A DNA stretch of 64,000 nt from Colwellia sp. Arc7-635 (GTDB lineage: Bacteria; Pseudomonadota; Gammaproteobacteria; Enterobacterales; Alteromonadaceae). Shown in pieces: positions 1 through 64,000 of this stretch (the stretch's first letter is position 1; each line of letters opens with the position of its first letter). Location of the stretch: the NCBI RefSeq assembly GCF_003971255.1, contig NZ_CP034660.1, forward strand, positions 2,046,001 to 2,110,000. The letters run 5' to 3'. The notes beneath the pieces were generated by a model. The model was not told the DNA's origin, did no database searches, and was given only the letters and a program-made list of their open reading frames with translations. The position numbers were made by a program, and so were the translations under genes.

Positions 1-1
1 A

Positions 2-211
2 TCAGCTTGTGATGGTATTCCAGTCGTTTTTGTTGATGATATGTCAGCGAATTTTTTACGCCATGGTAATCCAGTGCAATGTTCAAATGCGCCCAGTGAA
101 GGTTTAGTACAAGTTTTCATTGGCGATGATGTTGAAAGCGGTGAGTTTATTGGTGTCGGTCATATTGATGAAGACGGCCTAGTTGCTCCTAAACGCATCA
201 CTGTAATATAA
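2..211 (+). CDS. truB: tRNA pseudouridine synthase B, C-terminal end (partial)
   Basis: The window opens inside a reading frame that ends with TAA at 209-211, giving 69 residues that begin SACDGIPVVF and end PKRITVI. The residues match the C-terminal RNA-binding tail of TruB, the enzyme that makes pseudouridine 55 in the tRNA T-arm. The catalytic domain lies off the left edge. A TruB gene directly before rpsO is the usual gammaproteobacterial order (rbfA-truB-rpsO), which supports the call. A terminator hairpin follows at once. Confidence 0.8.
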   Translation, partial: SACDGIPVVFVDDMSANFLRHGNPVQCSNAPSEGLVQVFIGDDVESGEFIGVGHIDEDGLVAPKRITVI

Positions 212-220
212 GCTTTAATG

Positions 221-251
221 GTAAAGGGCTGTAGGGCCCTTTACTGTTTTT
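221..251 (+). terminator. Rho-independent terminator after truB
   Basis: A perfect 9-bp stem GTAAAGGGC/GCCCTTTAC (221-229 and 236-244) with a 6-base loop is followed by TGTTTTT. It sits 10 bases after the truB stop, so the truB operon can end here and rpsO has its own promoter. Confidence 0.8.
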
Positions 252-481
252 ATTCTTAAATACCATTTATCTAGTAGCTAAATAATCTTAGCTAAACCTA
301 ACTGTTAGCATCATTTTTTTATCGTACGATCAGATAAACCTCAGTTCTCATTTCGTTGAATTCATACTGTTTATAATCAATGCTAAAGCAATGACAATCT
401 TAATAGCTAGTGTGCAATAGCGTCATCAACGACTCTAGATTGAACTTTATATAACTTTATGAAGAACTTTAAATATTACTG

Positions 482-526
482 TCGACACCATTACTATCGA
501 CACCATTACTGCCGACATTATTATCC
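482..526. repeat. three tandem 15-base repeats
   Basis: Three consecutive 15-mers of the form TCGACACCATTACTA lie here; the first two differ only at the last base and the third is diverged. They are in the otherwise featureless 370 bases between the truB terminator and the rpsO promoter. No function can be read from them. Confidence 0.6.
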
Positions 527-619
527 ATCTTACCGCTCAATCATCACGATATTAAGTTCGATTCATCGCTAATCAAACAACTAAATAGCTTTAAGCGACT
601 AGCCTGAGTAACTCTCTAG

Positions 620-647
620 TTGTATTTTTACATTAAGTTGATAGAAT
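620..647 (+). promoter_or_regulatory. candidate sigma-70 promoter of rpsO
   Basis: TTGTAT (620-625) and TAGAAT (642-647) are separated by 16 bases, close to the sigma-70 consensus. Transcription would start near 654 and give a leader of about 70 bases carrying the hairpin at 673-710. Confidence 0.5.
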
Positions 648-672
648 ACCCGCTCTTAGAACGTCTTGCTGA

Positions 673-710
673 TTTAGTGTTCGGCTCGACGCGATTTTTA
701 AAACACTAAA
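673..710 (+). promoter_or_regulatory. rpsO leader hairpin next to the ribosome binding site
   Basis: TTTAGTGTT (673-681) pairs perfectly with AACACTAAA (702-710). The 3' arm ends a few bases before the AAGG ribosome binding site (714-717) and the ATG at 726. In several bacteria S15 represses its own translation by binding a structured leader; this hairpin is a plausible candidate for that site. The regulatory role is inferred from position and known S15 biology only. Confidence 0.45.
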
Positions 711-725
711 ATTAAGGTAAATATT

Positions 726-995
726 ATGTCTTTAAATGCTGCTGAAAAAGCTGCTATCGTTGCAGAATACGCTCAAGCTGAAGGTGATACTGGTTCTCCA
801 GAAGTACAAGTTGCTTTGTTAACTACACAAATCAACCACTTACAAGGTCACTTCAAAGAGCACATCCATGATCACCATTCACGTCGTGGTTTATTACGCA
901 TGGTAAGCCAACGTCGTAAATTACTTGATTACTTAAAAGGCAAAAACGTTACACGTTACACTGCTTTAATCGGTAAATTAGGTCTACGTCGTTAA
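726..995 (+). CDS. rpsO: 30S ribosomal protein S15
   Basis: The 89-residue product has the standard S15 length and sequence: [12 protein letters not shown] at the start, [14 protein letters not shown], and the [21 protein letters not shown] block that contacts 16S rRNA at a three-way junction. It is an early-binding protein of the 30S platform. The ATG has AAGG 8 bases upstream. In enterobacteria rpsO is followed directly by pnp; here four genes lie in between and rpsO has its own terminator. Confidence 0.97.
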
Positions 996-1020
996 GACGA
1001 GATTTAACAAGTTATAAAAG

Positions 1021-1044
1021 AGGAGCCTAGTGGCTCCTTTTTTT
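1021..1044 (+). terminator. Rho-independent terminator after rpsO
   Basis: AGGAGCC (1021-1027) and GGCTCCT (1032-1038) form a 7-bp stem with a TAGT loop, followed by a run of T to 1044. It separates rpsO from the following genes. Confidence 0.85.
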
Positions 1045-1202
1045 ATGTCTAAAATACCTTTATCTCAGCCAATGTAGACTCCATTGCTTTTGCTGAACTA
1101 TTTGTCAGAGTTTGCGCCAGAGTAAATATAGATTAAGTAAATTACTTTGGTACTCACTAAATTGTTACTATTAGTTTTTATTTCATCGTTAAATTATTCT
1201 AT

Positions 1203-2216
1203 ATGCAGCAAGTGTCAGCTCTTGAAGGCCAAACGGCCACAATTATCCAGCAAAGTATCAAAGCCGCGGATCAGCGTATTCGAGCCCGTTGGCAATTTCT
1301 CAAATATCAGAATGCTCTCGGACTAGCTATATTAACGGTTGCATTGGCCGGGATGCTCGTTTCGGGTGTTGGTTATATTTTTTGGAGCTGGCCAGTTTGG
1401 CTGACCATTATTTGTAGTGCGTTTTTTGCGGCGATATCACATGAATTAGAACACGATTTGATCCACAAATTATATTTTAGAAACAACGCTCCGCTTTATC
1501 ACTTGATGATGTCCATTGTTTGGTTAATGCGTCCTAATACAGTTAATCCTTGGTATCGAAGTGAAATACACTTAAATCATCATAAAAAATCAGGGACGAA
1601 AGATGATTTAGAAGAGCGTATTTTAGGTAATGGCATGAAGTTTGGTTTATTTCGCTTACTTATTTCTCTAGATAGCTTTCTTTCGGTCAGTCTCAGGGCA
1701 AAAGAATTAGGTCGATTAAAGCAATTTAACTATTTAGCTTTCGCGTTAAAAGGTGCGCCTCTGGCACATATTTATATTTTAGCTTTATACAGTTTTTTAG
1801 TCTTCCATGCTTATCAATTTATTGCGAGCAGTCTCGGTTTTATAGTGAACTATCCTAACGAGCTTTTAGCTGTTATGGACGTTATTGATATTATTGCGGT
1901 TGTTTGGATACTGCCGAATACACTTCGCGCTTTTTGTCTACATGGTATTAGCGGGGCCTTACACTATTACGGCGATGTTGATCATTTGAATAAGCAGTGC
2001 CAGGTACTAAATCACTGGACTCTACTGCCAATACAGCTATTTTGCTTTAATTTTGGTAGCACCCATATTATTCATCATTTTTATGTTAGCCAGCCATTTT
2101 ATATCAGACAGCTTATCGCAAAAGAAATACACCAAGTTATGAGACTTCAAGGCATCCGCTTCAACGACTTTCACAGCCTAGTTAGAGCCAATCGCTATAC
2201 CTTAACGGCCAGGTGA
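1203..2216 (+). CDS. fatty-acid-desaturase-family membrane protein
   Basis: The 337-residue integral membrane protein carries the three histidine boxes of membrane di-iron desaturases/hydroxylases: HELEHDLIH (residues 80-88), HLNHH (123-127) and HIIHH (288-292). Hydrophobic segments lie near 37-75, 100-110 and 187-240. These boxes bind the two irons that activate oxygen for acyl-chain or related oxidation. The substrate cannot be read from the sequence; a lipid or other small hydrophobic molecule is likely. The ATG has no clear ribosome binding site. It is the first gene of the insert between rpsO and pnp and is separated from the next gene by a simple-sequence tract, so it may be its own transcription unit. 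Confidence 0.75.
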   Translation: MQQVSALEGQTATIIQQSIKAADQRIRARWQFLKYQNALGLAILTVALAGMLVSGVGYIFWSWPVWLTIICSAFFAAISHELEHDLIHKLYFRNNAPLYHLMMSIVWLMRPNTVNPWYRSEIHLNHHKKSGTKDDLEERILGNGMKFGLFRLLISLDSFLSVSLRAKELGRLKQFNYLAFALKGAPLAHIYILALYSFLVFHAYQFIASSLGFIVNYPNELLAVMDVIDIIAVVWILPNTLRAFCLHGISGALHYYGDVDHLNKQCQVLNHWTLLPIQLFCFNFGSTHIIHHFYVSQPFYIRQLIAKEIHQVMRLQGIRFNDFHSLVRANRYTLTAR

Positions 2217-2243
2217 TGTCTGCTAGTCTTAGGGCAGCATAAA

Positions 2244-2328
2244 CTGTTTATGTTTATGTTTTTGTTTATGTTTTTGTTTATGTTTTTGTTTATGCTTTTA
2301 TGCTTTTGTGCTTTTGTGCTTTTGTGCG
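2244..2328. repeat. simple-sequence tract (TTTGTTTATGTT type)
   Basis: About 85 bases consist of 12-base units of the form TTTGTTTATGTT that decay into GCTTTTGT units. It sits 28 bases after the desaturase-like gene. Such T-rich tracts are prone to slippage. No gene is seen in the 318-base gap 2217-2534; the only other feature is a 10-base palindrome GAATATATTC about 45 bases before the hemerythrin gene. Confidence 0.75.
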
Positions 2329-2534
2329 TATTGTTACTTATTCACGCAGAATTACGCGCGATTTTTACGGAGTTTATACGGGATTAGACATTGCAAACGT
2401 CTTCTGTTTTAACGTCATTAACCTTCACATAATTGCTGATTTAATGCCATAAGTTGAACTTATTATTACGCTAAATCAAAGAATATATTCTCGATTAGAT
2501 TAAAATTCTTCTAACTTTTGATGAGGAATATCTG

Positions 2535-2987
2535 ATGACGTCTATCCCTGAATTTATGACCCACAAGCATCGTGAATGCGATGAATGTTTTATTGCGGCA
2601 GAAAATGCGGTAACAGAAAATAATTGGCCGTTAGCTAAGCAAGATTTTCACCGCTTTTCGACAGAGTTAGAGTTACATTTACAGGCTGAAGAAAATATAA
2701 TTTTTCCTGAATTTGAACAAGCGACGGGTATTACTCAAGGACCAACGCAGGTTATGCGTGGCGAGCATCAACAAATGCGTGCTTTAGTTACTGACTTGTC
2801 AAAAGCTATTATCGATGAAAATAAAACCGTTTACTTTGGCCTTTCTGAAACCTTAATGGTGTTAATGCAACAACATAATATGAAAGAAGAAATGATGCTT
2901 TATCCCATGACCCAGCAGCGAGTACCTGCACCTGATTTATTATTATCGCGTGTTGTTGAGCATTGTCACTCAACTGAACATGGGTAA
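2535..2987 (+). CDS. hemerythrin domain protein
   Basis: The 150-residue all-helical protein has hemerythrin (HHE) metal ligands spread over its length: H10 in the first helix, HLQAEENIIFPEFE near 48-61, GEHQQMR near 76-82, and HNMKEEMMLYPM near 113-124. The family binds a non-haem di-iron centre and senses or carries oxygen or nitric oxide, or repairs iron-sulfur clusters as YtfE/RIC does. The ATG follows GATGAGG at a good distance. The next gene, a DUF2249 protein, starts 11 bases on, and an NnrS-like protein follows; this trio points to nitric oxide or low-oxygen metabolism. That functional reading is inference. Confidence 0.85.
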   Translation: MTSIPEFMTHKHRECDECFIAAENAVTENNWPLAKQDFHRFSTELELHLQAEENIIFPEFEQATGITQGPTQVMRGEHQQMRALVTDLSKAIIDENKTVYFGLSETLMVLMQQHNMKEEMMLYPMTQQRVPAPDLLLSRVVEHCHSTEHG

Positions 2988-2998
2988 TTAAACAGATA

Positions 2999-3268
2999 AT
3001 GAAAACACGTGACATTGATGTTAGTGAGCTTGCTGCGCCAGAGCCTATGCAAGCTATTCTCGCTGAACTTGCCATATTACCAGAAGATATAGTATTAAAA
3101 GTACTACATTGTCGTCAGCCATGGCCCCTATACGAACGGCTGCTTGCTAATGGCTGGTTATATAAGTGTGATGTTATTAGCGATGAAGCGGTAATTATTT
3201 ATATTGCTCATGAGAAAAGTAAGTTTCAATTCAATAATTTTATCGTTGAAAAAAATGACTCTAACTAG
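2999..3268 (+). CDS. DUF2249 domain protein
   Basis: The 89-residue product fits the DUF2249 family: an early DIDVSELAAPEPMQ segment, then LPEDIVLKVLHCRQPWPLYERL (in two parts near 27-48). The family is small, cytosolic, often found beside hemerythrin and denitrification or NO-response genes, and has a TusA-like fold in some members. Its biochemical role is not established. It begins 11 bases after the hemerythrin stop, so the two are almost certainly cotranscribed. Confidence 0.7.
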   Translation: MKTRDIDVSELAAPEPMQAILAELAILPEDIVLKVLHCRQPWPLYERLLANGWLYKCDVISDEAVIIYIAHEKSKFQFNNFIVEKNDSN

Positions 3269-3358
3269 CCTTATACCCTAACAGAGCTAATTAATTAGCG
3301 GTACGTATAACATTATTAATCTTTGATAATAATAACAGTAAATCAACACAGTCCTTTT

Positions 3359-4711
3359 ATGAATATAAGTAACTTATCATTCAGTGCCTTGCCACCGATT
3401 AATGTTCCTTTTCGTTATTTTATAAGCGCGAGCCTTTTTTTGCTTCTTGCTGTCGTACTCATGCTGATCACCGGCCAAGAACTATGGTCTAGTCGTTGGC
3501 ATCCCAACATGTTAGCGATTACTCATCTTTTCACTTTAGGTTTTATTTCTATGGTCATGATGGGGGCTATTTATCAATTTCTACCGGTAATAGGCGGAGT
3601 AGGGCTTAGCAAACCACAGCGAGTTGCAAACATTGCACATAGTCTTCACGTTATTGGAACGCTTGCTTTAACCGCAAATTTTCTGTGGCCAAGTACCACA
3701 CTAAAATATAGCGCAGTATTGGCTTTAACTGTGGGCTTTGCATATTACTTGAGCGCAATTGCACGGGTGTTGATCAAAAAGTTAAGCCAAGGTTATACCA
3801 TTGTAGGTATGCGTTTAGCGTTAGTGTGTTTTGTTGTTGTCATCTTTATAGGCTTATTGCTACTGATAAAAACAGACTTATTAATACAGGCTCAGCAATT
3901 GGCACCAAGCGCGCTAAGTGATTTAATTCAAGGGTATTTTTTCACTGATAAAAGCGCTACAGATCTTCATGCGCTGATCGGCGGATTTGGCTGGATCACT
4001 GTCTTTATCATCGCCTTAAGCGGTCAAATTATTCCGATGTTTCATGTTACACCTAAAGTACCTGAACTTATTGCCAAGTATCTGCCTTCAACGCTTGTAC
4101 TGCTGTTGTTAGTGCTCATCTTTGCCAGTGTTGAGAGCTTTATTGGTCAGTTGATTATAGGCGCTATTTTGGTGCTTATTTGTAGCTATGGATTAGTGTT
4201 ACTTTACATACTCAGTAAAAGAAAACGAAAAGTGTTAGATACCAGTATTCAATATTGGCAATTTTCCAGTGCCAGTTTATTGGTGATTAGCGTTCTGTTT
4301 TTTATACCTGAGCAGTTTTACAACAGCTTACTAAACGCCAATAAGGCTTTACTACTAGCTTGGATGTTTGGTTACTTCTATATCGTCAGTATTATCGAGG
4401 CGATGTTGTTAAAAATAATACCGTTTTTAACCTATACGCATTTACAAAATTTATGTTTAGCAAACTTTTCTGCACTGCAGTACTTACCACATATGCATGA
4501 ATTATTGGTGAAAAAACATGGACAGTTACTCTTCAAACTTCATCTTTGCTCTTGTTTTTTATTAATCTTAAGTATTGTCTTGCCTGCTAACTATTGGCTG
4601 TTATGCATTTCAATGTTGGCAGAATTTTGCTGTTTACTCTTCCTGATGTTACGGGCTTTACATTTATATCGCCTGACGCTAATTAAGATGAACGAGCTCA
4701 GTACCGAATAA
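3359..4711 (+). CDS. polytopic membrane protein, NnrS/haem-copper-oxidase-like
   Basis: A very hydrophobic protein of 450 residues with about twelve membrane spans. Histidines at the membrane edges (WHPNMLAITHLFTLGF near residues 40-55, DLHALIGGFGW and MFHVTP in the middle) resemble NnrS and cbb3-oxidase subunit I relatives. NnrS proteins protect against nitric oxide in denitrifiers. The frame is open back to a TTG at 3323, but the ATG at 3359 is chosen because it starts the family-like part; neither has a clear ribosome binding site. It lies in line with the hemerythrin and DUF2249 genes, which supports a shared NO or respiratory role. Confidence 0.55.
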   Translation: MNISNLSFSALPPINVPFRYFISASLFLLLAVVLMLITGQELWSSRWHPNMLAITHLFTLGFISMVMMGAIYQFLPVIGGVGLSKPQRVANIAHSLHVIGTLALTANFLWPSTTLKYSAVLALTVGFAYYLSAIARVLIKKLSQGYTIVGMRLALVCFVVVIFIGLLLLIKTDLLIQAQQLAPSALSDLIQGYFFTDKSATDLHALIGGFGWITVFIIALSGQIIPMFHVTPKVPELIAKYLPSTLVLLLLVLIFASVESFIGQLIIGAILVLICSYGLVLLYILSKRKRKVLDTSIQYWQFSSASLLVISVLFFIPEQFYNSLLNANKALLLAWMFGYFYIVSIIEAMLLKIIPFLTYTHLQNLCLANFSALQYLPHMHELLVKKHGQLLFKLHLCSCFLLILSIVLPANYWLLCISMLAEFCCLLFLMLRALHLYRLTLIKMNELSTE

Positions 4712-4871
4712 GCAATAGTGTAATTAATAGCAGCCATTAACCTGATTGAATATGTGGCATTTATTGATTAAAAAAGAGCAGTTAATTAGAGGAATTGCTA
4801 ATTTTTTAGCTTTAACGCTAACATTTATGCTTTCGCGCTAGTAAAAACATAACTGTTAAGTATAATGTGCG

Positions 4872-4890
4872 TGCAAATTTTGTATTTGCA
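4872..4890 (+). promoter_or_regulatory. hairpin in the pnp upstream region
   Basis: TGCAAAT/ATTTGCA (4872-4878 and 4884-4890) form a 7-bp stem. A TATAAT lies at 4912-4917 and could be the -10 of a pnp promoter, though no good -35 is 17 bases away. In E. coli pnp is autoregulated through RNase III cleavage of a leader hairpin; whether any hairpin here plays that role is open. The 323-base gap 4712-5034 has no gene. Confidence 0.3.
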
Positions 4891-5034
4891 AAAAACTAAT
4901 CAATCAAACTGTATAATTTTTTGTTCAGCTTAGTGCGTAACTTATCGGTAACGCCTTAATATCACATGATTAACTAAGTGAATAAATAATTGTACAGATT
5001 GATTAAAATCAAAAATATTTAAGGAACTAATAAT

Positions 5035-7155
5035 ATGTTCAAACCAGTTACTAAATCATTTGAGTTCGGCCAACATACCGTAACTCTAGAAACGGGCGTT
5101 ATTGCTCGTCAAGCTACTTGTGCTGTTATGGCTAGCATGGACGATACATCTGTATTAGTCTCTGTTGTTGGTAAGAAAGAAGCAAAACCAGGTCAAGATT
5201 TTTTCCCATTAACAGTTAACTACCAAGAGCGTACTTACGCTGCTGGTAAAATCCCAGGTGGTTTCTTTAAACGTGAAGGTCGTCCTTCAGAAGAAGAAAC
5301 ATTAATCTGTCGTTTAATTGACCGTCCAATTCGTCCATTATTCCCAGCAGGGTTTACTAACGAAGTTCAAGTTGTTATCACGGTTGTTTCTGCTAACCCA
5401 GAAATTTCTCCAGACATTATTGCTTTATTAGGTACTTCTGCAGCATTAGCTATTTCAGGTATGCCTTTTAGTGGTCCTGTTGGCGCAGCACGTGTTGGTT
5501 ATACTGACGGTAAATACTTGCTTAACCCATTACAATCTGAATTAGAAACGTCTCAGTTGAACTTAGTTGTTTCTGGTACTGACTCTGCTGTCTTAATGGT
5601 TGAATCTGAAGCTGACGTGCTTTCTGAAGAAGTTATGCTTGGCGCTGTTATGTTTGGTCATGAGCAAATGCAAACAGCTATCACAGCAATTAAAGAAATG
5701 GCTGCTGAAGTTAACAATCCTAAATGGGATTGGGTTGCACCGGTTAAGAACGCAGATCTTATTGCTAAGATTGCTGAGCTTTCTGAAGCACAAGTTAACG
5801 AAGCTTACCAAATTACTGAAAAAGCTGTTCGTTACGAGAAAATTAAAGAAATTCGCGATGGTGTTGTTGAAACATTATTAGCTGGCGATGCTGAACTTGA
5901 TGTTCAAGAAGCCAAAGATTTATTCCATGACTTAGAGAAAACGGTTGTTCGTGGTCGTATTACTAAAGGCATGCCGCGTATCGATGGTCGTGATCCTGAA
6001 ATGATCCGTGCACTAGATGTAATGACTGGCGTGTTACCACGTACTCATGGCTCTGCTGTATTTACGCGTGGTGAAACTCAAGCATTAGTTGTTGCTACAT
6101 TAGGTACACAACGTGATGCACAGCGTCTTGACACTATTATGGGTGAGAAAACTGATAGCTTCATGCTTCATTACAACTTCCCTCCATACTGTGTTGGTGA
6201 AACTGGTTTTGTTGGTTCTCCTAAGCGTCGTGAAATTGGCCATGGTCGTCTTGCAAAACGTGGTATGTTGGCTGTTATGCCTTCAGCTGAAGAATTCCCA
6301 TATTCAGTTCGTGTAGTATCTGAAATCACAGAATCAAACGGTTCTTCTTCAATGGCTTCTGTTTGTGGTACTTCATTAGCATTAATGGATGCTGGTGTAC
6401 CAATTAAAGCATCTGTTGCTGGTATCGCGATGGGCCTAGTTAAAGAAGGCGATGACTTTGTTGTTCTTTCTGATATCTTAGGTGATGAAGATCACTTAGG
6501 CGACATGGACTTTAAAGTAGCGGGTACTACTGGTGGTATTACTGCACTTCAAATGGATATTAAAATTGAAGGCATCACACAAGAAATCATGCAACTTGCT
6601 TTAAACCAAGCAAAAGCTGCACGTACACATATCTTAAGTGTGATGGATGAAGCTATTGGCGGACATCGTGATGATATCTCTCAATTTGCTCCACGTATTC
6701 ATACAATGAAAGTACCACAAGATAAGATTCGTGACATTATCGGTAAAGGTGGCGCAACTATTCGTCAACTAACTGAAGAAACTGGCACAACAATCGAAAT
6801 CGAAGATGATGGTACAGTTAAAATTGCGGCGACTGACGGCGATCAAGCGAAAGATGCTATTGCACGTATTACTGCATTAACAGCAGAAATTGAAGTGGGT
6901 ACAGTTTACACAGGTAAAGTTGTACGTATCGTTGACTTTGGTGCGTTTGTAAACGTATTACCAGGTAAAGATGGTTTAGTTCATATTTCACAAATTTCTG
7001 AAGAACGCGTTAACGCTGTTAGCGATGTATTGACAGAAGGTCAAGACGTTACGGTTAAAGTATTAGAAGTTGACCGTCAAGGTCGCGTACGTTTAAGTAT
7101 GAAAGAAGCAATGGAAAAACCAGTTGCTGCACCTGAAGCTGACGCAGCAGAGTAA
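5035..7155 (+). CDS. pnp: polyribonucleotide nucleotidyltransferase (PNPase)
   Basis: The 706-residue protein has the full PNPase order: first RNase PH domain (about 1-210), helical linker, second RNase PH domain (about 310-545) with the active-site region [17 protein letters not shown] domain with [12 protein letters not shown] (near 563-575), and S1 domain with [15 protein letters not shown] (near 625-640). It degrades RNA phosphorolytically from the 3' end, as a trimer and in the degradosome, and is important for growth in the cold. AAGGA precedes the ATG. A terminator follows the stop, then nlpI, the order known from E. coli. Confidence 0.98.
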
Positions 7156-7220
7156 TCACTCTGATGTAATTCAAGCAAAGCAGGTAGCTTATTAAAAACT
7201 ACCTGTCATCTTGTCGATAA

Positions 7221-7247
7221 AAAGGGAGCTTAATTGCTCCCTTTTTT
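7221..7247 (+). terminator. Rho-independent terminator after pnp
   Basis: AAAGGGAGC/GCTCCCTTT (7221-7229 and 7236-7244) with loop TTAATT and a T run to 7247. A weaker hairpin, CAGGTAG with CTACCTG, lies just before it. Confidence 0.9.
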
Positions 7248-7289
7248 ATATACTTATTAGCCTAAATACTTACTAGGGTTCTGCTTTTC

Positions 7290-8207
7290 GTGCGCTTACT
7301 TTCTAATAAACAATTTTCTAACGCTTTTTTCTCCAAAGTATTACTTGTTTCAGGTCTACTCTTTGCTCAAGGCTGTACAACTGCCACTCATCAGCCGTCT
7401 GTTATCGGCGAACTGATTATTGCTGAACCTATCGCTGTTAACGTTAAAGATGAAATAGCGTTAGAGCGTTTAACACAAGTATTACAACGAGCTAAGATTA
7501 CCGATGACCAACGTGCTGAGTTGTTCTATCAACGTGGTATAAAATACGATAAATTTGGTTTACGGGCTTTGGCACATAATGATTTTAATCAAGCAATTAA
7601 CTTAAAACCTGATATGGTTGATGCTTATAATTTCTTGGGTATTCATTTCACTCAACGACAAGAATTTAATCAGTCGTATGACGCCTTTGACTCTGCAATT
7701 GAGTTAGACCCTAACTATGAATTCGCTTATTTTAATCGAGGCATTGCTTTATATTATGGTGGCCGTCCAAGTTTAGCCGCAGATGACTTTACAGCGTTTA
7801 GATCATATCAACAAAATGATCCTTACCGAGTGCTGTGGCAATATTTGGCTGACTCAGCGGTTGACCAAGAGAAAGCTAAGCAAGATTTGAGCATTTATGC
7901 GCAATCAATTAATGACAGTGTTTGGGCAAAAAATATCATTGATCTTTATTTAGGTAAAATGAGCCAAGACAGCTTTATCGATCGTTTAACACAAAATATT
8001 AATACCAACCAAGCGTTAACAGAACGATTGTGTGAAGCCTATTTCTATTTAGGAAAATATAATCAAATGCAGGGTGATGCAAACTCGGCAATTAATTTTT
8101 TCAAATTAGCATTGAGCACTAATGTTTATGAATTTGTTGAACATAGATATGCCAAACTTGAACTGGATTTGATGCGCCAAGAGATGCAGCAAAACAGTCG
8201 CCTGTAA
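7290..8207 (+). CDS. nlpI: TPR lipoprotein NlpI
   Basis: The 305-residue protein starts at GTG. It has a basic N-terminus, a hydrophobic stretch and a lipoprotein signal ending at Cys29 (LLFAQGC, a slightly loose lipobox). TPR units occupy roughly residues 65-170 (AELFYQRGIKYDKFG, PDMVDAYNFLGIHF, DPNYEFAYFNRGIALYY). In E. coli NlpI is an outer-membrane lipoprotein that works as adaptor for the protease Prc/Tsp and for peptidoglycan hydrolases such as MepS. Length and the pnp-nlpI order match E. coli. The next gene, a predicted membrane-anchored metallopeptidase, starts 20 bases on and may be cotranscribed. Confidence 0.9.
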   Translation: MRLLSNKQFSNAFFSKVLLVSGLLFAQGCTTATHQPSVIGELIIAEPIAVNVKDEIALERLTQVLQRAKITDDQRAELFYQRGIKYDKFGLRALAHNDFNQAINLKPDMVDAYNFLGIHFTQRQEFNQSYDAFDSAIELDPNYEFAYFNRGIALYYGGRPSLAADDFTAFRSYQQNDPYRVLWQYLADSAVDQEKAKQDLSIYAQSINDSVWAKNIIDLYLGKMSQDSFIDRLTQNINTNQALTERLCEAYFYLGKYNQMQGDANSAINFFKLALSTNVYEFVEHRYAKLELDLMRQEMQQNSRL

Positions 8208-8227
8208 TTAACTGTTTGTTATAGAAA

Positions 8228-9664
8228 ATGCGTTATAAAAAAATTCTAATAAGCTTAGTGATATTAACATTGCTAAGCTTATTTTTTTTCATCAGCGATT
8301 ACCGGGCAAAGATCTCCAATGCGACTATAACCCGCCAACAATTATCGCTACTTGAAACACTGGATATATTTACCGACACCAACAGCCGTTTAGCCTATTT
8401 AGTATCTCTTCGTGATAAGCGAGCTTGGTTACACCTAGCAAAAATTAGTGCTGATACAAACGCTAATATTGCTTATCAATTAGGTGAGTATTTTCAAAAG
8501 CTTGATCAATTAGAGTCAGCAAAATTATGGTACCGTGTCGCCATACGCCAACAACATATCACCGCGAGAATTGCGCTAGCCGACATATTATTTAAGCAGC
8601 ATGCATATCAAAATATTAAGCCCTTGTTATTGCCGATTGTTGACCAAGATGAAGCGTTGGCACTCTTATATAAGCTAGCTTTACAGCAAGGTGATATCGC
8701 ATTTATACAAAGTTATAAAAGTAAATTAGCAAAAAGTAAAAATATCGTGTTGTATCGTGAGTTGCAAAGTCATGGTGTTTTTAGTCCCGAGCTAACACGT
8801 AAACATCGTGAAGCGAGAACAACTATTAACGTTCAGCCAGACTTATCTTGTGCCATTGATATACAACTCTTTGCCACTAGCCTATCGGGCCTACGTCATA
8901 GTCAGCAGCTAATATCTGCATTTGAAAATCACGATTTTTCAGCATTTGTTTGTCTAAAAACCGCAAAGTATATTCCAGCTCAAGCGATCAATTGCCGACA
9001 CCTTCTTAGCGATAAAATCAGCTGTAGTGCTCAATATTGGGATAATAGATCGGATATCACGACTCGTTTTCTTGGTGTTATTGTTGAGCAAGGTGGTGCT
9101 AATGTTGATAATGGTATTATGTACTTAGATGAAGATGATAATCTGGATGTTTTAGTGCATGAGCTGAGTCACTTGCTTGGTTTTGTCGATGAATATCCGC
9201 TTCCGAGCCAACATCAAAAGTGCCAGACAAATCAGAGTGAGCCGTTTTCTCATAATGTTGTTGTGTTACCTGAGTATTATCAAGGTGAACGAGTAGCATT
9301 GCGTGAAAGTATATTGCGACAAGTGCCATGGGCAAGTTTGATTAAATCATCAGTACCTATATTGACTCGGCATAAACAAGGTTGGACCTTACTTACCCCT
9401 CAGGCGTATGACAGTGAAATTGGTATTTTTAAATCAGCTTCCTGTAACAATCAGACAAAAACACAAGCTTATAAACCAGTCGCTCAGCGCACAAAATTAC
9501 AGTACTTTGAATTGAAATTTCCACAACATTATATCGCTATTATGAATCTAGCTGCCAAGTTATATTTAATGCCGAGTTATCATTTTAATATCAGTCGAGA
9601 TTTAGTTGAACAGGGAGACTATGAAAGGGCAAGGGAAGTGCTTAATACTATTCGGTTTGATTAA
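8228..9664 (+). CDS. predicted membrane-anchored zinc metallopeptidase with helical repeats
   Basis: The 478-residue product has one N-terminal membrane segment (about 5-23), which would hold the rest in the periplasm. Residues 60-190 look like TPR/Sel1-type helical repeats (IAYQLGEYFQKLDQLESAKLWY in two parts). The C-terminal half carries HELSHLLGFVDEY (311-323): a zinc HExxH with a G at +7 and an Asp-Glu-Tyr after it, reminiscent of snapalysin or M64-type peptidases with an Asp as third ligand. Several cysteines near 208-266 could form disulfides. It begins 20 bases after nlpI. Since NlpI is a protease adaptor, a linked cell-envelope role is attractive, but that is inference. I do not recognise a named family. 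Confidence 0.7.
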   Translation: MRYKKILISLVILTLLSLFFFISDYRAKISNATITRQQLSLLETLDIFTDTNSRLAYLVSLRDKRAWLHLAKISADTNANIAYQLGEYFQKLDQLESAKLWYRVAIRQQHITARIALADILFKQHAYQNIKPLLLPIVDQDEALALLYKLALQQGDIAFIQSYKSKLAKSKNIVLYRELQSHGVFSPELTRKHREARTTINVQPDLSCAIDIQLFATSLSGLRHSQQLISAFENHDFSAFVCLKTAKYIPAQAINCRHLLSDKISCSAQYWDNRSDITTRFLGVIVEQGGANVDNGIMYLDEDDNLDVLVHELSHLLGFVDEYPLPSQHQKCQTNQSEPFSHNVVVLPEYYQGERVALRESILRQVPWASLIKSSVPILTRHKQGWTLLTPQAYDSEIGIFKSASCNNQTKTQAYKPVAQRTKLQYFELKFPQHYIAIMNLAAKLYLMPSYHFNISRDLVEQGDYERAREVLNTIRFD

Positions 9665-9667
9665 TTA

Positions 9668-9712
9668 AAGCTTAGCTAACGTGATACAGCCAGAAAATAA
9701 TCAGCTAAGCTT
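9668..9712. other. 10-bp inverted repeat between convergent genes
   Basis: AAGCTTAGCT (9668-9677) and AGCTAAGCTT (9703-9712) are perfect complements with a 25-base loop. They lie between two converging genes and could end transcription both ways, but no T run follows, so this is weak. Confidence 0.35.
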
Positions 9713-9742
9713 GTCTTGATGACGATGATAATAATGTTGAAT

Positions 9743-9964
9743 TTAATTAGTGTGCTCTTTTAACGTGTTTACCTGTGTTTCCCCTTTCAAGTTGACGACA
9801 GTACTAACATATTCCTGCTGTTGTACTGCGATATTTTTTCTTACTTTGGCTATTGGCCACATAGTATTATTGTTAAATGTTATGAGCTCCTGCTCTAACG
9901 AAGCTTTACTATTTTTAGGAGAGTAAGTTTTCATTGATTTAGTAAACCATGAAAATAGTGACAT
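9743..9964 (-). CDS. small hypothetical protein
   Basis: A 73-residue protein starting MSLFSWFTKSMKTYSP. A strong GAGGAG ribosome binding site sits about 8 bases before the ATG, which is the main reason to accept it as real. It has a short aromatic N-terminus and a polar remainder, no signal peptide and no recognisable motif. It runs opposite to the csd gene, and the two share the intergenic 9965-10125 for their promoters. Confidence 0.6.
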   Translation of the reverse strand: MSLFSWFTKSMKTYSPKNSKASLEQELITFNNNTMWPIAKVRKNIAVQQQEYVSTVVNLKGETQVNTLKEHTN

Positions 9965-10125
9965 ACTGCAGACTCCTCGAATTGCCTATATTAGTTATAG
10001 CGTAATTTACTTATTATTGCTGAATCAAGTGCAATGTTTTTAGCAATATTTGAGCATTTATTAAATCATAAAGGGTAAGTTAAGATATAATTGTGGCAAC
10101 TTAATGAAAGCGTTATTACATCTTT

Positions 10126-11838
10126 ATGCAACAATTTTCTATTACAGATTTTCGTCAACAATTTCCTATTCTTCAAAGCTTGGTTAATGGTAAACCGCTG
10201 ATCTATTTTGATAACGCTGCGACGACCCAGAAACCGATGTGTGTTATTGAAAATCAAAGTGATTACTATCAACACAGCAATGCTAATGTGCACAGAGCCT
10301 CTCATGCATTAAGTGCGAAAGCGACTGTTGCTTATGAAGATGCACGACAAAGAGTAAAAAAGTTTATTAATGCTAACACTGAGCAAGAAATCATTTGGAC
10401 CAAGGGTAGTACTGAAAGCATTAATTTAGTGGCGCAAAGCTGGGGACGTTCAACATTGAGGCCAAATGATGAAATTGTGTTAAGCCACAGTGAGCATCAC
10501 GCTAATATCGTACCTTGGCAAATCGTGGCTGAGCAAACGGGCGCAAAAATAAAGGTTTTACCGTTAAGCGAGACCGGCATCATCGATATTGAACAATTAG
10601 AAGATGTTATCGGTGAGCGCACACGTATTGTTTGTTTTGGCCATATATCTAATGTTATTGGTCGCATTAATCCCACAGCAGAAATTATTCGTGTTGCTAA
10701 AAAATACCAAGCCCTAACATTAATTGATGGTGCTCAAGCTATTGCCCATATAGATGTTGATGTTATGGCATTAGATTGTGATTTTTACGTCTTCTCTGCC
10801 CATAAAATGTATGGCCCTACGGGTGTTGGCGTGCTTTATGGCAAAAAGGCAATATTAGAGCAAATGCCGCCGTATCAAGCGGGCGGAGAAATGATCAAAA
10901 CGGTCAGCTTTGAACAAACAAGCTTTAATGAACTGCCGCATAAATTTGAAGCGGGCACACCAAATGTTGCAGGGGTTATTGCTTTAGGTGCCAGTATACG
11001 TTTTCTTGAACAGCAGGGGCATGCTGCGTTATTTGCATACGAAGAGCAGCTTAGAGCGTATTGCTTTGCACAATTATCTAGCGTAAAAGATTTAGTTTTT
11101 ATTGTTGCAGGTGAACCTGATATTCCCGTGTTCTCTTTTTCTCTTAAAGGTCAACATAATCATGATGTTGCAGCTGCATTAGACAGTGTAGGTATTGCGG
11201 TGCGTTCAGGCCATCATTGCGCTATGCCGTTGATGCAATATTTACAGGTAACAGGCTGCGTAAGACTGTCACTATCGGCTTATAATAATTTTCAAGAAGT
11301 TGATTTCGCCGTGCAACAATTGAAAATATTAACGCAATCGGTACTAGAAACATGCGATGAAACATCCAGTAATACTTCTCACTTAAGACTTAGCGCTTCT
11401 AACAACCATAACCCTATTGTCAGCAACGATTTAACGGTTGATGATGTGCTTGCTATGTTTGCTAAAGCGAAAGGCTGGGATAGTAAGCATCGAGAAATTA
11501 TGCTGTTGGGGAAAAAACACGTCCGTTTATCTGTGCAGGATAAAACTGAGCAATCAATAATCTCTGGTTGCGAAAGCCATGCATGGTTAGTCTGTTATCA
11601 AGAAACTAGTGGTAAATTTCGTTTTAAAGGTGATAGTGACGCAAAAGTTATTCGCGGATTATTAGCGATTATTCTAGCCGCGGTTAATAATAAAACCGCG
11701 GCAGAGCTCAATGCTTTTGACTTGGATGATTACTTTTCAACACTAGGTTTACTACAACACCTGAGTCCATCACGGGGTAACGGACTTCGAGCTATAGTGA
11801 AAAAAATTGAACAATTAATTGCTCATAGTAATTGTTAA
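10126..11838 (+). CDS. csdA: cysteine desulfurase-sulfur acceptor fusion (CsdA-CsdE)
   Basis: A 570-residue fusion. Residues 1-402 are a class V aminotransferase-type cysteine desulfurase: SEHHANIVPW, PLP lysine in SAHKMYGPTG (K226) and persulfide cysteine in RSGHHCAMPL (C365). After a Ser/Asn-rich linker (about 405-435), residues 436-566 are a SufE/CsdE sulfur acceptor with the receiver cysteine in SGCESHAWLV (C482) and KGDSDAKVIRGLLA. In E. coli CsdA and CsdE are separate proteins; CsdA passes sulfur to CsdE, which works with CsdL/TcdA in making cyclic t6A of tRNA. Here the tcdA gene follows, facing it. Both catalytic cysteines are intact. No clear ribosome binding site is seen. SufS-SufE is the alternative label, but no suf genes are nearby and tcdA favours Csd. 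Confidence 0.9.
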   Translation: MQQFSITDFRQQFPILQSLVNGKPLIYFDNAATTQKPMCVIENQSDYYQHSNANVHRASHALSAKATVAYEDARQRVKKFINANTEQEIIWTKGSTESINLVAQSWGRSTLRPNDEIVLSHSEHHANIVPWQIVAEQTGAKIKVLPLSETGIIDIEQLEDVIGERTRIVCFGHISNVIGRINPTAEIIRVAKKYQALTLIDGAQAIAHIDVDVMALDCDFYVFSAHKMYGPTGVGVLYGKKAILEQMPPYQAGGEMIKTVSFEQTSFNELPHKFEAGTPNVAGVIALGASIRFLEQQGHAALFAYEEQLRAYCFAQLSSVKDLVFIVAGEPDIPVFSFSLKGQHNHDVAAALDSVGIAVRSGHHCAMPLMQYLQVTGCVRLSLSAYNNFQEVDFAVQQLKILTQSVLETCDETSSNTSHLRLSASNNHNPIVSNDLTVDDVLAMFAKAKGWDSKHREIMLLGKKHVRLSVQDKTEQSIISGCESHAWLVCYQETSGKFRFKGDSDAKVIRGLLAIILAAVNNKTAAELNAFDLDDYFSTLGLLQHLSPSRGNGLRAIVKKIEQLIAHSNC

Positions 11839-11988
11839 AGGCAGCGGCTATAAGTAAATATTAATAGTTATTGAAATAAGTTTTGAAGATTTTATAGCGA
11901 TGATAATATCAGCAAGCAGTAACTTCTTAGCTTTGACTTAAGTCGTCTCATTAGGCTGAACTTAGGTTCAACTTAGGTTCAAGTTAGG

Positions 11989-12041
11989 CAAAAGACAGAT
12001 AAGCATAAGCTTAAATTTACTGCTTTTTTATTTGTCTTTTG
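11989..12041. other. inverted repeat between converging csdA-csdE and tcdA
   Basis: CAAAAGACA (11989-11997) pairs with TGTCTTTTG (12033-12041) across a 35-base loop. It lies in the 231 bases where the two genes converge. It may help end transcription from both sides. The long loop makes this weak. Confidence 0.3.
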
Positions 12042-12069
12042 TATAAAAAATTTAATGGTAGAGCGTGAT

Positions 12070-12855
12070 CTAACTGAGTGCTTTTTTTAAGTACTTATCC
12101 ATTGCTTTAGCAACAGCAAAAAAAGCAAAACAGGCGGTGACATGTGTTGCTGCACCAAAACCACCACTACAATCTAAGCGCATTGCACCGTCATTCGATT
12201 GTTTTGCATGGCAAACATTACCTTCAGTGTCTGGGTAACGTAATTGTTCACTTGAAAATATCGCATCAATAGAAAACTTGCGTTTTACATTACGTGAAAA
12301 GTTATATTCACGACGTAATTGGTTACGTACTTTTGCTAGTAGCGGGTCTTGGAAAGTTTGACTCAAATCTGCGTTGGCAATTTTGCTTGGGTCAACTTGT
12401 CCACCGGCACCACCAATGGTAATAATAGGTAATTTATTACGCTTACAATGGGCAATAATTGCACTTTTGACATTAACAGAATCGATAGCATCAATAACGT
12501 AATCGAATGAATTGGAAAGTACATCACGAATGTTATCTAGCGTAACAAAATCTTCAATAGTATTAACAATGCACTCAGGGTTTATTTGTATAATTCTATC
12601 GCGCATAACATCAACTTTACTTAAGCCAATGGTGTTGGTTAACGCATGAATTTGGCGATTAATATTAGTGACACATAAATCATCAAGATCAATTAAGGTT
12701 ATTTGCCCAATACCGTTTCGAGCTAATGCTTCAGCAACCCAAGAGCCCACACCACCAATACCGATAACACAGAAATGTGCCTGCTGAAGTGCCTCACTTT
12801 GGCTGTTGCCGTATAAACGAGCAATACCACCGAACCTTAATTGATAATCTGACAT
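12070..12855 (-). CDS. tcdA: tRNA threonylcarbamoyladenosine dehydratase
   Basis: The 261-residue E1/MoeB/ThiF-like protein has the ATP-binding glycine motif VIGIGGVGSWVAEALAR (near 30-46), LIDLDDLCVTNINRQ (near 54-68) and an adenylation Asp in YVIDAIDSVNVK. It uses ATP to cyclise t6A at position 37 of tRNAs to ct6A. The family (formerly CsdL, YgdL) is about 260-270 residues. It converges on the csdA-csdE fusion; in E. coli csdA, csdE and csdL are adjacent and cooperate, so the linkage is kept here with one gene turned round. Confidence 0.93.
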   Translation of the reverse strand: MSDYQLRFGGIARLYGNSQSEALQQAHFCVIGIGGVGSWVAEALARNGIGQITLIDLDDLCVTNINRQIHALTNTIGLSKVDVMRDRIIQINPECIVNTIEDFVTLDNIRDVLSNSFDYVIDAIDSVNVKSAIIAHCKRNKLPIITIGGAGGQVDPSKIANADLSQTFQDPLLAKVRNQLRREYNFSRNVKRKFSIDAIFSSEQLRYPDTEGNVCHAKQSNDGAMRLDCSGGFGAATHVTACFAFFAVAKAMDKYLKKALS

Positions 12856-12912
12856 TGTTAATCCACTAGCTTGAAAATTCGCAGCGCATTATAGCAGCCC
12901 CGTAAAGTAAAG

Positions 12913-13194
12913 CTACGAGTGTAAGCAACAAACGCCACGGTAAATTAAGCATCGTTTGGCTTTACGCGCTTTTTTAATAGCAGGTTCTTGGGCTGCAATA
13001 ACGTTTAAGTATTTATTTAATTTATTTTCGATATTAAAACTTATGATAATGAGTGCAAGATATCCAACGGGTATGTAAAGAAAACTGGTGATAATTTCGG
13101 CATTAGTCAGTATTGGTAGTAATGAAAGTGCCAATATGAGTAAAAAATGTAGCCAGATATGCAATATTTTGATTGATTGAATAAACGTTCTCAT
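12913..13194 (-). CDS. small membrane protein of unknown function
   Basis: A 93-residue protein with two membrane helices (about residues 10-30 and 37-55: LHFLLILALSLLPIL, FLYIPVGYLALIIISF) and a basic C-terminal tail with two cysteines at the end. The frame is open further upstream to 13260, but the ATG at 13194 has AGGGAT at a good distance (MRTFIQSIK) and is preferred. No family is recognised. Confidence 0.5.
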   Translation of the reverse strand: MRTFIQSIKILHIWLHFLLILALSLLPILTNAEIITSFLYIPVGYLALIIISFNIENKLNKYLNVIAAQEPAIKKARKAKRCLIYRGVCCLHS

Positions 13195-13341
13195 AGAATA
13201 AATCCCTGTAATTAACATGTGATTGGTTAGAATTAGCATTTTATCGCTTGTAGCTAACAAAAAGAGGTGGCATATTTGACATCATTAGAGCTAAAAGTGA
13301 CAAAACTCTTGGTTAAAACAAGATAAAAGTAAGGTGAAATT

Positions 13342-14328
13342 ATGAATGTACTCATATTGGCGACCAATCAATGTGTTGTATCCGCGGTTTACGGCCTAGT
13401 TGATGTGTTTTTTGCAGCAAATTATTGTATTGAACAGCGCTATGCTAATAGCACACACGAGAAGGTTTCTTGTAAAATAGTGACTATCGATAACCAAGCT
13501 GTCACAGCTTATAATGGTATCAGTATTACACCAACAAGTTCGATAAGCGCTGTAGATAAACCTGATATTATAATTGTATCTTCGTCCGTTCGAGCGGTGA
13601 TTGAATGTTGCGCAGATGATGTTTTGGTAGAAAATTTACCGGCAGTTAAAAAATGGCTTACGAAGAGTCATGAGCAGGGTACTATAATTGCAAGTTACTG
13701 TACTGGAAGTTTTTTACTCGCTTCTTGTGGCTTACTAAATGGTAAAGTCGCGACCACTCATTGGCGAAGTGCAGACTTATTTAAACGCTTATTCCCCTAT
13801 ATTCGTCTCGATTGTGACCGCATGCTCATTGATAATGGCGATGTAGTTTGCTCAGGAGGTTCAATGTCTTATATTGATCTTGCTTTGCATTTAGTCGACA
13901 AAAATATTGGCAAAGACATCGCCTCAGATTGTGCAAAGCTACTAGTCTTTGATCCCGTAAGACAAAAGCAGTCTTCGTATGTAACATTTCAAGCGCAAAA
14001 ATCTCATGACGACCAAGCCATACTAACCGCACAAGAGTGGATAGAGTCTCATTTTAGCCAAGAAATATTCATTGATGATTTAGCCACATTAGTTGGCTTA
14101 GGTGCCAGAACCTTTAAGCGACGATTCAAACAAGCAACGAATGAAACACCCATCAGTTACCTACAGCGAATTAGAGTTGAGCGAGCCAAAGTGCGCTTAG
14201 AAAAAACTACTGAGCCCATCAATCAAATTATTTGGTCTATAGGTTATGAAGATGTCAGCAGTTTTCGACAATTATTTAAACGTTTTACCGGTGTAACGCC
14301 AAAAGACTACCGTCAAAAATATATTTAA
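13342..14328 (+). CDS. GlxA-type AraC family transcription regulator
   Basis: The 328-residue protein has an N-terminal DJ-1/PfpI-like domain (about 1-200; nucleophile-elbow region IIASYCTGSFLLAS, then THWRSADLF) and a C-terminal AraC DNA-binding domain with two helix-turn-helix units (about 225-325; FIDDLATLVGLGARTFKRRF and GYEDVSSFRQLFKRFTGVTP in parts). GlxA/FtrA relatives control uptake or breakdown of nitrogen compounds such as betaine or arginine. Ribosome binding site AAGGTG lies 6 bases before the ATG. The target genes are not evident here. Confidence 0.88.
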   Translation: MNVLILATNQCVVSAVYGLVDVFFAANYCIEQRYANSTHEKVSCKIVTIDNQAVTAYNGISITPTSSISAVDKPDIIIVSSSVRAVIECCADDVLVENLPAVKKWLTKSHEQGTIIASYCTGSFLLASCGLLNGKVATTHWRSADLFKRLFPYIRLDCDRMLIDNGDVVCSGGSMSYIDLALHLVDKNIGKDIASDCAKLLVFDPVRQKQSSYVTFQAQKSHDDQAILTAQEWIESHFSQEIFIDDLATLVGLGARTFKRRFKQATNETPISYLQRIRVERAKVRLEKTTEPINQIIWSIGYEDVSSFRQLFKRFTGVTPKDYRQKYI

Positions 14329-14459
14329 TTATCAATTAGTAATAACGAAGTGGAAGAACTTATTATTGCTTACTCGTAAGTGCTCATCATATGTAAAAAT
14401 GAGCTGATAAAAATCATCAAAAGAGTTGTGAATCAGACTACAACGTTGGCCTCTTCAAT

Positions 14460-14487
14460 AATCATCAATCTAAGCAGGTTGATGATT
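14460..14487. other. 9-bp inverted repeat in the 364-base gap after the AraC gene
   Basis: AATCATCAA (14460-14468) and TTGATGATT (14479-14487) pair with a 10-base loop; no T run follows. The rest of 14329-14692 shows only short GTACAACAAAA repeats near 14541 and no gene. Confidence 0.35.
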
Positions 14488-14692
14488 TGAGCAACACTGC
14501 GAGGTTAGACATCTTTCACTGATATGTACAATAAAACTGAACTGTGTACAACAAAAGTACAACAAAAATACCTATAACTAGCAATGTTCCACTCATAGTT
14601 TAAAAAGCTATAACCTAGTTAAATTACTTATAGCGTTGATATTAAGTTTTAGTGATAACTGATTTTTTAGCGCGATTTTTGTCCATCAGAGG

Positions 14693-16261
14693 CTATTTAA
14701 CTGCAGGTAATTTGACCGTAAAGCGAGTTTGACTGTCATTAATAATATCAAAGCCTATTTCACCATGTTGTACTTGGGTCATCATTTTCGCTGAATAAGT
14801 ACCTAAACCTGTACCTGCTCGATGATTTGAGCTGCTATATTTCTCGAATAAACGTGGTCGTACTTCTTCAGGAATAACACCTTGATTGGTCAACTCGAAA
14901 ATCACTTGTGCATCTTTAATGGCCAACGAGATAGTAATAGTCTGATGGTTAGGGGATGCTTCAACGGAATTTTTGATCAAATTGTTAAATATTGATAAGC
15001 ATAATAATGGCTCGGCTAAAATTAAATGTTCGCTATCAAAACCAGACAAATCAAATTGTAAATCCTTTTCCTTGCTGGATTTTGACACCGCATTAATGGC
15101 ATCATTAACTAAGATATTTAAGTTGGTAGCCTGTGGCATTAAACTGTAAATTCCCTGTTCAATTTTGTATAAATTGAGAGAGTTATTTATCATGCTAACA
15201 ACATTATTAACCGCACGATTAATTGATTTTGCCGCGACCTTATCTGCTAAACGATATGTTTCAAATAAAATATTACTCAGCGGAGCTTTTAAATCATGAT
15301 GTGTGATTTTTTCAATATCTTCCCGTAACTTAGCATTTTCTTTTAACGTGGCTACTTGTTCAGACAAGGCTATTTTTTGTTGCTGTAATCGAATATGGGT
15401 TGCAACACGCGCTCGTAATAAATCACCATTTAACGGCTTCGTAATATAATCAACAGCGCCAAGATCAAAGCCATATTTAATATCTTCTACCAAGGCTTTA
15501 GCGCTAAGAAATATGATGGGAATATTGACACTTATACTGCTTTCTTTAAGCTTTTTACAAACTTGATAACCGTCCATTTCAGGCATCATAATATCAAGTA
15601 AAATCAAGGCAATATTATGCTTGTTACTCGCTACTATTTTTAAGGCATGCTCGCCCGATTTTGCAGCCATCACACGATAAGTATTGCGTAAATTCCCTGC
15701 GGCAACATCGATATTACTGCTTTCATCGTCAACCACTAATATGGTCGGTTTTTTATCACTTAATGGCGCAGTGTTGTTCACTGTTGGCTTAACTCGAGTT
15801 TCATAGTCGTCTTCAGCAGTACTGTTTGTAGCGAAAATATCTTCTTGTGTTAATTCAAATAAGGCGGCGATAACAGCATGTTTTTTGAGGGGAGGAAGCA
15901 AGCAAAGGCTTTGAGTTGCGTTATTTAGCTTAGGCGCCACGGGGATAGAAATTTTTGCTCTTTCGTCGTTATTTGTGACACTCTTTTCGTCACTGTATTG
16001 ATGCGATAATATCAGTAAGGGCAATTGTTCCACTTTTGCTGCTTTAGTCAGTTCATGACGAAAAGTAAAACTGTCCATTTCACTTAAGTTATCAGAACAA
16101 ATTAATAAGCTTATCGTCGCTATTTGGGCATATTCTATTGCATCTTCGATACTTTCAATACAAGCAATAGCGCTTTTGTTGACACCGCATGAGAGTAATA
16201 TTTTAGCGAGGGCTTCTCGAACTAATCGACTTTCATCGACAATTAAAATGTGATCAAGCAC
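14693..16261 (-). CDS. hybrid signalling protein: REC-REC-histidine kinase
   Basis: The 522-residue cytosolic protein has three parts. Residues 1-130 form a receiver-like domain (ILIVDESRLVREAL) in which the phospho-acceptor Asp aligns with Ser (LLICSDNLSEMD), so it is probably not phosphorylated in the usual way. Residues 172-292 form an intact receiver (ILVVDDESSN, LILLDIMMPEMDGY, DYITKPLN). A helical segment leads to HisKA with HHDLKAPLSN and a HATPase domain (NLIKNSVEAS, GTGLGTYSAKMM). No membrane segment is present. Such proteins act inside phosphorelays and often control chemosensory or surface behaviour. No cognate partner is next to it; the neighbours are transcribed separately. Confidence 0.85.
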   Translation of the reverse strand: MLDHILIVDESRLVREALAKILLSCGVNKSAIACIESIEDAIEYAQIATISLLICSDNLSEMDSFTFRHELTKAAKVEQLPLLILSHQYSDEKSVTNNDERAKISIPVAPKLNNATQSLCLLPPLKKHAVIAALFELTQEDIFATNSTAEDDYETRVKPTVNNTAPLSDKKPTILVVDDESSNIDVAAGNLRNTYRVMAAKSGEHALKIVASNKHNIALILLDIMMPEMDGYQVCKKLKESSISVNIPIIFLSAKALVEDIKYGFDLGAVDYITKPLNGDLLRARVATHIRLQQQKIALSEQVATLKENAKLREDIEKITHHDLKAPLSNILFETYRLADKVAAKSINRAVNNVVSMINNSLNLYKIEQGIYSLMPQATNLNILVNDAINAVSKSSKEKDLQFDLSGFDSEHLILAEPLLCLSIFNNLIKNSVEASPNHQTITISLAIKDAQVIFELTNQGVIPEEVRPRLFEKYSSSNHRAGTGLGTYSAKMMTQVQHGEIGFDIINDSQTRFTVKLPAVK

Positions 16262-16372
16262 AGATAGAATACCGTTTTAGTAGAGTTTGACGAACAATGC
16301 AGAGATTGTAACGTTAATGTAGCGAAGTTTAAATAGCCAGTTCATTAAGCGCTATCTTACGCGCGTGATTTA

Positions 16373-16531
16373 TACCAATTGAAATAAGCAATCGATCTTT
16401 TTAAGGCGGTTTAAATCGTCAATAACTGCGTTGCTTTCAATCGCAATAGCCCGCTATTACTCAATCAAGCGCCTTGTTCTTGAACAATCTATCCACGCTT
16501 AAAATTGATCAATAACTTACTACATTTGGTA
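16373..16531. repeat. MITE-like palindromic intergenic element
   Basis: About 159 bases bounded by TACCAA and TTGGTA. The outer 28 bases on each side are imperfect inverted repeats, and the middle contains the palindrome AATAGCCCGCTATT. It carries no gene. The form is that of a small non-autonomous element or dispersed palindromic repeat. Flanking 16262-16372 holds the promoter side of the hybrid kinase gene and nothing else recognisable. Confidence 0.5.
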
Positions 16532-16561
16532 TTAAATCGATTTTATTAATAAAAACACATA

Positions 16562-16588
16562 AAAAAAGCAACCTGAGGTTGCTTTTTT
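16562..16588 (-). terminator. terminator after gltA
   Basis: AAAAAAGCAACC (16562-16573) and GGTTGCTTTTTT (16577-16588) form a 12-bp stem with a 3-base loop. Read on the minus strand it ends in a T run and lies 48 bases after the gltA stop. It can work in both directions. Confidence 0.85.
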
Positions 16589-16635
16589 ATTAGAGAATTA
16601 AAGTTTAAGTGTAATCACTTCAACTTTAAGACTAA

Positions 16636-17922
16636 CTATCTATCACTTAATGGGATAAATTTACGGTCAATTTCGCCAGTATATTTTTGACGAGGACGAC
16701 CGATTTTTTGTCCTGGTTGACCCAGCATTTCATCCCAATGTGCAATCCAGCCAACAGTACGTGACATAGCGAAAATCACAGTAAACATGTTCGTTGGAAT
16801 ACCAATCGCTTTAAGGATAATACCTGAATAGAAATCAACATTAGGATAAAGTTTTTTCTCAATAAAGTAAGGGTCTTCTAATGCTACTTTTTCAAGTGCC
16901 ATTGCTACGTCAAGCAATGGATCTTTAATACCTAATTCGCTTAAAACTTCATGACACGTTTCACGCATAACGGTAGCACGTGGATCGAAGTTTTTGTAAA
17001 CACGATGACCAAAGCCCATTAAACGGAACGGGTCAGCTTTATCTTTTGCTTTGGCAACGAATTCGTCAACACGGTCCAATGAACCAATTTCTTCAAGCAT
17101 TGTTAAACATGCTTCGTTAGCGCCGCCATGTGCAGGGCCCCAAAGTGATGCAACACCAGCAGCGATACACGCATAAGGGTTAGCACCTGAAGAACCCGCT
17201 AAACGTACTGTAGACGTTGATGCGTTTTGTTCGTGATCAGCATGTAAAGTGAAAATGCGATCCATTGCACGAGCAACGGTTGGGCTAACAACATATTTTT
17301 CTGCAGGTACAGAAAACAACATATGCAAGAAGTTTTCTGCATACGTTAATTCGTTACTTGGATAAACGAAAGGTTGTCCGATGCTATATTTGTAAGCCAT
17401 TGCTGCAATAGTAGGCATTTTTGCGATTAAACGGTGCGCACTACGCATACGTTGGTCAGCTTCATGAATGTCTAAATCACTATGGTAAAATGACGATAAT
17501 GCGCCAACAACACCACATAACATCGCCATTGGATGTGCATCTGGTAAGAAACCATGAAAAAAGTGAACTAATTTTTCATGTACCATCGTGTGGTTAGTGA
17601 TCGTATTAGTAAATTCATCATATTGCGCTTTAGTTGGTGCATCGCCATTTAATAAAATATAACAAACTTCTAAATAGTCAGCTTGTTTGGCAAGACTATC
17701 AATAGGATAGCCGCGATGCTGTAACACACCTTTGTCACCGTCAATGAAAGTAATTGCAGATTCACAAGACGCTGTTGCTAAAAAACCTGGGTCATAGGTG
17801 AAATAGCCTGCGCTACCTAGTGTACGAATATCGATGACATCGTTACCGGCACTACCTTTAAGAATTGGCAAGTCTGCAATTACATTACCGTCGATACTAA
17901 GAGAGGCTTTTGAATCAGCCAT
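16636..17922 (-). CDS. gltA: citrate synthase
   Basis: The 428-residue protein condenses acetyl-CoA and oxaloacetate to citrate, the entry step of the TCA cycle. Catalytic segments are plain: [29 protein letters not shown], and [14 protein letters not shown]. Length matches the hexameric, NADH-regulated enzyme of Gram-negative bacteria. The ATG at 17922 (MADSKASLS) is chosen because GGGGAC lies 6 bases before it; a start five codons upstream would put that site inside the gene. It is divergent from sdhCDAB, as in E. coli. Confidence 0.97.
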
Positions 17923-18361
17923 ATGTTTCGTCCCCATTAAATTTACTTGTCTAGAAAATTGCTAAACCAAATGTTTAATCAATTTTTGTGAATATAAAAC
18001 TAGGTGTATTCTACTTCAGATCACCCCCTAAAAGTCAATTCGTTTGTTAGTGACTTAGACTAAAGTCAAATGCGAGCATAGAATTTCTTAAAGTATGCCT
18101 AATTATTAGTCAGAAGCCTAATTAATCAGCTGTAACTTGTCTGTGAAGAAAATTGTAATTATTGATTTTCACCTATATAATCAAGCCGATCTGAATTCTT
18201 TTTTTGCATTCGTATGTATTAACAGCGCACATTTGTACGTATAAGCATCACAATAGTGTAAAAATATAATTCAAATCGGAGGGGGGTTATCTAGCATAAT
18301 TATTAAGTTGGATAACGTAAAAAATAAGTTGAAGGCTCCAAGAGCTCCTTAGGCAACAATC
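17923..18361. promoter_or_regulatory. divergent gltA/sdhC control region
   Basis: These 439 bases separate the two TCA transcription units and must hold both promoters. In enterobacteria the equivalent region is controlled by ArcA, CRP and RyhB/Fur-linked regulation. I cannot assign a specific operator. No gene is present. Confidence 0.5.
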
Positions 18362-18736
18362 GTGAAAAAACAACGTCCTGTAAACCTAGATTTGTCAACA
18401 ATTAAGATGCACGCAGCAGCTAATGCTTCAATATTACACCGAGTATCTGGTGTGATCATGGTGTTTGCTATTGGTATTTTATTGTGGACGCTTTCTTTAT
18501 CTCTATCTTCTGCTGAAGGTTTCGCCCAAGTAGAATCACTACTTAGTGGCATATTCTTCAAAATCATTATCCTTGGTACACTCTCTGCTCTTATCTATCA
18601 TTTACTTGGCGGTATTCGTCATTTATTTATGGATTTAGGTCATTTTGAAGAGTTATCGTCTGGTAATGCTACAGCAAAACTTATCATCGCACTTTGGTTG
18701 ATCCTAACTGTAGTCGTAGGAGTTAGATTATGGTAA
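18362..18736 (+). CDS. sdhC: succinate dehydrogenase cytochrome b556 subunit
   Basis: The 124-residue membrane anchor begins at GTG (MKKQRPVNLDLSTIKM). It has three membrane helices and the conserved SILHRVSG segment (23-30) that contributes to quinone binding, and IYHLLGGIRHLFMDLGH (78-94) with H80 in the haem ligand position. With SdhD it holds haem b and the quinone site of complex II. It is the first gene of sdhCDAB and overlaps sdhD by 7 bases. Confidence 0.95.
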   Translation: MKKQRPVNLDLSTIKMHAAANASILHRVSGVIMVFAIGILLWTLSLSLSSAEGFAQVESLLSGIFFKIIILGTLSALIYHLLGGIRHLFMDLGHFEELSSGNATAKLIIALWLILTVVVGVRLW

Positions 18737-19077
18737 ATAACGCAGCAACAGTAGGCCGTAGTGGCGTACATGATTTTATTCTTCTTCGTGCCAGTGCTAT
18801 TATTTTAGCGCTGTATACTTTTTTTCTTGTGGGCTTTTTCGTTACGACACCCGATGTAACGTATGTAGTCTGGCAGGCATTCTTTGATAGTATTTGCACT
18901 AAAATATTTACCATTTTAGCCATCATTGCGTTATTGATTCATGCGTGGATTGGTGTGTGGCAGGTACTTTCTGATTATATTAAACCGGCACTTTTACGCG
19001 GCGGTTTACAATTTTTCTTTTCTGTTTTGTTGCTTGTGTACTTTGCAGCAGGCCTATTAACTGTGTGGGGTGTGTAA
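18730..19077 (+). CDS. sdhD: succinate dehydrogenase membrane anchor subunit
   Basis: The 115-residue protein has three membrane helices and a typical SdhD pattern: GVHDFILLRASAIILALY (13-30) and HAWIGVWQVLSDYIKP (70-85), with the His and Asp-Tyr that line the haem and quinone sites. It overlaps the end of sdhC and abuts the sdhA start, a tight operon. Confidence 0.93.
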   Translation: MVNNAATVGRSGVHDFILLRASAIILALYTFFLVGFFVTTPDVTYVVWQAFFDSICTKIFTILAIIALLIHAWIGVWQVLSDYIKPALLRGGLQFFFSVLLLVYFAAGLLTVWGV

Positions 19078-20850
19078 GTGAGCGTTCCAATTCGTGAATT
19101 CGACGCCATTGTCATTGGCGCTGGTGGTGCAGGTATGCGCGCCGCCTTAGCAATTTCTGAATCAGGCAAATCATGTGCCTTGATTTCAAAAGTATTTCCT
19201 ACTCGTTCTCATACGGTTTCTGCACAGGGCGGCATCACTGTTGCTTTGGGTAACGCCCATGAAGATCACTGGGAACAACATATGTACGATACCGTTAAAG
19301 GCTCTGATTATATCGGTGACCAAGACGCTATTGAATACATGTGTAAAACTGGCCCAGAGTCTATTATCGAACTTGAGAAAATGGGTTTACCTTTCTCTCG
19401 TACGGAAGAAGGTAAAATTTACCAACGTCCATTCGGTGGCCAGTCTAAAAACTTTGGTGGCGAGCAAGCAGCTCGTACCGCAGCTGCAGCTGACCGTACA
19501 GGTCATGCGTTATTGCACTGTTTATACCAACAAAACGTTAAAAACAAAACTAACGTTTACTCAGAATGGTATGCACTAGATTTAGTTAAAAACAGTGACG
19601 GCGGCGTTGTAGGTTGTACAGCAATCTGTATCGAAACTGGTGAAGTAGTTTACTTTAAAGCCCGTGCAACGGTACTTGCTACTGGTGGCGCTGGTCGTAT
19701 ATTCGCTTCAACAACTAATGCTCACATCAATACGGGTGACGGTGTTGGTATGTCACTTCGTGCTGGCATTCAAATGCAAGATATGGAGATGTGGCAATTC
19801 CATCCTACCGGTATCGCAGGTGCTGGTACATTAGTAACTGAAGGTTGTCGTGGTGAAGGTGGTTATCTTCTAAACAAAGATGGCGAACGTTTCATGGAAC
19901 GTTATGCACCTAATGCTAAAGATTTAGCGGGTCGTGATGTTGTCGCTCGCTCTATGATGACTGAAATACGTGAAGGTCGCGGCTGTGACCATCCAACGTA
20001 TGGTCCACACATTAAACTTAAGCTTGATCATTTAGGTCGTGAAACGTTATACAAACGTTTACCAGGTGTATGTGAATTATCAAAAACATTTGCACACGTT
20101 GATCCTGCTGATGAACCTATTCCAGTGATTCCTACATGTCATTACCAAATGGGTGGTGTTCCTTGTAATGTGAATGGTCAAGCACTTCATTTTGACCCAG
20201 CTACTGGTAAAGAAACTATTGTTGATGGTTTATTCGCTGTTGGTGAAATAGCTTGTGTATCTGTACATGGTGCTAACCGCTTAGGTGGTAACTCATTACT
20301 TGATTTAGTTGTATTTGGTCGTGCCGCAGGTAACTTCTTAGGTACATACTTAAATGATACAGAATTTGGTAAAGAAGCCTCAGAATCTGATTTAGAAGCT
20401 TCATTAGCACGTACTAATCGTTGGGAAGCATCTACATCAGGTGAAGACCCTGTTCAAATTCGTAAAGACCTTCAGAAGTGTATGCAGTTTAATTTCTCTG
20501 TGTTCCGTGAAGGCGAAGCGATGGCGCAGGGCATGAAAGAACTAACAGAAATTCGAGAACGTTTAAAAACGGCTCATTTAAGTGATAAATCTTCAGACTT
20601 TAATACTCAACGTATTGAATGTTTAGAGCTAGACAACTTAATGGAAACGGCTTTCAGTACGGCTAAAGCGGCTAACTTTAGAACGGAATCTCGTGGTGCA
20701 CATGCACGTGAAGATTTCCAGGATAGAGATGATGCAAATTGGTTATGTCATTCAATTTACACTCCTGAGACACAAGATATGTCTAAGCGTGATGTAAACA
20801 TGGCACCGGTTCATCGTGAAGCTTTCCCACCTAAAGCTCGTGTTTACTAA
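19078..20850 (+). CDS. sdhA: succinate dehydrogenase flavoprotein subunit
   Basis: The 590-residue protein starts at GTG directly after the sdhD stop. It has the FAD-binding [15 protein letters not shown] (10-24), the [11 protein letters not shown] region (His for covalent FAD), [15 protein letters not shown] near 240-254, and the active-site RGEGGYLLN and [11 protein letters not shown] blocks. It oxidises succinate to fumarate on the cytosolic face of complex II. Confidence 0.98.
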
Positions 20851-20861
20851 GGAATAATTTG

Positions 20862-21572
20862 ATGAAACAGATATTTTCAATTTACCGTTATAACCCTGAT
20901 GTAGACAATGCACCTTTCATGAAGGACTATGAGCTAGAAATTCCTGAAGGCTCAGACATGATGGTGCTAGATGCATTAATTATGTTGAAAGAGAAAGATC
21001 CTACATTATCTTTCCGTCGCTCATGCCGTGAAGGTGTTTGTGGTAGTGATGGTTTGAATATGAATGGTAAAAATGGTTTGGCTTGTATCACGCCTTTATC
21101 TGCAATTCCAGCAAGTAAAATTGTGTTACGTCCATTACCAGGCTTACCGGTTGTACGTGATTTAATTATTGATATGACACAGTTCTACAATCAATATGAA
21201 AAAATCAGACCTTACCTGATTAATGATGGTAAAGAACAACCTGCACGCGAACACTTGCAATCTATTGAAGAACGTGAAAAATTAGACGGGCTTTATGAAT
21301 GTATTTTATGTGCATGTTGTTCAACATCTTGTCCGTCTTTCTGGTGGAATCCTGATAAATTTATCGGTCCAGCGGGTTTATTACATGCTTATCGTTTTCT
21401 TATCGATAGCCGTGATACTGCAACAGAAGAACGTTTAGATGATTTACAAGATGCTTACAGCGTATTTCGCTGTCACGGCATCATGAACTGTGTTGACGTT
21501 TGTCCGAAAGGATTAAACCCAACAAAAGCGATTGGCCATATTAAGTCAATGTTGCTAACAAGAGCGGTTTAA
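20862..21572 (+). CDS. sdhB: succinate dehydrogenase iron-sulfur subunit
   Basis: The 236-residue protein carries the 2Fe-2S ligands in CREGVCGSDG and GLAC (near 54-74), the 4Fe-4S motif CILCACCSTSCPS (near 148-160) and the 3Fe-4S part CHGIMNCVDVCPKG (near 205-218). It passes electrons from FAD to quinone. AAGGA precedes the ATG at 20862. A TTG codon directly upstream is an unlikely start. Confidence 0.97.
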   Translation: MKQIFSIYRYNPDVDNAPFMKDYELEIPEGSDMMVLDALIMLKEKDPTLSFRRSCREGVCGSDGLNMNGKNGLACITPLSAIPASKIVLRPLPGLPVVRDLIIDMTQFYNQYEKIRPYLINDGKEQPAREHLQSIEEREKLDGLYECILCACCSTSCPSFWWNPDKFIGPAGLLHAYRFLIDSRDTATEERLDDLQDAYSVFRCHGIMNCVDVCPKGLNPTKAIGHIKSMLLTRAV

Positions 21573-21668
21573 CTAAGACAGCAGGGTATATTGTGAATAA
21601 CTTATGTACTCTGCTATTTTTATTAGACAATTTGTTTTTATTGCTTTTATCCCATAAAGGAACAGGCA

Positions 21669-24473
21669 ATGCCCGAAGGTGATATGAAGGCTTGGATAGA
21701 GTCTTCCCATTTAAGTGGTGCGAATGCTGCTTATATTGAAGAATTATACGAATCTTATCTGGATAACTCCCAATCTGTTACTGCAGAATGGCGAGATATA
21801 TTCCAACAATTTCCTAAAATTGAAGGTGCTGACGTTGAATATCGGCATTCTGAAATCCGCAATGAATTTAAAACGCTAGCCCAACAAACACAAAAAACAG
21901 TGGTTGTTTCAGGCGGCAGTGACGCTAAGCAAGTCAAAGTATTACAATTGATCAATGCTTTTCGTTTTCGCGGACATCAAAATGCTAACCTTGACCCGCT
22001 TGGGTTATGGCAACGTGACAAAGTACGTGACCTGCAATTATCTCACCATGAACTATCGGAAAATGATTTCGATCGTGAATTTAAAATAGGATCTTTGGCT
22101 ATTGGCCAAGAAACTATGAAACTTGGTGATTTATATAAAGCCCTTAAAACTACCTATTGTGGTTCTATTGGTGCTGAATATATGCATATTACGTCGACCG
22201 ATGAAAAACGTTGGTTACAACAACGTCTTGAATCAGTGCAGTCACAAGCAGTGCTTAGCGTTGAAGAGAAAGAAGAGATTTTCAAAGGCTTAGTTGCTGC
22301 TGATGGTCTTGAAAAGTATCTAGGAGCTAAGTTCCCAGGTGCCAAACGTTTCTCTCTTGAAGGCGGCGATGCATTAGTACCTATGTTGAAGCAACTCATC
22401 ACTCGTGCCGGTACGCAAGGCGCTAAAGAAGTGGTTATGGGTATGGCTCATCGTGGTCGCTTAAACGTGCTAGTCAACGTTATGGGCAAGAACCCGTCAA
22501 AATTATTTGATGAGTTCGGTGGCAAACATGATGAAATATTATCCTCAGGTGATGTTAAATATCACCAAGGTTATTCATCAGACTTTGTTACCCCTGGTGG
22601 CAATGTCCATTTGGCATTAGCGTTTAACCCATCGCATCTTGAAATTGTTAACCCTGTTGTTATCGGCAGCGTACGTGCGCGTTTAGACCGTCGTGATTGT
22701 AATGAAGGTGATTTAGTATTACCTATTACTATTCATGGTGACTCAGCGATTGCAGGTCAAGGTGTTGTACAAGAAACTTTTAACATGTCGCAAGCGCGCG
22801 CGTTTAAAGTGGGCGGTACTATTCGCATTGTGGTTAATAACCAAGTTGGCTTTACAACATCAGTTGCTGAAGATACTCGCAGTGGCGAATACTGTACTGA
22901 AATCGCGAAAATGGTTTCTGCACCTATTCTTCATGTTAATGGCGATGATCCAGAAGCGGTAATTTTAGCAACACAAATTGCGCTTGATTACCGTAACGAA
23001 TTTAAACGTGATGTGGTGATTGACCTTGTTTGTTACCGACGTCACGGACATAACGAAGCTGATGAGCCTAGTGCTACACAGCCACTTATGTACAAAAAAG
23101 TTAAAAAGCATCCAACACCTCGTCAATTATACGCTGATCAACTTAACGCTGAAGGCTCTCTAAATAAAGAGAAGACTGATGAGTTAACCGCTTATTATCG
23201 TAAATTGCTTGATGAAGGCCAATGTACTGTTGAACAGTGGCGTCCAATGACTGAGCATTCAGTTGATTGGTCTCCTTATATTGGTCATAACTGGGATGAC
23301 GATTACGATAAAGAAATTTCACTTGAAAAGCTGAAAGAGCTTGCCAATAAAATTTCGACTATTCCAGTTGATCATAAAGTGCATAACCGCGTAAAGAAAA
23401 TTTACGATGACCGTGTGAAAATGGCCAGCGGTGAAAAGTTACTTGATTGGGGCATGGCAGAAAACTTAGCTTATGCATCGATTGTTGATATTGGTAAACG
23501 TGTACGTATTACTGGTCAAGATTCAGGTCGTGGTACATTTTTCCATCGTCACGCTGTATTGCATGGCCAAGATGACGGTAGCCGTTACTTACCATTGCAA
23601 AACATTCGCGAAGGTCAAGGCCCGTTTGATGTTCATGATTCAGTATTGTCTGAAGTATCAGTACTAGCATTTGAATATGGTTATACAACAGCAGAGCCAA
23701 GTGGTTTAACTATTTGGGAAGCACAATTTGGTGACTTTGCTAACTGTGCACAAGTGGTATTTGACCAATTCATTAGTTCAGGTGAGCAAAAATGGGGCCG
23801 TTTATGTGGCTTAACCATGTTGTTACCTCATGGCTATGAAGGTCAAGGTCCTGAGCATTCATCAGCACGTTTAGAGCGATTTTTACAGCTTTGTGCCGAT
23901 CACAACATGCAAGTTTGTGTGCCATCTACACCTGCGCAAGTATTTAACATGCTGCGTCGTCAAGTGGTTCGTCCTATGCGTCGTCCATTGGTGGTTATGT
24001 CGCCTAAATCATTATTACGTCATCCGTTAGCAGTTTCTTCATTAGAAGAATTATCGACAGGTGTCTTCCATAATGTAATTGGTGAAGTAGATGAGCTTGA
24101 TGCTGATGCCGTTGAACGCGTAGTATTTTGTAGTGGTAAAGTTTACTACGAATTACTCGAACAACGTCGTAAGAATGAGCAAACTAACGTTGCTATTATT
24201 CGTGTTGAACAGCTATATCCATTCCCAGAAGAAGAGCTAAAAGCTGAAATTGCAAAATATCAGCATGTTAAGCAATTCGTTTGGTGTCAGGAAGAGCCAC
24301 AAAATCAGGGTGCATGGTACTGTTCTCAGCATAATTTTAGAGCGGCTATACCTGATAATACTAATTTGACATATGCAGGCCGTAATGCTTCAGCAGCACC
24401 GGCTGTAGGTTATATGTCAGTTCATGTTAAAGAGCAACAGGCGCTAGTTCATGACGCGCTTAATGTAGAATAG
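21669..24473 (+). CDS. sucA: 2-oxoglutarate dehydrogenase E1 component
   Basis: The 934-residue thiamine-diphosphate enzyme decarboxylates 2-oxoglutarate and hands succinyl to SucB. Motifs seen: the E1 N-terminal SHLSGANAAYIEELYESYL in parts, GMAHRGRLNVL (near 256-266), FNPSHLEIVNPVV, CYRRHGHNEADEPS, and the C-terminal LPHGYEGQGPEHSSAR. Length is that of E. coli SucA. AAAGGAACAGGC lies just before the ATG. It follows sdhB and precedes sucB. Confidence 0.98.
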   Translation: MPEGDMKAWIESSHLSGANAAYIEELYESYLDNSQSVTAEWRDIFQQFPKIEGADVEYRHSEIRNEFKTLAQQTQKTVVVSGGSDAKQVKVLQLINAFRFRGHQNANLDPLGLWQRDKVRDLQLSHHELSENDFDREFKIGSLAIGQETMKLGDLYKALKTTYCGSIGAEYMHITSTDEKRWLQQRLESVQSQAVLSVEEKEEIFKGLVAADGLEKYLGAKFPGAKRFSLEGGDALVPMLKQLITRAGTQGAKEVVMGMAHRGRLNVLVNVMGKNPSKLFDEFGGKHDEILSSGDVKYHQGYSSDFVTPGGNVHLALAFNPSHLEIVNPVVIGSVRARLDRRDCNEGDLVLPITIHGDSAIAGQGVVQETFNMSQARAFKVGGTIRIVVNNQVGFTTSVAEDTRSGEYCTEIAKMVSAPILHVNGDDPEAVILATQIALDYRNEFKRDVVIDLVCYRRHGHNEADEPSATQPLMYKKVKKHPTPRQLYADQLNAEGSLNKEKTDELTAYYRKLLDEGQCTVEQWRPMTEHSVDWSPYIGHNWDDDYDKEISLEKLKELANKISTIPVDHKVHNRVKKIYDDRVKMASGEKLLDWGMAENLAYASIVDIGKRVRITGQDSGRGTFFHRHAVLHGQDDGSRYLPLQNIREGQGPFDVHDSVLSEVSVLAFEYGYTTAEPSGLTIWEAQFGDFANCAQVVFDQFISSGEQKWGRLCGLTMLLPHGYEGQGPEHSSARLERFLQLCADHNMQVCVPSTPAQVFNMLRRQVVRPMRRPLVVMSPKSLLRHPLAVSSLEELSTGVFHNVIGEVDELDADAVERVVFCSGKVYYELLEQRRKNEQTNVAIIRVEQLYPFPEEELKAEIAKYQHVKQFVWCQEEPQNQGAWYCSQHNFRAAIPDNTNLTYAGRNASAAPAVGYMSVHVKEQQALVHDALNVE

Positions 24474-24524
24474 ACCCTCTTTTTTATAAAGAGATTAATT
24501 AAGAGTGTGTAAGGAATATTATAA

Positions 24525-26030
24525 ATGACAACCGAAATTAAGGTTCCCGTTTTACCTGAATCAGTTGCAGATGCAACTATAGCGACTTGGCATGTACAAG
24601 TAGGCGATAAAGTGTCTCGTGATCAAGTATTAGTTGATATTGAAACTGATAAAGTTGTACTAGAAGTACAAGCATTATCAGATGGCGTAATGACTGATAT
24701 CTCTCAAGCTGAAGGTGCTACGGTTTTAGGCGAGCAAGTTATTGGTATTCTTTCAGAAGGTGCAAGTGAAGCTACTGCACCGGCAACTGAAAGCAAAAGC
24801 GACGCAGCAGCCCCAGCAGCGGCACCAGCTGCTGCAACGGGTTCAGTTCAAGTAATTGATATCGAAGTACCTGTATTGCCAGAGTCTGTTGCTGATGCAA
24901 CGGTAGCTACATGGCATGTTGCTGAAGGCGATACTGTCACTGTTGATCAAAACTTGGTTGATATTGAAACTGACAAAGTGGTTTTAGAAGTAGTAGCGCA
25001 AGCAAATGGCGTTATTGGTAAAATCATTCACGTTGAAGGTGATACGGTACTTGGCGCACAAAAAATTGGCGAACTTAATGCCGGTGCAACAGCAAGTGCA
25101 GCACCTGCCGCGGCCGCTGAAGAAGCCATTAGCTCAGATGAGCTAGCTGGCCCATCAGTACGTCGTTTAATGACAGAAAAAGGCTTAACAGCTAATGATG
25201 TTGTTGGTACAGGCAAAGGTGGTCGTATTTCTAAAGAAGACGTAGAAGCGGCAGCCAATAAACCAAAAGCAGCACCAGCAAAAGCAGCGGCGCCAGCGCC
25301 AGCAGCACAAGCTTCTGCCGCATTAGGTGAGCGTACACAAAAACGTGTACCGATGACGCGTTTACGTAAAACAATCGCAACACGTTTATTAGAAGCGAAA
25401 AATTCAACGGCCATGTTAACAACGTTCAACGAAGTTAACATGAAGCCAATTATGGATCTTCGTAAGCAATACAAAGACGTTTTCGAGAAAACGCATGATA
25501 CTCGTTTAGGTTTCATGTCATTTTACGTAAAAGCGGTTACTGAAGCACTTAAACGCTATCCAGCGGTAAACGCTTCAATTGACGGTGATGATATCGTTTA
25601 TCATAACTTCTTCGACATCTCTATTGCGGTATCTACGCCACGTGGTTTAGTTACACCAGTATTACGTGATGCGGACCAGTTAAGCATGGCAGGTATCGAA
25701 AACGGTATTCGTGCTTTAGCGATTAAAGGTCGTGACGGTAAATTAACCATGGACGAGATGCAAGGTGGTAACTTTACTATCACTAACGGCGGCGTTTTTG
25801 GTTCATTAATCTCAACACCTATTCTTAACTTGCCACAAGCGGCAATCTTAGGCATGCACAAAATCCAAGACCGCCCAATGGCCGTTGATGGAAAAGTTGA
25901 AATTTTACCAATGATGTACTTAGCGCTTTCTTATGATCATCGTTTAATTGATGGTAAAGAATCTGTTGGGTTCTTAGTAACGATTAAAGAGCTGTTGGAA
26001 GATCCAACACGCTTGTTACTAAATATATAG
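24525..26030 (+). CDS. sucB: 2-oxoglutarate dehydrogenase E2 (succinyltransferase) with two lipoyl domains
   Basis: The 501-residue protein has two tandem lipoyl domains, each with an ETDKVVLEV attachment motif (lysines K43 and K151), joined by an Ala/Pro-rich linker near 80-108. A second Ala/Pro linker, the E1/E3-binding domain ([13 protein letters not shown], near 205-240) and the acyltransferase domain (with [12 protein letters not shown] near the C-terminus) follow. E. coli SucB has one lipoyl domain and about 405 residues, so this is about 95 residues longer. The two lipoyl domains are very alike ([17 protein letters not shown] in both), suggesting a duplication. Confidence 0.95.
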
Positions 26031-26201
26031 TTAAACATCGAGTAAATAGTACTAAATTATTTTGTTCGATTTAGACTATAGTCTTAGGCTCTAAGGACTA
26101 TGTTCTTTAGAGCTTTTATACTATAATCGATCGACTTTTTTCGATGACAATAACTTTACTGTTATTGTCATTTTCATCTACAGATAAATGGATAAAACAC
26201 C

Positions 26202-27368
26202 ATGAATTTGCATGAGTATCAAGCGAAACAATTATTCGCTGAATATGGTTTACCAGTTTCTGAAGGTTTCGCTTGCGATACACCTCAGGAAGCGGCAGAA
26301 GCAGCTGATAAAATCGGCGGCAATATGTGGGTTGTTAAAACTCAAGTACACGCGGGCGGCCGTGGTAAAGCTGGCGGTGTTAAGCTAGTTAAAACTAAAC
26401 AAGAAATCAAAGATTTCGCTCAAAACTGGTTAGGTAAGAACTTAGTTACTTACCAAACTGACGAACATGGTCAGCCAGTTGCTAAAATCTTAGTAGAAAG
26501 CTGTACAGATATTGCTAACGAATTATACCTTGGTGCTGTTGTTGACCGCGCAAGTCGTAAAGTAGTATTCATGGCCTCTACTGAAGGCGGTGTTGATATC
26601 GAGAAGATTGCTGAAGAGACTCCTGAGTTAATTCACCAAGCTGAAATCGATCCACTTGTTGGCGCTCAACCTTACCAAGCACGTGAATTAGGCTTCAAGT
26701 TAGGTTTAAACCCAACGCAAATGAAGCAATTTGTTAAGATCTTTTTAGGTCTTGCAAAAATGTTTGAAGATTTCGATTTCGCTTTATTAGAAATCAACCC
26801 GTTAGTAATTACTGACGAAGGTAATCTTCACTGTCTAGATGGCAAAATTGGTATCGATGGTAATGCTTTATACCGTCAACCTAAAATGCGCGCGTTCCAC
26901 GATCCATCTCAAGAAGATGAACGTGAAGCTCATGCAGCACGCTTTGAACTTAACTACGTAGCTTTAGACGGCAACGTTGGTTGTATGGTTAACGGTGCCG
27001 GCCTAGCAATGGGTACAATGGACATCGTAAACTTACACGGCGGCAAGCCAGCTAACTTCCTAGATGTTGGCGGCGGGGCGACTAAAGAGCGTGTTTCTGA
27101 AGCATTCAAAATCATCCTTTCTGACGACAACGTTAAAGCTGTTTTAGTTAACATCTTTGGTGGCATCGTACGTTGTGACATGATTGCTGAAGGTATTATT
27201 GGCGCAGTTAAAGAAGTAGGCGTTAAAGTACCAGTGGTAGTACGTTTAGAAGGTACTAATGCTGAATTAGGTCGTGAAGTTCTTAAAAACTCTGGCTTAG
27301 ATATCATTGCTGCTGAGTCATTAACTGATGCAGCGACTAAAGTTGTAGCAGCTGCGGAGGGCAAATAA
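26202..27368 (+). CDS. sucC: succinyl-CoA synthetase beta subunit
   Basis: The 388-residue ATP-grasp protein starts [12 protein letters not shown], with [16 protein letters not shown] (near 45-60) and [13 protein letters not shown] and [15 protein letters not shown] in the C-terminal half. It makes ATP or GTP from succinyl-CoA with SucD. Its stop overlaps the sucD start (TAATG). It is 171 bases after sucB. Confidence 0.98.
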
Positions 27369-28240
27369 TGTCTGTCTTAATTAACAAAGATACTAAAGTA
27401 ATCTGTCAAGGTTTCACTGGTGGTCAAGGTACATTCCATTCAGAACAAGCACTTGAGTACGGTACACAAATGGTTGGTGGCGTAAGCCCAGGTAAAGGCG
27501 GTCAAACGCATTTAGGCCTTCCAGTATTCAATACAGTACGTGATGCAGTAGAAGCAACTGGCGCAACAGCGACAGTTATCTATGTTCCTGCACCATTTTG
27601 TAAAGATGCAATTTTAGAAGCTATTGATGCAGGCATCGAGCTTATCGTTACTATCACTGAAGGTATTCCAACTTTAGATATGGTTGACGTTAAAGCTAAG
27701 CTTGATCAATCTGGCGTTCGTATGATCGGTCCTAACTGTCCAGGTGTTATTACTCCTGGCGAAACTAAGATTGGTATCATGCCTGGTCACATTCACAAGC
27801 CTGGTAAAGTAGGTATTGTTTCACGTTCTGGTACGCTTACGTACGAAGCCGTTAAACAAACGACTGATGCTGGTTTTGGCCAATCTACTTGTGTAGGTAT
27901 TGGTGGTGACCCTATCCCAGGTACTAACTTCATCGACGTATTGGAAATGTTCCAAAACGATCCACAAACTGAAGCAATCGTAATGATTGGTGAAATTGGT
28001 GGTACTGCTGAAGAAGAAGCTGCGGAATACATCAAAGCACACGTTACTAAACCTGTAGTATCTTACATTGCTGGTGTTACTGCACCAGAAGGTAAGCGTA
28101 TGGGTCACGCTGGCGCGATTATCGCTGGTGGTAAAGGTACAGCTGATGAGAAATTCGCTGCTCTTGAAGCGGCTGGTGTTAAAACTGTACGTTCTTTAGC
28201 GGACATCGGTAAAGCACTTAAAGAGAAAACGGGTTGGTAA
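27368..28240 (+). CDS. sucD: succinyl-CoA synthetase alpha subunit
   Basis: The 290-residue protein has the CoA-binding Rossmann domain ([20 protein letters not shown] in parts), [12 protein letters not shown], and the phospho-histidine in [15 protein letters not shown] (near 243-257). It overlaps sucC by one base and ends the sdh-suc block. A strong terminator follows. Confidence 0.98.
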
Positions 28241-28270
28241 GCGATTCGCTTACAGTCTGTAAATCTTAAT

Positions 28271-28297
28271 AAAAACCCGCTTTTAGCGGGTTTTTTT
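28271..28297 (+). terminator. bidirectional terminator after sucD
   Basis: AAAAACCCGC (28271-28280) and GCGGGTTTTT (28286-28295) pair with loop TTTTA and a T run to 28297. It also lies exactly at the end of the extended minus-strand gene that comes next, so it can end both. Confidence 0.9.
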
Positions 28298-29639
28298 ATA
28301 TACTTAGGATTTTTGAAATTTCTTTAATATTTCTCTGACCGCTTTGGTTGTTAAGAATATTTAACTGAACCAACCTATAGGTAACCATCTGATAATAAAC
28401 ATTAAATTCCTTTTTTATTTTTGAGGAGATATTTCTATACGCGACAATATTATCTCTCTGATTATCAAGATAAATAATGCCATAGTTAGAGTTTCTAATA
28501 TCAAGTTATATTAATAAATTTGCAATGAAAGGTATTAACGTGGCTTTAGGAAGTAGCAACGATGAGGCAAAGGAGTTTGCTTGCCATTCTAACCTTGAAT
28601 TATCAGATTTTTCGATATTTTCCCAACTAATGGAGTTTTCACTATCCACTAAATATGAGTTCGGTTTACTTAGTAACAACTTTCTATGTAATAAAAAGTG
28701 TCCTAACTCATGTGCCAGCGTGAATCTCCATCTAGGGCTATTTAATTCTAAAGTGTTTGAAATAAATATAGCTTTAGAATCAATACTTAGCTTACCGAGA
28801 ATTTTATTTCCATGAACATTCTCTCCCAAATCCTCATCATAAATAAATTCTACATTACTAAATTTTGATAGGTAATCACAAATTGGTGACAGTAATATCT
28901 CGTTCTTATTCTTAACTTTAAAACCAAAATATTTAAGAATATTGTTTACTCGACCATCTATATAACTTTGTCCTATATATGGAACAATTTCTTTGTTTGA
29001 ACTTTTTAAGTGTTGTTGATTATAAGACTTAAAATCATCAGGAATCAGTTTATTAAAAATTTCAGCAAAAGATGAGCTGTAACTTCCGTTAAACGCTGAA
29101 AAAATGAATTCAGCTTTTCCTTCGTATTTTTCGTCCGTAAGAGCCTTCTTTACTTCTTCTATTTGTGCTTTCCTTCTAGATCTCCCTCCGAGAATTTCAG
29201 GGGTTCTTTCTAAAAACCATTGTATTTGGTTGTCAGGTAAAAACCTTGCTAGCGCTATTCCTATACTCGAGGCAAACTCTAGTGCTCCACTTTGAAACCC
29301 CTTTGTAGTAAAAACAATACCTTTAACATTTTTCCCCGAAATTTGGGATAATTTAGATTCAAACTCTTCAATATCATCTACGCCAACCCGCTTATTATAA
29401 TTCTTGCACTCCACAACAACCAATAGTGATAATTTTTCTTTATCTTCTGCATGGACTTCAATTGACATGTCGACTTTTATTTCTTTTTTTCGTTTATATG
29501 AAAAGTAGCCTTTTTGCATAAAGAATTGACATTTTTTTGGGTTTAAAGTGTACTCCCCCGCAAGAATATGACTTTTAAGTAACTTAAATACCTTAGCCTC
29601 AAAAGCGTCTCCTTTTGCAACAGAACTTAAATCTGACAT
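28296..29639 (-). pseudogene. Mrr-like nuclease fused to M78 (ImmA/IrrE) metallopeptidase, one in-frame stop
   Basis: From the ATG at 29639 (good AGGGAAG site) the frame gives 377 residues to a TAA at 28506-28508. Residues 8-140 form a PD-(D/E)xK restriction-endonuclease-like domain: D57 and the E77-C-K79 signature in VVVECKNYNKRVGVDDIEEF. Residues 215-377 form an M78 metallopeptidase: TLAHELGHFLLH (zinc site at 310-314) and RLEWQANSFASSLLLP. Past the TAA the same frame stays open for 69 more codons to a stop at 28296, ending in the region ISSKIKKEFNVYYQMVTYRL, which looks like the C-terminal helix pair that M78 proteins have after the LLP segment. So the natural end is probably 28296, and the TAA is a nonsense change or a read error. 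The 377-residue form keeps both active sites. Confidence 0.7.
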
Positions 29640-29753
29640 TATAACTTCCCTATTGAAACTAGCATTATATAGACTTTCTAACTTTGACATTTCATATAGT
29701 TAAATACAAATAGTAGTTTCTGTTTGTTTTTTTTATTGCATCAAAGGGAAAAT

Positions 29754-30039
29754 TAGACGGACACTCACTCTAAATTAATGGTTCGGAGCTTGTTTATTGG
29801 TTTGGCGTCGGGGTGCCGACGACACCCAGAGGGAGGCTATCGCCGGCCTCCCTCTGGACTCCCTCGGCGCTACTGCATTAAACTTGTTTCCTCCATGACG
29901 TCTAATATTCTTCGACGTACCAGTGCTGATGGCACGTCCGTGTGCCAACAGCACTTTCACTGGCATCCATGCCAGTGATATGTGAATATTAGCCATCATT
30001 CCGGAGTTTAATGAAGCAGACTTGGAGTTTGGTTTATCT
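29754..30039 (+). repeat. repeat element A1
   Basis: About 286 bases. Hairpin I: GTCGG/CCGAC (29807-29811 and 29816-29820) with GGTG loop. Hairpin II: CCAGAGGGAGGC/GCCTCCCTCTGG (29826-29837 and 29846-29857), perfect. A long arm: CATTAAACT (29876-29884) with AGTTTAATG (30005-30013), CTAATATTC (29902-29910) with GAATATTAG (29984-29992). Inside it: GTGCTG/CAGCAC with inner GGCAC/GTGCC (29923-29954) and TCACTGGCAT/ATGCCAGTGA (29957-29978). Confidence 0.8.
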
Positions 30040-30100
30040 GTAGAGTTTATTCTTTAATATCTCAATAAACCGATTTGCTAAAGAACTACACCATCAAACA

Positions 30101-30400
30101 TTAAACGGACACCCATTCTAAATTGATCGGCTTGGAATTTATTTATCGGTTTGGCGTCGGGGTGCCGACGACACCCAGAGGGAGGCTATCGCCGGCCTCT
30201 CTCTGGACTCCCTCGGCGCTACTGCATTAAACTTGTTTCCTTCATGACGTCTAATATTCTTCGACGTACCAGTGCTGATGGCACATCCGTGTGCCAACAG
30301 CACTTTCACTGGCATCCATGCCAGTGATACGTGAATATTAGCCATCATTCCGGAGTTTAATGAAGCAGACTTGGTGTTTGATTTATCGTTCGTAATTCTC
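30101..30400 (+). repeat. repeat element A2
   Basis: Nearly identical to A1 through the whole fold, with a few substitutions that keep pairing or make G-T pairs (CCTCTCTCTGG in the 3' arm of hairpin II). Its head GGACACCCATTCTAAATTGA is shared with A3. Confidence 0.8.
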
Positions 30401-30423
30401 CTTTTGCTTATTTAGAAAACAAA

Positions 30424-30800
30424 CATTAAACGGACACCCATTCTAAATTGATCGGCTTGGAATTTATTTATCGGTTTGGCGTCGGGGTGCCAACAACACC
30501 CAAAAAAGAGAGGAGAGACTAGCGCCGCTCATACTTCTTTGGCTCTGGACTCCTTCGGCGCTGCTGCATTAAACGTACTTCCTTCATGAAATCTAATATT
30601 CTTCGACGTACCTGTGCTGATGGCACTGCGCTCCTTGCCATCCATGGCATCGCGCTTTACCGTTCATCCTGAACATAATCCATGCACTAGAGCACTTTCA
30701 CTGGCATTCATGCCAGTGATACGTGAATATTAGCCATCATTCCGGAGTTTAATGAAGCAGACTTGGTGTTTGTTTCATCGTTCGTAATTCTTCTCAGTGG
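30424..30800 (+). repeat. repeat element A3
   Basis: Same head and long arm as A1 and A2, but hairpin II is replaced by CCAAAAAAGAGAG paired loosely with CTTCTTTGG, and the first inner hairpin is enlarged by about 60 bases that contain GCCAT/ATGGC and GTTCA/TGAAC hairpins of their own. The outer pairs of that arm remain. Confidence 0.75.
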
Positions 30801-30809
30801 TTTAGCTTT

Positions 30810-31099
30810 AACAACTGTTACAGCGATCTCTAAATCCCATCACAGCAGCGGAAACTGAATTTAGATCAGTGCGATGTTTATCGGAGCCATGGATGGCGCA
30901 GACTGCCGTGTGAAGGGACGATTTTCGGCAAGAATAAACATTGAACCTAAATTTAGTTGGAGTGTTTTGCTGTGCAGGGCGCCATGGGGAGTCCAGAGGG
31001 GCTTTTGGCGTGTAACGCCCCTCTGGGTGTTGTCGCCACCGCGACGCCAAGCAGAAAAATTAAACTCCAAGCTATTCAATTTATAAAACTAGATCCCAC
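30810..31099 (-). repeat. repeat element B1 (inverted)
   Basis: Read on the minus strand it starts with GCTTGGAGTTTAA and GGCGTCG. Hairpin I is GTCGC/GCGAC (plus strand 31032-31045), hairpin II is CCAGAGGGGC/GCCCCTCTGG (30993-31002 and 31017-31026). The long arm is different in sequence from A: ACTAAATTTAG with CTAAATTCAGT and ATGTTTAT with ATAAACAT enclose GCCG/CGGC and GCCAT/ATGGC hairpins. The layout matches A. Confidence 0.75.
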
Positions 31100-31109
31100 T
31101 TATTCTAGT

Positions 31110-31480
31110 ATTAGAGGGACACCGACTCTAACTTAACGGCTTGGAATTTGTTTTACTGGTTTGGCGTCGGGGTGCCGACAACACCCAAAAAAGAGAGGGG
31201 AGACTAGCGCCGCTCATACTTCTTTGGCTTTGGACTCTCTCGGCGCTACTACATTAAACTTGTTTCCTCCATGACGTCTAATATTCTTTGACGTACCAGT
31301 GCTGATGGCACTGCGCTCCTTGCCATCCATGGCATCGCGCTTTACCGTTCATCCTGAACATAACCCATGCACTACAGCTCTTTCACTGGCATCCATGCCA
31401 GTGATACGTGAATATTGGTTATCATTCCGGAGTTTAATGAAGCAGACTTGGTGTTTGTTTCAACGAGTGTAATCCTCCTT
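31110..31480 (+). repeat. repeat element A4
   Basis: Close to A3, with the same enlarged inner arm and the CCAAAAAAGAGAG form of hairpin II. Hairpin I is GTCGG/CCGAC. Its head faces the head of B1. Confidence 0.75.
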
Positions 31481-31497
31481 AGGTGTATATTTATATC

Positions 31498-31828
31498 AAT
31501 TATTTCAACGATCACTAGATCCCATCTCAGCAACGGAAACTTAATTTAGATAAGTGCGATGTTTATCGGAGCCATGGCCGTTCCTAAGCATCCATGCCTT
31601 CACGGCATTAGTGCGTCCATGCACGTCGATGGCGCAGACTGCCGTGTGAAGGGACGATTTTCGGCAAGAATAAACATTGAACCTAAATTTAGTTGGAGTG
31701 TTTTGCTGTGTAGGGCACAGTGGGGGATGCAAGGGGGAGATCTGTGTCTATCTCCCCCTTGCGTGTAGTCGCCACCGCGACGCCAAGCAGAGATTAAAAC
31801 TCCAAGCGGTTGAGTTATAGAACAAATA
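31498..31828 (-). repeat. repeat element B2 (inverted)
   Basis: Close to B1 but with a new hairpin II, GCAAGGGGGAGAT/ATCTCCCCCTTGC (31729-31741 and 31750-31762), a perfect 13-bp stem that shares little sequence with B1. The second inner hairpin is enlarged by about 50 bases. Hairpin I is GTCGC/GCGAC (31769-31782). Confidence 0.75.
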
Positions 31829-31830
31829 AA

Positions 31831-31970
31831 TTAGGCTGACACTCACTCTCTAAATTGACATGCTTGGAGCTTATTTATCCGTTCGGCATCGGATTACTGA
31901 CAACACCCAAAGGGTGGTTGACTGGTCGTTTCTTTTGCTGAGTTGTTGCCATTGCAACAGGAAACATACC
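31831..31970 (+). repeat. degenerate repeat element A5
   Basis: Has the A-type head (CTGACACTCACTCT, GCTTGGAGCTTATTTAT, then a GACAACACCCAAAGGGTGG part) but the hairpin I arms are decayed and the long arm is missing. It marks the right end of the array. Confidence 0.55.
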
Positions 31971-32009
31971 AATATATAGGCATTCATTACTAATTTTTAA
32001 ACAAAAAAA

Positions 32010-32031
32010 AGCCACATAATATTATGTGGCT
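32010..32031 (-). terminator. terminator of the DUF3718-like gene
   Basis: AGCCACATAAT (32010-32020) and ATTATGTGGCT (32021-32031) are perfect complements; on the minus strand a T run follows. It lies 45 bases past the stop of the gene at 32077. Confidence 0.85.
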
Positions 32032-32076
32032 AAAATAACTTTTTGTTGGAAAATAGAAGCTTTAAATATTCATTAA

Positions 32077-32514
32077 CTAGGTGTTGTTGTATTGCTTAAT
32101 GAATCTGTAAATACTTTTACCATTACATGTCACTTGATTAACGTTGAAGTTAACTGTGTTTCTAACAGAGTTAATGCCTGACTTTACTGCTTGTGCACAA
32201 ATTTGTGACGCAGAATTTTTATTAGCAGGTATAACTAAAAACTTTTTAGCTGATACATTATTCACTTTTTTTGCTTCAACTTTAACTTTGTAATTTTTAG
32301 CAAATGATTCGATGCTTTGACCATTACAGTTAATATCATAATATGATTTTTCGTGTGATTTTCTTACTACTGACTTTAAGCCATTTTTTGCTGCTGATAC
32401 ACATAAGCTACTTGCAACTGAATTATCGGCTGTTACAAATTTAATATTTGTATTTGACGCTGACGCTGTTGCTGCAGTTAAAACCAAAGTTAATGTTATT
32501 AATAAATTTTTCAT
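32077..32514 (-). CDS. secreted protein with two DUF3718-like repeats
   Basis: The 145-residue protein has a signal peptide (MKNLLITLTLVLTAATASAS). The mature part holds two similar units: NSVASSLCVSAAKNGLKSV...INCNGQSIESFAKNY and NSASQICAQAVKSGINSV...VTCNGKSIYRFIKQY. Each has one Cys in the first helix and a CNG motif at the end, suggesting one disulfide per unit. The same pattern is in the protein at 58685, which I place in DUF3718. Function is unknown; location is periplasm or outside. The gene has its own terminator. Confidence 0.7.
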   Translation of the reverse strand: MKNLLITLTLVLTAATASASNTNIKFVTADNSVASSLCVSAAKNGLKSVVRKSHEKSYYDINCNGQSIESFAKNYKVKVEAKKVNNVSAKKFLVIPANKNSASQICAQAVKSGINSVRNTVNFNVNQVTCNGKSIYRFIKQYNNT

Positions 32515-33040
32515 GTAAGCCTCTATATCACGTAAGAAAGTATTGAAATGTCTGTCACCTCAAAAAGTAGAGTAATTGTACTATTTATTTCGTTCTTGTA
32601 AAGTCTTTTTTGTAATTAAATTACATTTTTGAAATAAAAGAAGCGTTTTTAGTGCATTTATTGTTGTTATTACACCTTTATTACATGATTAGTGTTTTTT
32701 TATTACATCTAGAGTGGTTTTTTGTAGGTTTAGTTCCAGTATTTATAGGTTTTAACGTAATAATACATACATATCAGGGTAATATGCGCATTGCATTGTC
32801 TAATAAAGTCACCATATACCGTTATGTAACAACATTAGGACGACTTAGGGCAGAGCTTTTATCAGGGATTTTCATCAGGCCACCCATAATAACTGTCTTA
32901 TATTTTATTCATAGAACTTCAGGTTAGGCTTACATCGTAGCCTTGGTCTGTTACAACTATTAAATATATTTTGTTTTCTATTCATTTAAAACATTGCCGT
33001 TTATAATGCCGTCATTAATTTTATAGCTTTGAAGAGTAAT
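32515..33040. other. intergenic stretch without a supported gene
   Basis: This 526-base, AT-rich gap holds the promoter of the minus-strand secreted-protein gene on its left and that of the RraB-like gene on its right. A 91-codon frame with a GTG start at 32652 is open, but it lacks a ribosome binding site and a recognisable pattern. Confidence 0.5.
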
Positions 33041-33364
33041 ATGAACTTCCCAAAAGATGAAACAGGTAAAGTACTGTTTGAAATGCAAAAAGCAGGTATC
33101 GATTTAACTGTGGTGCATACAATTGTTTTTTTCCACCTATTTGAAACACAAGAACAAGCAGAGGCTATGGCAGCTCGTCTTGCTGAAATAGCGCCTAACA
33201 TTACTTGCGATTCTCACATTGATGAAAATCCAAAAGTATGGGCTTTAGATTGTTCAATAACAGTGATCCCACTTTATGATGCAATTATTACTCAAGAAGC
33301 TCAGTTTGAAAAAATAGTCACTCAGTTTCATGGTCATACTGATGGTTGGGGAATTGAAGCGTAA
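33041..33364 (+). CDS. RraB-family protein (ribonuclease E inhibitor-like)
   Basis: The 107-residue acidic protein begins MNFPKDETGKVLFEMQKAG and ends in a WALDCSITVIPLYDAI...FHGHTDGWGIEA pattern that fits the RraB family. RraB binds RNase E and changes degradosome activity. GAAGAG lies before the ATG. The E. coli protein has a longer acidic part, so this may be a paralogue with another partner. It stands alone. Confidence 0.6.
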   Translation: MNFPKDETGKVLFEMQKAGIDLTVVHTIVFFHLFETQEQAEAMAARLAEIAPNITCDSHIDENPKVWALDCSITVIPLYDAIITQEAQFEKIVTQFHGHTDGWGIEA

Positions 33365-33461
33365 GTTATTAATTTTTAACTGAAACTGTTCAGGAAGCCT
33401 GTATTGAATTTTTATTTGTTTATTTTAATTGATTGGGAACAGCTTATTTCCCATGACTAAA

Positions 33462-33677
33462 TTAGTAACTTGAAATTTTCTTACGGGTTTTTTTGTTGAA
33501 GACGACGGCATGGATAAAGCCGGTAGAATCAGGCATAGAACAATTCATGTAGTAATTGCCAAGCCAAAGATATTCTAAATACAGCAGGGTATTAACGTTG
33601 CTTAAACTGCTTTTACTCTGGCCTTCCTTTGCGCTTAAATACCCGTTTTTTCCAGCGTGGAGTTCCTTTCCGGCTTA
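33462..33677 (-). pseudogene. coding-like fragment without a start
   Basis: On the minus strand 70 codons are open from a TAA at 33675-33677 to a TAA at 33462-33464, with composition like a protein (LLYLEYLWLGNYYMNC, MPDSTGFIHAVVFNKK). There is no early start codon and no ribosome binding site. It may be a remnant of a deleted gene or part of a dispersed element. The rest of 33365-33854 shows nothing. Confidence 0.3.
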
Positions 33678-33854
33678 GCAACCAATCAATATAGTGTTCT
33701 TCTTGTCACACATGTCATGCTGCAACGTGCTTCTGTTGTTGTTTCATCGCTACGAAAAACAGAAAAAATAAACTTTAAGCTTTTTAATTCATGATATTAG
33801 CTGATTAATCATCAAACTATTAACTCATATCAGATAAAATACACTGGTTAGTAC

Positions 33855-34370
33855 TTAAGCGTCTTCGTTAGTTTTATCTGTTTGCTTTGCACTTTTTTGT
33901 ATCTCAATGCTTTCTTTAATGATTTCTTCTCTCACTTTTTCTAGCATCTCAATTGCTTGCTCTTTTTCCTCTGGACTCATATCTTCATTCGCCGCTATTT
34001 CTTCTATCATGGCGTTTATTTCTTCAAGCTTTTTGCGATCAATACCGGTACGTTGATCTAATATATTTTGCATTACATCAGCAAACCTCTGACTTTTTTC
34101 TTGCTTTGCAATATCTTCGGGGGCTATTTCTACTTCATTCTGTGCAAGTAGTGAACTTGCTGTTTCGGGTCTTATATAGGTGGGGGCGGGTTCTTCGGCT
34201 TTAATGCTATTGCCATTCATTAATGCTAAAGCCTCTTTTGATAGGGTAACCGTATCTTGCTGCCCGGTAATGGCTTTTATGGGCTGCACCGTGTTTTCAA
34301 AGTCAACACTGGTGCCGCCTTTGGCTTTGACATTTGCTACTATGGCCGCGTAATCCATTTTTATCATCAT
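33855..34370 (-). CDS. hypothetical cytosolic coiled-coil protein
   Basis: The 171-residue protein starts MMIKMDYAAIVANVK after AAGGACC. There is no signal peptide. Residues 85-160 are rich in Glu and Lys and should form a helical hairpin (LEEINAMIEEIAANEDMSPEE in part). A DTVTLSKEALALMNG segment near 39-54 resembles a motif frequent in marine gammaproteobacterial proteins of unknown function. I do not recognise a family. Confidence 0.55.
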   Translation of the reverse strand: MMIKMDYAAIVANVKAKGGTSVDFENTVQPIKAITGQQDTVTLSKEALALMNGNSIKAEEPAPTYIRPETASSLLAQNEVEIAPEDIAKQEKSQRFADVMQNILDQRTGIDRKKLEEINAMIEEIAANEDMSPEEKEQAIEMLEKVREEIIKESIEIQKSAKQTDKTNEDA

Positions 34371-34804
34371 AATAATGGTCCTTGTATTTTCTCATCCTTC
34401 ATTCTCATGATGCTTATTTAGCAGACTCTATGCCAATGTTTATATTTATTGTAAGCCTTTAAAATTGAGGTTTTTAACTTTCTTTTACTATGCTTTTCAG
34501 CATATATTTTTGTTTTAGACCAAAAATCACCTTTGTGTGGCAAGATTTTGCCGAGTATATTTATATTTTGCTGTGAGCTAACTCTCGTCGTTTTCTCATA
34601 TTAAGCTTAATAATCTCGTTGTCACATCCTGCCGATGCTAAATTATTGAAAGCGTATTTAAGGTAAAAGATAAAAATATTAGATAAGAACTTCAATGATT
34701 TTAAAATTTTTATCTTCATCGAAATTAACCTAATGCTAATCAAATGTTGTTAGTATTGATTAGGTTATACTTCAGTTATCATTAAAATTATTTATAGGAT
34801 CAGA
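34371..34804. other. intergenic stretch without a supported gene
   Basis: 434 AT-rich bases hold the promoters of the two divergent genes. A 60-codon minus-strand frame at 34561-34743 has no ribosome binding site and no pattern. Confidence 0.5.
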
Positions 34805-35401
34805 ATGAAAAAGTTACTCAAACCGTTATTTTTTGTGTGTATAAGTGCCTGTTCAATGTTATTTAACGTTAGTGCTTATGCTGAGCAAGCTTTATCCAAA
34901 CCTCTTATTGAACAATATGTAAAAACTACTGCACAATTAGATGAACTACTGATTGCCCATCCTGATGTGGAACAGCAACTTAGTGAAGCTATGATGATGG
35001 ATAAATCGCAACGTTCTGCTTTAATTCGTTCAATGGCTATATACCCAAAAGTTGACGATATAATATCTGGCCAAGGTTTCGATAGTGTTGAGGTGTTTTT
35101 AGATTTTAGTGAGCGTGTTTCGGCTGCGACGATTAATGTCGAAATGAAGCAAACACAAAATGAAATGAGTCTTGATGATTATATTAAACAAATGAAAGAG
35201 CAAATTGCCGTGATGAAAAAGCAGGGTTCTTCTCAAGCATTGATAAATGAAATGGAAGCGACTATTAATATGCAAATGAATAGTATGCAGTACCTTTTAG
35301 ACATTGCTAAAAATTCATCTGAAGAAGATATTAAATTTGCTACTGATAATTATGAATGGCTTATGCAGATGCTTGAATCAACAGACGAAGATAGCTTTTA
35401 A
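34805..35401 (+). CDS. secreted hypothetical protein
   Basis: The 198-residue protein has a clear signal peptide (MKKLLKPLFFVCISACSMLF, cleavage likely after SAYA). The mature part is helical, rich in Met, Gln and Glu (MKQTQNEMSLDDYIKQMKEQ in part, near 115-140), so probably a periplasmic helical protein. No family recognised. A GC-rich hairpin follows. Confidence 0.6.
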   Translation: MKKLLKPLFFVCISACSMLFNVSAYAEQALSKPLIEQYVKTTAQLDELLIAHPDVEQQLSEAMMMDKSQRSALIRSMAIYPKVDDIISGQGFDSVEVFLDFSERVSAATINVEMKQTQNEMSLDDYIKQMKEQIAVMKKQGSSQALINEMEATINMQMNSMQYLLDIAKNSSEEDIKFATDNYEWLMQMLESTDEDSF

Positions 35402-35426
35402 TTGTTCGATAATTTATTGCAATAAT

Positions 35427-35445
35427 ACCCGCGGTTAAGGCGGGT
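35427..35445 (+). terminator. hairpin after the secreted-protein gene
   Basis: ACCCGC (35427-35432) and GCGGGT (35440-35445) form a short GC stem, 26 bases past the stop; only a weak T-rich tail follows. Downstream to 35727 there are short CTTAACTTAG and GAGTCTAACT repeats and no gene. Confidence 0.45.
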
Positions 35446-35727
35446 TAATTATTTGCTCCCATTATATGTTTTTTGGTTGAGCTTAACTTAGCTTAACTTA
35501 ACTGAGTCTAACTGAGTCTAACTGAGCCTTATTGAATTTTATTTTGCCGATCCCAATGATTTCGAACTACGATTTATAGTAGTCATAACCTCAAGCTTGA
35601 CGCGTTTCCTTGCGCTTATATTTAATACACTTTCTCTCTTGATGTAGATCAAGTTCACACGATTAGTTAAGCCTATAATATTAATGATCGTACAGATGCT
35701 TTGTTCGTCACTTGTAGGAGAGTTACC

Positions 35728-36352
35728 ATGAAAAATATATTTAACATCATTCCTTTAATTTTAGTTCCTTTGTTAAGTGTTACATCAATATCCTCGATAT
35801 CAGCAGAGTTACCCATGCGTGGACCTATTCCTTTTGCTAACTATGACCTTGACAGTAATGGCTTGATTAGTGAACAGGAGTTCGTTGGCGTTAGAAAAGA
35901 GCGTAGGCAGCAAAAGGCCACCCAAGGCCCTAGCAATGAAACGAGCTGACACCGCTCCGCTGTTTTCTACTTTTGATTTGAATCTAGACGGGCAATTAAC
36001 ACCTGAAGAGCTCAATACTGGTCAGCAGGTACAGATGCAAAATAGAAGAGGTAAGGCTGTAAGTGCCAATATGGCAAGTAGTAATAATGCTGGCATGAGG
36101 CAAGGTCAACATATGCCAAGATTCGCCAAGTTCGATTTAAATGGCGATGGGGTGATTTTAGAACAAGAGTTTAATGCGGCTAGAGCAGCACGTATTAAAA
36201 ACCGCGTTGAACAGGGCTATTCTATGCAAAACATTGGCAATGTTAATACCAACACCTTTGCCGATATTGATAGCGATAACGATGGCAAAATATCATCAGC
36301 AGAGTTTACTGAGCATCAAGCTAGTCAGCGACAAAAAATGATGCAAAAGTAG
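35728..36352 (+). pseudogene. secreted EF-hand protein with a frameshift
   Basis: The ATG at 35728 has TAGGAGAG before it and starts a signal peptide (MKNIFNIIPLILVPLLSV). The first frame stops at 35949 after 73 residues, with one EF-hand (YDLDSNGLISEQEF). The +1 frame continues with three more EF-hands: FDLNLDGQLTPEEL, FDLNGDGVILEQEF and DIDSDNDGKISSAEF, to the stop at 36352. Joining them needs loss of one base near 35908-35923, for example one A of CAAAAGG or one C of CCACCC. The intact product would be about 207 residues and bind calcium in the periplasm. The break may be real or a sequencing error. Confidence 0.7.
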
Positions 36353-36360
36353 ATCGTTAA

Positions 36361-36388
36361 CGCTAGGTTGGTTATCACCATCCTAGCG
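36361..36388 (+). terminator. hairpin after the EF-hand gene
   Basis: CGCTAGGTTGGT and ACCATCCTAGCG pair with one mismatch around a TATC loop, 9 bases past the stop. The tail GCTTTAT is only moderately T-rich. The remainder to 36827 shows no gene. Confidence 0.5.
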
Positions 36389-36827
36389 CTTTATATCAAA
36401 ACAACGCTTGTTAGCTTGCCAAGTTATTTTTGTGGCGCTTATTGTCCATGCCTTTTTTTTCTATTCATTATCGTATTGTTTCAACCACAACCTCAACCTT
36501 AATCTCAGTCTTGATCTCACTTCGAGCTAACTAGCTAAAACAACATCAAGATTACTGTAAGGCAGTCATGTACCCATGAGAACAGCACGCTAACATTTTC
36601 TATGTCTATGAAATATAGTGCCCAATATGACTAAACAGACAACGCAATTGACATATTATCATTAGCTTTTAACACTCGTTAAACACTTCTTACAATTTCT
36701 CACGTAGTCATACATTTCATCGACAAAGCCCTTAAAGAAACGAACGAGATAAGGTTTTATTATGTGCTCACAAATTAATAAAGCACTAAACACTCAATAG
36801 TTAACAATAACCCAGGGAATTACACTC

Positions 36828-37532
36828 ATGAAAAAATCAATGATTAGCGTAGCATTACTTCTTGCATCTTCAACAGTTTTTGCTGCAACAGAATATCCTG
36901 AAAACCCAGTTTTAAGACCATTAACCTTAACCGATGGCACTATCGCAATTGGTGGAGCTTTAGCTTGGGGTGAAGAGAATGATGATAAGCGTGCTGCACT
37001 TAGCTTAAATGCAGCTTATGGTTTAACCGATGATTTAACGTTAGGTCTTGGTAATATTAATTATAGAATTTTAGCCCGACCTAATAATGGCACAGGTTTG
37101 GAATTAGCCGTAGGCTTAGGCGTGAGAGGCTATCAAGACTCTAACGTTAATGGCGATGCCATTGCTTACGGTACTGACTTGAACGGTAAATATGTGTTTG
37201 ATAAGAACATCGCGATGACTTTCTCTTTAGGCTATGTAAAGTGGGATGAAGAGAAGCTGAAAAATAAAGACGAGTATCGCTATTCTGTTGGTGTACAAGC
37301 GAATGTTGCGAAAGATTGGACCGCGAGTGCTAATTATACTTTTCGTGACTTGAAAGACTTTACGCAAAATAATGCCCATGAAGTTAATATCAGCGCTAAT
37401 TATGCTTATAGTAAGCAAACTGATTTGGGGATATTTATGGGTTACTCTAGTTTTGATGCGTTAGAAAACGGCTATAAACTTGATGACAGCTTCGATAGAG
37501 TGGCGGGTGTTTACGCAGCGTACCGTTTTTAA
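36828..37532 (+). CDS. outer-membrane beta-barrel protein
   Basis: The 234-residue protein has a signal peptide (MKKSMISVALLLASSTVFAA) and a mature part of alternating strands (LTLGLGNINYRIL, LNGKYVFDKNIAMTFSLGYV, WTASANYTFRDL) ending in AAYRF, the C-terminal aromatic signal for insertion by the BAM complex. Length suggests 8-10 strands. No transport specificity can be read. It has AGGG before the ATG and stands as a single gene ahead of a bidirectional terminator. Confidence 0.75.
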   Translation: MKKSMISVALLLASSTVFAATEYPENPVLRPLTLTDGTIAIGGALAWGEENDDKRAALSLNAAYGLTDDLTLGLGNINYRILARPNNGTGLELAVGLGVRGYQDSNVNGDAIAYGTDLNGKYVFDKNIAMTFSLGYVKWDEEKLKNKDEYRYSVGVQANVAKDWTASANYTFRDLKDFTQNNAHEVNISANYAYSKQTDLGIFMGYSSFDALENGYKLDDSFDRVAGVYAAYRF

Positions 37533-37608
37533 ATATGCTTTATGGCTGACCTTAATTGATTAGCCTTTATTGATTAGTCAGTATGTAAGAAAATTTTTAA
37601 CGATGAAA

Positions 37609-37652
37609 AAAAGCCTACAACACTAAGCGTTAATACTTAGCTGTAGGCTTTA
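37609..37652. terminator. bidirectional terminator
   Basis: AAAGCCTACA plus ACTAAG pairs with CTTAG plus TGTAGGCTTT across a short loop, with a two-base bulge. A and T runs on the two sides allow it to end both the beta-barrel gene and the converging DHH gene. Confidence 0.75.
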
Positions 37653-37680
37653 TTATTTCGGTTAAACTGAGCTTTTGGTG

Positions 37681-38613
37681 TTAGCCGTCAGCATTGATCA
37701 CTGAAATAAGCTCTGCAAGGCACGCTTCATTTTCTGCATGAGGCACCTGACAAGTACCAGCGGCATTATGTCCACCACCATTGTATTTCAACATTAACTC
37801 GCCAACGTTGGTTTTAGAACTACGATCAAAAATTGACTTACCAGTGGCAAAAACTGTGTTTTGTTTTTTAAGTCCCCACATAATATGAATTGAAATATTA
37901 CATTGTGGAAATAAAGCATAAATAACAAAACGGTTACCAGAATAAATAATCTCTTCTTCTCGTAAATCAAGTACCACTAAATTGCCATGCACTGTTGCAC
38001 AACGTTTAATTTGCGCTTTAAATTTCTCTTCGTGTTCGAAGTAAAGTTCGGTACGTTCTTTTACATCAGGTAGGGCAAGCAATTCATCAATATCATGATC
38101 TTTACCAAAATCAATTAAGTTCATCATAAGCTCATAGTTTGAGATTCGAAAGTCTCTAAAACGACCTAAGCCTGTACGAGAATCCATAATAAAATTAAGT
38201 AATTCCCAGCCCTTAGCATGTAAAACTTCATCCATATTAAATTGTGCAGAATCGCCTTTATCCACTGCTGCCATCATACCTGTCCAGCTTTCAGGGAAGG
38301 TTTTAGCACCACCGTAGTAATCATAAACAACACGGGCAGCAGACGGCGCATCAGGGTCAATGATATGGTTATCACGTTTTTTGTTGCGAAGCGTTTCACT
38401 GTGATGATGATCAAAAGCGATGTGAACACCTTCAACATAAGGCAAGTTGGTTGACATATCATTCGCGCCAACTTCAATAATACCGTCTTGCATATCTTTG
38501 GGATGAACAAAGAGAATACCGTCAACTAAATTAATATGTTTGAGTAAAATAGCACACACTAAGCCATCGAAATCACTACGAGTTACCAAACGGTATTTTT
38601 TATTATCCGACAT
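37681..38613 (-). CDS. DHH-family phosphoesterase, exopolyphosphatase-like
   Basis: The 310-residue protein has the DHH motifs: RSDFDGLVCA near 12-21 (first metal Asp), FDHHHSE near 67-73, and the C-terminal DHHA1 glycine loop YNGGGHNAAGTCQ near 278-290. The family cleaves phosphoanhydride or phosphodiester bonds (polyphosphate, nanoRNA, pAp, cyclic dinucleotides) with Mn or Mg. The exact substrate cannot be read from the sequence. GGAGATAATAA precedes the ATG. It is a lone gene. Confidence 0.8.
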   Translation of the reverse strand: MSDNKKYRLVTRSDFDGLVCAILLKHINLVDGILFVHPKDMQDGIIEVGANDMSTNLPYVEGVHIAFDHHHSETLRNKKRDNHIIDPDAPSAARVVYDYYGGAKTFPESWTGMMAAVDKGDSAQFNMDEVLHAKGWELLNFIMDSRTGLGRFRDFRISNYELMMNLIDFGKDHDIDELLALPDVKERTELYFEHEEKFKAQIKRCATVHGNLVVLDLREEEIIYSGNRFVIYALFPQCNISIHIMWGLKKQNTVFATGKSIFDRSSKTNVGELMLKYNGGGHNAAGTCQVPHAENEACLAELISVINADG

Positions 38614-38916
38614 TTATTATCTCCATTAGATTCAACTTTCTGTTAGTAAACACTGCATTGTTAACACTGTACTGTTCATTTAAGCACATTAATATAAGAT
38701 TAATGTGTAGCAGGTCAAATTAATATTTAAAAAACTGTTTTACCAACAAACTTTACCTGCGTTATCTCAGTTTATTATCTTACTGCGATTTAAGATTAAG
38801 TCAAAAGTTCGGATGTTTACATTTTGCTATGGGTTAACTAAATTGTCATCTTTCATTCAAGTAATTGTCATATAAATCGATTAATTTAAAGAAAATTATC
38901 TATATGAGTATTTGTT

Positions 38917-39093
38917 ATGCAACCTAAAGAATGGCAAGAAGAAAACTATAATGATATTGATGATTACTTTGACTCTCAGAAGAAAAAAAACAGCAAGCAG
39001 TCTAAACGGAAATGGCGAGAGATAGAGGCGTTTAAAGAGCAAAAAAGAATGCAGCGAGAAATAGCCGCTTTTGATGATTATGTTATGCATTGA
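38917..39093 (+). CDS. DUF3545 family small protein
   Basis: A 58-residue protein: an acidic start (MQPKEWQEENYNDIDDYFDS), then a basic core SKRKWREIEAFKEQKRMQRE and an acidic end. The KRKWREIEA core is the signature of DUF3545, a short gammaproteobacterial family of unknown role. Start has only a weak GAG ribosome binding site. Coding strand was decided by that motif; the opposite frame is a hydrophobic shadow. Confidence 0.75.
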   Translation: MQPKEWQEENYNDIDDYFDSQKKKNSKQSKRKWREIEAFKEQKRMQREIAAFDDYVMH

Positions 39094-39480
39094 TCATCAG
39101 AGTATAACTACCGTCGTTATTTAGCGGTTAGTGAATACATAGCCAATAAACAAGTATCGGGTAAATGCAAAACTGCTCAATGAATATAGAGCAATAAACA
39201 GCGTATATAAGTATTTACCTGTTCTTTGGCTCAGTTTGGCTGAGTTTAACTCAATTTAGCTGAGCTTAGTAAAAGTAGAGCGCTAATTATCATCGTTACG
39301 GGTGATAACTTCGCGCTTCTTAATTAGACGTTATGTATTTTTTATCTGCATTAATCAGGTTAATTAACAAATAAATTCGATTTTACGGCATTTTTGCGCT
39401 ATTTAAGACGATGTTTTCTGGTCAAACCAAATGCCATTGCGCTATAATTCGTTTTTTGCAACCAACCGTGTAATTACTTC
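39094..39480. other. intergenic stretch before gsk
   Basis: 387 bases with short GCTCAGTTTGGCTGAG-like repeats near 39229-39270 and no gene. The gsk promoter must lie here. Confidence 0.45.
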
Positions 39481-40785
39481 ATGAAGTTCCCCGGACGCCG
39501 TCAACATAGACATTATTTTCCTGTCGATAATAAAAACCCGTTAACAAATCAAGTAAACCCTAGCTCGCAAGTAGTGAAAAACTATATTGTGGGTATAGAT
39601 CAGGTTTTAGTCGATATAGAAGCTAAGGTTGATCAAGCATTTTTGGATGAATTTGATTTACACCGTGGTATGTCACAAGTGATCTCAGACGAAGTCACTC
39701 AACGATTATACAAACGTTTGAAAGATGAATCGTTAATCAACTATGAATTTGCCGGTGGTACTATTGGTAACACCTTACATAATTACTCAGTACTTGCCGA
39801 CGATCGCTCTGTTCTGCTTGGTGTTATGTCAGAAAATATTCATGTAGGTGACTACGCTTATCGATTTATTAGTAATACCTCATCACGTGTTGATCTGAAC
39901 TATCTACAGCCGGTTGACGGACCTATTGGTCGTTGTTTTACTCTTATTGATGATACTGGCGAACGTACATTTGGTATTAATGCTGGTTTAATTAACCGCT
40001 TACGTCCTGATTCAATCGATGAGGCTCTAATTGAAGGTGCTTCAGCATTGGTAATTAGTTCTTACCTAATGAGAACGCAAGAAGGCGACACCATGACTGA
40101 AGCGGCAATTAAAGCCGTAAAGTGTGCTAATGCTGCCGGCGTACCTGTGGTACTAACCTTAGGGACGAAATTTTTAATTGAAGAAGAGCCTGCGTTTTGG
40201 CGTGATTTTGTGCAAAAGTATGTCAACATACTGACCATGAATGAAGAAGAAGCCTTAGCGATTACCGGTTTAGAAGATCCATTGCTTGCCGCAAACGCAT
40301 GCCTTGATTGGGTTGATTTAGTTATTTGTACCGCAGGCAAAGAAGGCTTATATATGGCTGGTTTTGTTGATGAGTCGTTTAAACGTGAAAGTGAGTATCC
40401 GCTAATATCTGCTGAAATTCATGAATTTAATCGCTACGAATACTCTCGCCCTATGTTATTAAAAGATTGCCTTAAACCTATGCGAATTTATACCCATTCT
40501 GCACCTTATATGGGCGGTCCTGAAAGTATTAAAAATACCAATGGCGCTGGAGATGCAGCACTTGCGGCAATATTGCATGACTTAAGTGCTAATGTTTACC
40601 ATAAAAATACAGTTGCTCATTCAAGCAAACATCAACAAGCGGCTTTGACTTACTCTTCGTTATCGCAAATGAGTAAATACGCCAACAGAGCGAGTTATGA
40701 AGTATTGGTACAACATTCTCCTCGTTTGTCTCGTGGTTTGCCAGAGCGAGAAGACAGCTTAGATCAAGCCTACTGGGCACAGTAG
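39481..40785 (+). CDS. gsk: inosine-guanosine kinase
   Basis: The 434-residue PfkB/ribokinase-family protein has the same length as E. coli Gsk. Motifs: FAGGTIGNTLHNYSVL near 90-105 and the catalytic NTNGAGDAALAAILHD near 349-364. It phosphorylates inosine and guanosine in purine salvage. Its N-terminus MKFPGRRQHRHYFPV is typical of Gsk. It stands alone. Confidence 0.93.
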   Translation: MKFPGRRQHRHYFPVDNKNPLTNQVNPSSQVVKNYIVGIDQVLVDIEAKVDQAFLDEFDLHRGMSQVISDEVTQRLYKRLKDESLINYEFAGGTIGNTLHNYSVLADDRSVLLGVMSENIHVGDYAYRFISNTSSRVDLNYLQPVDGPIGRCFTLIDDTGERTFGINAGLINRLRPDSIDEALIEGASALVISSYLMRTQEGDTMTEAAIKAVKCANAAGVPVVLTLGTKFLIEEEPAFWRDFVQKYVNILTMNEEEALAITGLEDPLLAANACLDWVDLVICTAGKEGLYMAGFVDESFKRESEYPLISAEIHEFNRYEYSRPMLLKDCLKPMRIYTHSAPYMGGPESIKNTNGAGDAALAAILHDLSANVYHKNTVAHSSKHQQAALTYSSLSQMSKYANRASYEVLVQHSPRLSRGLPEREDSLDQAYWAQ

Positions 40786-40943
40786 CAATCTACTAAAATG
40801 TGCGAGAAAATGTTTAGCATGGACTCGCGCTCATCAGTGCAGCTATTTTATTTGTCTAATTAGGACTACAATGGCTGCGCTTTTAATCGTTAAACGTATA
40901 TGGCTCTTTTAATCACTCCTTTACTGAGATATTCACCTTTTGC

Positions 40944-41834
40944 ATGACAAATCTAACCACGCATAAATCCTCACAACGCCGTTTGCTCATCGCACTTGCT
41001 ATCACGAGTGTTTTTATGTTTGTGCAACTGATTGGTGCTACTTACGCTAATTCTTTAGCTGTCTATGCCGATGCAGGGCATTTATTTGTTCATAATAGTT
41101 CACTGTTTATTGCGTTAATAGCTTCAACATTAGCAATTAAGTTTGGTCGAACCTTTAGTGATGGCTATCGTCGTTTAGAGCTGTCTGGTGGATTAATAAA
41201 CGGCTGCTTATATTTATTAATCAGTTGTTGGATTTTATTACAAGGTGCAGAACGGTTATTAGGTCATGAGCATCACGATGAACATGAAATAAATACTTTT
41301 GTTATGTCAGCGGTTGCCTCATTAGGTTTTTTGTTTCATGCCGCGTCTGCTTATGTTTTGTATAAAGGTCGCAAGGATAGCGTCAATGTTTATGCGGTGT
41401 TTTTACATACCTTTTTCGATTTACTCTCCACTATAGTTACCTTTATTACCAGTATTGTGATTCATGCGACAGGTTGGACCGTTGTTGATTCATTGTCGAG
41501 TATATTGATTTCTTTCTTTGTGCTATTTACGGGTTCTAAATTACTTTATAAATGTGTCAAAGGTTTGTTTTTCAATGGTGTGAGATTGCCGGCGTTGAAA
41601 AAAATTGAAAGTGCCTTACAAGGTATTGAACACATTGATAATGTACACAATTTAACGGTAAAAAGTGAAAATAGCCAAGTGGTTGTTGGCGCTCATATTG
41701 TCTTAAAGCATCAATGTACATTAGAAAAACATGATGAAATTTGTCGTTTTCAGGTCGAACGTGTACTGAAAGAACAATTTGATGTTACGACCAGTGTTTT
41801 ACAAATCGAAACTAATGGCTGTCAGCATAACTAG
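40944..41834 (+). CDS. cation diffusion facilitator (ZitB-like metal exporter)
   Basis: The 296-residue protein has six membrane helices and a C-terminal cytosolic domain. Metal site in helix 2 reads YADAGHLFVHNSS (D43, H46, H50), and in helix 5 HTFFDLLST. A His-rich loop GHEHHDEHE lies between. The family exports Zn, and sometimes Cd, Co or Fe, in exchange for protons. The usual second Asp of the helix 2 site is His here (HxxxH), which may change metal preference. No good ribosome binding site is seen. Confidence 0.88.
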   Translation: MTNLTTHKSSQRRLLIALAITSVFMFVQLIGATYANSLAVYADAGHLFVHNSSLFIALIASTLAIKFGRTFSDGYRRLELSGGLINGCLYLLISCWILLQGAERLLGHEHHDEHEINTFVMSAVASLGFLFHAASAYVLYKGRKDSVNVYAVFLHTFFDLLSTIVTFITSIVIHATGWTVVDSLSSILISFFVLFTGSKLLYKCVKGLFFNGVRLPALKKIESALQGIEHIDNVHNLTVKSENSQVVVGAHIVLKHQCTLEKHDEICRFQVERVLKEQFDVTTSVLQIETNGCQHN

Positions 41835-41924
41835 TCAGTTTAGCTAAACATAATTTATGTTGATAATTAATGATTACTAATCAAAGCCGTTCGGCATAGT
41901 ACAGCCAACGGCTATTAAACTATT

Positions 41925-41972
41925 AGTAACAGTAACAGTAACAGTAACAGTAACAGTAACAGTAACAGTAAC
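41925..41972. repeat. hexanucleotide repeat (AGTAAC)8
   Basis: Eight perfect copies of AGTAAC. It is after the CDF gene in the 397-base gap 41835-42231. It could vary in length by slippage. A minus-strand frame running through it encodes a Tyr-Cys repeat tail and is not considered a gene. Confidence 0.9.
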
Positions 41973-42231
41973 TAATCATAAATAAAAATATAGACATTGT
42001 TTGATAAAAACGATCGTCTACAAAGTAACTCATTCTTTTTGCAAAGATACTTACCGGGTCATTTACTGAAAAACCGCTTCTTACTTTCTCTATTACATTC
42101 TCTATTACATTCTTCATCGCTATAAAGTTATTTAATTGTCACACAGACGGTTAAATTTACGATTTATATCAACTAACCCATGACGACAATCTTTTATCAT
42201 AGCAACAAGTTTTCTAAGGTATTAGTCGGAC

Positions 42232-42933
42232 ATGACACAAAATAATATAAGCTATAAAAGCCGTGGGTTAAGTGCATTATTAATCTTACTTGCATCAGGA
42301 GGGATTTTTAGCATCGCCCAAGTTATTGAACAGCTACTAATAGGTTATGGCTTAGAGGCTATGTATATTTCGTTTTGTGCTGGTTTTATCTTATTTACTC
42401 CTTTAGTCAGTTTGGCACTGCACCCATTATTACTTTCTAATATCGATGAGCTTAATAAAGCTAAAACTTCTAGTTTAATTGTTAACATAGGGTTAGTGGC
42501 AATCGTTCAAGGACTTTTCTTTTTAATATGGATGACAGACGCTATTGCGGTTTATAGCATCTATGTCGATTCTCAGTCTTTTTTAGCCAACGCTTTCAAC
42601 ATTAACAGTGTAAATGTAGCCAATTTTAGCCAAGAATTTTATTGGATGAATTTATTACTTGCGTGGTTATTTTCATTTTTATCTATTACGGCGGGTTTAT
42701 TGCCATGTTTAATTGCACGTGTGAAAAACTTAGGGGTAGTGGGAAATTTTGTCTCGGCTTTTACATTCGCTAAAAAAAATAAATTAACCTTAGCACGTTA
42801 TGCTTTTTACTTAGCATTTTCGGTGATCATGTCATTAATGTACGCTAAGTATCTTTTTATTCTGTTATTTCCAGTCACCTTAACATGGATTTTTATCACT
42901 ATTTCTAGACGTTACTTACAAAGTACAGCTTAA
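42232..42933 (+). CDS. polytopic membrane protein of unknown function
   Basis: A 233-residue protein with about six membrane helices (for example LSALLILLASGGIFSI, LVAIVQGLFFLIWM, AFYLAFSVIMSLMYAKYLFI). It has no recognisable catalytic motif. TAAGG lies upstream of the ATG. It is not in an obvious operon. Confidence 0.6.
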   Translation: MTQNNISYKSRGLSALLILLASGGIFSIAQVIEQLLIGYGLEAMYISFCAGFILFTPLVSLALHPLLLSNIDELNKAKTSSLIVNIGLVAIVQGLFFLIWMTDAIAVYSIYVDSQSFLANAFNINSVNVANFSQEFYWMNLLLAWLFSFLSITAGLLPCLIARVKNLGVVGNFVSAFTFAKKNKLTLARYAFYLAFSVIMSLMYAKYLFILLFPVTLTWIFITISRRYLQSTA

Positions 42934-43104
42934 TTTATCTTGTTTTTTTTCATTGCGGTAGGAAAATGCTAGCAACCTACGAGCTGTATAGTACTTTCAT
43001 TATTTGTTTTCTTTTACTTGCTATTAATAGTTTGTTAACGTCAACGTGATAATAATAAGCTTATGATTTTAATACCCTAATAAGCACTTTAATGAGAGGA
43101 AATT

Positions 43105-44934
43105 ATGATTAAGAAAATATTTAAATGGCTAGGGCTTTTACTGTTGAGCATTATAGTGCTCGGCGGTAGTTTTGCTGTCTATGAATGGTATGCAGATAAA
43201 CCGATGAGATTTCGATCTTTTGTGGATCGAGAAGTATTAAAAGTTGCTTTTCAAAGCCCTGAAACATTAACATCTTTGGGCTTTTTAGAGTCATTAGGAA
43301 TAACCGGTCACAATGCTGATTTAGATGATGCGAGTTTAGCTAAAGCGAATGAGTTATACGCAAAGTTGGCAACAGTGCATAAAACAATGAATGCGTATGA
43401 TAATGAGAGTTTGAGTGAAGCCGATCGATTATCGAAAGAGATAGCGCTATTCTTGTTAGACTCTGCAAAAGAGTCGGAGCAATATAGATATCACAATTAT
43501 CCAGTAAATCAATTGTTTGGTATTCAAAATGGTTATCCGAGCTTTATGGAATCTCAGCATCAAATTCATAGTGTTGCAGATGCTGAAAATTACTTATCTC
43601 GTTTGAAGAAAGTTCAGCTCAAGTTTACCCAAGAATTGGAAGGGATAAAACTAAGAGAAGATAAAGGTATTATCCCTCCTGCATTTGTTATCGAACGAGT
43701 GTTAGAAGAAATGAATAATTTTGTGGCTAAGCCTATCGAAGAAAATATTCTTTATAGCTCATTGGCAAAAAAGATGTCTGAAATTGACAATATAACGCCA
43801 GAAGAACAAACGCAGTTATTGAGTAAAGCAAAAGATAACATCAAGATGTTTGTGCATCCTGCATATCAGCAGTTAATCGACTATTTTGTAATATTAAAGC
43901 CTAAAGCGGGTAATGATGATGGCTTTTGGCGTTTACCTGATGGTGAAAAAGCCTATGCTAGCGCACTTAAATTTTATACAACAACGGACTATACACCACA
44001 ATATATTCATGATGTTGGCTTAAAAGAAGTTGATCGTATTCAATCTGAGATAATGACTATTCTAGCTAAAGAAAACTATGATGTTTCGCAGGGGTTTACC
44101 GCGGCAATAGAGTTTTTAGCAGCACAAGAAAGTTTTTATTATCCTGATAGTGATGCTGGTCGCGCTGAAATATTAAAAGACTATCAAACCATTTTGGATG
44201 AGATAGACACAGGGCTAAACTCCGCATTTAGAATTCGTCCCAAAGCAGGTATGGAAGTTGCTCGTATCCCGAAATTTAAAGAAAAAACAGCACCAGGGGC
44301 TTATTACCAGCAACCAGCGATTGATGGCAGTCGACCGGGACGATTCTTTGCAAATTTATATGATATTAAAGCGACACCTAAATACTCTATGAGAACATTG
44401 GCTTACCATGAAGGCATACCTGGTCATCATTTTCAGATTGCCGTTGCAATGGAGTTAGAGGGGTTGCCATTATTCAGAATGTTCTCACCTTTTACAGCAT
44501 ATGTTGAAGGCTGGGCGCTTTATAGTGAATATTTAGCTTGGGAAATGGGCTTTCAAGATGATCCCTTTGATAATATTGGCCGTTTACAAGCAGAACTATT
44601 TAGAGCTGTACGTTTAGTGGTTGATACGGGGATTCATTATAAACGATGGACGCGAGAGCAGGCTATCGACTATATGAAAGTAAATACCGGTATGGCGCAA
44701 TCTGATGTCGTTTCTGAGATAGAACGTTATATTGTTATGCCTGGACAGGCAACGTCTTATAAAGTCGGTATGATGAAAATTTTAGCGCTAAGAGCGAAAG
44801 CGAAAGCAGCACTAGGTGATAAATTTGATTTGCGAGATTTTCATGATGTGGTATTAAAAAATGGTGCTGTACCATTAAATATTTTGGAACGCTTCATTGA
44901 TCGTTATATTGCTAATACGTTAGCGAAACAATAA
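43105..44934 (+). CDS. DUF885 family protein, predicted metallopeptidase
   Basis: The 609-residue protein has an N-terminal membrane anchor or uncleaved signal (about 8-28) and the DUF885 core: YHEGIPGHHFQIAVAMEL near 433-450 with HEGxPGHH and a downstream Glu in YVEGWALYSEYLAWEMG. The pattern is like zinc carboxypeptidases of the M32/M2 type with an altered HExxH. It likely acts in the periplasm on peptides. AGAGGA precedes the ATG; a terminator follows. Confidence 0.85.
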   Translation: MIKKIFKWLGLLLLSIIVLGGSFAVYEWYADKPMRFRSFVDREVLKVAFQSPETLTSLGFLESLGITGHNADLDDASLAKANELYAKLATVHKTMNAYDNESLSEADRLSKEIALFLLDSAKESEQYRYHNYPVNQLFGIQNGYPSFMESQHQIHSVADAENYLSRLKKVQLKFTQELEGIKLREDKGIIPPAFVIERVLEEMNNFVAKPIEENILYSSLAKKMSEIDNITPEEQTQLLSKAKDNIKMFVHPAYQQLIDYFVILKPKAGNDDGFWRLPDGEKAYASALKFYTTTDYTPQYIHDVGLKEVDRIQSEIMTILAKENYDVSQGFTAAIEFLAAQESFYYPDSDAGRAEILKDYQTILDEIDTGLNSAFRIRPKAGMEVARIPKFKEKTAPGAYYQQPAIDGSRPGRFFANLYDIKATPKYSMRTLAYHEGIPGHHFQIAVAMELEGLPLFRMFSPFTAYVEGWALYSEYLAWEMGFQDDPFDNIGRLQAELFRAVRLVVDTGIHYKRWTREQAIDYMKVNTGMAQSDVVSEIERYIVMPGQATSYKVGMMKILALRAKAKAALGDKFDLRDFHDVVLKNGAVPLNILERFIDRYIANTLAKQ

Positions 44935-44954
44935 CGACGAGGTTATTTGCTAAT

Positions 44955-44978
44955 AAAGGTCGCTTAGCGGCCTTTTTT
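44955..44978 (+). terminator. terminator after the DUF885 gene
   Basis: AAAGGTCGC (44955-44963) and GCGGCCTTT (44967-44975) pair with one G-T, TTA loop, then T to 44978. Confidence 0.8.
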
Positions 44979-44985
44979 ATTTCAA

Positions 44986-45798
44986 TCAATTCAAGCTGTC
45001 TGTTGATTTTACCTGACTCGACTTTTTATTCGTTACACAGTATTTAATCTGGTGTTGATAGAGTTGATACAAAAGATCTTGTCGGTAATTATCTTGCACC
45101 GCAGTTGTTAGTAAAGGCAGTAGGGTAATAAACGAAGAATTTTTCGCTAAGTGCAAGCCTAATTCTTTCGTGCCTAGCTCAAAGGCATTGGAAATTAAAC
45201 TCAGATCCATATTTTGCTGACGTAATGCGTATTCTAAACCAATTTTTGAGCCAATAACCCCGTCAACTCTCGCCATTTCTAGCATATTAATGGCTTGCTC
45301 ATAGCTATCAACAGTGATTTTATGCAGTGTATTATCTTGATCAAATTGTTCATTAAATTGAGCGTGCCGGATCACGGCGATGTTTTTTAGTTGATATAAA
45401 TCGTTATAACAACGAATAGAAATGCCGCTTGGGGTAAGTAAAATTATTTTTGAAAGTGAAAGGGGACCAATATAAACCACGTCATTATCAATTCTACTAT
45501 TGTGTAAAATAAGCGCTAAATCTAGCTCTCCGGTTTTCAATGAATGTAAAATTCTCGCGTAAGGATAAGGAAATATTTCTATAGAGACATTTAACTTTTC
45601 GAGCACGGCTTGAATGGCTAGCACACTTGCACCCTTACAATGTTTGTTTTCATTAAAGCTATTGAATGGCGGAAAGTTTGGAACACTAACGTTAAGTTGA
45701 TTATCTTTAGCGTATGACAAACTTTTCGTTACGATAAACGCCAAAAAAATAAATGTCAAAATACAATGTTTTATATAAATGTTACTCAATATCTTCAC
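44986..45798 (-). CDS. orphan periplasmic solute-binding protein (SBP family 3-like)
   Basis: The 270-residue protein has a signal segment (about 10-30) and a two-lobe binding-protein pattern: NVSVPNFPPFNSFNENKHCKGASV near the start, LKTGELDLALILHNS near 87-101, and MLEMARVDGVIGSKIGLEY near 170-188. No ABC permease or ATPase is nearby, so it may be a sensor-type or scavenging protein, as often found in Alteromonadales. The ligand is not known. Confidence 0.7.
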   Translation of the reverse strand: MKILSNIYIKHCILTFIFLAFIVTKSLSYAKDNQLNVSVPNFPPFNSFNENKHCKGASVLAIQAVLEKLNVSIEIFPYPYARILHSLKTGELDLALILHNSRIDNDVVYIGPLSLSKIILLTPSGISIRCYNDLYQLKNIAVIRHAQFNEQFDQDNTLHKITVDSYEQAINMLEMARVDGVIGSKIGLEYALRQQNMDLSLISNAFELGTKELGLHLAKNSSFITLLPLLTTAVQDNYRQDLLYQLYQHQIKYCVTNKKSSQVKSTDSLN

Positions 45799-45943
45799 GT
45801 TAACTGATTGACCTGTATGGTATTATAGTCACGATGTGGGTTTATTGAAATTATTTGTAATTTATTTTTATTATGAATTATCGTATCTACTTCTCGGTGA
45901 ATATAACGAACAATAGAAGTTTGCTAAAATTTTTCTTGATTAA

Positions 45944-45968
45944 GCAAATGATAATGATTATCATTTGC
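45944..45968. promoter_or_regulatory. Fur box
   Basis: A perfect 25-base palindrome, GCAAATGATAAT, a central G, ATTATCATTTGC. It matches the classic Fur consensus (GATAATGATAATCATTATC) with few differences. It sits 38 bases before the ATG at 46006, so the following genes should be repressed by iron-loaded Fur. Confidence 0.85.
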
Positions 45969-46005
45969 TTGTTGTTGGACTTAGCTTTCATAAAGGAGTT
46001 TACGG

Positions 46006-46431
46006 ATGAATTGGCAGAATTTACTGACAAAGGGTAACAATTACTTTGACCAACAAAATTGGATTAAAGCGGAGCTGTACTATAAATCAGCTTTCAGTCA
46101 GCTAGAAGGACGCTGGGATAGTGGAGAAGAGCACGAGTCTTTGTTGATGGCTTGGATATGTGCCTGTCATAATTTAGGTACTTTATTTGAAACTCAAGGT
46201 GACCATGAGCGCGCCATAGGTTACTTACTACAAGCGTATCAAGAAGCCCACCGAACTAGCCAGAACGATCAGGCTAGCTATTCATTGAGAACGTTAGCTT
46301 TTAATGCCTTAAAAACATCATTACACGCCATAATGGCTTTTACGCAAAAGTATCCAACGTGTGACCATTGTTTAGAGCAGTTAGACCGTTTAGAGAGAAC
46401 CTTGAATTTTGAAGCGCATACTTTGCATTAA
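46006..46431 (+). CDS. DUF2753-like TPR protein, Fur-controlled
   Basis: The 141-residue cytosolic protein starts MNWQNLLTKGNNYFDQQNW with TPR-like helices (YKSAFSQLEGRW, HNLGTLFETQGDHERAIGYL). It resembles DUF2753, a small Vibrio-type family of unknown role. A CDHC cysteine pair is near the C-terminus. AAAGGAG precedes the ATG. The Fur box upstream makes it iron-regulated. A hairpin and two small genes follow in line. Confidence 0.6.
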   Translation: MNWQNLLTKGNNYFDQQNWIKAELYYKSAFSQLEGRWDSGEEHESLLMAWICACHNLGTLFETQGDHERAIGYLLQAYQEAHRTSQNDQASYSLRTLAFNALKTSLHAIMAFTQKYPTCDHCLEQLDRLERTLNFEAHTLH

Positions 46432-46500
46432 TTACAGGCTTAAATTTTTTTATCGGCTGCTTTGGGCACGGTTTTAGCTTTTTTAACTAACAATTTTTAA

Positions 46501-46532
46501 CTGACAATAATAATTCAAAACTTTATTGTCAG
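46501..46532 (+). other. hairpin within the Fur-controlled unit
   Basis: CTGACAATAA (46501-46510) and TTATTGTCAG (46523-46532) form a perfect 10-bp stem with a 12-base loop, between the TPR gene and the 45-residue gene. No T run follows, so it is more likely to block degradation or tune expression than to end transcription. Confidence 0.45.
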
Positions 46533-46569
46533 TATGAGCATTGGGTTAACACTTATAAAGGAGGTTGTT

Positions 46570-46707
46570 ATGTTATATAAAGTCATTAAAAATCTCGACC
46601 GTTTATTCAGTTTCAGATGCGCATTCGCTTATTGCTATAAATACGAAAGCCAAGAAGCTTTAATGCAAGTAGCAAGTGATCGAAGAAAAAGGCGAACTCA
46701 ATGCTAG
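46570..46707 (+). CDS. 45-residue basic protein
   Basis: A near-perfect AAAGGAGG ribosome binding site precedes an ATG that opens 45 codons (MLYKVIKNLDRLFSFRCAFA, then a basic tail ending RRKRRTQC). Its stop overlaps the start of the protease gene (ATGCTAG), which implies translational coupling. It has three cysteines. No family is recognised. It may be a partner or substrate of the following protease. Confidence 0.6.
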   Translation: MLYKVIKNLDRLFSFRCAFAYCYKYESQEALMQVASDRRKRRTQC

Positions 46708-46994
46708 GTTTTACTTTTTTAAAAGTTAAGGGTGACAGTATGTCGCCAATAATACCGAATGAGAGTTATATTTTGGCCAGCCACTGGTTTGTTCGCTTAT
46801 TTTTAAAAGAAGGCAATAAAATACTCATTCAACATAGTACTTATGGTGTTATCGTTAAAACAGTGGCATTAGTTGATCATCATGGCTTTATTTGGCTAAA
46901 AGGAGAAAATGAGCATAGTATTTCTGTCGAACAAATGGGTCCTATAGGTAAGGACAAAGTGATGGGTAGAGTACTCCGTGTTATTCAAAAATAA
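46701..46994 (+). CDS. small S26 signal-peptidase-like protease
   Basis: The 97-residue protein has the S26 catalytic pair: KVKGDSMSPIIPNE (Ser13) and GVIVKTVALV (Lys53), then IWLKGENEHSIS and KVMGRVLRVI. No membrane segment is present. It is shorter than leader peptidase and resembles the proteases that mature nickel superoxide dismutase (SodX), but no sodN is in the window. It overlaps the 45-residue gene by 7 bases and is downstream of a Fur box. Confidence 0.75.
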   Translation: MLGFTFLKVKGDSMSPIIPNESYILASHWFVRLFLKEGNKILIQHSTYGVIVKTVALVDHHGFIWLKGENEHSISVEQMGPIGKDKVMGRVLRVIQK

Positions 46995-47132
46995 CAGTCT
47001 ACAAGGCTAGCTTAACAATTTTTTTTAACGTGCTGTTTTAACCATTTTTTAAAATTATAAACGGCCTCCATGCCTATTATAAAAACGGATATAGTCATCA
47101 GTGTTGACGGTTAATGCTTTATTATTTCGATT

Positions 47133-48431
47133 TTATTCATTAGATAAGGCTGCAACGGTTGTCGAAATGTTACGGGCGCCAGATTTAATCTCTTCCATAA
47201 CCTTAGACACTTCTGAAAGTTGTACTTGACCTTTTTCTAGGTAGCTAGAAACAGTATTCATTCCGCCTTGAACATTTGAAGTAACTTCTTGATTGTCGGA
47301 TACCACAGTGACAATCTCATTGGTTGACTGACTTGTTCTGGAAGCTAGTTTTCGCACTTCATCCGCGACTACGGCAAACCCTCTTCCTTGTTCACCAGCT
47401 CTTGCAGCTTCTATTGCCGCATTTAAGGCCAGTAAATTAGTTTGGTCAGCGATAGCTTTAATGGTTGATACAATAGCTTGAATATTATCTGATTGTTGAT
47501 TTAATTTATTAATTTGTTCAGTGGTTTCTCGCGCTTTTTCAGATATTTCATTATAAACTTGTACTGAAGAATTCAGTAATTCGGCAGCAACTTCGGTAAT
47601 TCTTACCGTTTCGAGTGAAGTATCATGGGCGACAATTGAGGCATTATTCACTAATGTCTCGCGTTCTACATTGGCGGTAATATCGGTGGCAAATTTGATG
47701 ACTTTAACCACGTGTTTATTTTCATCAAATATAGGATTGTAAGTAGCCTCTAACCACAATTCTTTACCATGGCTATCCTTACGTAAAAATTGGCCACTCT
47801 TAAATTGACCTTGCTGTAAATCTTGCCAAAAAGAAGGATTTTTCTGATAAAAATCATCATGACAAAATATTTTGTGATGTTTACCTTTGATGTTTTTTAG
47901 ATCATATTTTACCGCATCCGTAAAGTTACGATTAGCGGTAATAATATTACCTTCTGGGGTAAATTCAATAATCGCTTGAGAGCGGTGTAATGCACCAATA
48001 ATGGATTGTTGTTCCATCGCAGCTACTTTTTCTTGGGTGACATCGCTAGCAATTTTCATCACTTTGATCACTTGACCATTTTCTATAATAGGGAAGTAAG
48101 TCGCTTCTAACCAAATAATATCTCCTTGCTTATTTTTACGCTCAAAGGTGCCTTTGTTAGTAGAGCCGCTACGTAGCTTTTGCCAAAAATTCTGATATTC
48201 TGATGACTTAGCATAATCAGCTAGGCACATTACAGCATGATGCTGACCAATAACTTCTGATTTTTTATAGTTAGCTATTGCTAAGAAAAGATCGTTGACG
48301 TCGATGATAGTGCCGTCAGGTGAAAATTCGATCGTGGCAACATTACTCTTAATCGAATTAATAATTGCGTTTGATGTGTTTAACAGCGTTTGATTGTGTT
48401 TTAGTTGGGATTTTATTTTATTATTGAACAT
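47133..48431 (-). CDS. cytosolic methyl-accepting protein with two PAS domains (BdlA-like)
   Basis: The 432-residue protein has two PAS domains (about 25-135 and 145-255; each with a [11 protein letters not shown] or [11 protein letters not shown] start and WLEATYFPI or WLEATYNPI), then a chemotaxis signalling domain with the conserved tip [22 protein letters not shown] near 340-361. No membrane segments. The architecture and length match BdlA of Pseudomonas, which drives biofilm dispersal, and Aer-like redox sensors. It can bind haem or FAD but this is not certain. Confidence 0.85.
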
Positions 48432-48718
48432 GATCCACCTAATAAATGACGATATAAATATATCAAAGGTAACCTGTATAGCTTGTTATCCTTAACTTAT
48501 ATTTATGTTAAATATTATAGGTGCAACATAAACGCATAGCGTCCTTACAAATACAGTATAACAGGTCTTTGTATATTATGATGAAAGCATCATTAACGTT
48601 TGAGTACAGCATTGATATTTTTATTTAGATATCAAGTTACTAACAGCTTTAACGCTGTCATAAGCTTTGATTTTTTTCCCTAAAAGGCAAAAATAAGGCA
48701 AAATAACAGAAAAGTTCT

Positions 48719-49108
48719 ATGAGTGAATGTAACGTGACATTATTGACGATTAAAGAATATTTTCCTGCTGGCGGCCAAGTGGCTGAAGAAATAGAAATTA
48801 CAGATATCCGTGATAGCGATAGAGCAGACGTGATTTTTGGTCGGGCGATATTGCCATTATCTAAGCAGGCAAAAAATGTCGTGATATACCAACAATTATT
48901 GGCTAGTGGCAAAAAAGAGTATAGAACGATATCAGCAAAGTGCCCTCACCAGGGCGCTGACATTAGCCGTGATGAATTAGAAGCAGACGGCAATGTCTAC
49001 TGTTCACTGCATCGTCGTCCTATCTGTATTTTTAGTGAATATAATTATGCTTATTTAACCGAGAAACGTGCAGATAAATATTTTATCGTCAGTAGTGAAA
49101 AAACTTGA
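48719..49108 (+). CDS. Rieske-type [2Fe-2S] protein
   Basis: The 129-residue protein has the Rieske ligands CPHQGADIS and YCSLHRRPICIF (CxH near 75-77 and CxxH near 94-97). Stand-alone Rieske proteins are ferredoxins for oxygenases or of unknown role. No oxygenase is adjacent. It begins 287 bases from the divergent chemoreceptor gene. The sequence around the second site continues only about 30 residues, typical of the small form. Confidence 0.75.
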   Translation: MSECNVTLLTIKEYFPAGGQVAEEIEITDIRDSDRADVIFGRAILPLSKQAKNVVIYQQLLASGKKEYRTISAKCPHQGADISRDELEADGNVYCSLHRRPICIFSEYNYAYLTEKRADKYFIVSSEKT

Positions 49109-49214
49109 GTTGATAAAAATGGCTGAACAGATGGTTAAATATTTGCTTCTAACCATCTGACTCGCCATTACTTAGCATTACTGTATGTATTATTGGCAAT
49201 GTTCAGATTGAATT

Positions 49215-49448
49215 TTATTCTCTGAGTAAAGCATCCAAGCTATCAACAATTTCACTCCAATCTGAATCGAGCTGAATGGCTTCTTGTAAAAACTGCTGTT
49301 GGCCATTACTCCAAAAATCGGCATCGGCTAATGGTTGATCTTTTTGAAGGCCACGATTAGCAGCAATAAAAAACTCTATATCTTCATTGCTATTTTTAAG
49401 ACCTAATTGAGCGAATAAATTGGTCATATTGTGCATTGAGCGATCCAT
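49215..49448 (-). CDS. DUF2789 family protein
   Basis: The 77-residue protein begins MDRSMHNMTNLFAQLGL and has DFWSNGQQQFLQEA and WSEIVDSLDALLR, the signature of DUF2789, a small cytosolic proteobacterial family of unknown role. The ATG at 49448 has GGAG 7 bases before it; an upstream ATG at 49460 is in frame but less suited. Confidence 0.8.
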   Translation of the reverse strand: MDRSMHNMTNLFAQLGLKNSNEDIEFFIAANRGLQKDQPLADADFWSNGQQQFLQEAIQLDSDWSEIVDSLDALLRE

Positions 49449-49555
49449 AACATACTCCATTATTAACTGTATAAATACCTGGGTCAGATAACTTACTTTA
49501 TATTATCCGACCGCTTTAATCTATTGGAGTCTCAGCAATGTTGATGTGAATAGTT

Positions 49556-50122
49556 TTATATTTTTTTGTTAACACTACTGTTGCTAATTGCAGTACCTAA
49601 TAAAGATAACAAACAATAAGCGGTAAAGTAATAAAACCCTGGCCCTAATGCCGATAGTGTTTCACTACTGACAATAAAATCTAGCTTAAACCCAAACACT
49701 GATAATTGCTGCTGCGTTGCTGTTTCGGCATGATTGGTGGATAGGACAGCAAGAAAAATAGCGACAACAAACACGTCGGCCATTGACCACTTACCAATTT
49801 TACTGATAAACGCATATATCTTTATTTCTAAGTTTGAATGTTTTTTTAGGTAGGCGATTGTCAGTAAAATAAATTTAGTGACAGGAATACAAATAGAAAA
49901 AGCAAAAATTAATGCTGCCACCAAAATTCGATCATCTTGCCATAGCTCTTGTATTGTTTGCAGCAGAGAAAGGCTTTTATCAATAATGGTATTGGTGATT
50001 TTTGCGCCACTGACATTTGCTGTCATCGCCATATTTAGCGAAAACATGGGTAATAATATGCCCGGAATAAATATTGCGATGGCGATAAGGTTAAATAAAA
50101 ATCCTAAATGTTTTTTAATCAT
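49556..50122 (-). CDS. PqiA-like inner-membrane protein
   Basis: From the ATG at 50122 the protein is 188 residues with four membrane helices and the PqiA pattern IGKWSMADVFVVAIFLAVL near 111-129. PqiA proteins are inner-membrane parts of envelope lipid-trafficking systems linked to MCE proteins, but no MCE gene is here. The frame is open to 50392, giving 278 residues with extra hydrophobic sequence; that longer start has no ribosome binding site, and AGGAAAG precedes 50122 at a rather long distance. The start is uncertain. Confidence 0.65.
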   Translation of the reverse strand: MIKKHLGFLFNLIAIAIFIPGILLPMFSLNMAMTANVSGAKITNTIIDKSLSLLQTIQELWQDDRILVAALIFAFSICIPVTKFILLTIAYLKKHSNLEIKIYAFISKIGKWSMADVFVVAIFLAVLSTNHAETATQQQLSVFGFKLDFIVSSETLSALGPGFYYFTAYCLLSLLGTAISNSSVNKKI

Positions 50123-50484
50123 GATGTAATAACGCTTTCCTAGATGCTTTATAGCGAATATGTTTGGCCGTATTGTTAACGATTTTTTACTTAGGATCCA
50201 ACTAATTAATGCTTTAGTCTTGTGTATGTAAATAGTACTAACTTGGTAGGTATATGCTATCGAGCAAAACATTGCTATAACACTTAGTCGAGCTACTAAA
50301 ACCGCTATAGACGGACAAGCTCCTGATAATGGCATTATAAATATAATAAAAGCGGGCGCTGCAAAGCTAATTTTCGTTATAGTGTTACCCATAAAGTTAC
50401 ATATCTGTATATAAGTTACTTGTAATAGCTCTCTGCTTAGTAAAGTAAAGGGTGAAGTAAAGGGTGAAATGAAAGGATGAAAAG

Positions 50485-51246
50485 GTGAAAAAAGTACATA
50501 TTCTCAACGGTGATTTTTTGAACTGCCAGCTCAAAGATACAGTCGAAGCAGAGCGAGTCGTGATGAGAGAGTGTTTAATTGACGGTAATATTCAAGGTGA
50601 AACATTAGTCACTTTTTATGCCAACAGAGCAGCGTTTACTAGTCAATATGAAGGTTGTACCGTTGCCGGCTATTATAAATATGCCGCGCCAGAAATTAAC
50701 AAAATAAATACGCTTGCTCCAGAAAGTGAAGTCTATTGTTGGTTTGAGGACGACTTGTTTTGCCAAGCTAATTTATGGTTTGTACTTAATTTACTGTTCA
50801 AAAATGGCCATCATTCACACATCTACCTTGTACGGCCAAATAAAGTGAATCGTTATAACTTTAACAAGATGACAGATGACGAGTTGAACATAGCGTTTGA
50901 GAGTAAACAGCTGTTGTTATCATCGCAATTAACACTACTTGCAGAATTATGGCCGTTATACCAACAAAATAACGTCAACGACATGTTCGTCATAGCAAAA
51001 AAATTGCGTTTAGCATTGCCATTTTTATTACCAGCTATTGCAGCACATGAGTGTAGAGCACCTGATGAAAATGGTTTAGGTTATCCTCAGCGCCAGTTAT
51101 TGGCGATAATGCAGGAGTTGGACACCACAGAATTCGGCCCTGTTTTTCAATGTTTTTCTGAGCGAGAAGGGATTTACAGTTTTGGCGATTTACAGGTAAA
51201 GCAAATGTTTGAACAGCTCAAACAAAAGCTTGCCGGTGATTTATAA
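50485..51246 (+). CDS. DUF1835 domain protein
   Basis: The 253-residue protein starts at GTG (MKKVHILNGDFLNCQL), preceded by AAGGATG. VHILNGD at the N-terminus and CWFEDDLFCQANLWFVLN near 85-102 are the DUF1835 marks. The family is cytosolic with unknown function. It is a single gene followed by a symmetrical hairpin. Confidence 0.7.
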   Translation: MKKVHILNGDFLNCQLKDTVEAERVVMRECLIDGNIQGETLVTFYANRAAFTSQYEGCTVAGYYKYAAPEINKINTLAPESEVYCWFEDDLFCQANLWFVLNLLFKNGHHSHIYLVRPNKVNRYNFNKMTDDELNIAFESKQLLLSSQLTLLAELWPLYQQNNVNDMFVIAKKLRLALPFLLPAIAAHECRAPDENGLGYPQRQLLAIMQELDTTEFGPVFQCFSEREGIYSFGDLQVKQMFEQLKQKLAGDL

Positions 51247-51265
51247 AGTATTCGATTTATTACAA

Positions 51266-51290
51266 CCCTGTGATAAAGCTAGTCACAGGG
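51266..51290. terminator. symmetrical hairpin between converging genes
   Basis: CCCTGTGA (51266-51273) and TCACAGGG (51283-51290) pair perfectly around a 9-base loop. A weak T-rich tail follows. Confidence 0.55.
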
Positions 51291-51376
51291 CCGTTACTTT
51301 ACAATTATTCATCAATTTTACGACTTTAAATTTTTGCTAAGTTTATTTATGGTCGTATTGATCTATCGTTTCAATA

Positions 51377-51982
51377 TTATTTTTTAACGTGAACTTCACT
51401 GAGTTTATCAACAGTGGCAGAGCATGACTTTAAAAATACAGCCATAAAATATGCTACCTCTGGCATTTCTTGCTGTAATGTCGCTAGCTTTAACTCTAAG
51501 CGCTCTTTAACATGATCAAATTCATGATTTTGATGATTCAACTCATCGAGTGCTTTGATATACGCAACTAAAATATCAGCGGCTTTGACTATTTTTTTAT
51601 ACTGTTCATCAACATTATCCTGAACAATAATATCGGCAAACATTGCTTGGAACTCTTCAGGTAAAGATTCTAAGCATTGTTTTTCAGCGATATATTCTAT
51701 TTTTTTAAATTCACGAGCAATTTCAGGGTTAGCATATTTTGTTGGGCTAACGATATCGCCAAAACGAGTTTCACTGGCTTCATGATACAGGGCGACCGTT
51801 GCCACTTTATCAGCGTTTATATTACCTGAAAATTTTTCATTTTTAATTACCGCTAACAAATGCGCAACAATGGCGACCTGATGAGAATGTTCTGCAACAT
51901 TCTCCGGTTTAACGCAAAACATTAATGCCCAACGTTTAATGAGTGGCATTCTGAACATCCAAGCGAGAAAAGTACTTTGCAT
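51377..51982 (-). CDS. yfbR: 5'-deoxynucleotidase YfbR
   Basis: The 201-residue HD-domain protein has VAEHSHQVAIVAHLL near 29-43, ALYHEASETRFGDIVSPTKY near 64-83 and a downstream KAADILVAYIKALDE. It removes phosphate from deoxynucleoside 5'-monophosphates. In E. coli it lies next to alaA (yfbQ), as it does here; the stop-to-start gap is 32 bases. Confidence 0.93.
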   Translation of the reverse strand: MQSTFLAWMFRMPLIKRWALMFCVKPENVAEHSHQVAIVAHLLAVIKNEKFSGNINADKVATVALYHEASETRFGDIVSPTKYANPEIAREFKKIEYIAEKQCLESLPEEFQAMFADIIVQDNVDEQYKKIVKAADILVAYIKALDELNHQNHEFDHVKERLELKLATLQQEMPEVAYFMAVFLKSCSATVDKLSEVHVKK

Positions 51983-52014
51983 TTATGTAACCTTATTAAA
52001 CTGTCGAATGTTGG

Positions 52015-53229
52015 TTATTGGCGATAAGTGCTGAAAAAGTTTGCAAGTTTCTCTAACGCTGGTTTTAATTCATCAACATGTGGGAGAAAGACTAAACGAA
52101 AGTAGTTTTTCTCTTTAATGTTAAACGCGCGACCATGCACTAAGAGAATTTTTTCTTGTTTGAGTAAATCCAAAATCATTTTCTCATCATCTTGGATATT
52201 AAATTTTTCTTGGTCGACTTTGACAAAAAAGTATAATGCGCCCATCGCCAAGTTACAGGAAAGACCATCAATCGCATTAATCATTTTATGTGCTAGATTA
52301 CGTTGTTTTAACAAGCGCCCATCACCTTGAATTAATTCATTAATGCTCTGATAGCCACCTAATGCGGTTTGAATAGCATGCTGTACAGGAACATTGGCAC
52401 ATAAGCGCATTGACGAAAGGATATTCAAACCTTCTAGATAATCTTCAGCGTGTAGTTTAGGACCCGTAATGACCATCCAACCAGCACGAAAACCAGCGAT
52501 ACGGTAATTTTTTGATAAACCGCCCATGGTGATGATCAGTACGTCATTGGCTAATCTCGCGGTAGGAATATGTTGTGCTTGGTCGTAAAGAATTTTGTCG
52601 TAAATTTCATCACTAAAAATGATTAAATTATGCTGACGTGCTAGTTCAATAATACCGAGTAGTACTTCTTCACTATAAACAGCGCCCGTCGGGTTATTAG
52701 GATTGATTAAAACAATGGCTTTGGTTTGTGGTGTTATTTTACTCGCCATATCGTTCAAGTCTGGATACCAATGGTTCTCATCATCACAACGGTAATGCAC
52801 GGGTTCGCCACCAGATAAAGCAACAGCGGCTGTCCATAAGGGATAGTCTGGTGCAGGAATAAGTACTTCATCGCCGTTATTGAGTAAACCTTGCATAGCC
52901 ATAACAATGAGTTCGCTAACTCCGTTGCCTATGTAAATATCATCAACACTGACATCTAAAATGCCTTGTTGTTGAAAATATTGCATAACGGCAACACGAG
53001 CAGGATAAATGCCCTTTGACTCACAGTAACCTTGGGCTGTAGGTAAGTTACGAATAACATCTTTTAAAATATCATCGGGTGCTTCAAAACCAAAAGGGGC
53101 GGGGTTACCAATATTGAGCTTTAAAATCTTATGCCCTTCATCTTCTAAACGTTTCGCTTCTGCAGCAACTTGTCCACGAATTTCATAGCAGACATTTTTT
53201 AATTTTGAAGATTTATGGATAGTTTTCAT
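52015..53229 (-). CDS. alaA: glutamate-pyruvate aminotransferase AlaA
   Basis: The 404-residue class I aminotransferase has INPNNPTGAVYSEEVL near 175-190, SDEIYDKILYD near 208-218, and the PLP lysine in GGLSKNYRIAGFRAGWM near 237-253. It makes alanine from pyruvate and glutamate. Length matches E. coli AlaA (405 residues) and the alaA-yfbR order is conserved. Confidence 0.94.
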   Translation of the reverse strand: MKTIHKSSKLKNVCYEIRGQVAAEAKRLEDEGHKILKLNIGNPAPFGFEAPDDILKDVIRNLPTAQGYCESKGIYPARVAVMQYFQQQGILDVSVDDIYIGNGVSELIVMAMQGLLNNGDEVLIPAPDYPLWTAAVALSGGEPVHYRCDDENHWYPDLNDMASKITPQTKAIVLINPNNPTGAVYSEEVLLGIIELARQHNLIIFSDEIYDKILYDQAQHIPTARLANDVLIITMGGLSKNYRIAGFRAGWMVITGPKLHAEDYLEGLNILSSMRLCANVPVQHAIQTALGGYQSINELIQGDGRLLKQRNLAHKMINAIDGLSCNLAMGALYFFVKVDQEKFNIQDDEKMILDLLKQEKILLVHGRAFNIKEKNYFRLVFLPHVDELKPALEKLANFFSTYRQ

Positions 53230-53630
53230 AGTAGCGGTCTTATAAATGATAAAAGTAAATTAACGTTATTGTCATCGTTAAATGGAAATAGAACTAAATT
53301 CGTTGAGCTTATTCTAACTGTTCATGCCAAGGTAGTACGGGAATTAATCTTATCCCATTGTTGCGAATATTGACCGAATTTGAAACAGTTACTTGCAACT
53401 TTTTTATAGCTAAATATGATTAATTGCATCATCTTGTTAATGTGCTTAAATTTTCAACACTATAATTGCTAATGTCCGCATGATGGTGTCGAATATTTGT
53501 ATTTGTATTGATATGGCATTGATACTTTTCACGGTATTGATACTTTCACACGACTAGCATGATTTACAACACAAATTTTTTGCACAATATGTGATGAACG
53601 TTACGCAATAGATATTTAGGAGAACTGTCC
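53230..53630. other. intergenic stretch between divergent genes
   Basis: 401 bases hold the promoters of alaA and the LRAT-like gene. A short direct repeat, ATTGATACTTT (53519-53529 and 53535-53545), is present. No gene seen. Confidence 0.45.
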
Positions 53631-54242
53631 ATGCCACTCCCTCTACTCTGGTTAGGTGCAGCTGCCGTTTCGGCATTAGCCGTTAAAGGTTTAGCTGACG
53701 ATCGAAAGGCTCAACAACGTCAGCGCTTCAATGGCTATCGTGTCAAAAAGCTTGCTGACCTTAAACGCTATGAATCTGCCGTTGCTATGTATCCAAGTGA
53801 TATGTTCAGTGTCGAACAGCGAGTTAAACCCTGTATTGGCGCTATTGTTTGTTGTGGTGTTGGTGGGGTATTAGATCATACCGGTATTTGGATTGGTGAT
53901 AACACCATTATTGAAGTTGACGGTAACGGTCTCGTTAAACCGGTCTCGTCGCAGCGCTTTACGCAAGACCGTTCAGGCAAAGGTATCTTTATTGCGTGTG
54001 ATTCATTAGGCACGCCATTAGCAAGTGAAATAGCGGCGCAGCGGGCAATTGAACAGATTTATCAAGTAAGGGACTATCATTTATTTGATAATAATTGCCA
54101 TCAGTTTATTTGGCAATGTTTCACAAGTGACGCACAAATAGTGACAACATTTAAAACCTTGTCATTGAATGTTGCTCAGTTGTTCGATCGCGTATTGTAT
54201 TGGGATAATTGTGATGACGAAAATGACTTCATACTTATTTAA
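53631..54242 (+). CDS. LRAT/NlpC-P60-superfamily protein
   Basis: The 203-residue protein has a short hydrophobic N-terminus (LLWLGAAAVSALAV) and an LRAT-like core: VLDHTGIWIGDNTIIEVDGN near 81-100 (catalytic His) and HLFDNNCHQFIWQCF near 148-162 (catalytic Cys). This is the circularly permuted papain fold used by lipid acyltransferases and phospholipases. AGGAG precedes the ATG. The substrate is not known. Confidence 0.75.
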   Translation: MPLPLLWLGAAAVSALAVKGLADDRKAQQRQRFNGYRVKKLADLKRYESAVAMYPSDMFSVEQRVKPCIGAIVCCGVGGVLDHTGIWIGDNTIIEVDGNGLVKPVSSQRFTQDRSGKGIFIACDSLGTPLASEIAAQRAIEQIYQVRDYHLFDNNCHQFIWQCFTSDAQIVTTFKTLSLNVAQLFDRVLYWDNCDDENDFILI

Positions 54243-54270
54243 GCGTAGGGCGCTTGATTGAGTAATAGCT

Positions 54271-54335
54271 GGGTATAGTTCACTGTAGCTATACCCAAAC
54301 CACTTGAAGCAGCATCTTCAAGTGGTTTGGGTATA
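54271..54335 (+). terminator. 20-bp perfect hairpin with a competing alternative
   Basis: TATACCCAAACCACTTGAAG (54290-54309) is followed by CAGCAT and its exact complement (54316-54335). A second hairpin, GGGTATAG (54271-54278) with CTATACCC (54289-54296), uses the same left bases, so only one can form at a time. The tail is not T-rich. It lies after the LRAT-like gene and may be a dispersed palindrome used as a terminator. Confidence 0.55.
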
Positions 54336-54374
54336 TATAAGTCTATTCTGTTAGCAGCTGCCAAAGTAAAGCAC

Positions 54375-54411
54375 AAAAAAAACGGCTCTGTAGCAAACTA
54401 CAAAACCGTTT
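54375..54411 (-). terminator. terminator of proS
   Basis: Read on the minus strand, AAACGGTTTTGTAG pairs with CTACAGAGCCGTTT around a TTTG loop and runs into T. It lies 81 bases after the proS stop. Confidence 0.8.
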
Positions 54412-54492
54412 ATATTTATGACTGGCACTTATCTACTAGCACCTAACTACTGGCATTGAACGCTAGGTAGTTAATTCGATATGCATTCGATA

Positions 54493-56205
54493 TTAATTGG
54501 CGAATAAAGACATTACATCACTAATAGCTAACATTGATTTTTCACCCGTGATACGGTTTTTAACTTCAATTTCTTGGTTATCAAGGTTACGCTCACCAAT
54601 CACTAATAATAAAGGCGTACCCATTAATTCGTGATCTGCAAACATAACACCAGGGCGCTCTTTGCGGTCATCAAAAATCACTTCGATACCAGCGGCTTGC
54701 AATTGCTCGTATAAAGCCTCTGCCGTTTCTTTAACGCGTGCTGATTTTGCCATGTTCATTGGCACAACAGCAACTTGATAAGGGGCAATGGCTGCTGGCC
54801 ATTTAATACCATATTTATCATGATTTTGTTCAATAGCAGCAGCAACAATACGTGATACGCCAATGCCGTAACAACCCATGGTTAAAATTTGATTTTTACC
54901 TGCTTCAGTTAACACACCGCAATTCATTGCTTGAGCGTACTTTTCGCCAAGTTGGAAAATGTGCCCAACTTCAATACCACGTTTGATAACAATGTTACCT
55001 TCGCCACATGGACTAGGGTCACCAGCAACAACATTACGTAAATCGGCTACGGTATAGTTTTGTGCATCACGATCCCAGTTTACGCCAGTTAGGTGTAGGT
55101 CATTTTTATTAGCACCACAAACAAAGTCAGCTAAATGTGCAGCACTGCGATCAACAATCACGTCAATATCTAAGCCAACAGGGCCAATTGAACCGGCTTT
55201 ACAACCTGCTGCAGCAAAAATTTGTTCATCACTAGCAAAAGTTAGTGGTGAAGCAATTTGTGCTAAATTTTCCGCTTTAACTTCATTTAATTGATGATCA
55301 CCACGTAAAACTAAAGCAATAACAGGTGCATCTTTACCTTTAGTTGCTACGCCTAATACCAATAAGGTTTTAACCGTTGTGATAGCATCGATAGTTAAAA
55401 ATGCAGCTAATTCTTCAATAGTATGAACATTCGGTGTTGATACTTCTGTTGCCGTTTGTGTCGCTGCAGGGCGTTCGCCCGCTGGCGCTAATGCTTCTGC
55501 TTTTTCAACGTTAGCAGCGAAATCACTGACATCACTAAATGCGATATCATCTTCACCCGAATCAGCTAAAACATGAAACTCATGTGATGCTTCACCACCA
55601 ATAGAGCCTGTATCAGCAATAACAGGACGGTAATCTAGACCCAAGCGATCGAAGATTCGACAATAAGCGTCAAACATGACTTGGTAAGTTTTCTTTAAAC
55701 ACTCTTCGCCTAAATGGAAAGAGTATGCATCTTTCATTAAGAATTCACGGCCACGCATGACACCAAAACGAGGACGAATCTCATCACGGAATTTCGTTTG
55801 AACTTGAAATAGGTTTAATGGCAATTGTTTGTAACTGCTAATTTCGTTACTGACAAGTTTCGTGATCACTTCTTCGTGCGTAGGGCCTAAAACAAAAGCG
55901 CGGTTATGACGGTCATTTAAACGTAATAATTCAGGGCCGTAGTCTTCCCAACGTCCTGATTCTTCCCATAAATCTGCCGGTTGTACCATCGGCATTAATA
56001 CTTCTAGTGAACCTGCACGTTCCATTTCTTCACGCACAATGTTTTCAACTTTACGTAATACTTTTAAACCTGTCGGTAACCAAGTATATAAGCCTGATGC
56101 GACATTGCGCACTAGTCCTGCACGTAACATTAATTGATGGCTGATAACTTCAGCACTAGCAGGGGTTTCTTTCAAAGTTGAAAGTAAATATTGGCTTGTA
56201 CGCAT
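54493..56205 (-). CDS. proS: prolyl-tRNA synthetase
   Basis: The 570-residue class IIa synthetase starts [20 protein letters not shown]. It has motif 2 ([21 protein letters not shown] in part, near 137-157), the YbaK-like editing insert (about 230-390) that removes mis-attached alanine, motif 3 [17 protein letters not shown] near 442-458, and a C-terminal anticodon-binding domain. Length equals the bacterial form of E. coli (572). Confidence 0.98.
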
Positions 56206-56432
56206 TGAGAAAAAATTCCATTAATAAGCGGATAATAAATATGAGCGCTATTCTAACAGGGCAATTTAACGCAAAAAAGCTTTAAATTGCCCAATAGTTG
56301 AAATTATCGATAACGCGGTGTTGATAATGTTGGATTAATAGCTAATTAATACTGAGCTAAAGTAAAAATAAAGCAGCAGTAAGATAAAATTAATACAGCT
56401 CTAATCAAAAGTTATATTACGCTTAGCAGTGA

Positions 56433-57545
56433 TTAATAGTGATTAATCTCTTTAAGAACGGTTTGGTTTTCTCCCATTCCACCTAAAGTGACTAATTGGC
56501 CATCAAGTTGTAAGAGACCACGATGATCCATAGTGGCATTTTTACTATAAGTTATTGTCCATTTATGGCTATCAAGGCCATAGCGCCAAATTTCATTGCT
56601 GGCTGTTGAAGGTTCGCCGTTGTAACCTATACCGTTGTAATTGTAGGGGTTGTTACTCCCACCAATAAAAACAATTTCTTTACTGTTCGTGGTGACATTA
56701 ACTAGGCCTGTTGCTGCCATGCGATAGCGAGACTCACCAGTTGGATGGTCGACTTTATACCATGAAATAATGGCTGGGTTTTGTGGATTAATTTCGCCTC
56801 GATAACAAGCTGTCTGAGCTGCATAGCTTCGACGTTTTTTAAGGTGAACATCAATACCGACGCCATCGCACACTAAAACATTATTATCAACAATCCCTCC
56901 CGCATGACCAAACACGGCCTTGCCTGGAAATGGCGAGGCCTGCTGCCATTGGTTCGTCTTAGTATCATATAATTGCACTAAATTAACGTTACCGTCATTG
57001 TGCCAGCCACTGATCAAATAGATATAACGGTCTTTATAAGGTAGAGCTATACTGTCATCAACAGGTACCGGCATAGGAGCTAATGCTTGATATTTATCTT
57101 CGAGCACATGATAAGCGTAAACATCTGGCACTGATACTTCACTGTGATCTTTGGCTACGGTATAGCCACCAAAGACATAAGCTACCTCTTTAATTGCGGT
57201 GGCAACACTTGCTAAGCGTCCGGTTAAGCCATTAATTGGTTCTTGTATCGGTACAGCAGATTTTTTCTGCCATTTATTTTTGCTGACATCATAAACGTAA
57301 CTATGATTATGCACATCTTGATAACCTTTCATTTGTCCTAAACCAGAAAAAGATAATAAGTACCAATGATTATTAACTTTTACCTGTGCAACGGCGTTAT
57401 TGCTGACGGGTTCTGGTAACTCAGTTGTCAGTGCTGCAGCATGAGTGATAGGTAATATATTGTGTTGCTCAGCGTTAGCAGCGCAAGATATGCAGAAAAA
57501 TAGACTATTAAGTCGTATAAATTTTATAAGGGTATTTTTAGTCAT
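56433..57545 (-). CDS. secreted kelch-repeat protein
   Basis: The 370-residue protein has a signal peptide (residues 1-25, ending CAANA) and about five or six kelch blades (for example VYDVSKNKWQKKSAVP, AYVFGGYTVAKD, LYDTKTNQWQQASPFPG, EIVFIGGSNNPYNYNG). It should form a periplasmic beta-propeller like NanM, the sialate mutarotase, but the closest role cannot be fixed. It is a lone gene. Confidence 0.75.
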   Translation of the reverse strand: MTKNTLIKFIRLNSLFFCISCAANAEQHNILPITHAAALTTELPEPVSNNAVAQVKVNNHWYLLSFSGLGQMKGYQDVHNHSYVYDVSKNKWQKKSAVPIQEPINGLTGRLASVATAIKEVAYVFGGYTVAKDHSEVSVPDVYAYHVLEDKYQALAPMPVPVDDSIALPYKDRYIYLISGWHNDGNVNLVQLYDTKTNQWQQASPFPGKAVFGHAGGIVDNNVLVCDGVGIDVHLKKRRSYAAQTACYRGEINPQNPAIISWYKVDHPTGESRYRMAATGLVNVTTNSKEIVFIGGSNNPYNYNGIGYNGEPSTASNEIWRYGLDSHKWTITYSKNATMDHRGLLQLDGQLVTLGGMGENQTVLKEINHY

Positions 57546-57996
57546 AATGCCTCAAACATGTGTGCTCTATATAGGGTTAATAAAGAGCTAAAAAAAGGAC
57601 TAATAAAAGGTAAGTAAAGGGTAGCAGTAAGTCGTCTGTCAATTACTATTACGTAATGAGGAGCGTACCAAAAAAAGCTACTACACCATACTATTATTAA
57701 ACTGAGTTAAAAAGGGGGACCATAAGGGAGAAGCGAGGGTAAAGAGGCTATTAGTCCAGAAGATTAAATCAAAGTATGCGTTTAGAGTATTTTATCGAGA
57801 TACTCTTACAAGTTAGTCGTTAAGTTCATTGAAAAGAAAACTTTTAGATTGATATTACTGATATTTAAACAATGAACAACTATCAAGAATAGCGCTAAAT
57901 ATTGAGCCAAGACTTCTATTATTATCAGCTTTCAATCATTATTTTAGCGCTTGAAATACTAATGAAGTTGCCTTGGCAGGAGATTAACTCTCGTAC
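57546..57996. other. intergenic stretch without a gene
   Basis: 451 AT-rich bases that hold the kelch-gene promoter on the left and the end of the S4-protein gene on the right. I see no gene, clear repeat or strong hairpin. Confidence 0.5.
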
Positions 57997-58359
57997 TTAA
58001 AACGAAATAGGTTTACGTTTTGAGCGAGGACTTTCAATAGTATCAATAGGGGCTGGTTTATTGTTCGGCTTTACTCTTTTGGCTGATTTAGTCATTTCTG
58101 ACTTCGCACTTTTACCTGATTTATTTTTGTTAGCTTGGACAAAATTAACCTGAACAGTTTCACCATTAAATTCGACGATATCATTATGGCGAACTTTTTT
58201 TCGCTTTTGAAATTCAACCTCGTTATTTAATAATACATAACCTTCACTGATCACTATTTTCGCTTCACCGCCACCACCGACCATATTAGCTATTTTTAAT
58301 AATTTACAAAGTTCGATTGGTTGTACAGAAATATCAACAAGAGGAATAACGTTAGTCAT
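57997..58359 (-). CDS. S4-domain RNA-binding protein (YbcJ-like)
   Basis: The 120-residue protein has an S4 domain: IELCKLLKIANMVGGGGEAK near 16-35 and GYVLLNNEVEFQKRKKVRHND near 41-61. The tail (75-120) is basic with SAK and RSKRK segments. YbcJ and related small S4 proteins bind RNA, likely structured rRNA or tRNA. The basic tail is longer than in YbcJ (about 70 residues). Confidence 0.8.
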   Translation of the reverse strand: MTNVIPLVDISVQPIELCKLLKIANMVGGGGEAKIVISEGYVLLNNEVEFQKRKKVRHNDIVEFNGETVQVNFVQANKNKSGKSAKSEMTKSAKRVKPNNKPAPIDTIESPRSKRKPISF

Positions 58360-58684
58360 GGCTGACCTTTAAAGGCTAAATGCAAAAAAATGATTATAAC
58401 TGAGTTATTTAACTATGTCCTGTGCTCTATTGCTTATTACACATCAAGTAAAGGCAAGGGAGGGTATTTTCGTTTGTTACTATTTGAATTCAATATTTAT
58501 TTAACCTTGTTTAACTTATTTGTCTCTGTATAATGCGCATCCAGCAGAAACGGCAAGATACTTGAAAGGGTATTACGCAAAACTACCGATCTAAGGGTTT
58601 TACCTATGATAGCGGGGTTTCCAACGCGATTTTAGTATCGATAGTTCGTTTCATTAGTTTTATTTTATTGATATTAAGGTCACC
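58360..58684. other. intergenic stretch before the DUF3718 gene
   Basis: 325 bases between divergent genes; the promoters lie here. No gene or clear structure seen. Confidence 0.4.
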
Positions 58685-59029
58685 ATGAAAAATTTCTTCT
58701 TAGCATTAACACTTGTACTAATCTCAACTACTTATTCAGAAACTGCCCAAGCGAATAATGTTGCTAAATCATTATGCGAATATGTATCCGTTGATGATAA
58801 ATCTCGCCTTCGTTCTTACTTAAAATCTAATAAATTAAAAATTCGCAATATTTTTGATGCTGTACAATGTAATGGCCAAAATCTTGTTGCTTTTGCTGGT
58901 AGCAGTAACGCCATCGAAACAGGCACATTAATGTTAGGTAAATTACCTAAATCAACTGTTGAAGGTTTATTGGCAACCATCACTTCTCCAGAATTGACTG
59001 AAGCAGCTAACAAACGCATTAACGGTTAA
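58685..59029 (+). CDS. DUF3718 secreted protein
   Basis: The 114-residue protein has a signal peptide (MKNFFLALTLVLISTTYSET, likely cut after AQA). The core KSLCEYVSVDDKSRLRSYLK and IRNIFDAVQCNGQNLVAFA is a DUF3718 pattern with two cysteines that may form a disulfide. Its signal peptide and CNG motif resemble the secreted protein at 32077, so they are probably paralogues. Function unknown. A terminator follows. Confidence 0.75.
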   Translation: MKNFFLALTLVLISTTYSETAQANNVAKSLCEYVSVDDKSRLRSYLKSNKLKIRNIFDAVQCNGQNLVAFAGSSNAIETGTLMLGKLPKSTVEGLLATITSPELTEAANKRING

Positions 59030-59043
59030 TATTAGCCGTTGTT

Positions 59044-59074
59044 AAAAAAAAGCGGACAAATGTTCGCTTTTTTG
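59044..59074 (+). terminator. terminator after the DUF3718 gene
   Basis: AAAGCGGAC and GTTCGCTTT pair with one G-T around AAAT and end in T to 59074. Confidence 0.8.
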
Positions 59075-59730
59075 ATCTCCCTCATTATATAAAACATTTT
59101 ATTTCATAATATCATCTGTATCACTAGCAAAATCTGAAAGATCTATTTATTAATTAGGTGAGCTATTTTCACAAATAGAAATGATCGGATAATTACTGAG
59201 ATTGCTATAAAGACGTCCCTGCATATTTAGGCTAAATTACTGCCCGTTATTCTAATGTGATTTATATCCACAATTCCCTGTGTTGCTTTCAATCACAAAC
59301 TAGTCATTACTAAATCAGCACTTTCAATGACTCTACTCACGCTAGTTAAAAGTTATCCCCCTGATCACAAAATCATGCCCCTATAATCGCCATTAATACA
59401 GGCGTTAAAGCCTTAAACTTGTTATCACTAAAAGAAGAAAAACGTCTTTCTAACTGTGCAGGGGGACGTGTTATATAAATTAAAGTTGCAGGGAATAAAA
59501 TTGCGATGATTGAATCTGACAAAACCTTGTTTCTATATTTATGATAAAAATTCAACCCTAATGACCTTTTACTTTGTTAAATAAAGACTTTTTATTGAAG
59601 TAGCTTCACTGGTAAATAAATGAATATAAACTATCTTCATGTTAATGCATGGAGAAGTTTGTTGAGTTTTTTGTGAGTGGAATTGGGGGAGTAATTTGAT
59701 AAAACAAACAACAGCTCTGTTAGGTGAGCA
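59075..59730. other. 656-base stretch without a supported gene
   Basis: Several short frames are open on both strands, for example a minus-strand 60-codon frame at 59373-59555, but none has a ribosome binding site or a recognised pattern. The promoter of the histidine kinase must lie at its right end. Confidence 0.45.
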
Positions 59731-61245
59731 ATGATGAGAAAGGTCGATAGTAGAGATGATAAACAAAATGATAGTTTATTAGCGAGCAAAAAAAATTCGC
59801 AAAGCTTTTTTCAGAAATATCTATCTTGGAAAAATAGTGGCTCATCTTCGGTTTCTAGAAAACTGAATTTCGTGAATATACTGGTCATATTTTCGGGAAT
59901 TTTTAGCATCATAGGTGCCTATGAAATACACATGGGTGCAAAAATGCATGGATTAAACTATCTGCACCAAAAATATATTACCGAGTTAGTTAAAACAGTA
60001 AAAACATTTGAAACTAGCACATTTGAAGCAAATATTGAGGTATTAGAACCAGTAGAAAAAAGCGTTATGTTAATAAGGCAGCAGCCGATTGACTGTTTAG
60101 AGCTAATAGGACCTATTGAAGCTTTTATTATGGCGCTGATTGACACGGCTAACGCTATTAATGTTTGCCAGAACGACTTACAAATAGCGAATGATTTAAT
60201 CGTAGTAATAAACGCTTATAGAAACGGGGAAATTGATAAGTTTTCTTTACTTAGTCGGTTACATAAAGGTATTGAAGAATTCGAAGAGAGTGGCGTTAAA
60301 TTTGAGCCCCTTGTGGTGAAAACTGTAGAGATTACGTTTTTCGTCGTTATTACCATCGTCATTGGTAAAGCTTTTATTGTCCCTATGTTTGGTCTGTTGT
60401 TATCACGCAGTGTGGCGCGTGATTACTATATATTATTACGTACAAAAGCTAATCTGGAAAAAGAAAAACAGCATAGTACGCTGATACAGTCAGAACGAAT
60501 GGCTTCATTAAATACTTTAGTTGCAGGCATTGCTCATGAAGTGAATACCCCGGTGGGCGTTAGTATTACTGCTAATTCACACTCACAAGAAATATTGAAC
60601 CAAATTCATCAAGCTTATAAAACTGAAAGCTTAACAGAAGAGGACTTTCGTGAATTTTTTAAAGAAATGAAAGAAGTGAATCGTATTATTAGTGACAATC
60701 TTGTTCGTACTTCAACATTGATCAATAGCTTTAAAATGATATCGGTTGATCAAAGCGTTGAAAAATCTCAGCACATTCATTTTAAATCGTATATAGAACA
60801 AATATTAATCAGTTTATCACCATTAACTAAAAAATCAGGTATCAGCATTAACCTAAGGGGTGATGAAAGTATACAGGGGGACACTTACGGTGGAGCTTTA
60901 GTGCAGGTTATTACCAATATTGTCACTAATACGATTAGTCATGGATTTAAAGATAGAGAGCCTGGCACGTTATCCATTACCATATTTCAGCGTAAAGCGG
61001 GCGAAGTACAGTTGTCTTTTGAGGATAATGGCCATGGTATTCCTGAAATTGACTTACTGCATGTATTTGAACCTTTTTTTACCACAGGAAGAGGGCAAGG
61101 AGGTACAGGTCTGGGCCTTCATATTCTTCACAATTTAGTTGTAGATAAATTAAAAGGTCACGTTTCATGCACCAGTAAACTAGGTCAAGGGGCTAGATTC
61201 GACATTTACTTACCTGTGGAGCAACCATTAGGCGTAAACGCTTAA
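59731..61245 (+). CDS. membrane sensor histidine kinase
   Basis: The 504-residue protein has two membrane helices (about 49-66 and 198-220) that bracket a periplasmic sensor of about 130 residues, then a short linker, HisKA with IAHEVNTPVGVSITANSH near 267-284 and HATPase with NIVTNTISHGF, FEDNGHGIPEI and GGTGLGLHILHN. The HEVNTP box and its late position resemble kinases of the ZraS/NtrY-like group. TAGGTGAG precedes the paired ATGs. The next gene, a receiver-diguanylate cyclase/phosphodiesterase, starts about 100 bases on and is a likely partner. Confidence 0.88.
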   Translation: MMRKVDSRDDKQNDSLLASKKNSQSFFQKYLSWKNSGSSSVSRKLNFVNILVIFSGIFSIIGAYEIHMGAKMHGLNYLHQKYITELVKTVKTFETSTFEANIEVLEPVEKSVMLIRQQPIDCLELIGPIEAFIMALIDTANAINVCQNDLQIANDLIVVINAYRNGEIDKFSLLSRLHKGIEEFEESGVKFEPLVVKTVEITFFVVITIVIGKAFIVPMFGLLLSRSVARDYYILLRTKANLEKEKQHSTLIQSERMASLNTLVAGIAHEVNTPVGVSITANSHSQEILNQIHQAYKTESLTEEDFREFFKEMKEVNRIISDNLVRTSTLINSFKMISVDQSVEKSQHIHFKSYIEQILISLSPLTKKSGISINLRGDESIQGDTYGGALVQVITNIVTNTISHGFKDREPGTLSITIFQRKAGEVQLSFEDNGHGIPEIDLLHVFEPFFTTGRGQGGTGLGLHILHNLVVDKLKGHVSCTSKLGQGARFDIYLPVEQPLGVNA

Positions 61246-61349
61246 CGCTCTACTAACCATTAATTATGATTATACAAGTCTTTTAAATCTCATTGAGTGA
61301 GAAGCTACTTATTAGAATGGGTATTAATATATTTTATGAAGGTACTATT

Positions 61350-63666
61350 ATGAATGGTAAGTTATTAAAATTTGCTAGTAAAAAAAGTCAAGTAACAAAA
61401 GTCGAAAAAAAAGAGCTATTCAGTGATAACCCTTGGCATGTATTAGTTGTTGATGACGATGAAGCGATTCATGATGTTACGCGCTTAGTTTTGGCCAATT
61501 TTCATTTTGACAATAGACCATTACAGCTCTTTTTTGCTTATTCTGCTTTGGAAGCCCGTGAGCTATTAGAGCAGCCAAATGACTTCTCTATACTCTTACT
61601 TGATGTGGTCATGGAAACTGACCATGCCGGTCTAGATCTTGTCTCTCATATTCGAAATGTCATTAAAAATCAATTTCTCCGTATCATATTACGAACAGGT
61701 CAACCGGGACAAGCGCCTGAGTTAAGCGTGATTGTTGATTACGATATAAATGATTATCGAACTAAAACAGAATTAACGACAGAAAAAATGTACTCTTGTA
61801 TCACTGCAGCATTGCGCTCTTACCGAGATATAAATACTATTCGGGAATTAGCTGCCGACCGAGAGAAGCTGCAGAATAAAGTCGAACAGCGAAACGCTGA
61901 ATTAGAAAAAATCAACTCTCATTTAAAACATGAAATTGAAGAACGTGTTGTCGTCGAAAATTTATTGGCATCAACAAATGACAAGCTAGAGTCGATCATC
62001 AACAATTCAACCGCATTAATTTCACTTAAAGATACTTCTGGTCGCTACGACTTAGTGAATAAAATGTTCACATTAAGCTTAGATGTTAAAGACGACAATA
62101 TTATTGGTAAAACTGATCATGATATATTCTCTAATGAAACAGCTAATATGATCCGTGCGAATGACCTAAAAGTATTGAATTTAGGCCAAGCAATTCAATG
62201 TGAAGAAATATTACCGACTCAAGGTGAAGAAAACTTTTATCTGTGTGTAAAATTTCCCTTATATGATAGTGAGGGGGCGATATATCGAATTTGTAGCATA
62301 TGCACGGATATTACTGAAAGATTAGCCGCTCAAAATAAGGCACTGCACCTCGCTCAATATGACTCACTGACAGGGCTACCTAACCGGTTGCTTTTTCTGG
62401 ATAGATTAGCGCAATCATTATCTAAAAATCAGTGGGATAAGCACCACTTATCTGTCATGTTCATTGATTTAGATCGATTTAAACTCATCAACGATACGTT
62501 AGGACATGACGTGGGCGATCAATTACTCATTAGCGTGGCTCAACGGCTTGATTTACTTGTTCGCGATGGCGACTCAGTATGCCGGTTGGGAGGGATGAAT
62601 TTGCAATTTTGTTAACGGAACTTGTCAGTGAAAATGATGCGGTCAATATGGCTGAAAATATTATGCAGTCTTTGACTAAGTCCTACATGATTCATCAAAG
62701 AGAACTCATTATTACTCCAAGTATTGGTATTAGCCGCTGTCCTCTTGATGGTAATGATATTCAAAGCTTATTGAAAAAGGCCGGTGTGGCCATGTACAAA
62801 GCAAAGACATCAGGAAGAAATACTTACCGTTTTTATTTGAAAGAAGATGATAATAAAGCCAGTAAGTTGCTTTCTCTGGAATTTGATATGCGCAAAATGC
62901 TGACGAAAGGTGCTTCTGAACTGTTTTTACTTTACCAACCGAAAGTTGATATTTGTAGTGGACAATTTACAAGTGTAGAAGCGCTTATTCGTTGGGAGCA
63001 TCCAGAATTAGGTGTTATTTCACCTGCGCAGTTTATCCCGCTATTGGAAGAGACTGGCCTGATTATAGAAGTAGGAGAATGGGTGCTTAGAGAAGCTTGT
63101 TTATTTGCATCGAGAATGGCCAAGGCAGGCAATGAAGTAAAGGTTGCTGTCAATCTTTCACCTCGTCAACTTAAACGACAAGAAATTATTGTCACCATTA
63201 GCAATATTTTAAATGAAACAGGCTGTAAACCTCAATGGTTAGAGCTCGAAATGACAGAAAGCGCGCTAGTTGAAGACATAGATTATACCAAAAATTTGTT
63301 AGATGACATTGCTGCAATGGGGTAAGCTTAGCCATTGATGATTTTGGCACCGGATATTCGTCGATGAATTATCTGAAAAATTTACCGTTTAGTACATTAA
63401 AAATAGACCGCTCGTTTATTTTTGATGCACCAAATGTAGAGCAAGATAGAGCTATAGTGACAACTATTGCGCAATTGGCAAAGAATTTAAATATGGGAGT
63501 TGTCGCCGAAGGCGTTGAAACGTTAGAACAATTTAATCTAATTAAACAAATTTTGGGTGAATCAAAAGTTAATAAAATACAGGGCTATTTATTTTCTAAG
63601 CCGATCCATGAAGATGATCTCCTTAATGCTTCTGAAGATATTTTAAGAATTTGGCAGCAATTATAA
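61350..63666 (+). pseudogene. REC-PAS-GGDEF-EAL protein broken by two frameshifts
   Basis: Start is the ATG at 61350 (GAAGGT before it). Frame 1 (to 62615) holds a receiver domain (VLVVDDDEAIHD, LLLDVVMETDHAG), a coiled coil, a PAS domain and most of GGDEF (YDSLTGLPNRLLFLDRL). The GGDEF motif itself is split: the sequence reads CRLGG then shifts, and DEFAILLTEL continues in the next frame (62579-63325). This frame holds the EAL domain (FLLYQPKVD, VEALIRWEHPELG, ELEMTESALVED) to AAMG. A second shift leads to the last frame: IDDFGTGYSSMNYLKNLP, TLKIDRSF and VVAEGVETLEQ, ending at 63666. Each shift is repaired by adding one G to a G run (near 62591 and 63318). The intact protein would be about 772 residues and control cyclic-di-GMP. 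Confidence 0.8.
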
Positions 63667-63735
63667 TGTTAACCATTATTTATCCATTATTTGAATATCA
63701 TTAAAACGAAGAGTCACATTATTTTTATTGAGGTT

Positions 63736-63767
63736 ATTAGATTAACAATCTATGTTGTTAATCTAAT
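63736..63767. other. 12-bp inverted repeat near the right edge
   Basis: ATTAGATTAACA (63736-63747) and TGTTAATCTAAT (63756-63767) pair perfectly with an 8-base loop, 70 bases past the last gene. No T run follows. The remaining bases to 64000 show no complete gene. Confidence 0.45.
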
Positions 63768-64000
63768 ACAACGGCTTAGCTGTTAATGAACTAATATCCG
63801 TAGCGTTCATTGCTCTTATACCTGACAATGATCAATCGTCATAAAAAAACGGTCAAAGAATTGATAGTGCCAATATAAATAACTCACCAGATTATTCTAC
63901 TGTGTATGATACATAACTGGATATAATACAGATAAATAGAATAAAGTTTAGCAACTAGTGTCGCTGCTAATTTAACCCAAAACGGAGTTTTAGTGATTTT

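Follow-up and report, generated by a model that had tools for sequence, protein, structure and literature searches.

Core-gene defence hotspots are sites at which variable candidate defence genes sit between conserved genes, and integrons place single genes, as cassettes, beside structured attC sites. REP sequences and REPINs are palindromic intergenic repeats of 20-40 bp that occur as inverted pairs and in clusters; a common motif links them to RAYT (TnpA-REP), a Y1 (HUH) transposase whose gene, tnpA-REP, is flanked by copies. MITEs are non-coding, carry terminal inverted repeats and have a related autonomous element. The repeats of TIRYT/TIRtron have the consensus GGGGWSAS, are associated with a Y1 transposase and form dimers or clusters (PMC3733652). 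In a large survey, no REP-like sequences were found for TnpA-Y1 subclasses 2.1 and 2.3 (PMC6006769). At the RNA level, CsrA binding has been proposed from motifs for the TwoAYGGAY family (PMC4333381), and GGA loops are a CsrA-type feature (PMC4333381, PMC11882849).

Here, we analysed an array of folded repeats of Colwellia sp. Arc7-635, located in a window of 64,000 nucleotides (the whole stretch of DNA under analysis). Like REP sequences, its A and B elements are intergenic and palindromic and form inverted pairs and clusters. However, A/B units measure hundreds of bp and contain several hairpins, and the transposase genes are flanked by the end motif without the A/B cores. Moreover, by eye, the GT[AG]G foot of REP is not found, the ends being of the GGACACYCAYTCTAA or GGGGTCAG types and the heads GTCGC-GGTG-GCGAC. 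A GGGGWSAS-type motif, a Y1 transposase and the grouping in dimers or clusters recall TIRYT (PMC3733652), but the motif here precedes a large structured unit, and that of the window array is of the GGACAC type. The heads are inverted repeats, as in MITEs, whereas the transposase loci have only the motif in common with the units. As in integrons, single genes adjoin structured sites; the A/B sequence is nevertheless unlike the repeats of the strain's own integron, whose integrase lies far from the sucD locus. The slot downstream of sucD resembles core-gene hotspots in that conserved genes enclose candidate defence genes that vary, and differs from them by usually holding a single gene, immediately after the sucD terminator, with A/B repeats as a border. 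Finally, the minus strands of A1 and A2 pass the TwoAYGGAY gathering score and display two GGA loops, but five of the seven elements fall short of E 1, and the elements are arrayed parts of an inverted A/B unit.

Organization of the array

A repeat search, an alignment and profiles delimit a cluster at about 29743-31970, with A1-A4 and the remnant A5 on the plus strand and B1 and B2 on the minus strand. The order is A A A B A B A, without strict alternation. The features of the locus are as follows (window positions):

27368-28240, plus: sucD, the conserved gene to the left of the slot (ORF; adjoins arrays in relatives)
28271-28296, strand not given: sucD terminator AAAAACCCGC..GCGGGTTTTTT, bordering the cargo slot on its left (by eye; absent from the terminator scan list)
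28506-29690, minus: cargo, a candidate defence gene for an Mrr-type nuclease plus M78 peptidase (Pfam; PADLOC capP, RmrA, mREase_IV)
29743-30087, plus: element A1
29759-29773 (genome 2075759-2075773), plus: A1 end motif GGACACTCACTCTAA (motif search)
29867-30022, minus: TwoAYGGAY match inside A1 (Rfam covariance search)
30091-30422, plus: element A2
30107-30121, plus: A2 end motif GGACACCCATTCTAA (motif search)
30237-30355, minus: TwoAYGGAY match inside A2 (Rfam covariance search)
30416-30828, plus: element A3
30432-30446, plus: A3 end motif GGACACCCATTCTAA (motif search)
30800-31106, minus: element B1, forming one A+B- unit with A3
31101-31514, plus: element A4
31117-31131, plus: A4 end motif, one mismatch (motif search)
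31491-31834, minus: element B2, forming a second A+B- unit with A4
31828-31970, plus: A5, truncated or decayed A element (matched by the profile as far as 31917)
32010-32031, minus: terminator stem beside a DUF3718 gene, right border (sequence, scan, Pfam)

The preliminary description had reported seven folded copies in both orientations, and these analyses upheld the location of the array and the strands of the copies. The seven are present; the basic unit is, however, the inverted pair A+B-, and they do not stand as independent basic elements. Direct repeats at spacings of 685 and 735-736 bp bear out the proposed duplication of one unit as A3+B1 and A4+B2, and the alignment agrees with the earlier observation that inverted copies have a common head and layout with differing arms, a pattern that holds for all copies. 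The repeat search also returned the heads as an inverted-repeat pair (I2) of 58 nt with 76% identity. ORFs inside the array are small (the longest among those listed has 80 aa) and follow the repeats; the preliminary description had seen no plausible protein frame. The folded character exceeds chance: none of 100 shuffles was as good as the A2 minus strand folded as RNA (z -6.25), the A2 plus strand folded as DNA (z -7.78) or the B2 plus strand folded as RNA (z -4.27). When the genome was searched at the DNA level with A2, no match was found beyond the array.

Distribution of the repeats in relatives

An A element (plus) followed by a B element (minus) makes a unit of some 320-690 bp; both outer ends carry a hairpin head of the GTCGC-GGTG-GCGAC type, and branched arms lie inside. 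In most genera, the head hairpin marks an abrupt start of the conserved portion of A; Colwellia-type copies, including those of the window, have an additional stretch of ~50 bp bearing the GGACAC motif. In other Colwellia species, single A+B- units lie at scattered intergenic sites with differing neighbours; across the Colwellia family, units also occur in arrays. Many copies are truncated or decayed.

A2-like DNA was detected in 35 of 196 genomes of the family, the strain's own included; in 24 of the 35, a copy lies downstream of sucD at a distance of no more than a few kb (manual comparison of two genome lists, with G064 counted from its segment). TwoAYGGAY matched 23/60 genomes searched at E 0.001 (own included) and 18/60 above the cut-off, and none of 14 control genomes. 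The B-end pattern retrieved 45 stretches from the GTDB contig collection, 43 of them titled Colwellia or Cognaticolwellia; the other two are a gammaproteobacterial stretch with A and B and an Anaerolineales stretch without A/B matches. We also ran A, B and head profiles on 53 sucD-downstream segments (own included), calling A or B at a score over 25. Many of these segments were picked because their genome had matches, so they are not a random sample; A/B elements were present in 34 and absent from 19. Apart from head cross-matches, the arrays read A plus and B minus relative to sucD, and the first A mostly lies 1.0-1.4 kb from the segment start. One locus (L112) retains just a B- remnant, near the terminator.

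A phage or plasmid origin was considered and rejected: no phage record matched the unit L079, and two Pseudoalteromonas plasmid records cover only 12-14% of it.

Folding and RNA-level signals

On the minus strand, A1 (54.1 bits) and A2 (57.5 bits) match the Rfam family RF01731, TwoAYGGAY, above its gathering score of 43. The remaining five elements do not reach E 1 for this family, and no other Rfam family matched 29600-32100 at E 1. The A1 and A2 alignments contain two AYGGAY hairpin loops, AUGGAU plus ACGGAU or ACGGAC. The GGA loops are strand-specific: of 111 perfect hairpins on the A minus strand (67 elements), 80 carry GGA within the loop or next to it, while TCC occurs in none, compared with 25 and 32, respectively, of 1007 hairpins in control windows. 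In B elements, 4 of only 12 perfect hairpins have GGA.

Stems covary strongly in the A alignment. In the A core helices (44 sequences; helices chosen by eye), G-U exceeds A-C on the minus strand by 102 to 57. This bias is weaker than that of RNase P of the relatives in its native structure (81 to 17; Fisher p 0.0017), and one helix accounts for most of it (48 to 8). The ratio of 102:57 is thus intermediate, and the RNA reading is possible. A purely DNA-level pairing had been considered and was withdrawn, as minimum-energy-fold wobble tests proved blind to the bias in the RNase P control too, whose loci were in contig orientation (17 of 30 needed flipping); with the orientation corrected, the energy fold gave only 150:106 for RNase P. 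A crude scan lists no promoter- or terminator-like site within the array, such as a transcript of the CsrB type would have.

End motifs and Y1 transposases

The pattern GGACACYCAYTCTAA, present at A1-A4, has 79 sites in the genome at up to two mismatches, counting those of the array; the reversed pattern, used as a control, has 17. Exact sites concentrate at the array and around copies of a gene for a 325-aa transposase: four copies, one of them broken, are accompanied by the motif facing inward, and by manual count, of the 17 exact sites that do not belong to the array, 9 are no more than 1 kb away from such a copy. The protein has NHYH and YVDLNP motifs (three sequences of this genome) and gives a partial match, below cutoff, to NCBIfam REP_Tyr_transpos (E 1.4e-10). 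It had no Pfam match at E 0.001; PF01797 found nothing in the genome, and a PDB sequence search gave no match at E 1. By its sequence features, this transposase, as distinct from the array, fits TnpA-Y1 subclass 2.3 of Alteromonadales in the table of PMC6006769. Matches to it occur in 43/98 genomes of the family, with 11 in the strain's own. The GGACAC motif flanks 5 of the 30 loci fetched for such matches and 0 of 28 Pfam Y1 loci. A second motif, GGGTCAGATACACATTAA, flanks four of the 28 Pfam Y1 loci (L238-L241), with other GGGGTCAGA forms at five more, and bounds the single element L072 on both sides; judged on its letters, it fits the TIRYT consensus GGGGWSAS (PMC3733652). A term search of PMC2817692 for GGAC and Colwellia found no mention.

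Of 186 heads (taken from both strands, with some near-duplicates remaining), 41 have one or other motif in the 110 bp upstream, as compared with a mean of 1.8 and a maximum of 6 in shuffles, 23/3720 random windows and 8/186 on the other strand of the same stretches. GGGGYCAGR at up to one mismatch is present at 28/186 heads and does not occur in the window's own array. With no motif within 110 bp upstream of 145/186 heads, and some near-duplicates left in the set, the end motif may be a neighbour of the unit and not an integral end. No clear copy was seen at the right ends of B, and transposase loci gave weak, motif-only matches to A and B, without the cores.

Empty sites were sought for two single units. 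The L079 unit (G146), whose B end abuts the terminator of an amidohydrolase gene, is absent beside the same gene in a sister (L151), with the right flank alone aligned, so that the absence is one-sided. For L072, the downstream regions of 14 other genomes were too divergent to place boundaries.

Elsewhere in this genome, the ORFs beside the integron integrase include another Y1 transposase of this kind (L346 2899-3897), and an IS110-family transposase lies near a GGACAC motif cluster and a Y1 transposase (L259 364-1518).

The slot downstream of sucD

The placement of an array downstream of the sucD terminator, beside a variable cargo gene, recurs across genera. Usually, one species-variable cargo gene separates the terminator from the first A, starting directly after the terminator's T-run, where no common end motif is found. 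The terminator is of the CCCGC..GCGGG type in most array-bearing species (L092 is an exception) and also in some array-lacking ones (L101, L109). There is no cargo ORF in L084, L096 and L112, and L097 has a single ORF of 67 aa. Cargo ORFs of at least 90 aa are present in 30 loci; the leading cargo gene is convergent with sucD in 23 of them and codirectional in 7.

Cargo genes are largely unrelated among genomes, and the cargo protein of Arc7-635 has no homolog in the remaining sucD segments. The types include Mrr plus M78 (own), CAP12-TIR, TIR, DUF2971/PDC-S31, FRG/PDC-S15, PDC-S42, DUF4062, PIN, ParE, Bro-N and unknowns. When one protein per locus was compared with PADLOC (28 loci; cargo of L111 and L120 left out), 16 of 28 matched known or candidate defence models at E 0.001, many of these models being candidates unproven as defences, and 12 had no match. 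Among the first genes after sucD in array-lacking segments (the first of at least 90 aa or one close by, taken from 10 of the 19), a single one of 10 matched, an HTH protein. Away from sucD, the arrays L069 and L082 adjoin KAP-NTPase genes matching PDC-S20; the other genes adjoining such arrays (AcrB, amidohydrolase, HAD, response regulator) do not resemble defence genes.

In L069 (450-4978) and L082 (6128-10828), the KAP NTPase gene lies beside one for a protein of 961-975 aa at the A/B array, perhaps forming a two-gene defence system. In another family, L083 (1266-1836; G045) has two TwoAYGGAY matches, flanked by a pnp-like gene and by a gene of 287 aa; this site is perhaps a second slot of the sucD kind.

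Interpretation of the array

The repeat family is lineage-wide and was only partly recognised before. The array had been called undescribed; for A1 and A2 this is corrected by RF01731, and we found no description of the arrays in the open-licence literature, among the matches listed and as far as their text was accessible. Copies and TwoAYGGAY matches in relatives show that neither the repeats nor their fold are peculiar to this strain.

A mobile origin of the repeat family is plausible. We estimate at about 0.45 the probability that the array represents a non-autonomous element of large size, REPIN/TIR-like, which TnpA-Y1 transposases move and which is clustered at a defence-gene hotspot, a reading in which we infer transposition from sequence comparison. 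Units would spread as single-stranded DNA via subclass 2.3-like and TIRYT-like members of the TnpA-REP superfamily of Y1 (HUH) transposases, the flanking motifs of which recur at some unit ends. The array would have been built by repeated events or unequal recombination, and the repeats, with conserved sucD, would offer flanking homology for swapping the lone cargo gene, in many cases a candidate for defence. Scattered single A+B- units, the constant A plus/B minus orientation relative to sucD, the excess of motifs at heads over shuffles the motifs flanking Y1 genes and the PADLOC contrast (16/28 against 1/10) support this reading. It is weakened by the 145 heads without motif, the B right ends, the transposase loci without cores, the low frequency of GGACAC at these loci, the one-sided L079 comparison and the strand-specific GGA loops, which mobility alone does not explain. 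The cargo beside most non-sucD arrays, which is not defence-like, also speaks against it.

Three origins had been suggested initially: a structured-RNA family, an element mobilised as single strand and recombinase sites. The second is the best supported, by motif-bearing heads and scattered units. The first gains real support from TwoAYGGAY and the GGA loops, with transcription presumed. In this RNA explanation, A minus-strand and B plus-strand transcripts would bind CsrA, their GGA loops acting as a sponge or as a leader for the convergent cargo gene. The match of A1 and A2 to a family with proposed CsrA binding (PMC4333381), the loop bias, the covarying stems, the G-U excess and the 23 convergent cargo genes speak for it; the comparison with RNase P and the dependence on one helix, the scarcity of GGA hairpins in B, the crude scan, the seven codirectional cargo genes and the transposase-type ends weigh against it, and we regard it as possible but rather unlikely. 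An RNA role and a mobile-DNA role can go together. The repeats may also be passive now, an old repeat multiplied by slippage and recombination and retained, without a transposase, as homology for gene exchange beside sucD. Decayed copies, the identical place in many genera, cargo directly after the terminator without a common end motif and the majority of motif-less heads would be in line with this; single units with differing neighbours in several species suggest past mobility instead, and we consider a passive origin unlikely.

Recombinase sites found no positive evidence. An integron-like system, with A/B units as sites at which a site-specific recombinase loads single genes, would agree with single cargo genes beside structured sites, sometimes between units (L078, L070), with the TIGR02249 integron integrase found above cut-off in 15/17 genomes of the genus and with an integrase gene located in the slot of G001. 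However, the strain's own integron is ~0.78 Mb from the array, and by eye its intercassette repeats resemble ordinary attC and not A/B; moreover, the 3' end of convergent cargo lacks an A/B unit. In the own segment, a crude attC scan came up empty, but as it also missed the sites of the own integron it carries no weight. The integrase gene in the sucD slot of G001 seems to be divided between two contig ends (L344 125-757, L345 65-427); small ORFs, most of them on the plus strand, come next, and then an A/B unit. This indicates that the slot accepts differing kinds of cargo; it does not make A/B part of an integron, and we hold the integron-like explanation to be highly improbable.

If the transposition reading is correct, the units would be a candidate substrate for Y1 transposase subclasses reported without a REP partner (PMC6006769); TwoAYGGAY, a curated orphan RNA family, would become linked to a mobile element; and the recurrent single-gene candidate-defence slot behind sucD could be mined for new antiviral genes. 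A bolder and quite doubtful version would have A/B as natural single-stranded substrates of TnpA-Y1 2.3 and 2.1, the arrays as terminator docking sites exchanging single defence genes without an integron, and the GGA-loop RNA as a tie between the locus and the Csr system.

Other structured elements in the window

Two further RNA elements were detected on the plus strand of the window, a c-di-GMP-I riboswitch at 58542-58625 (68 bits) and a Ribosomal S15 leader at 661-782, with a CATCCATG motif nearby at 863.
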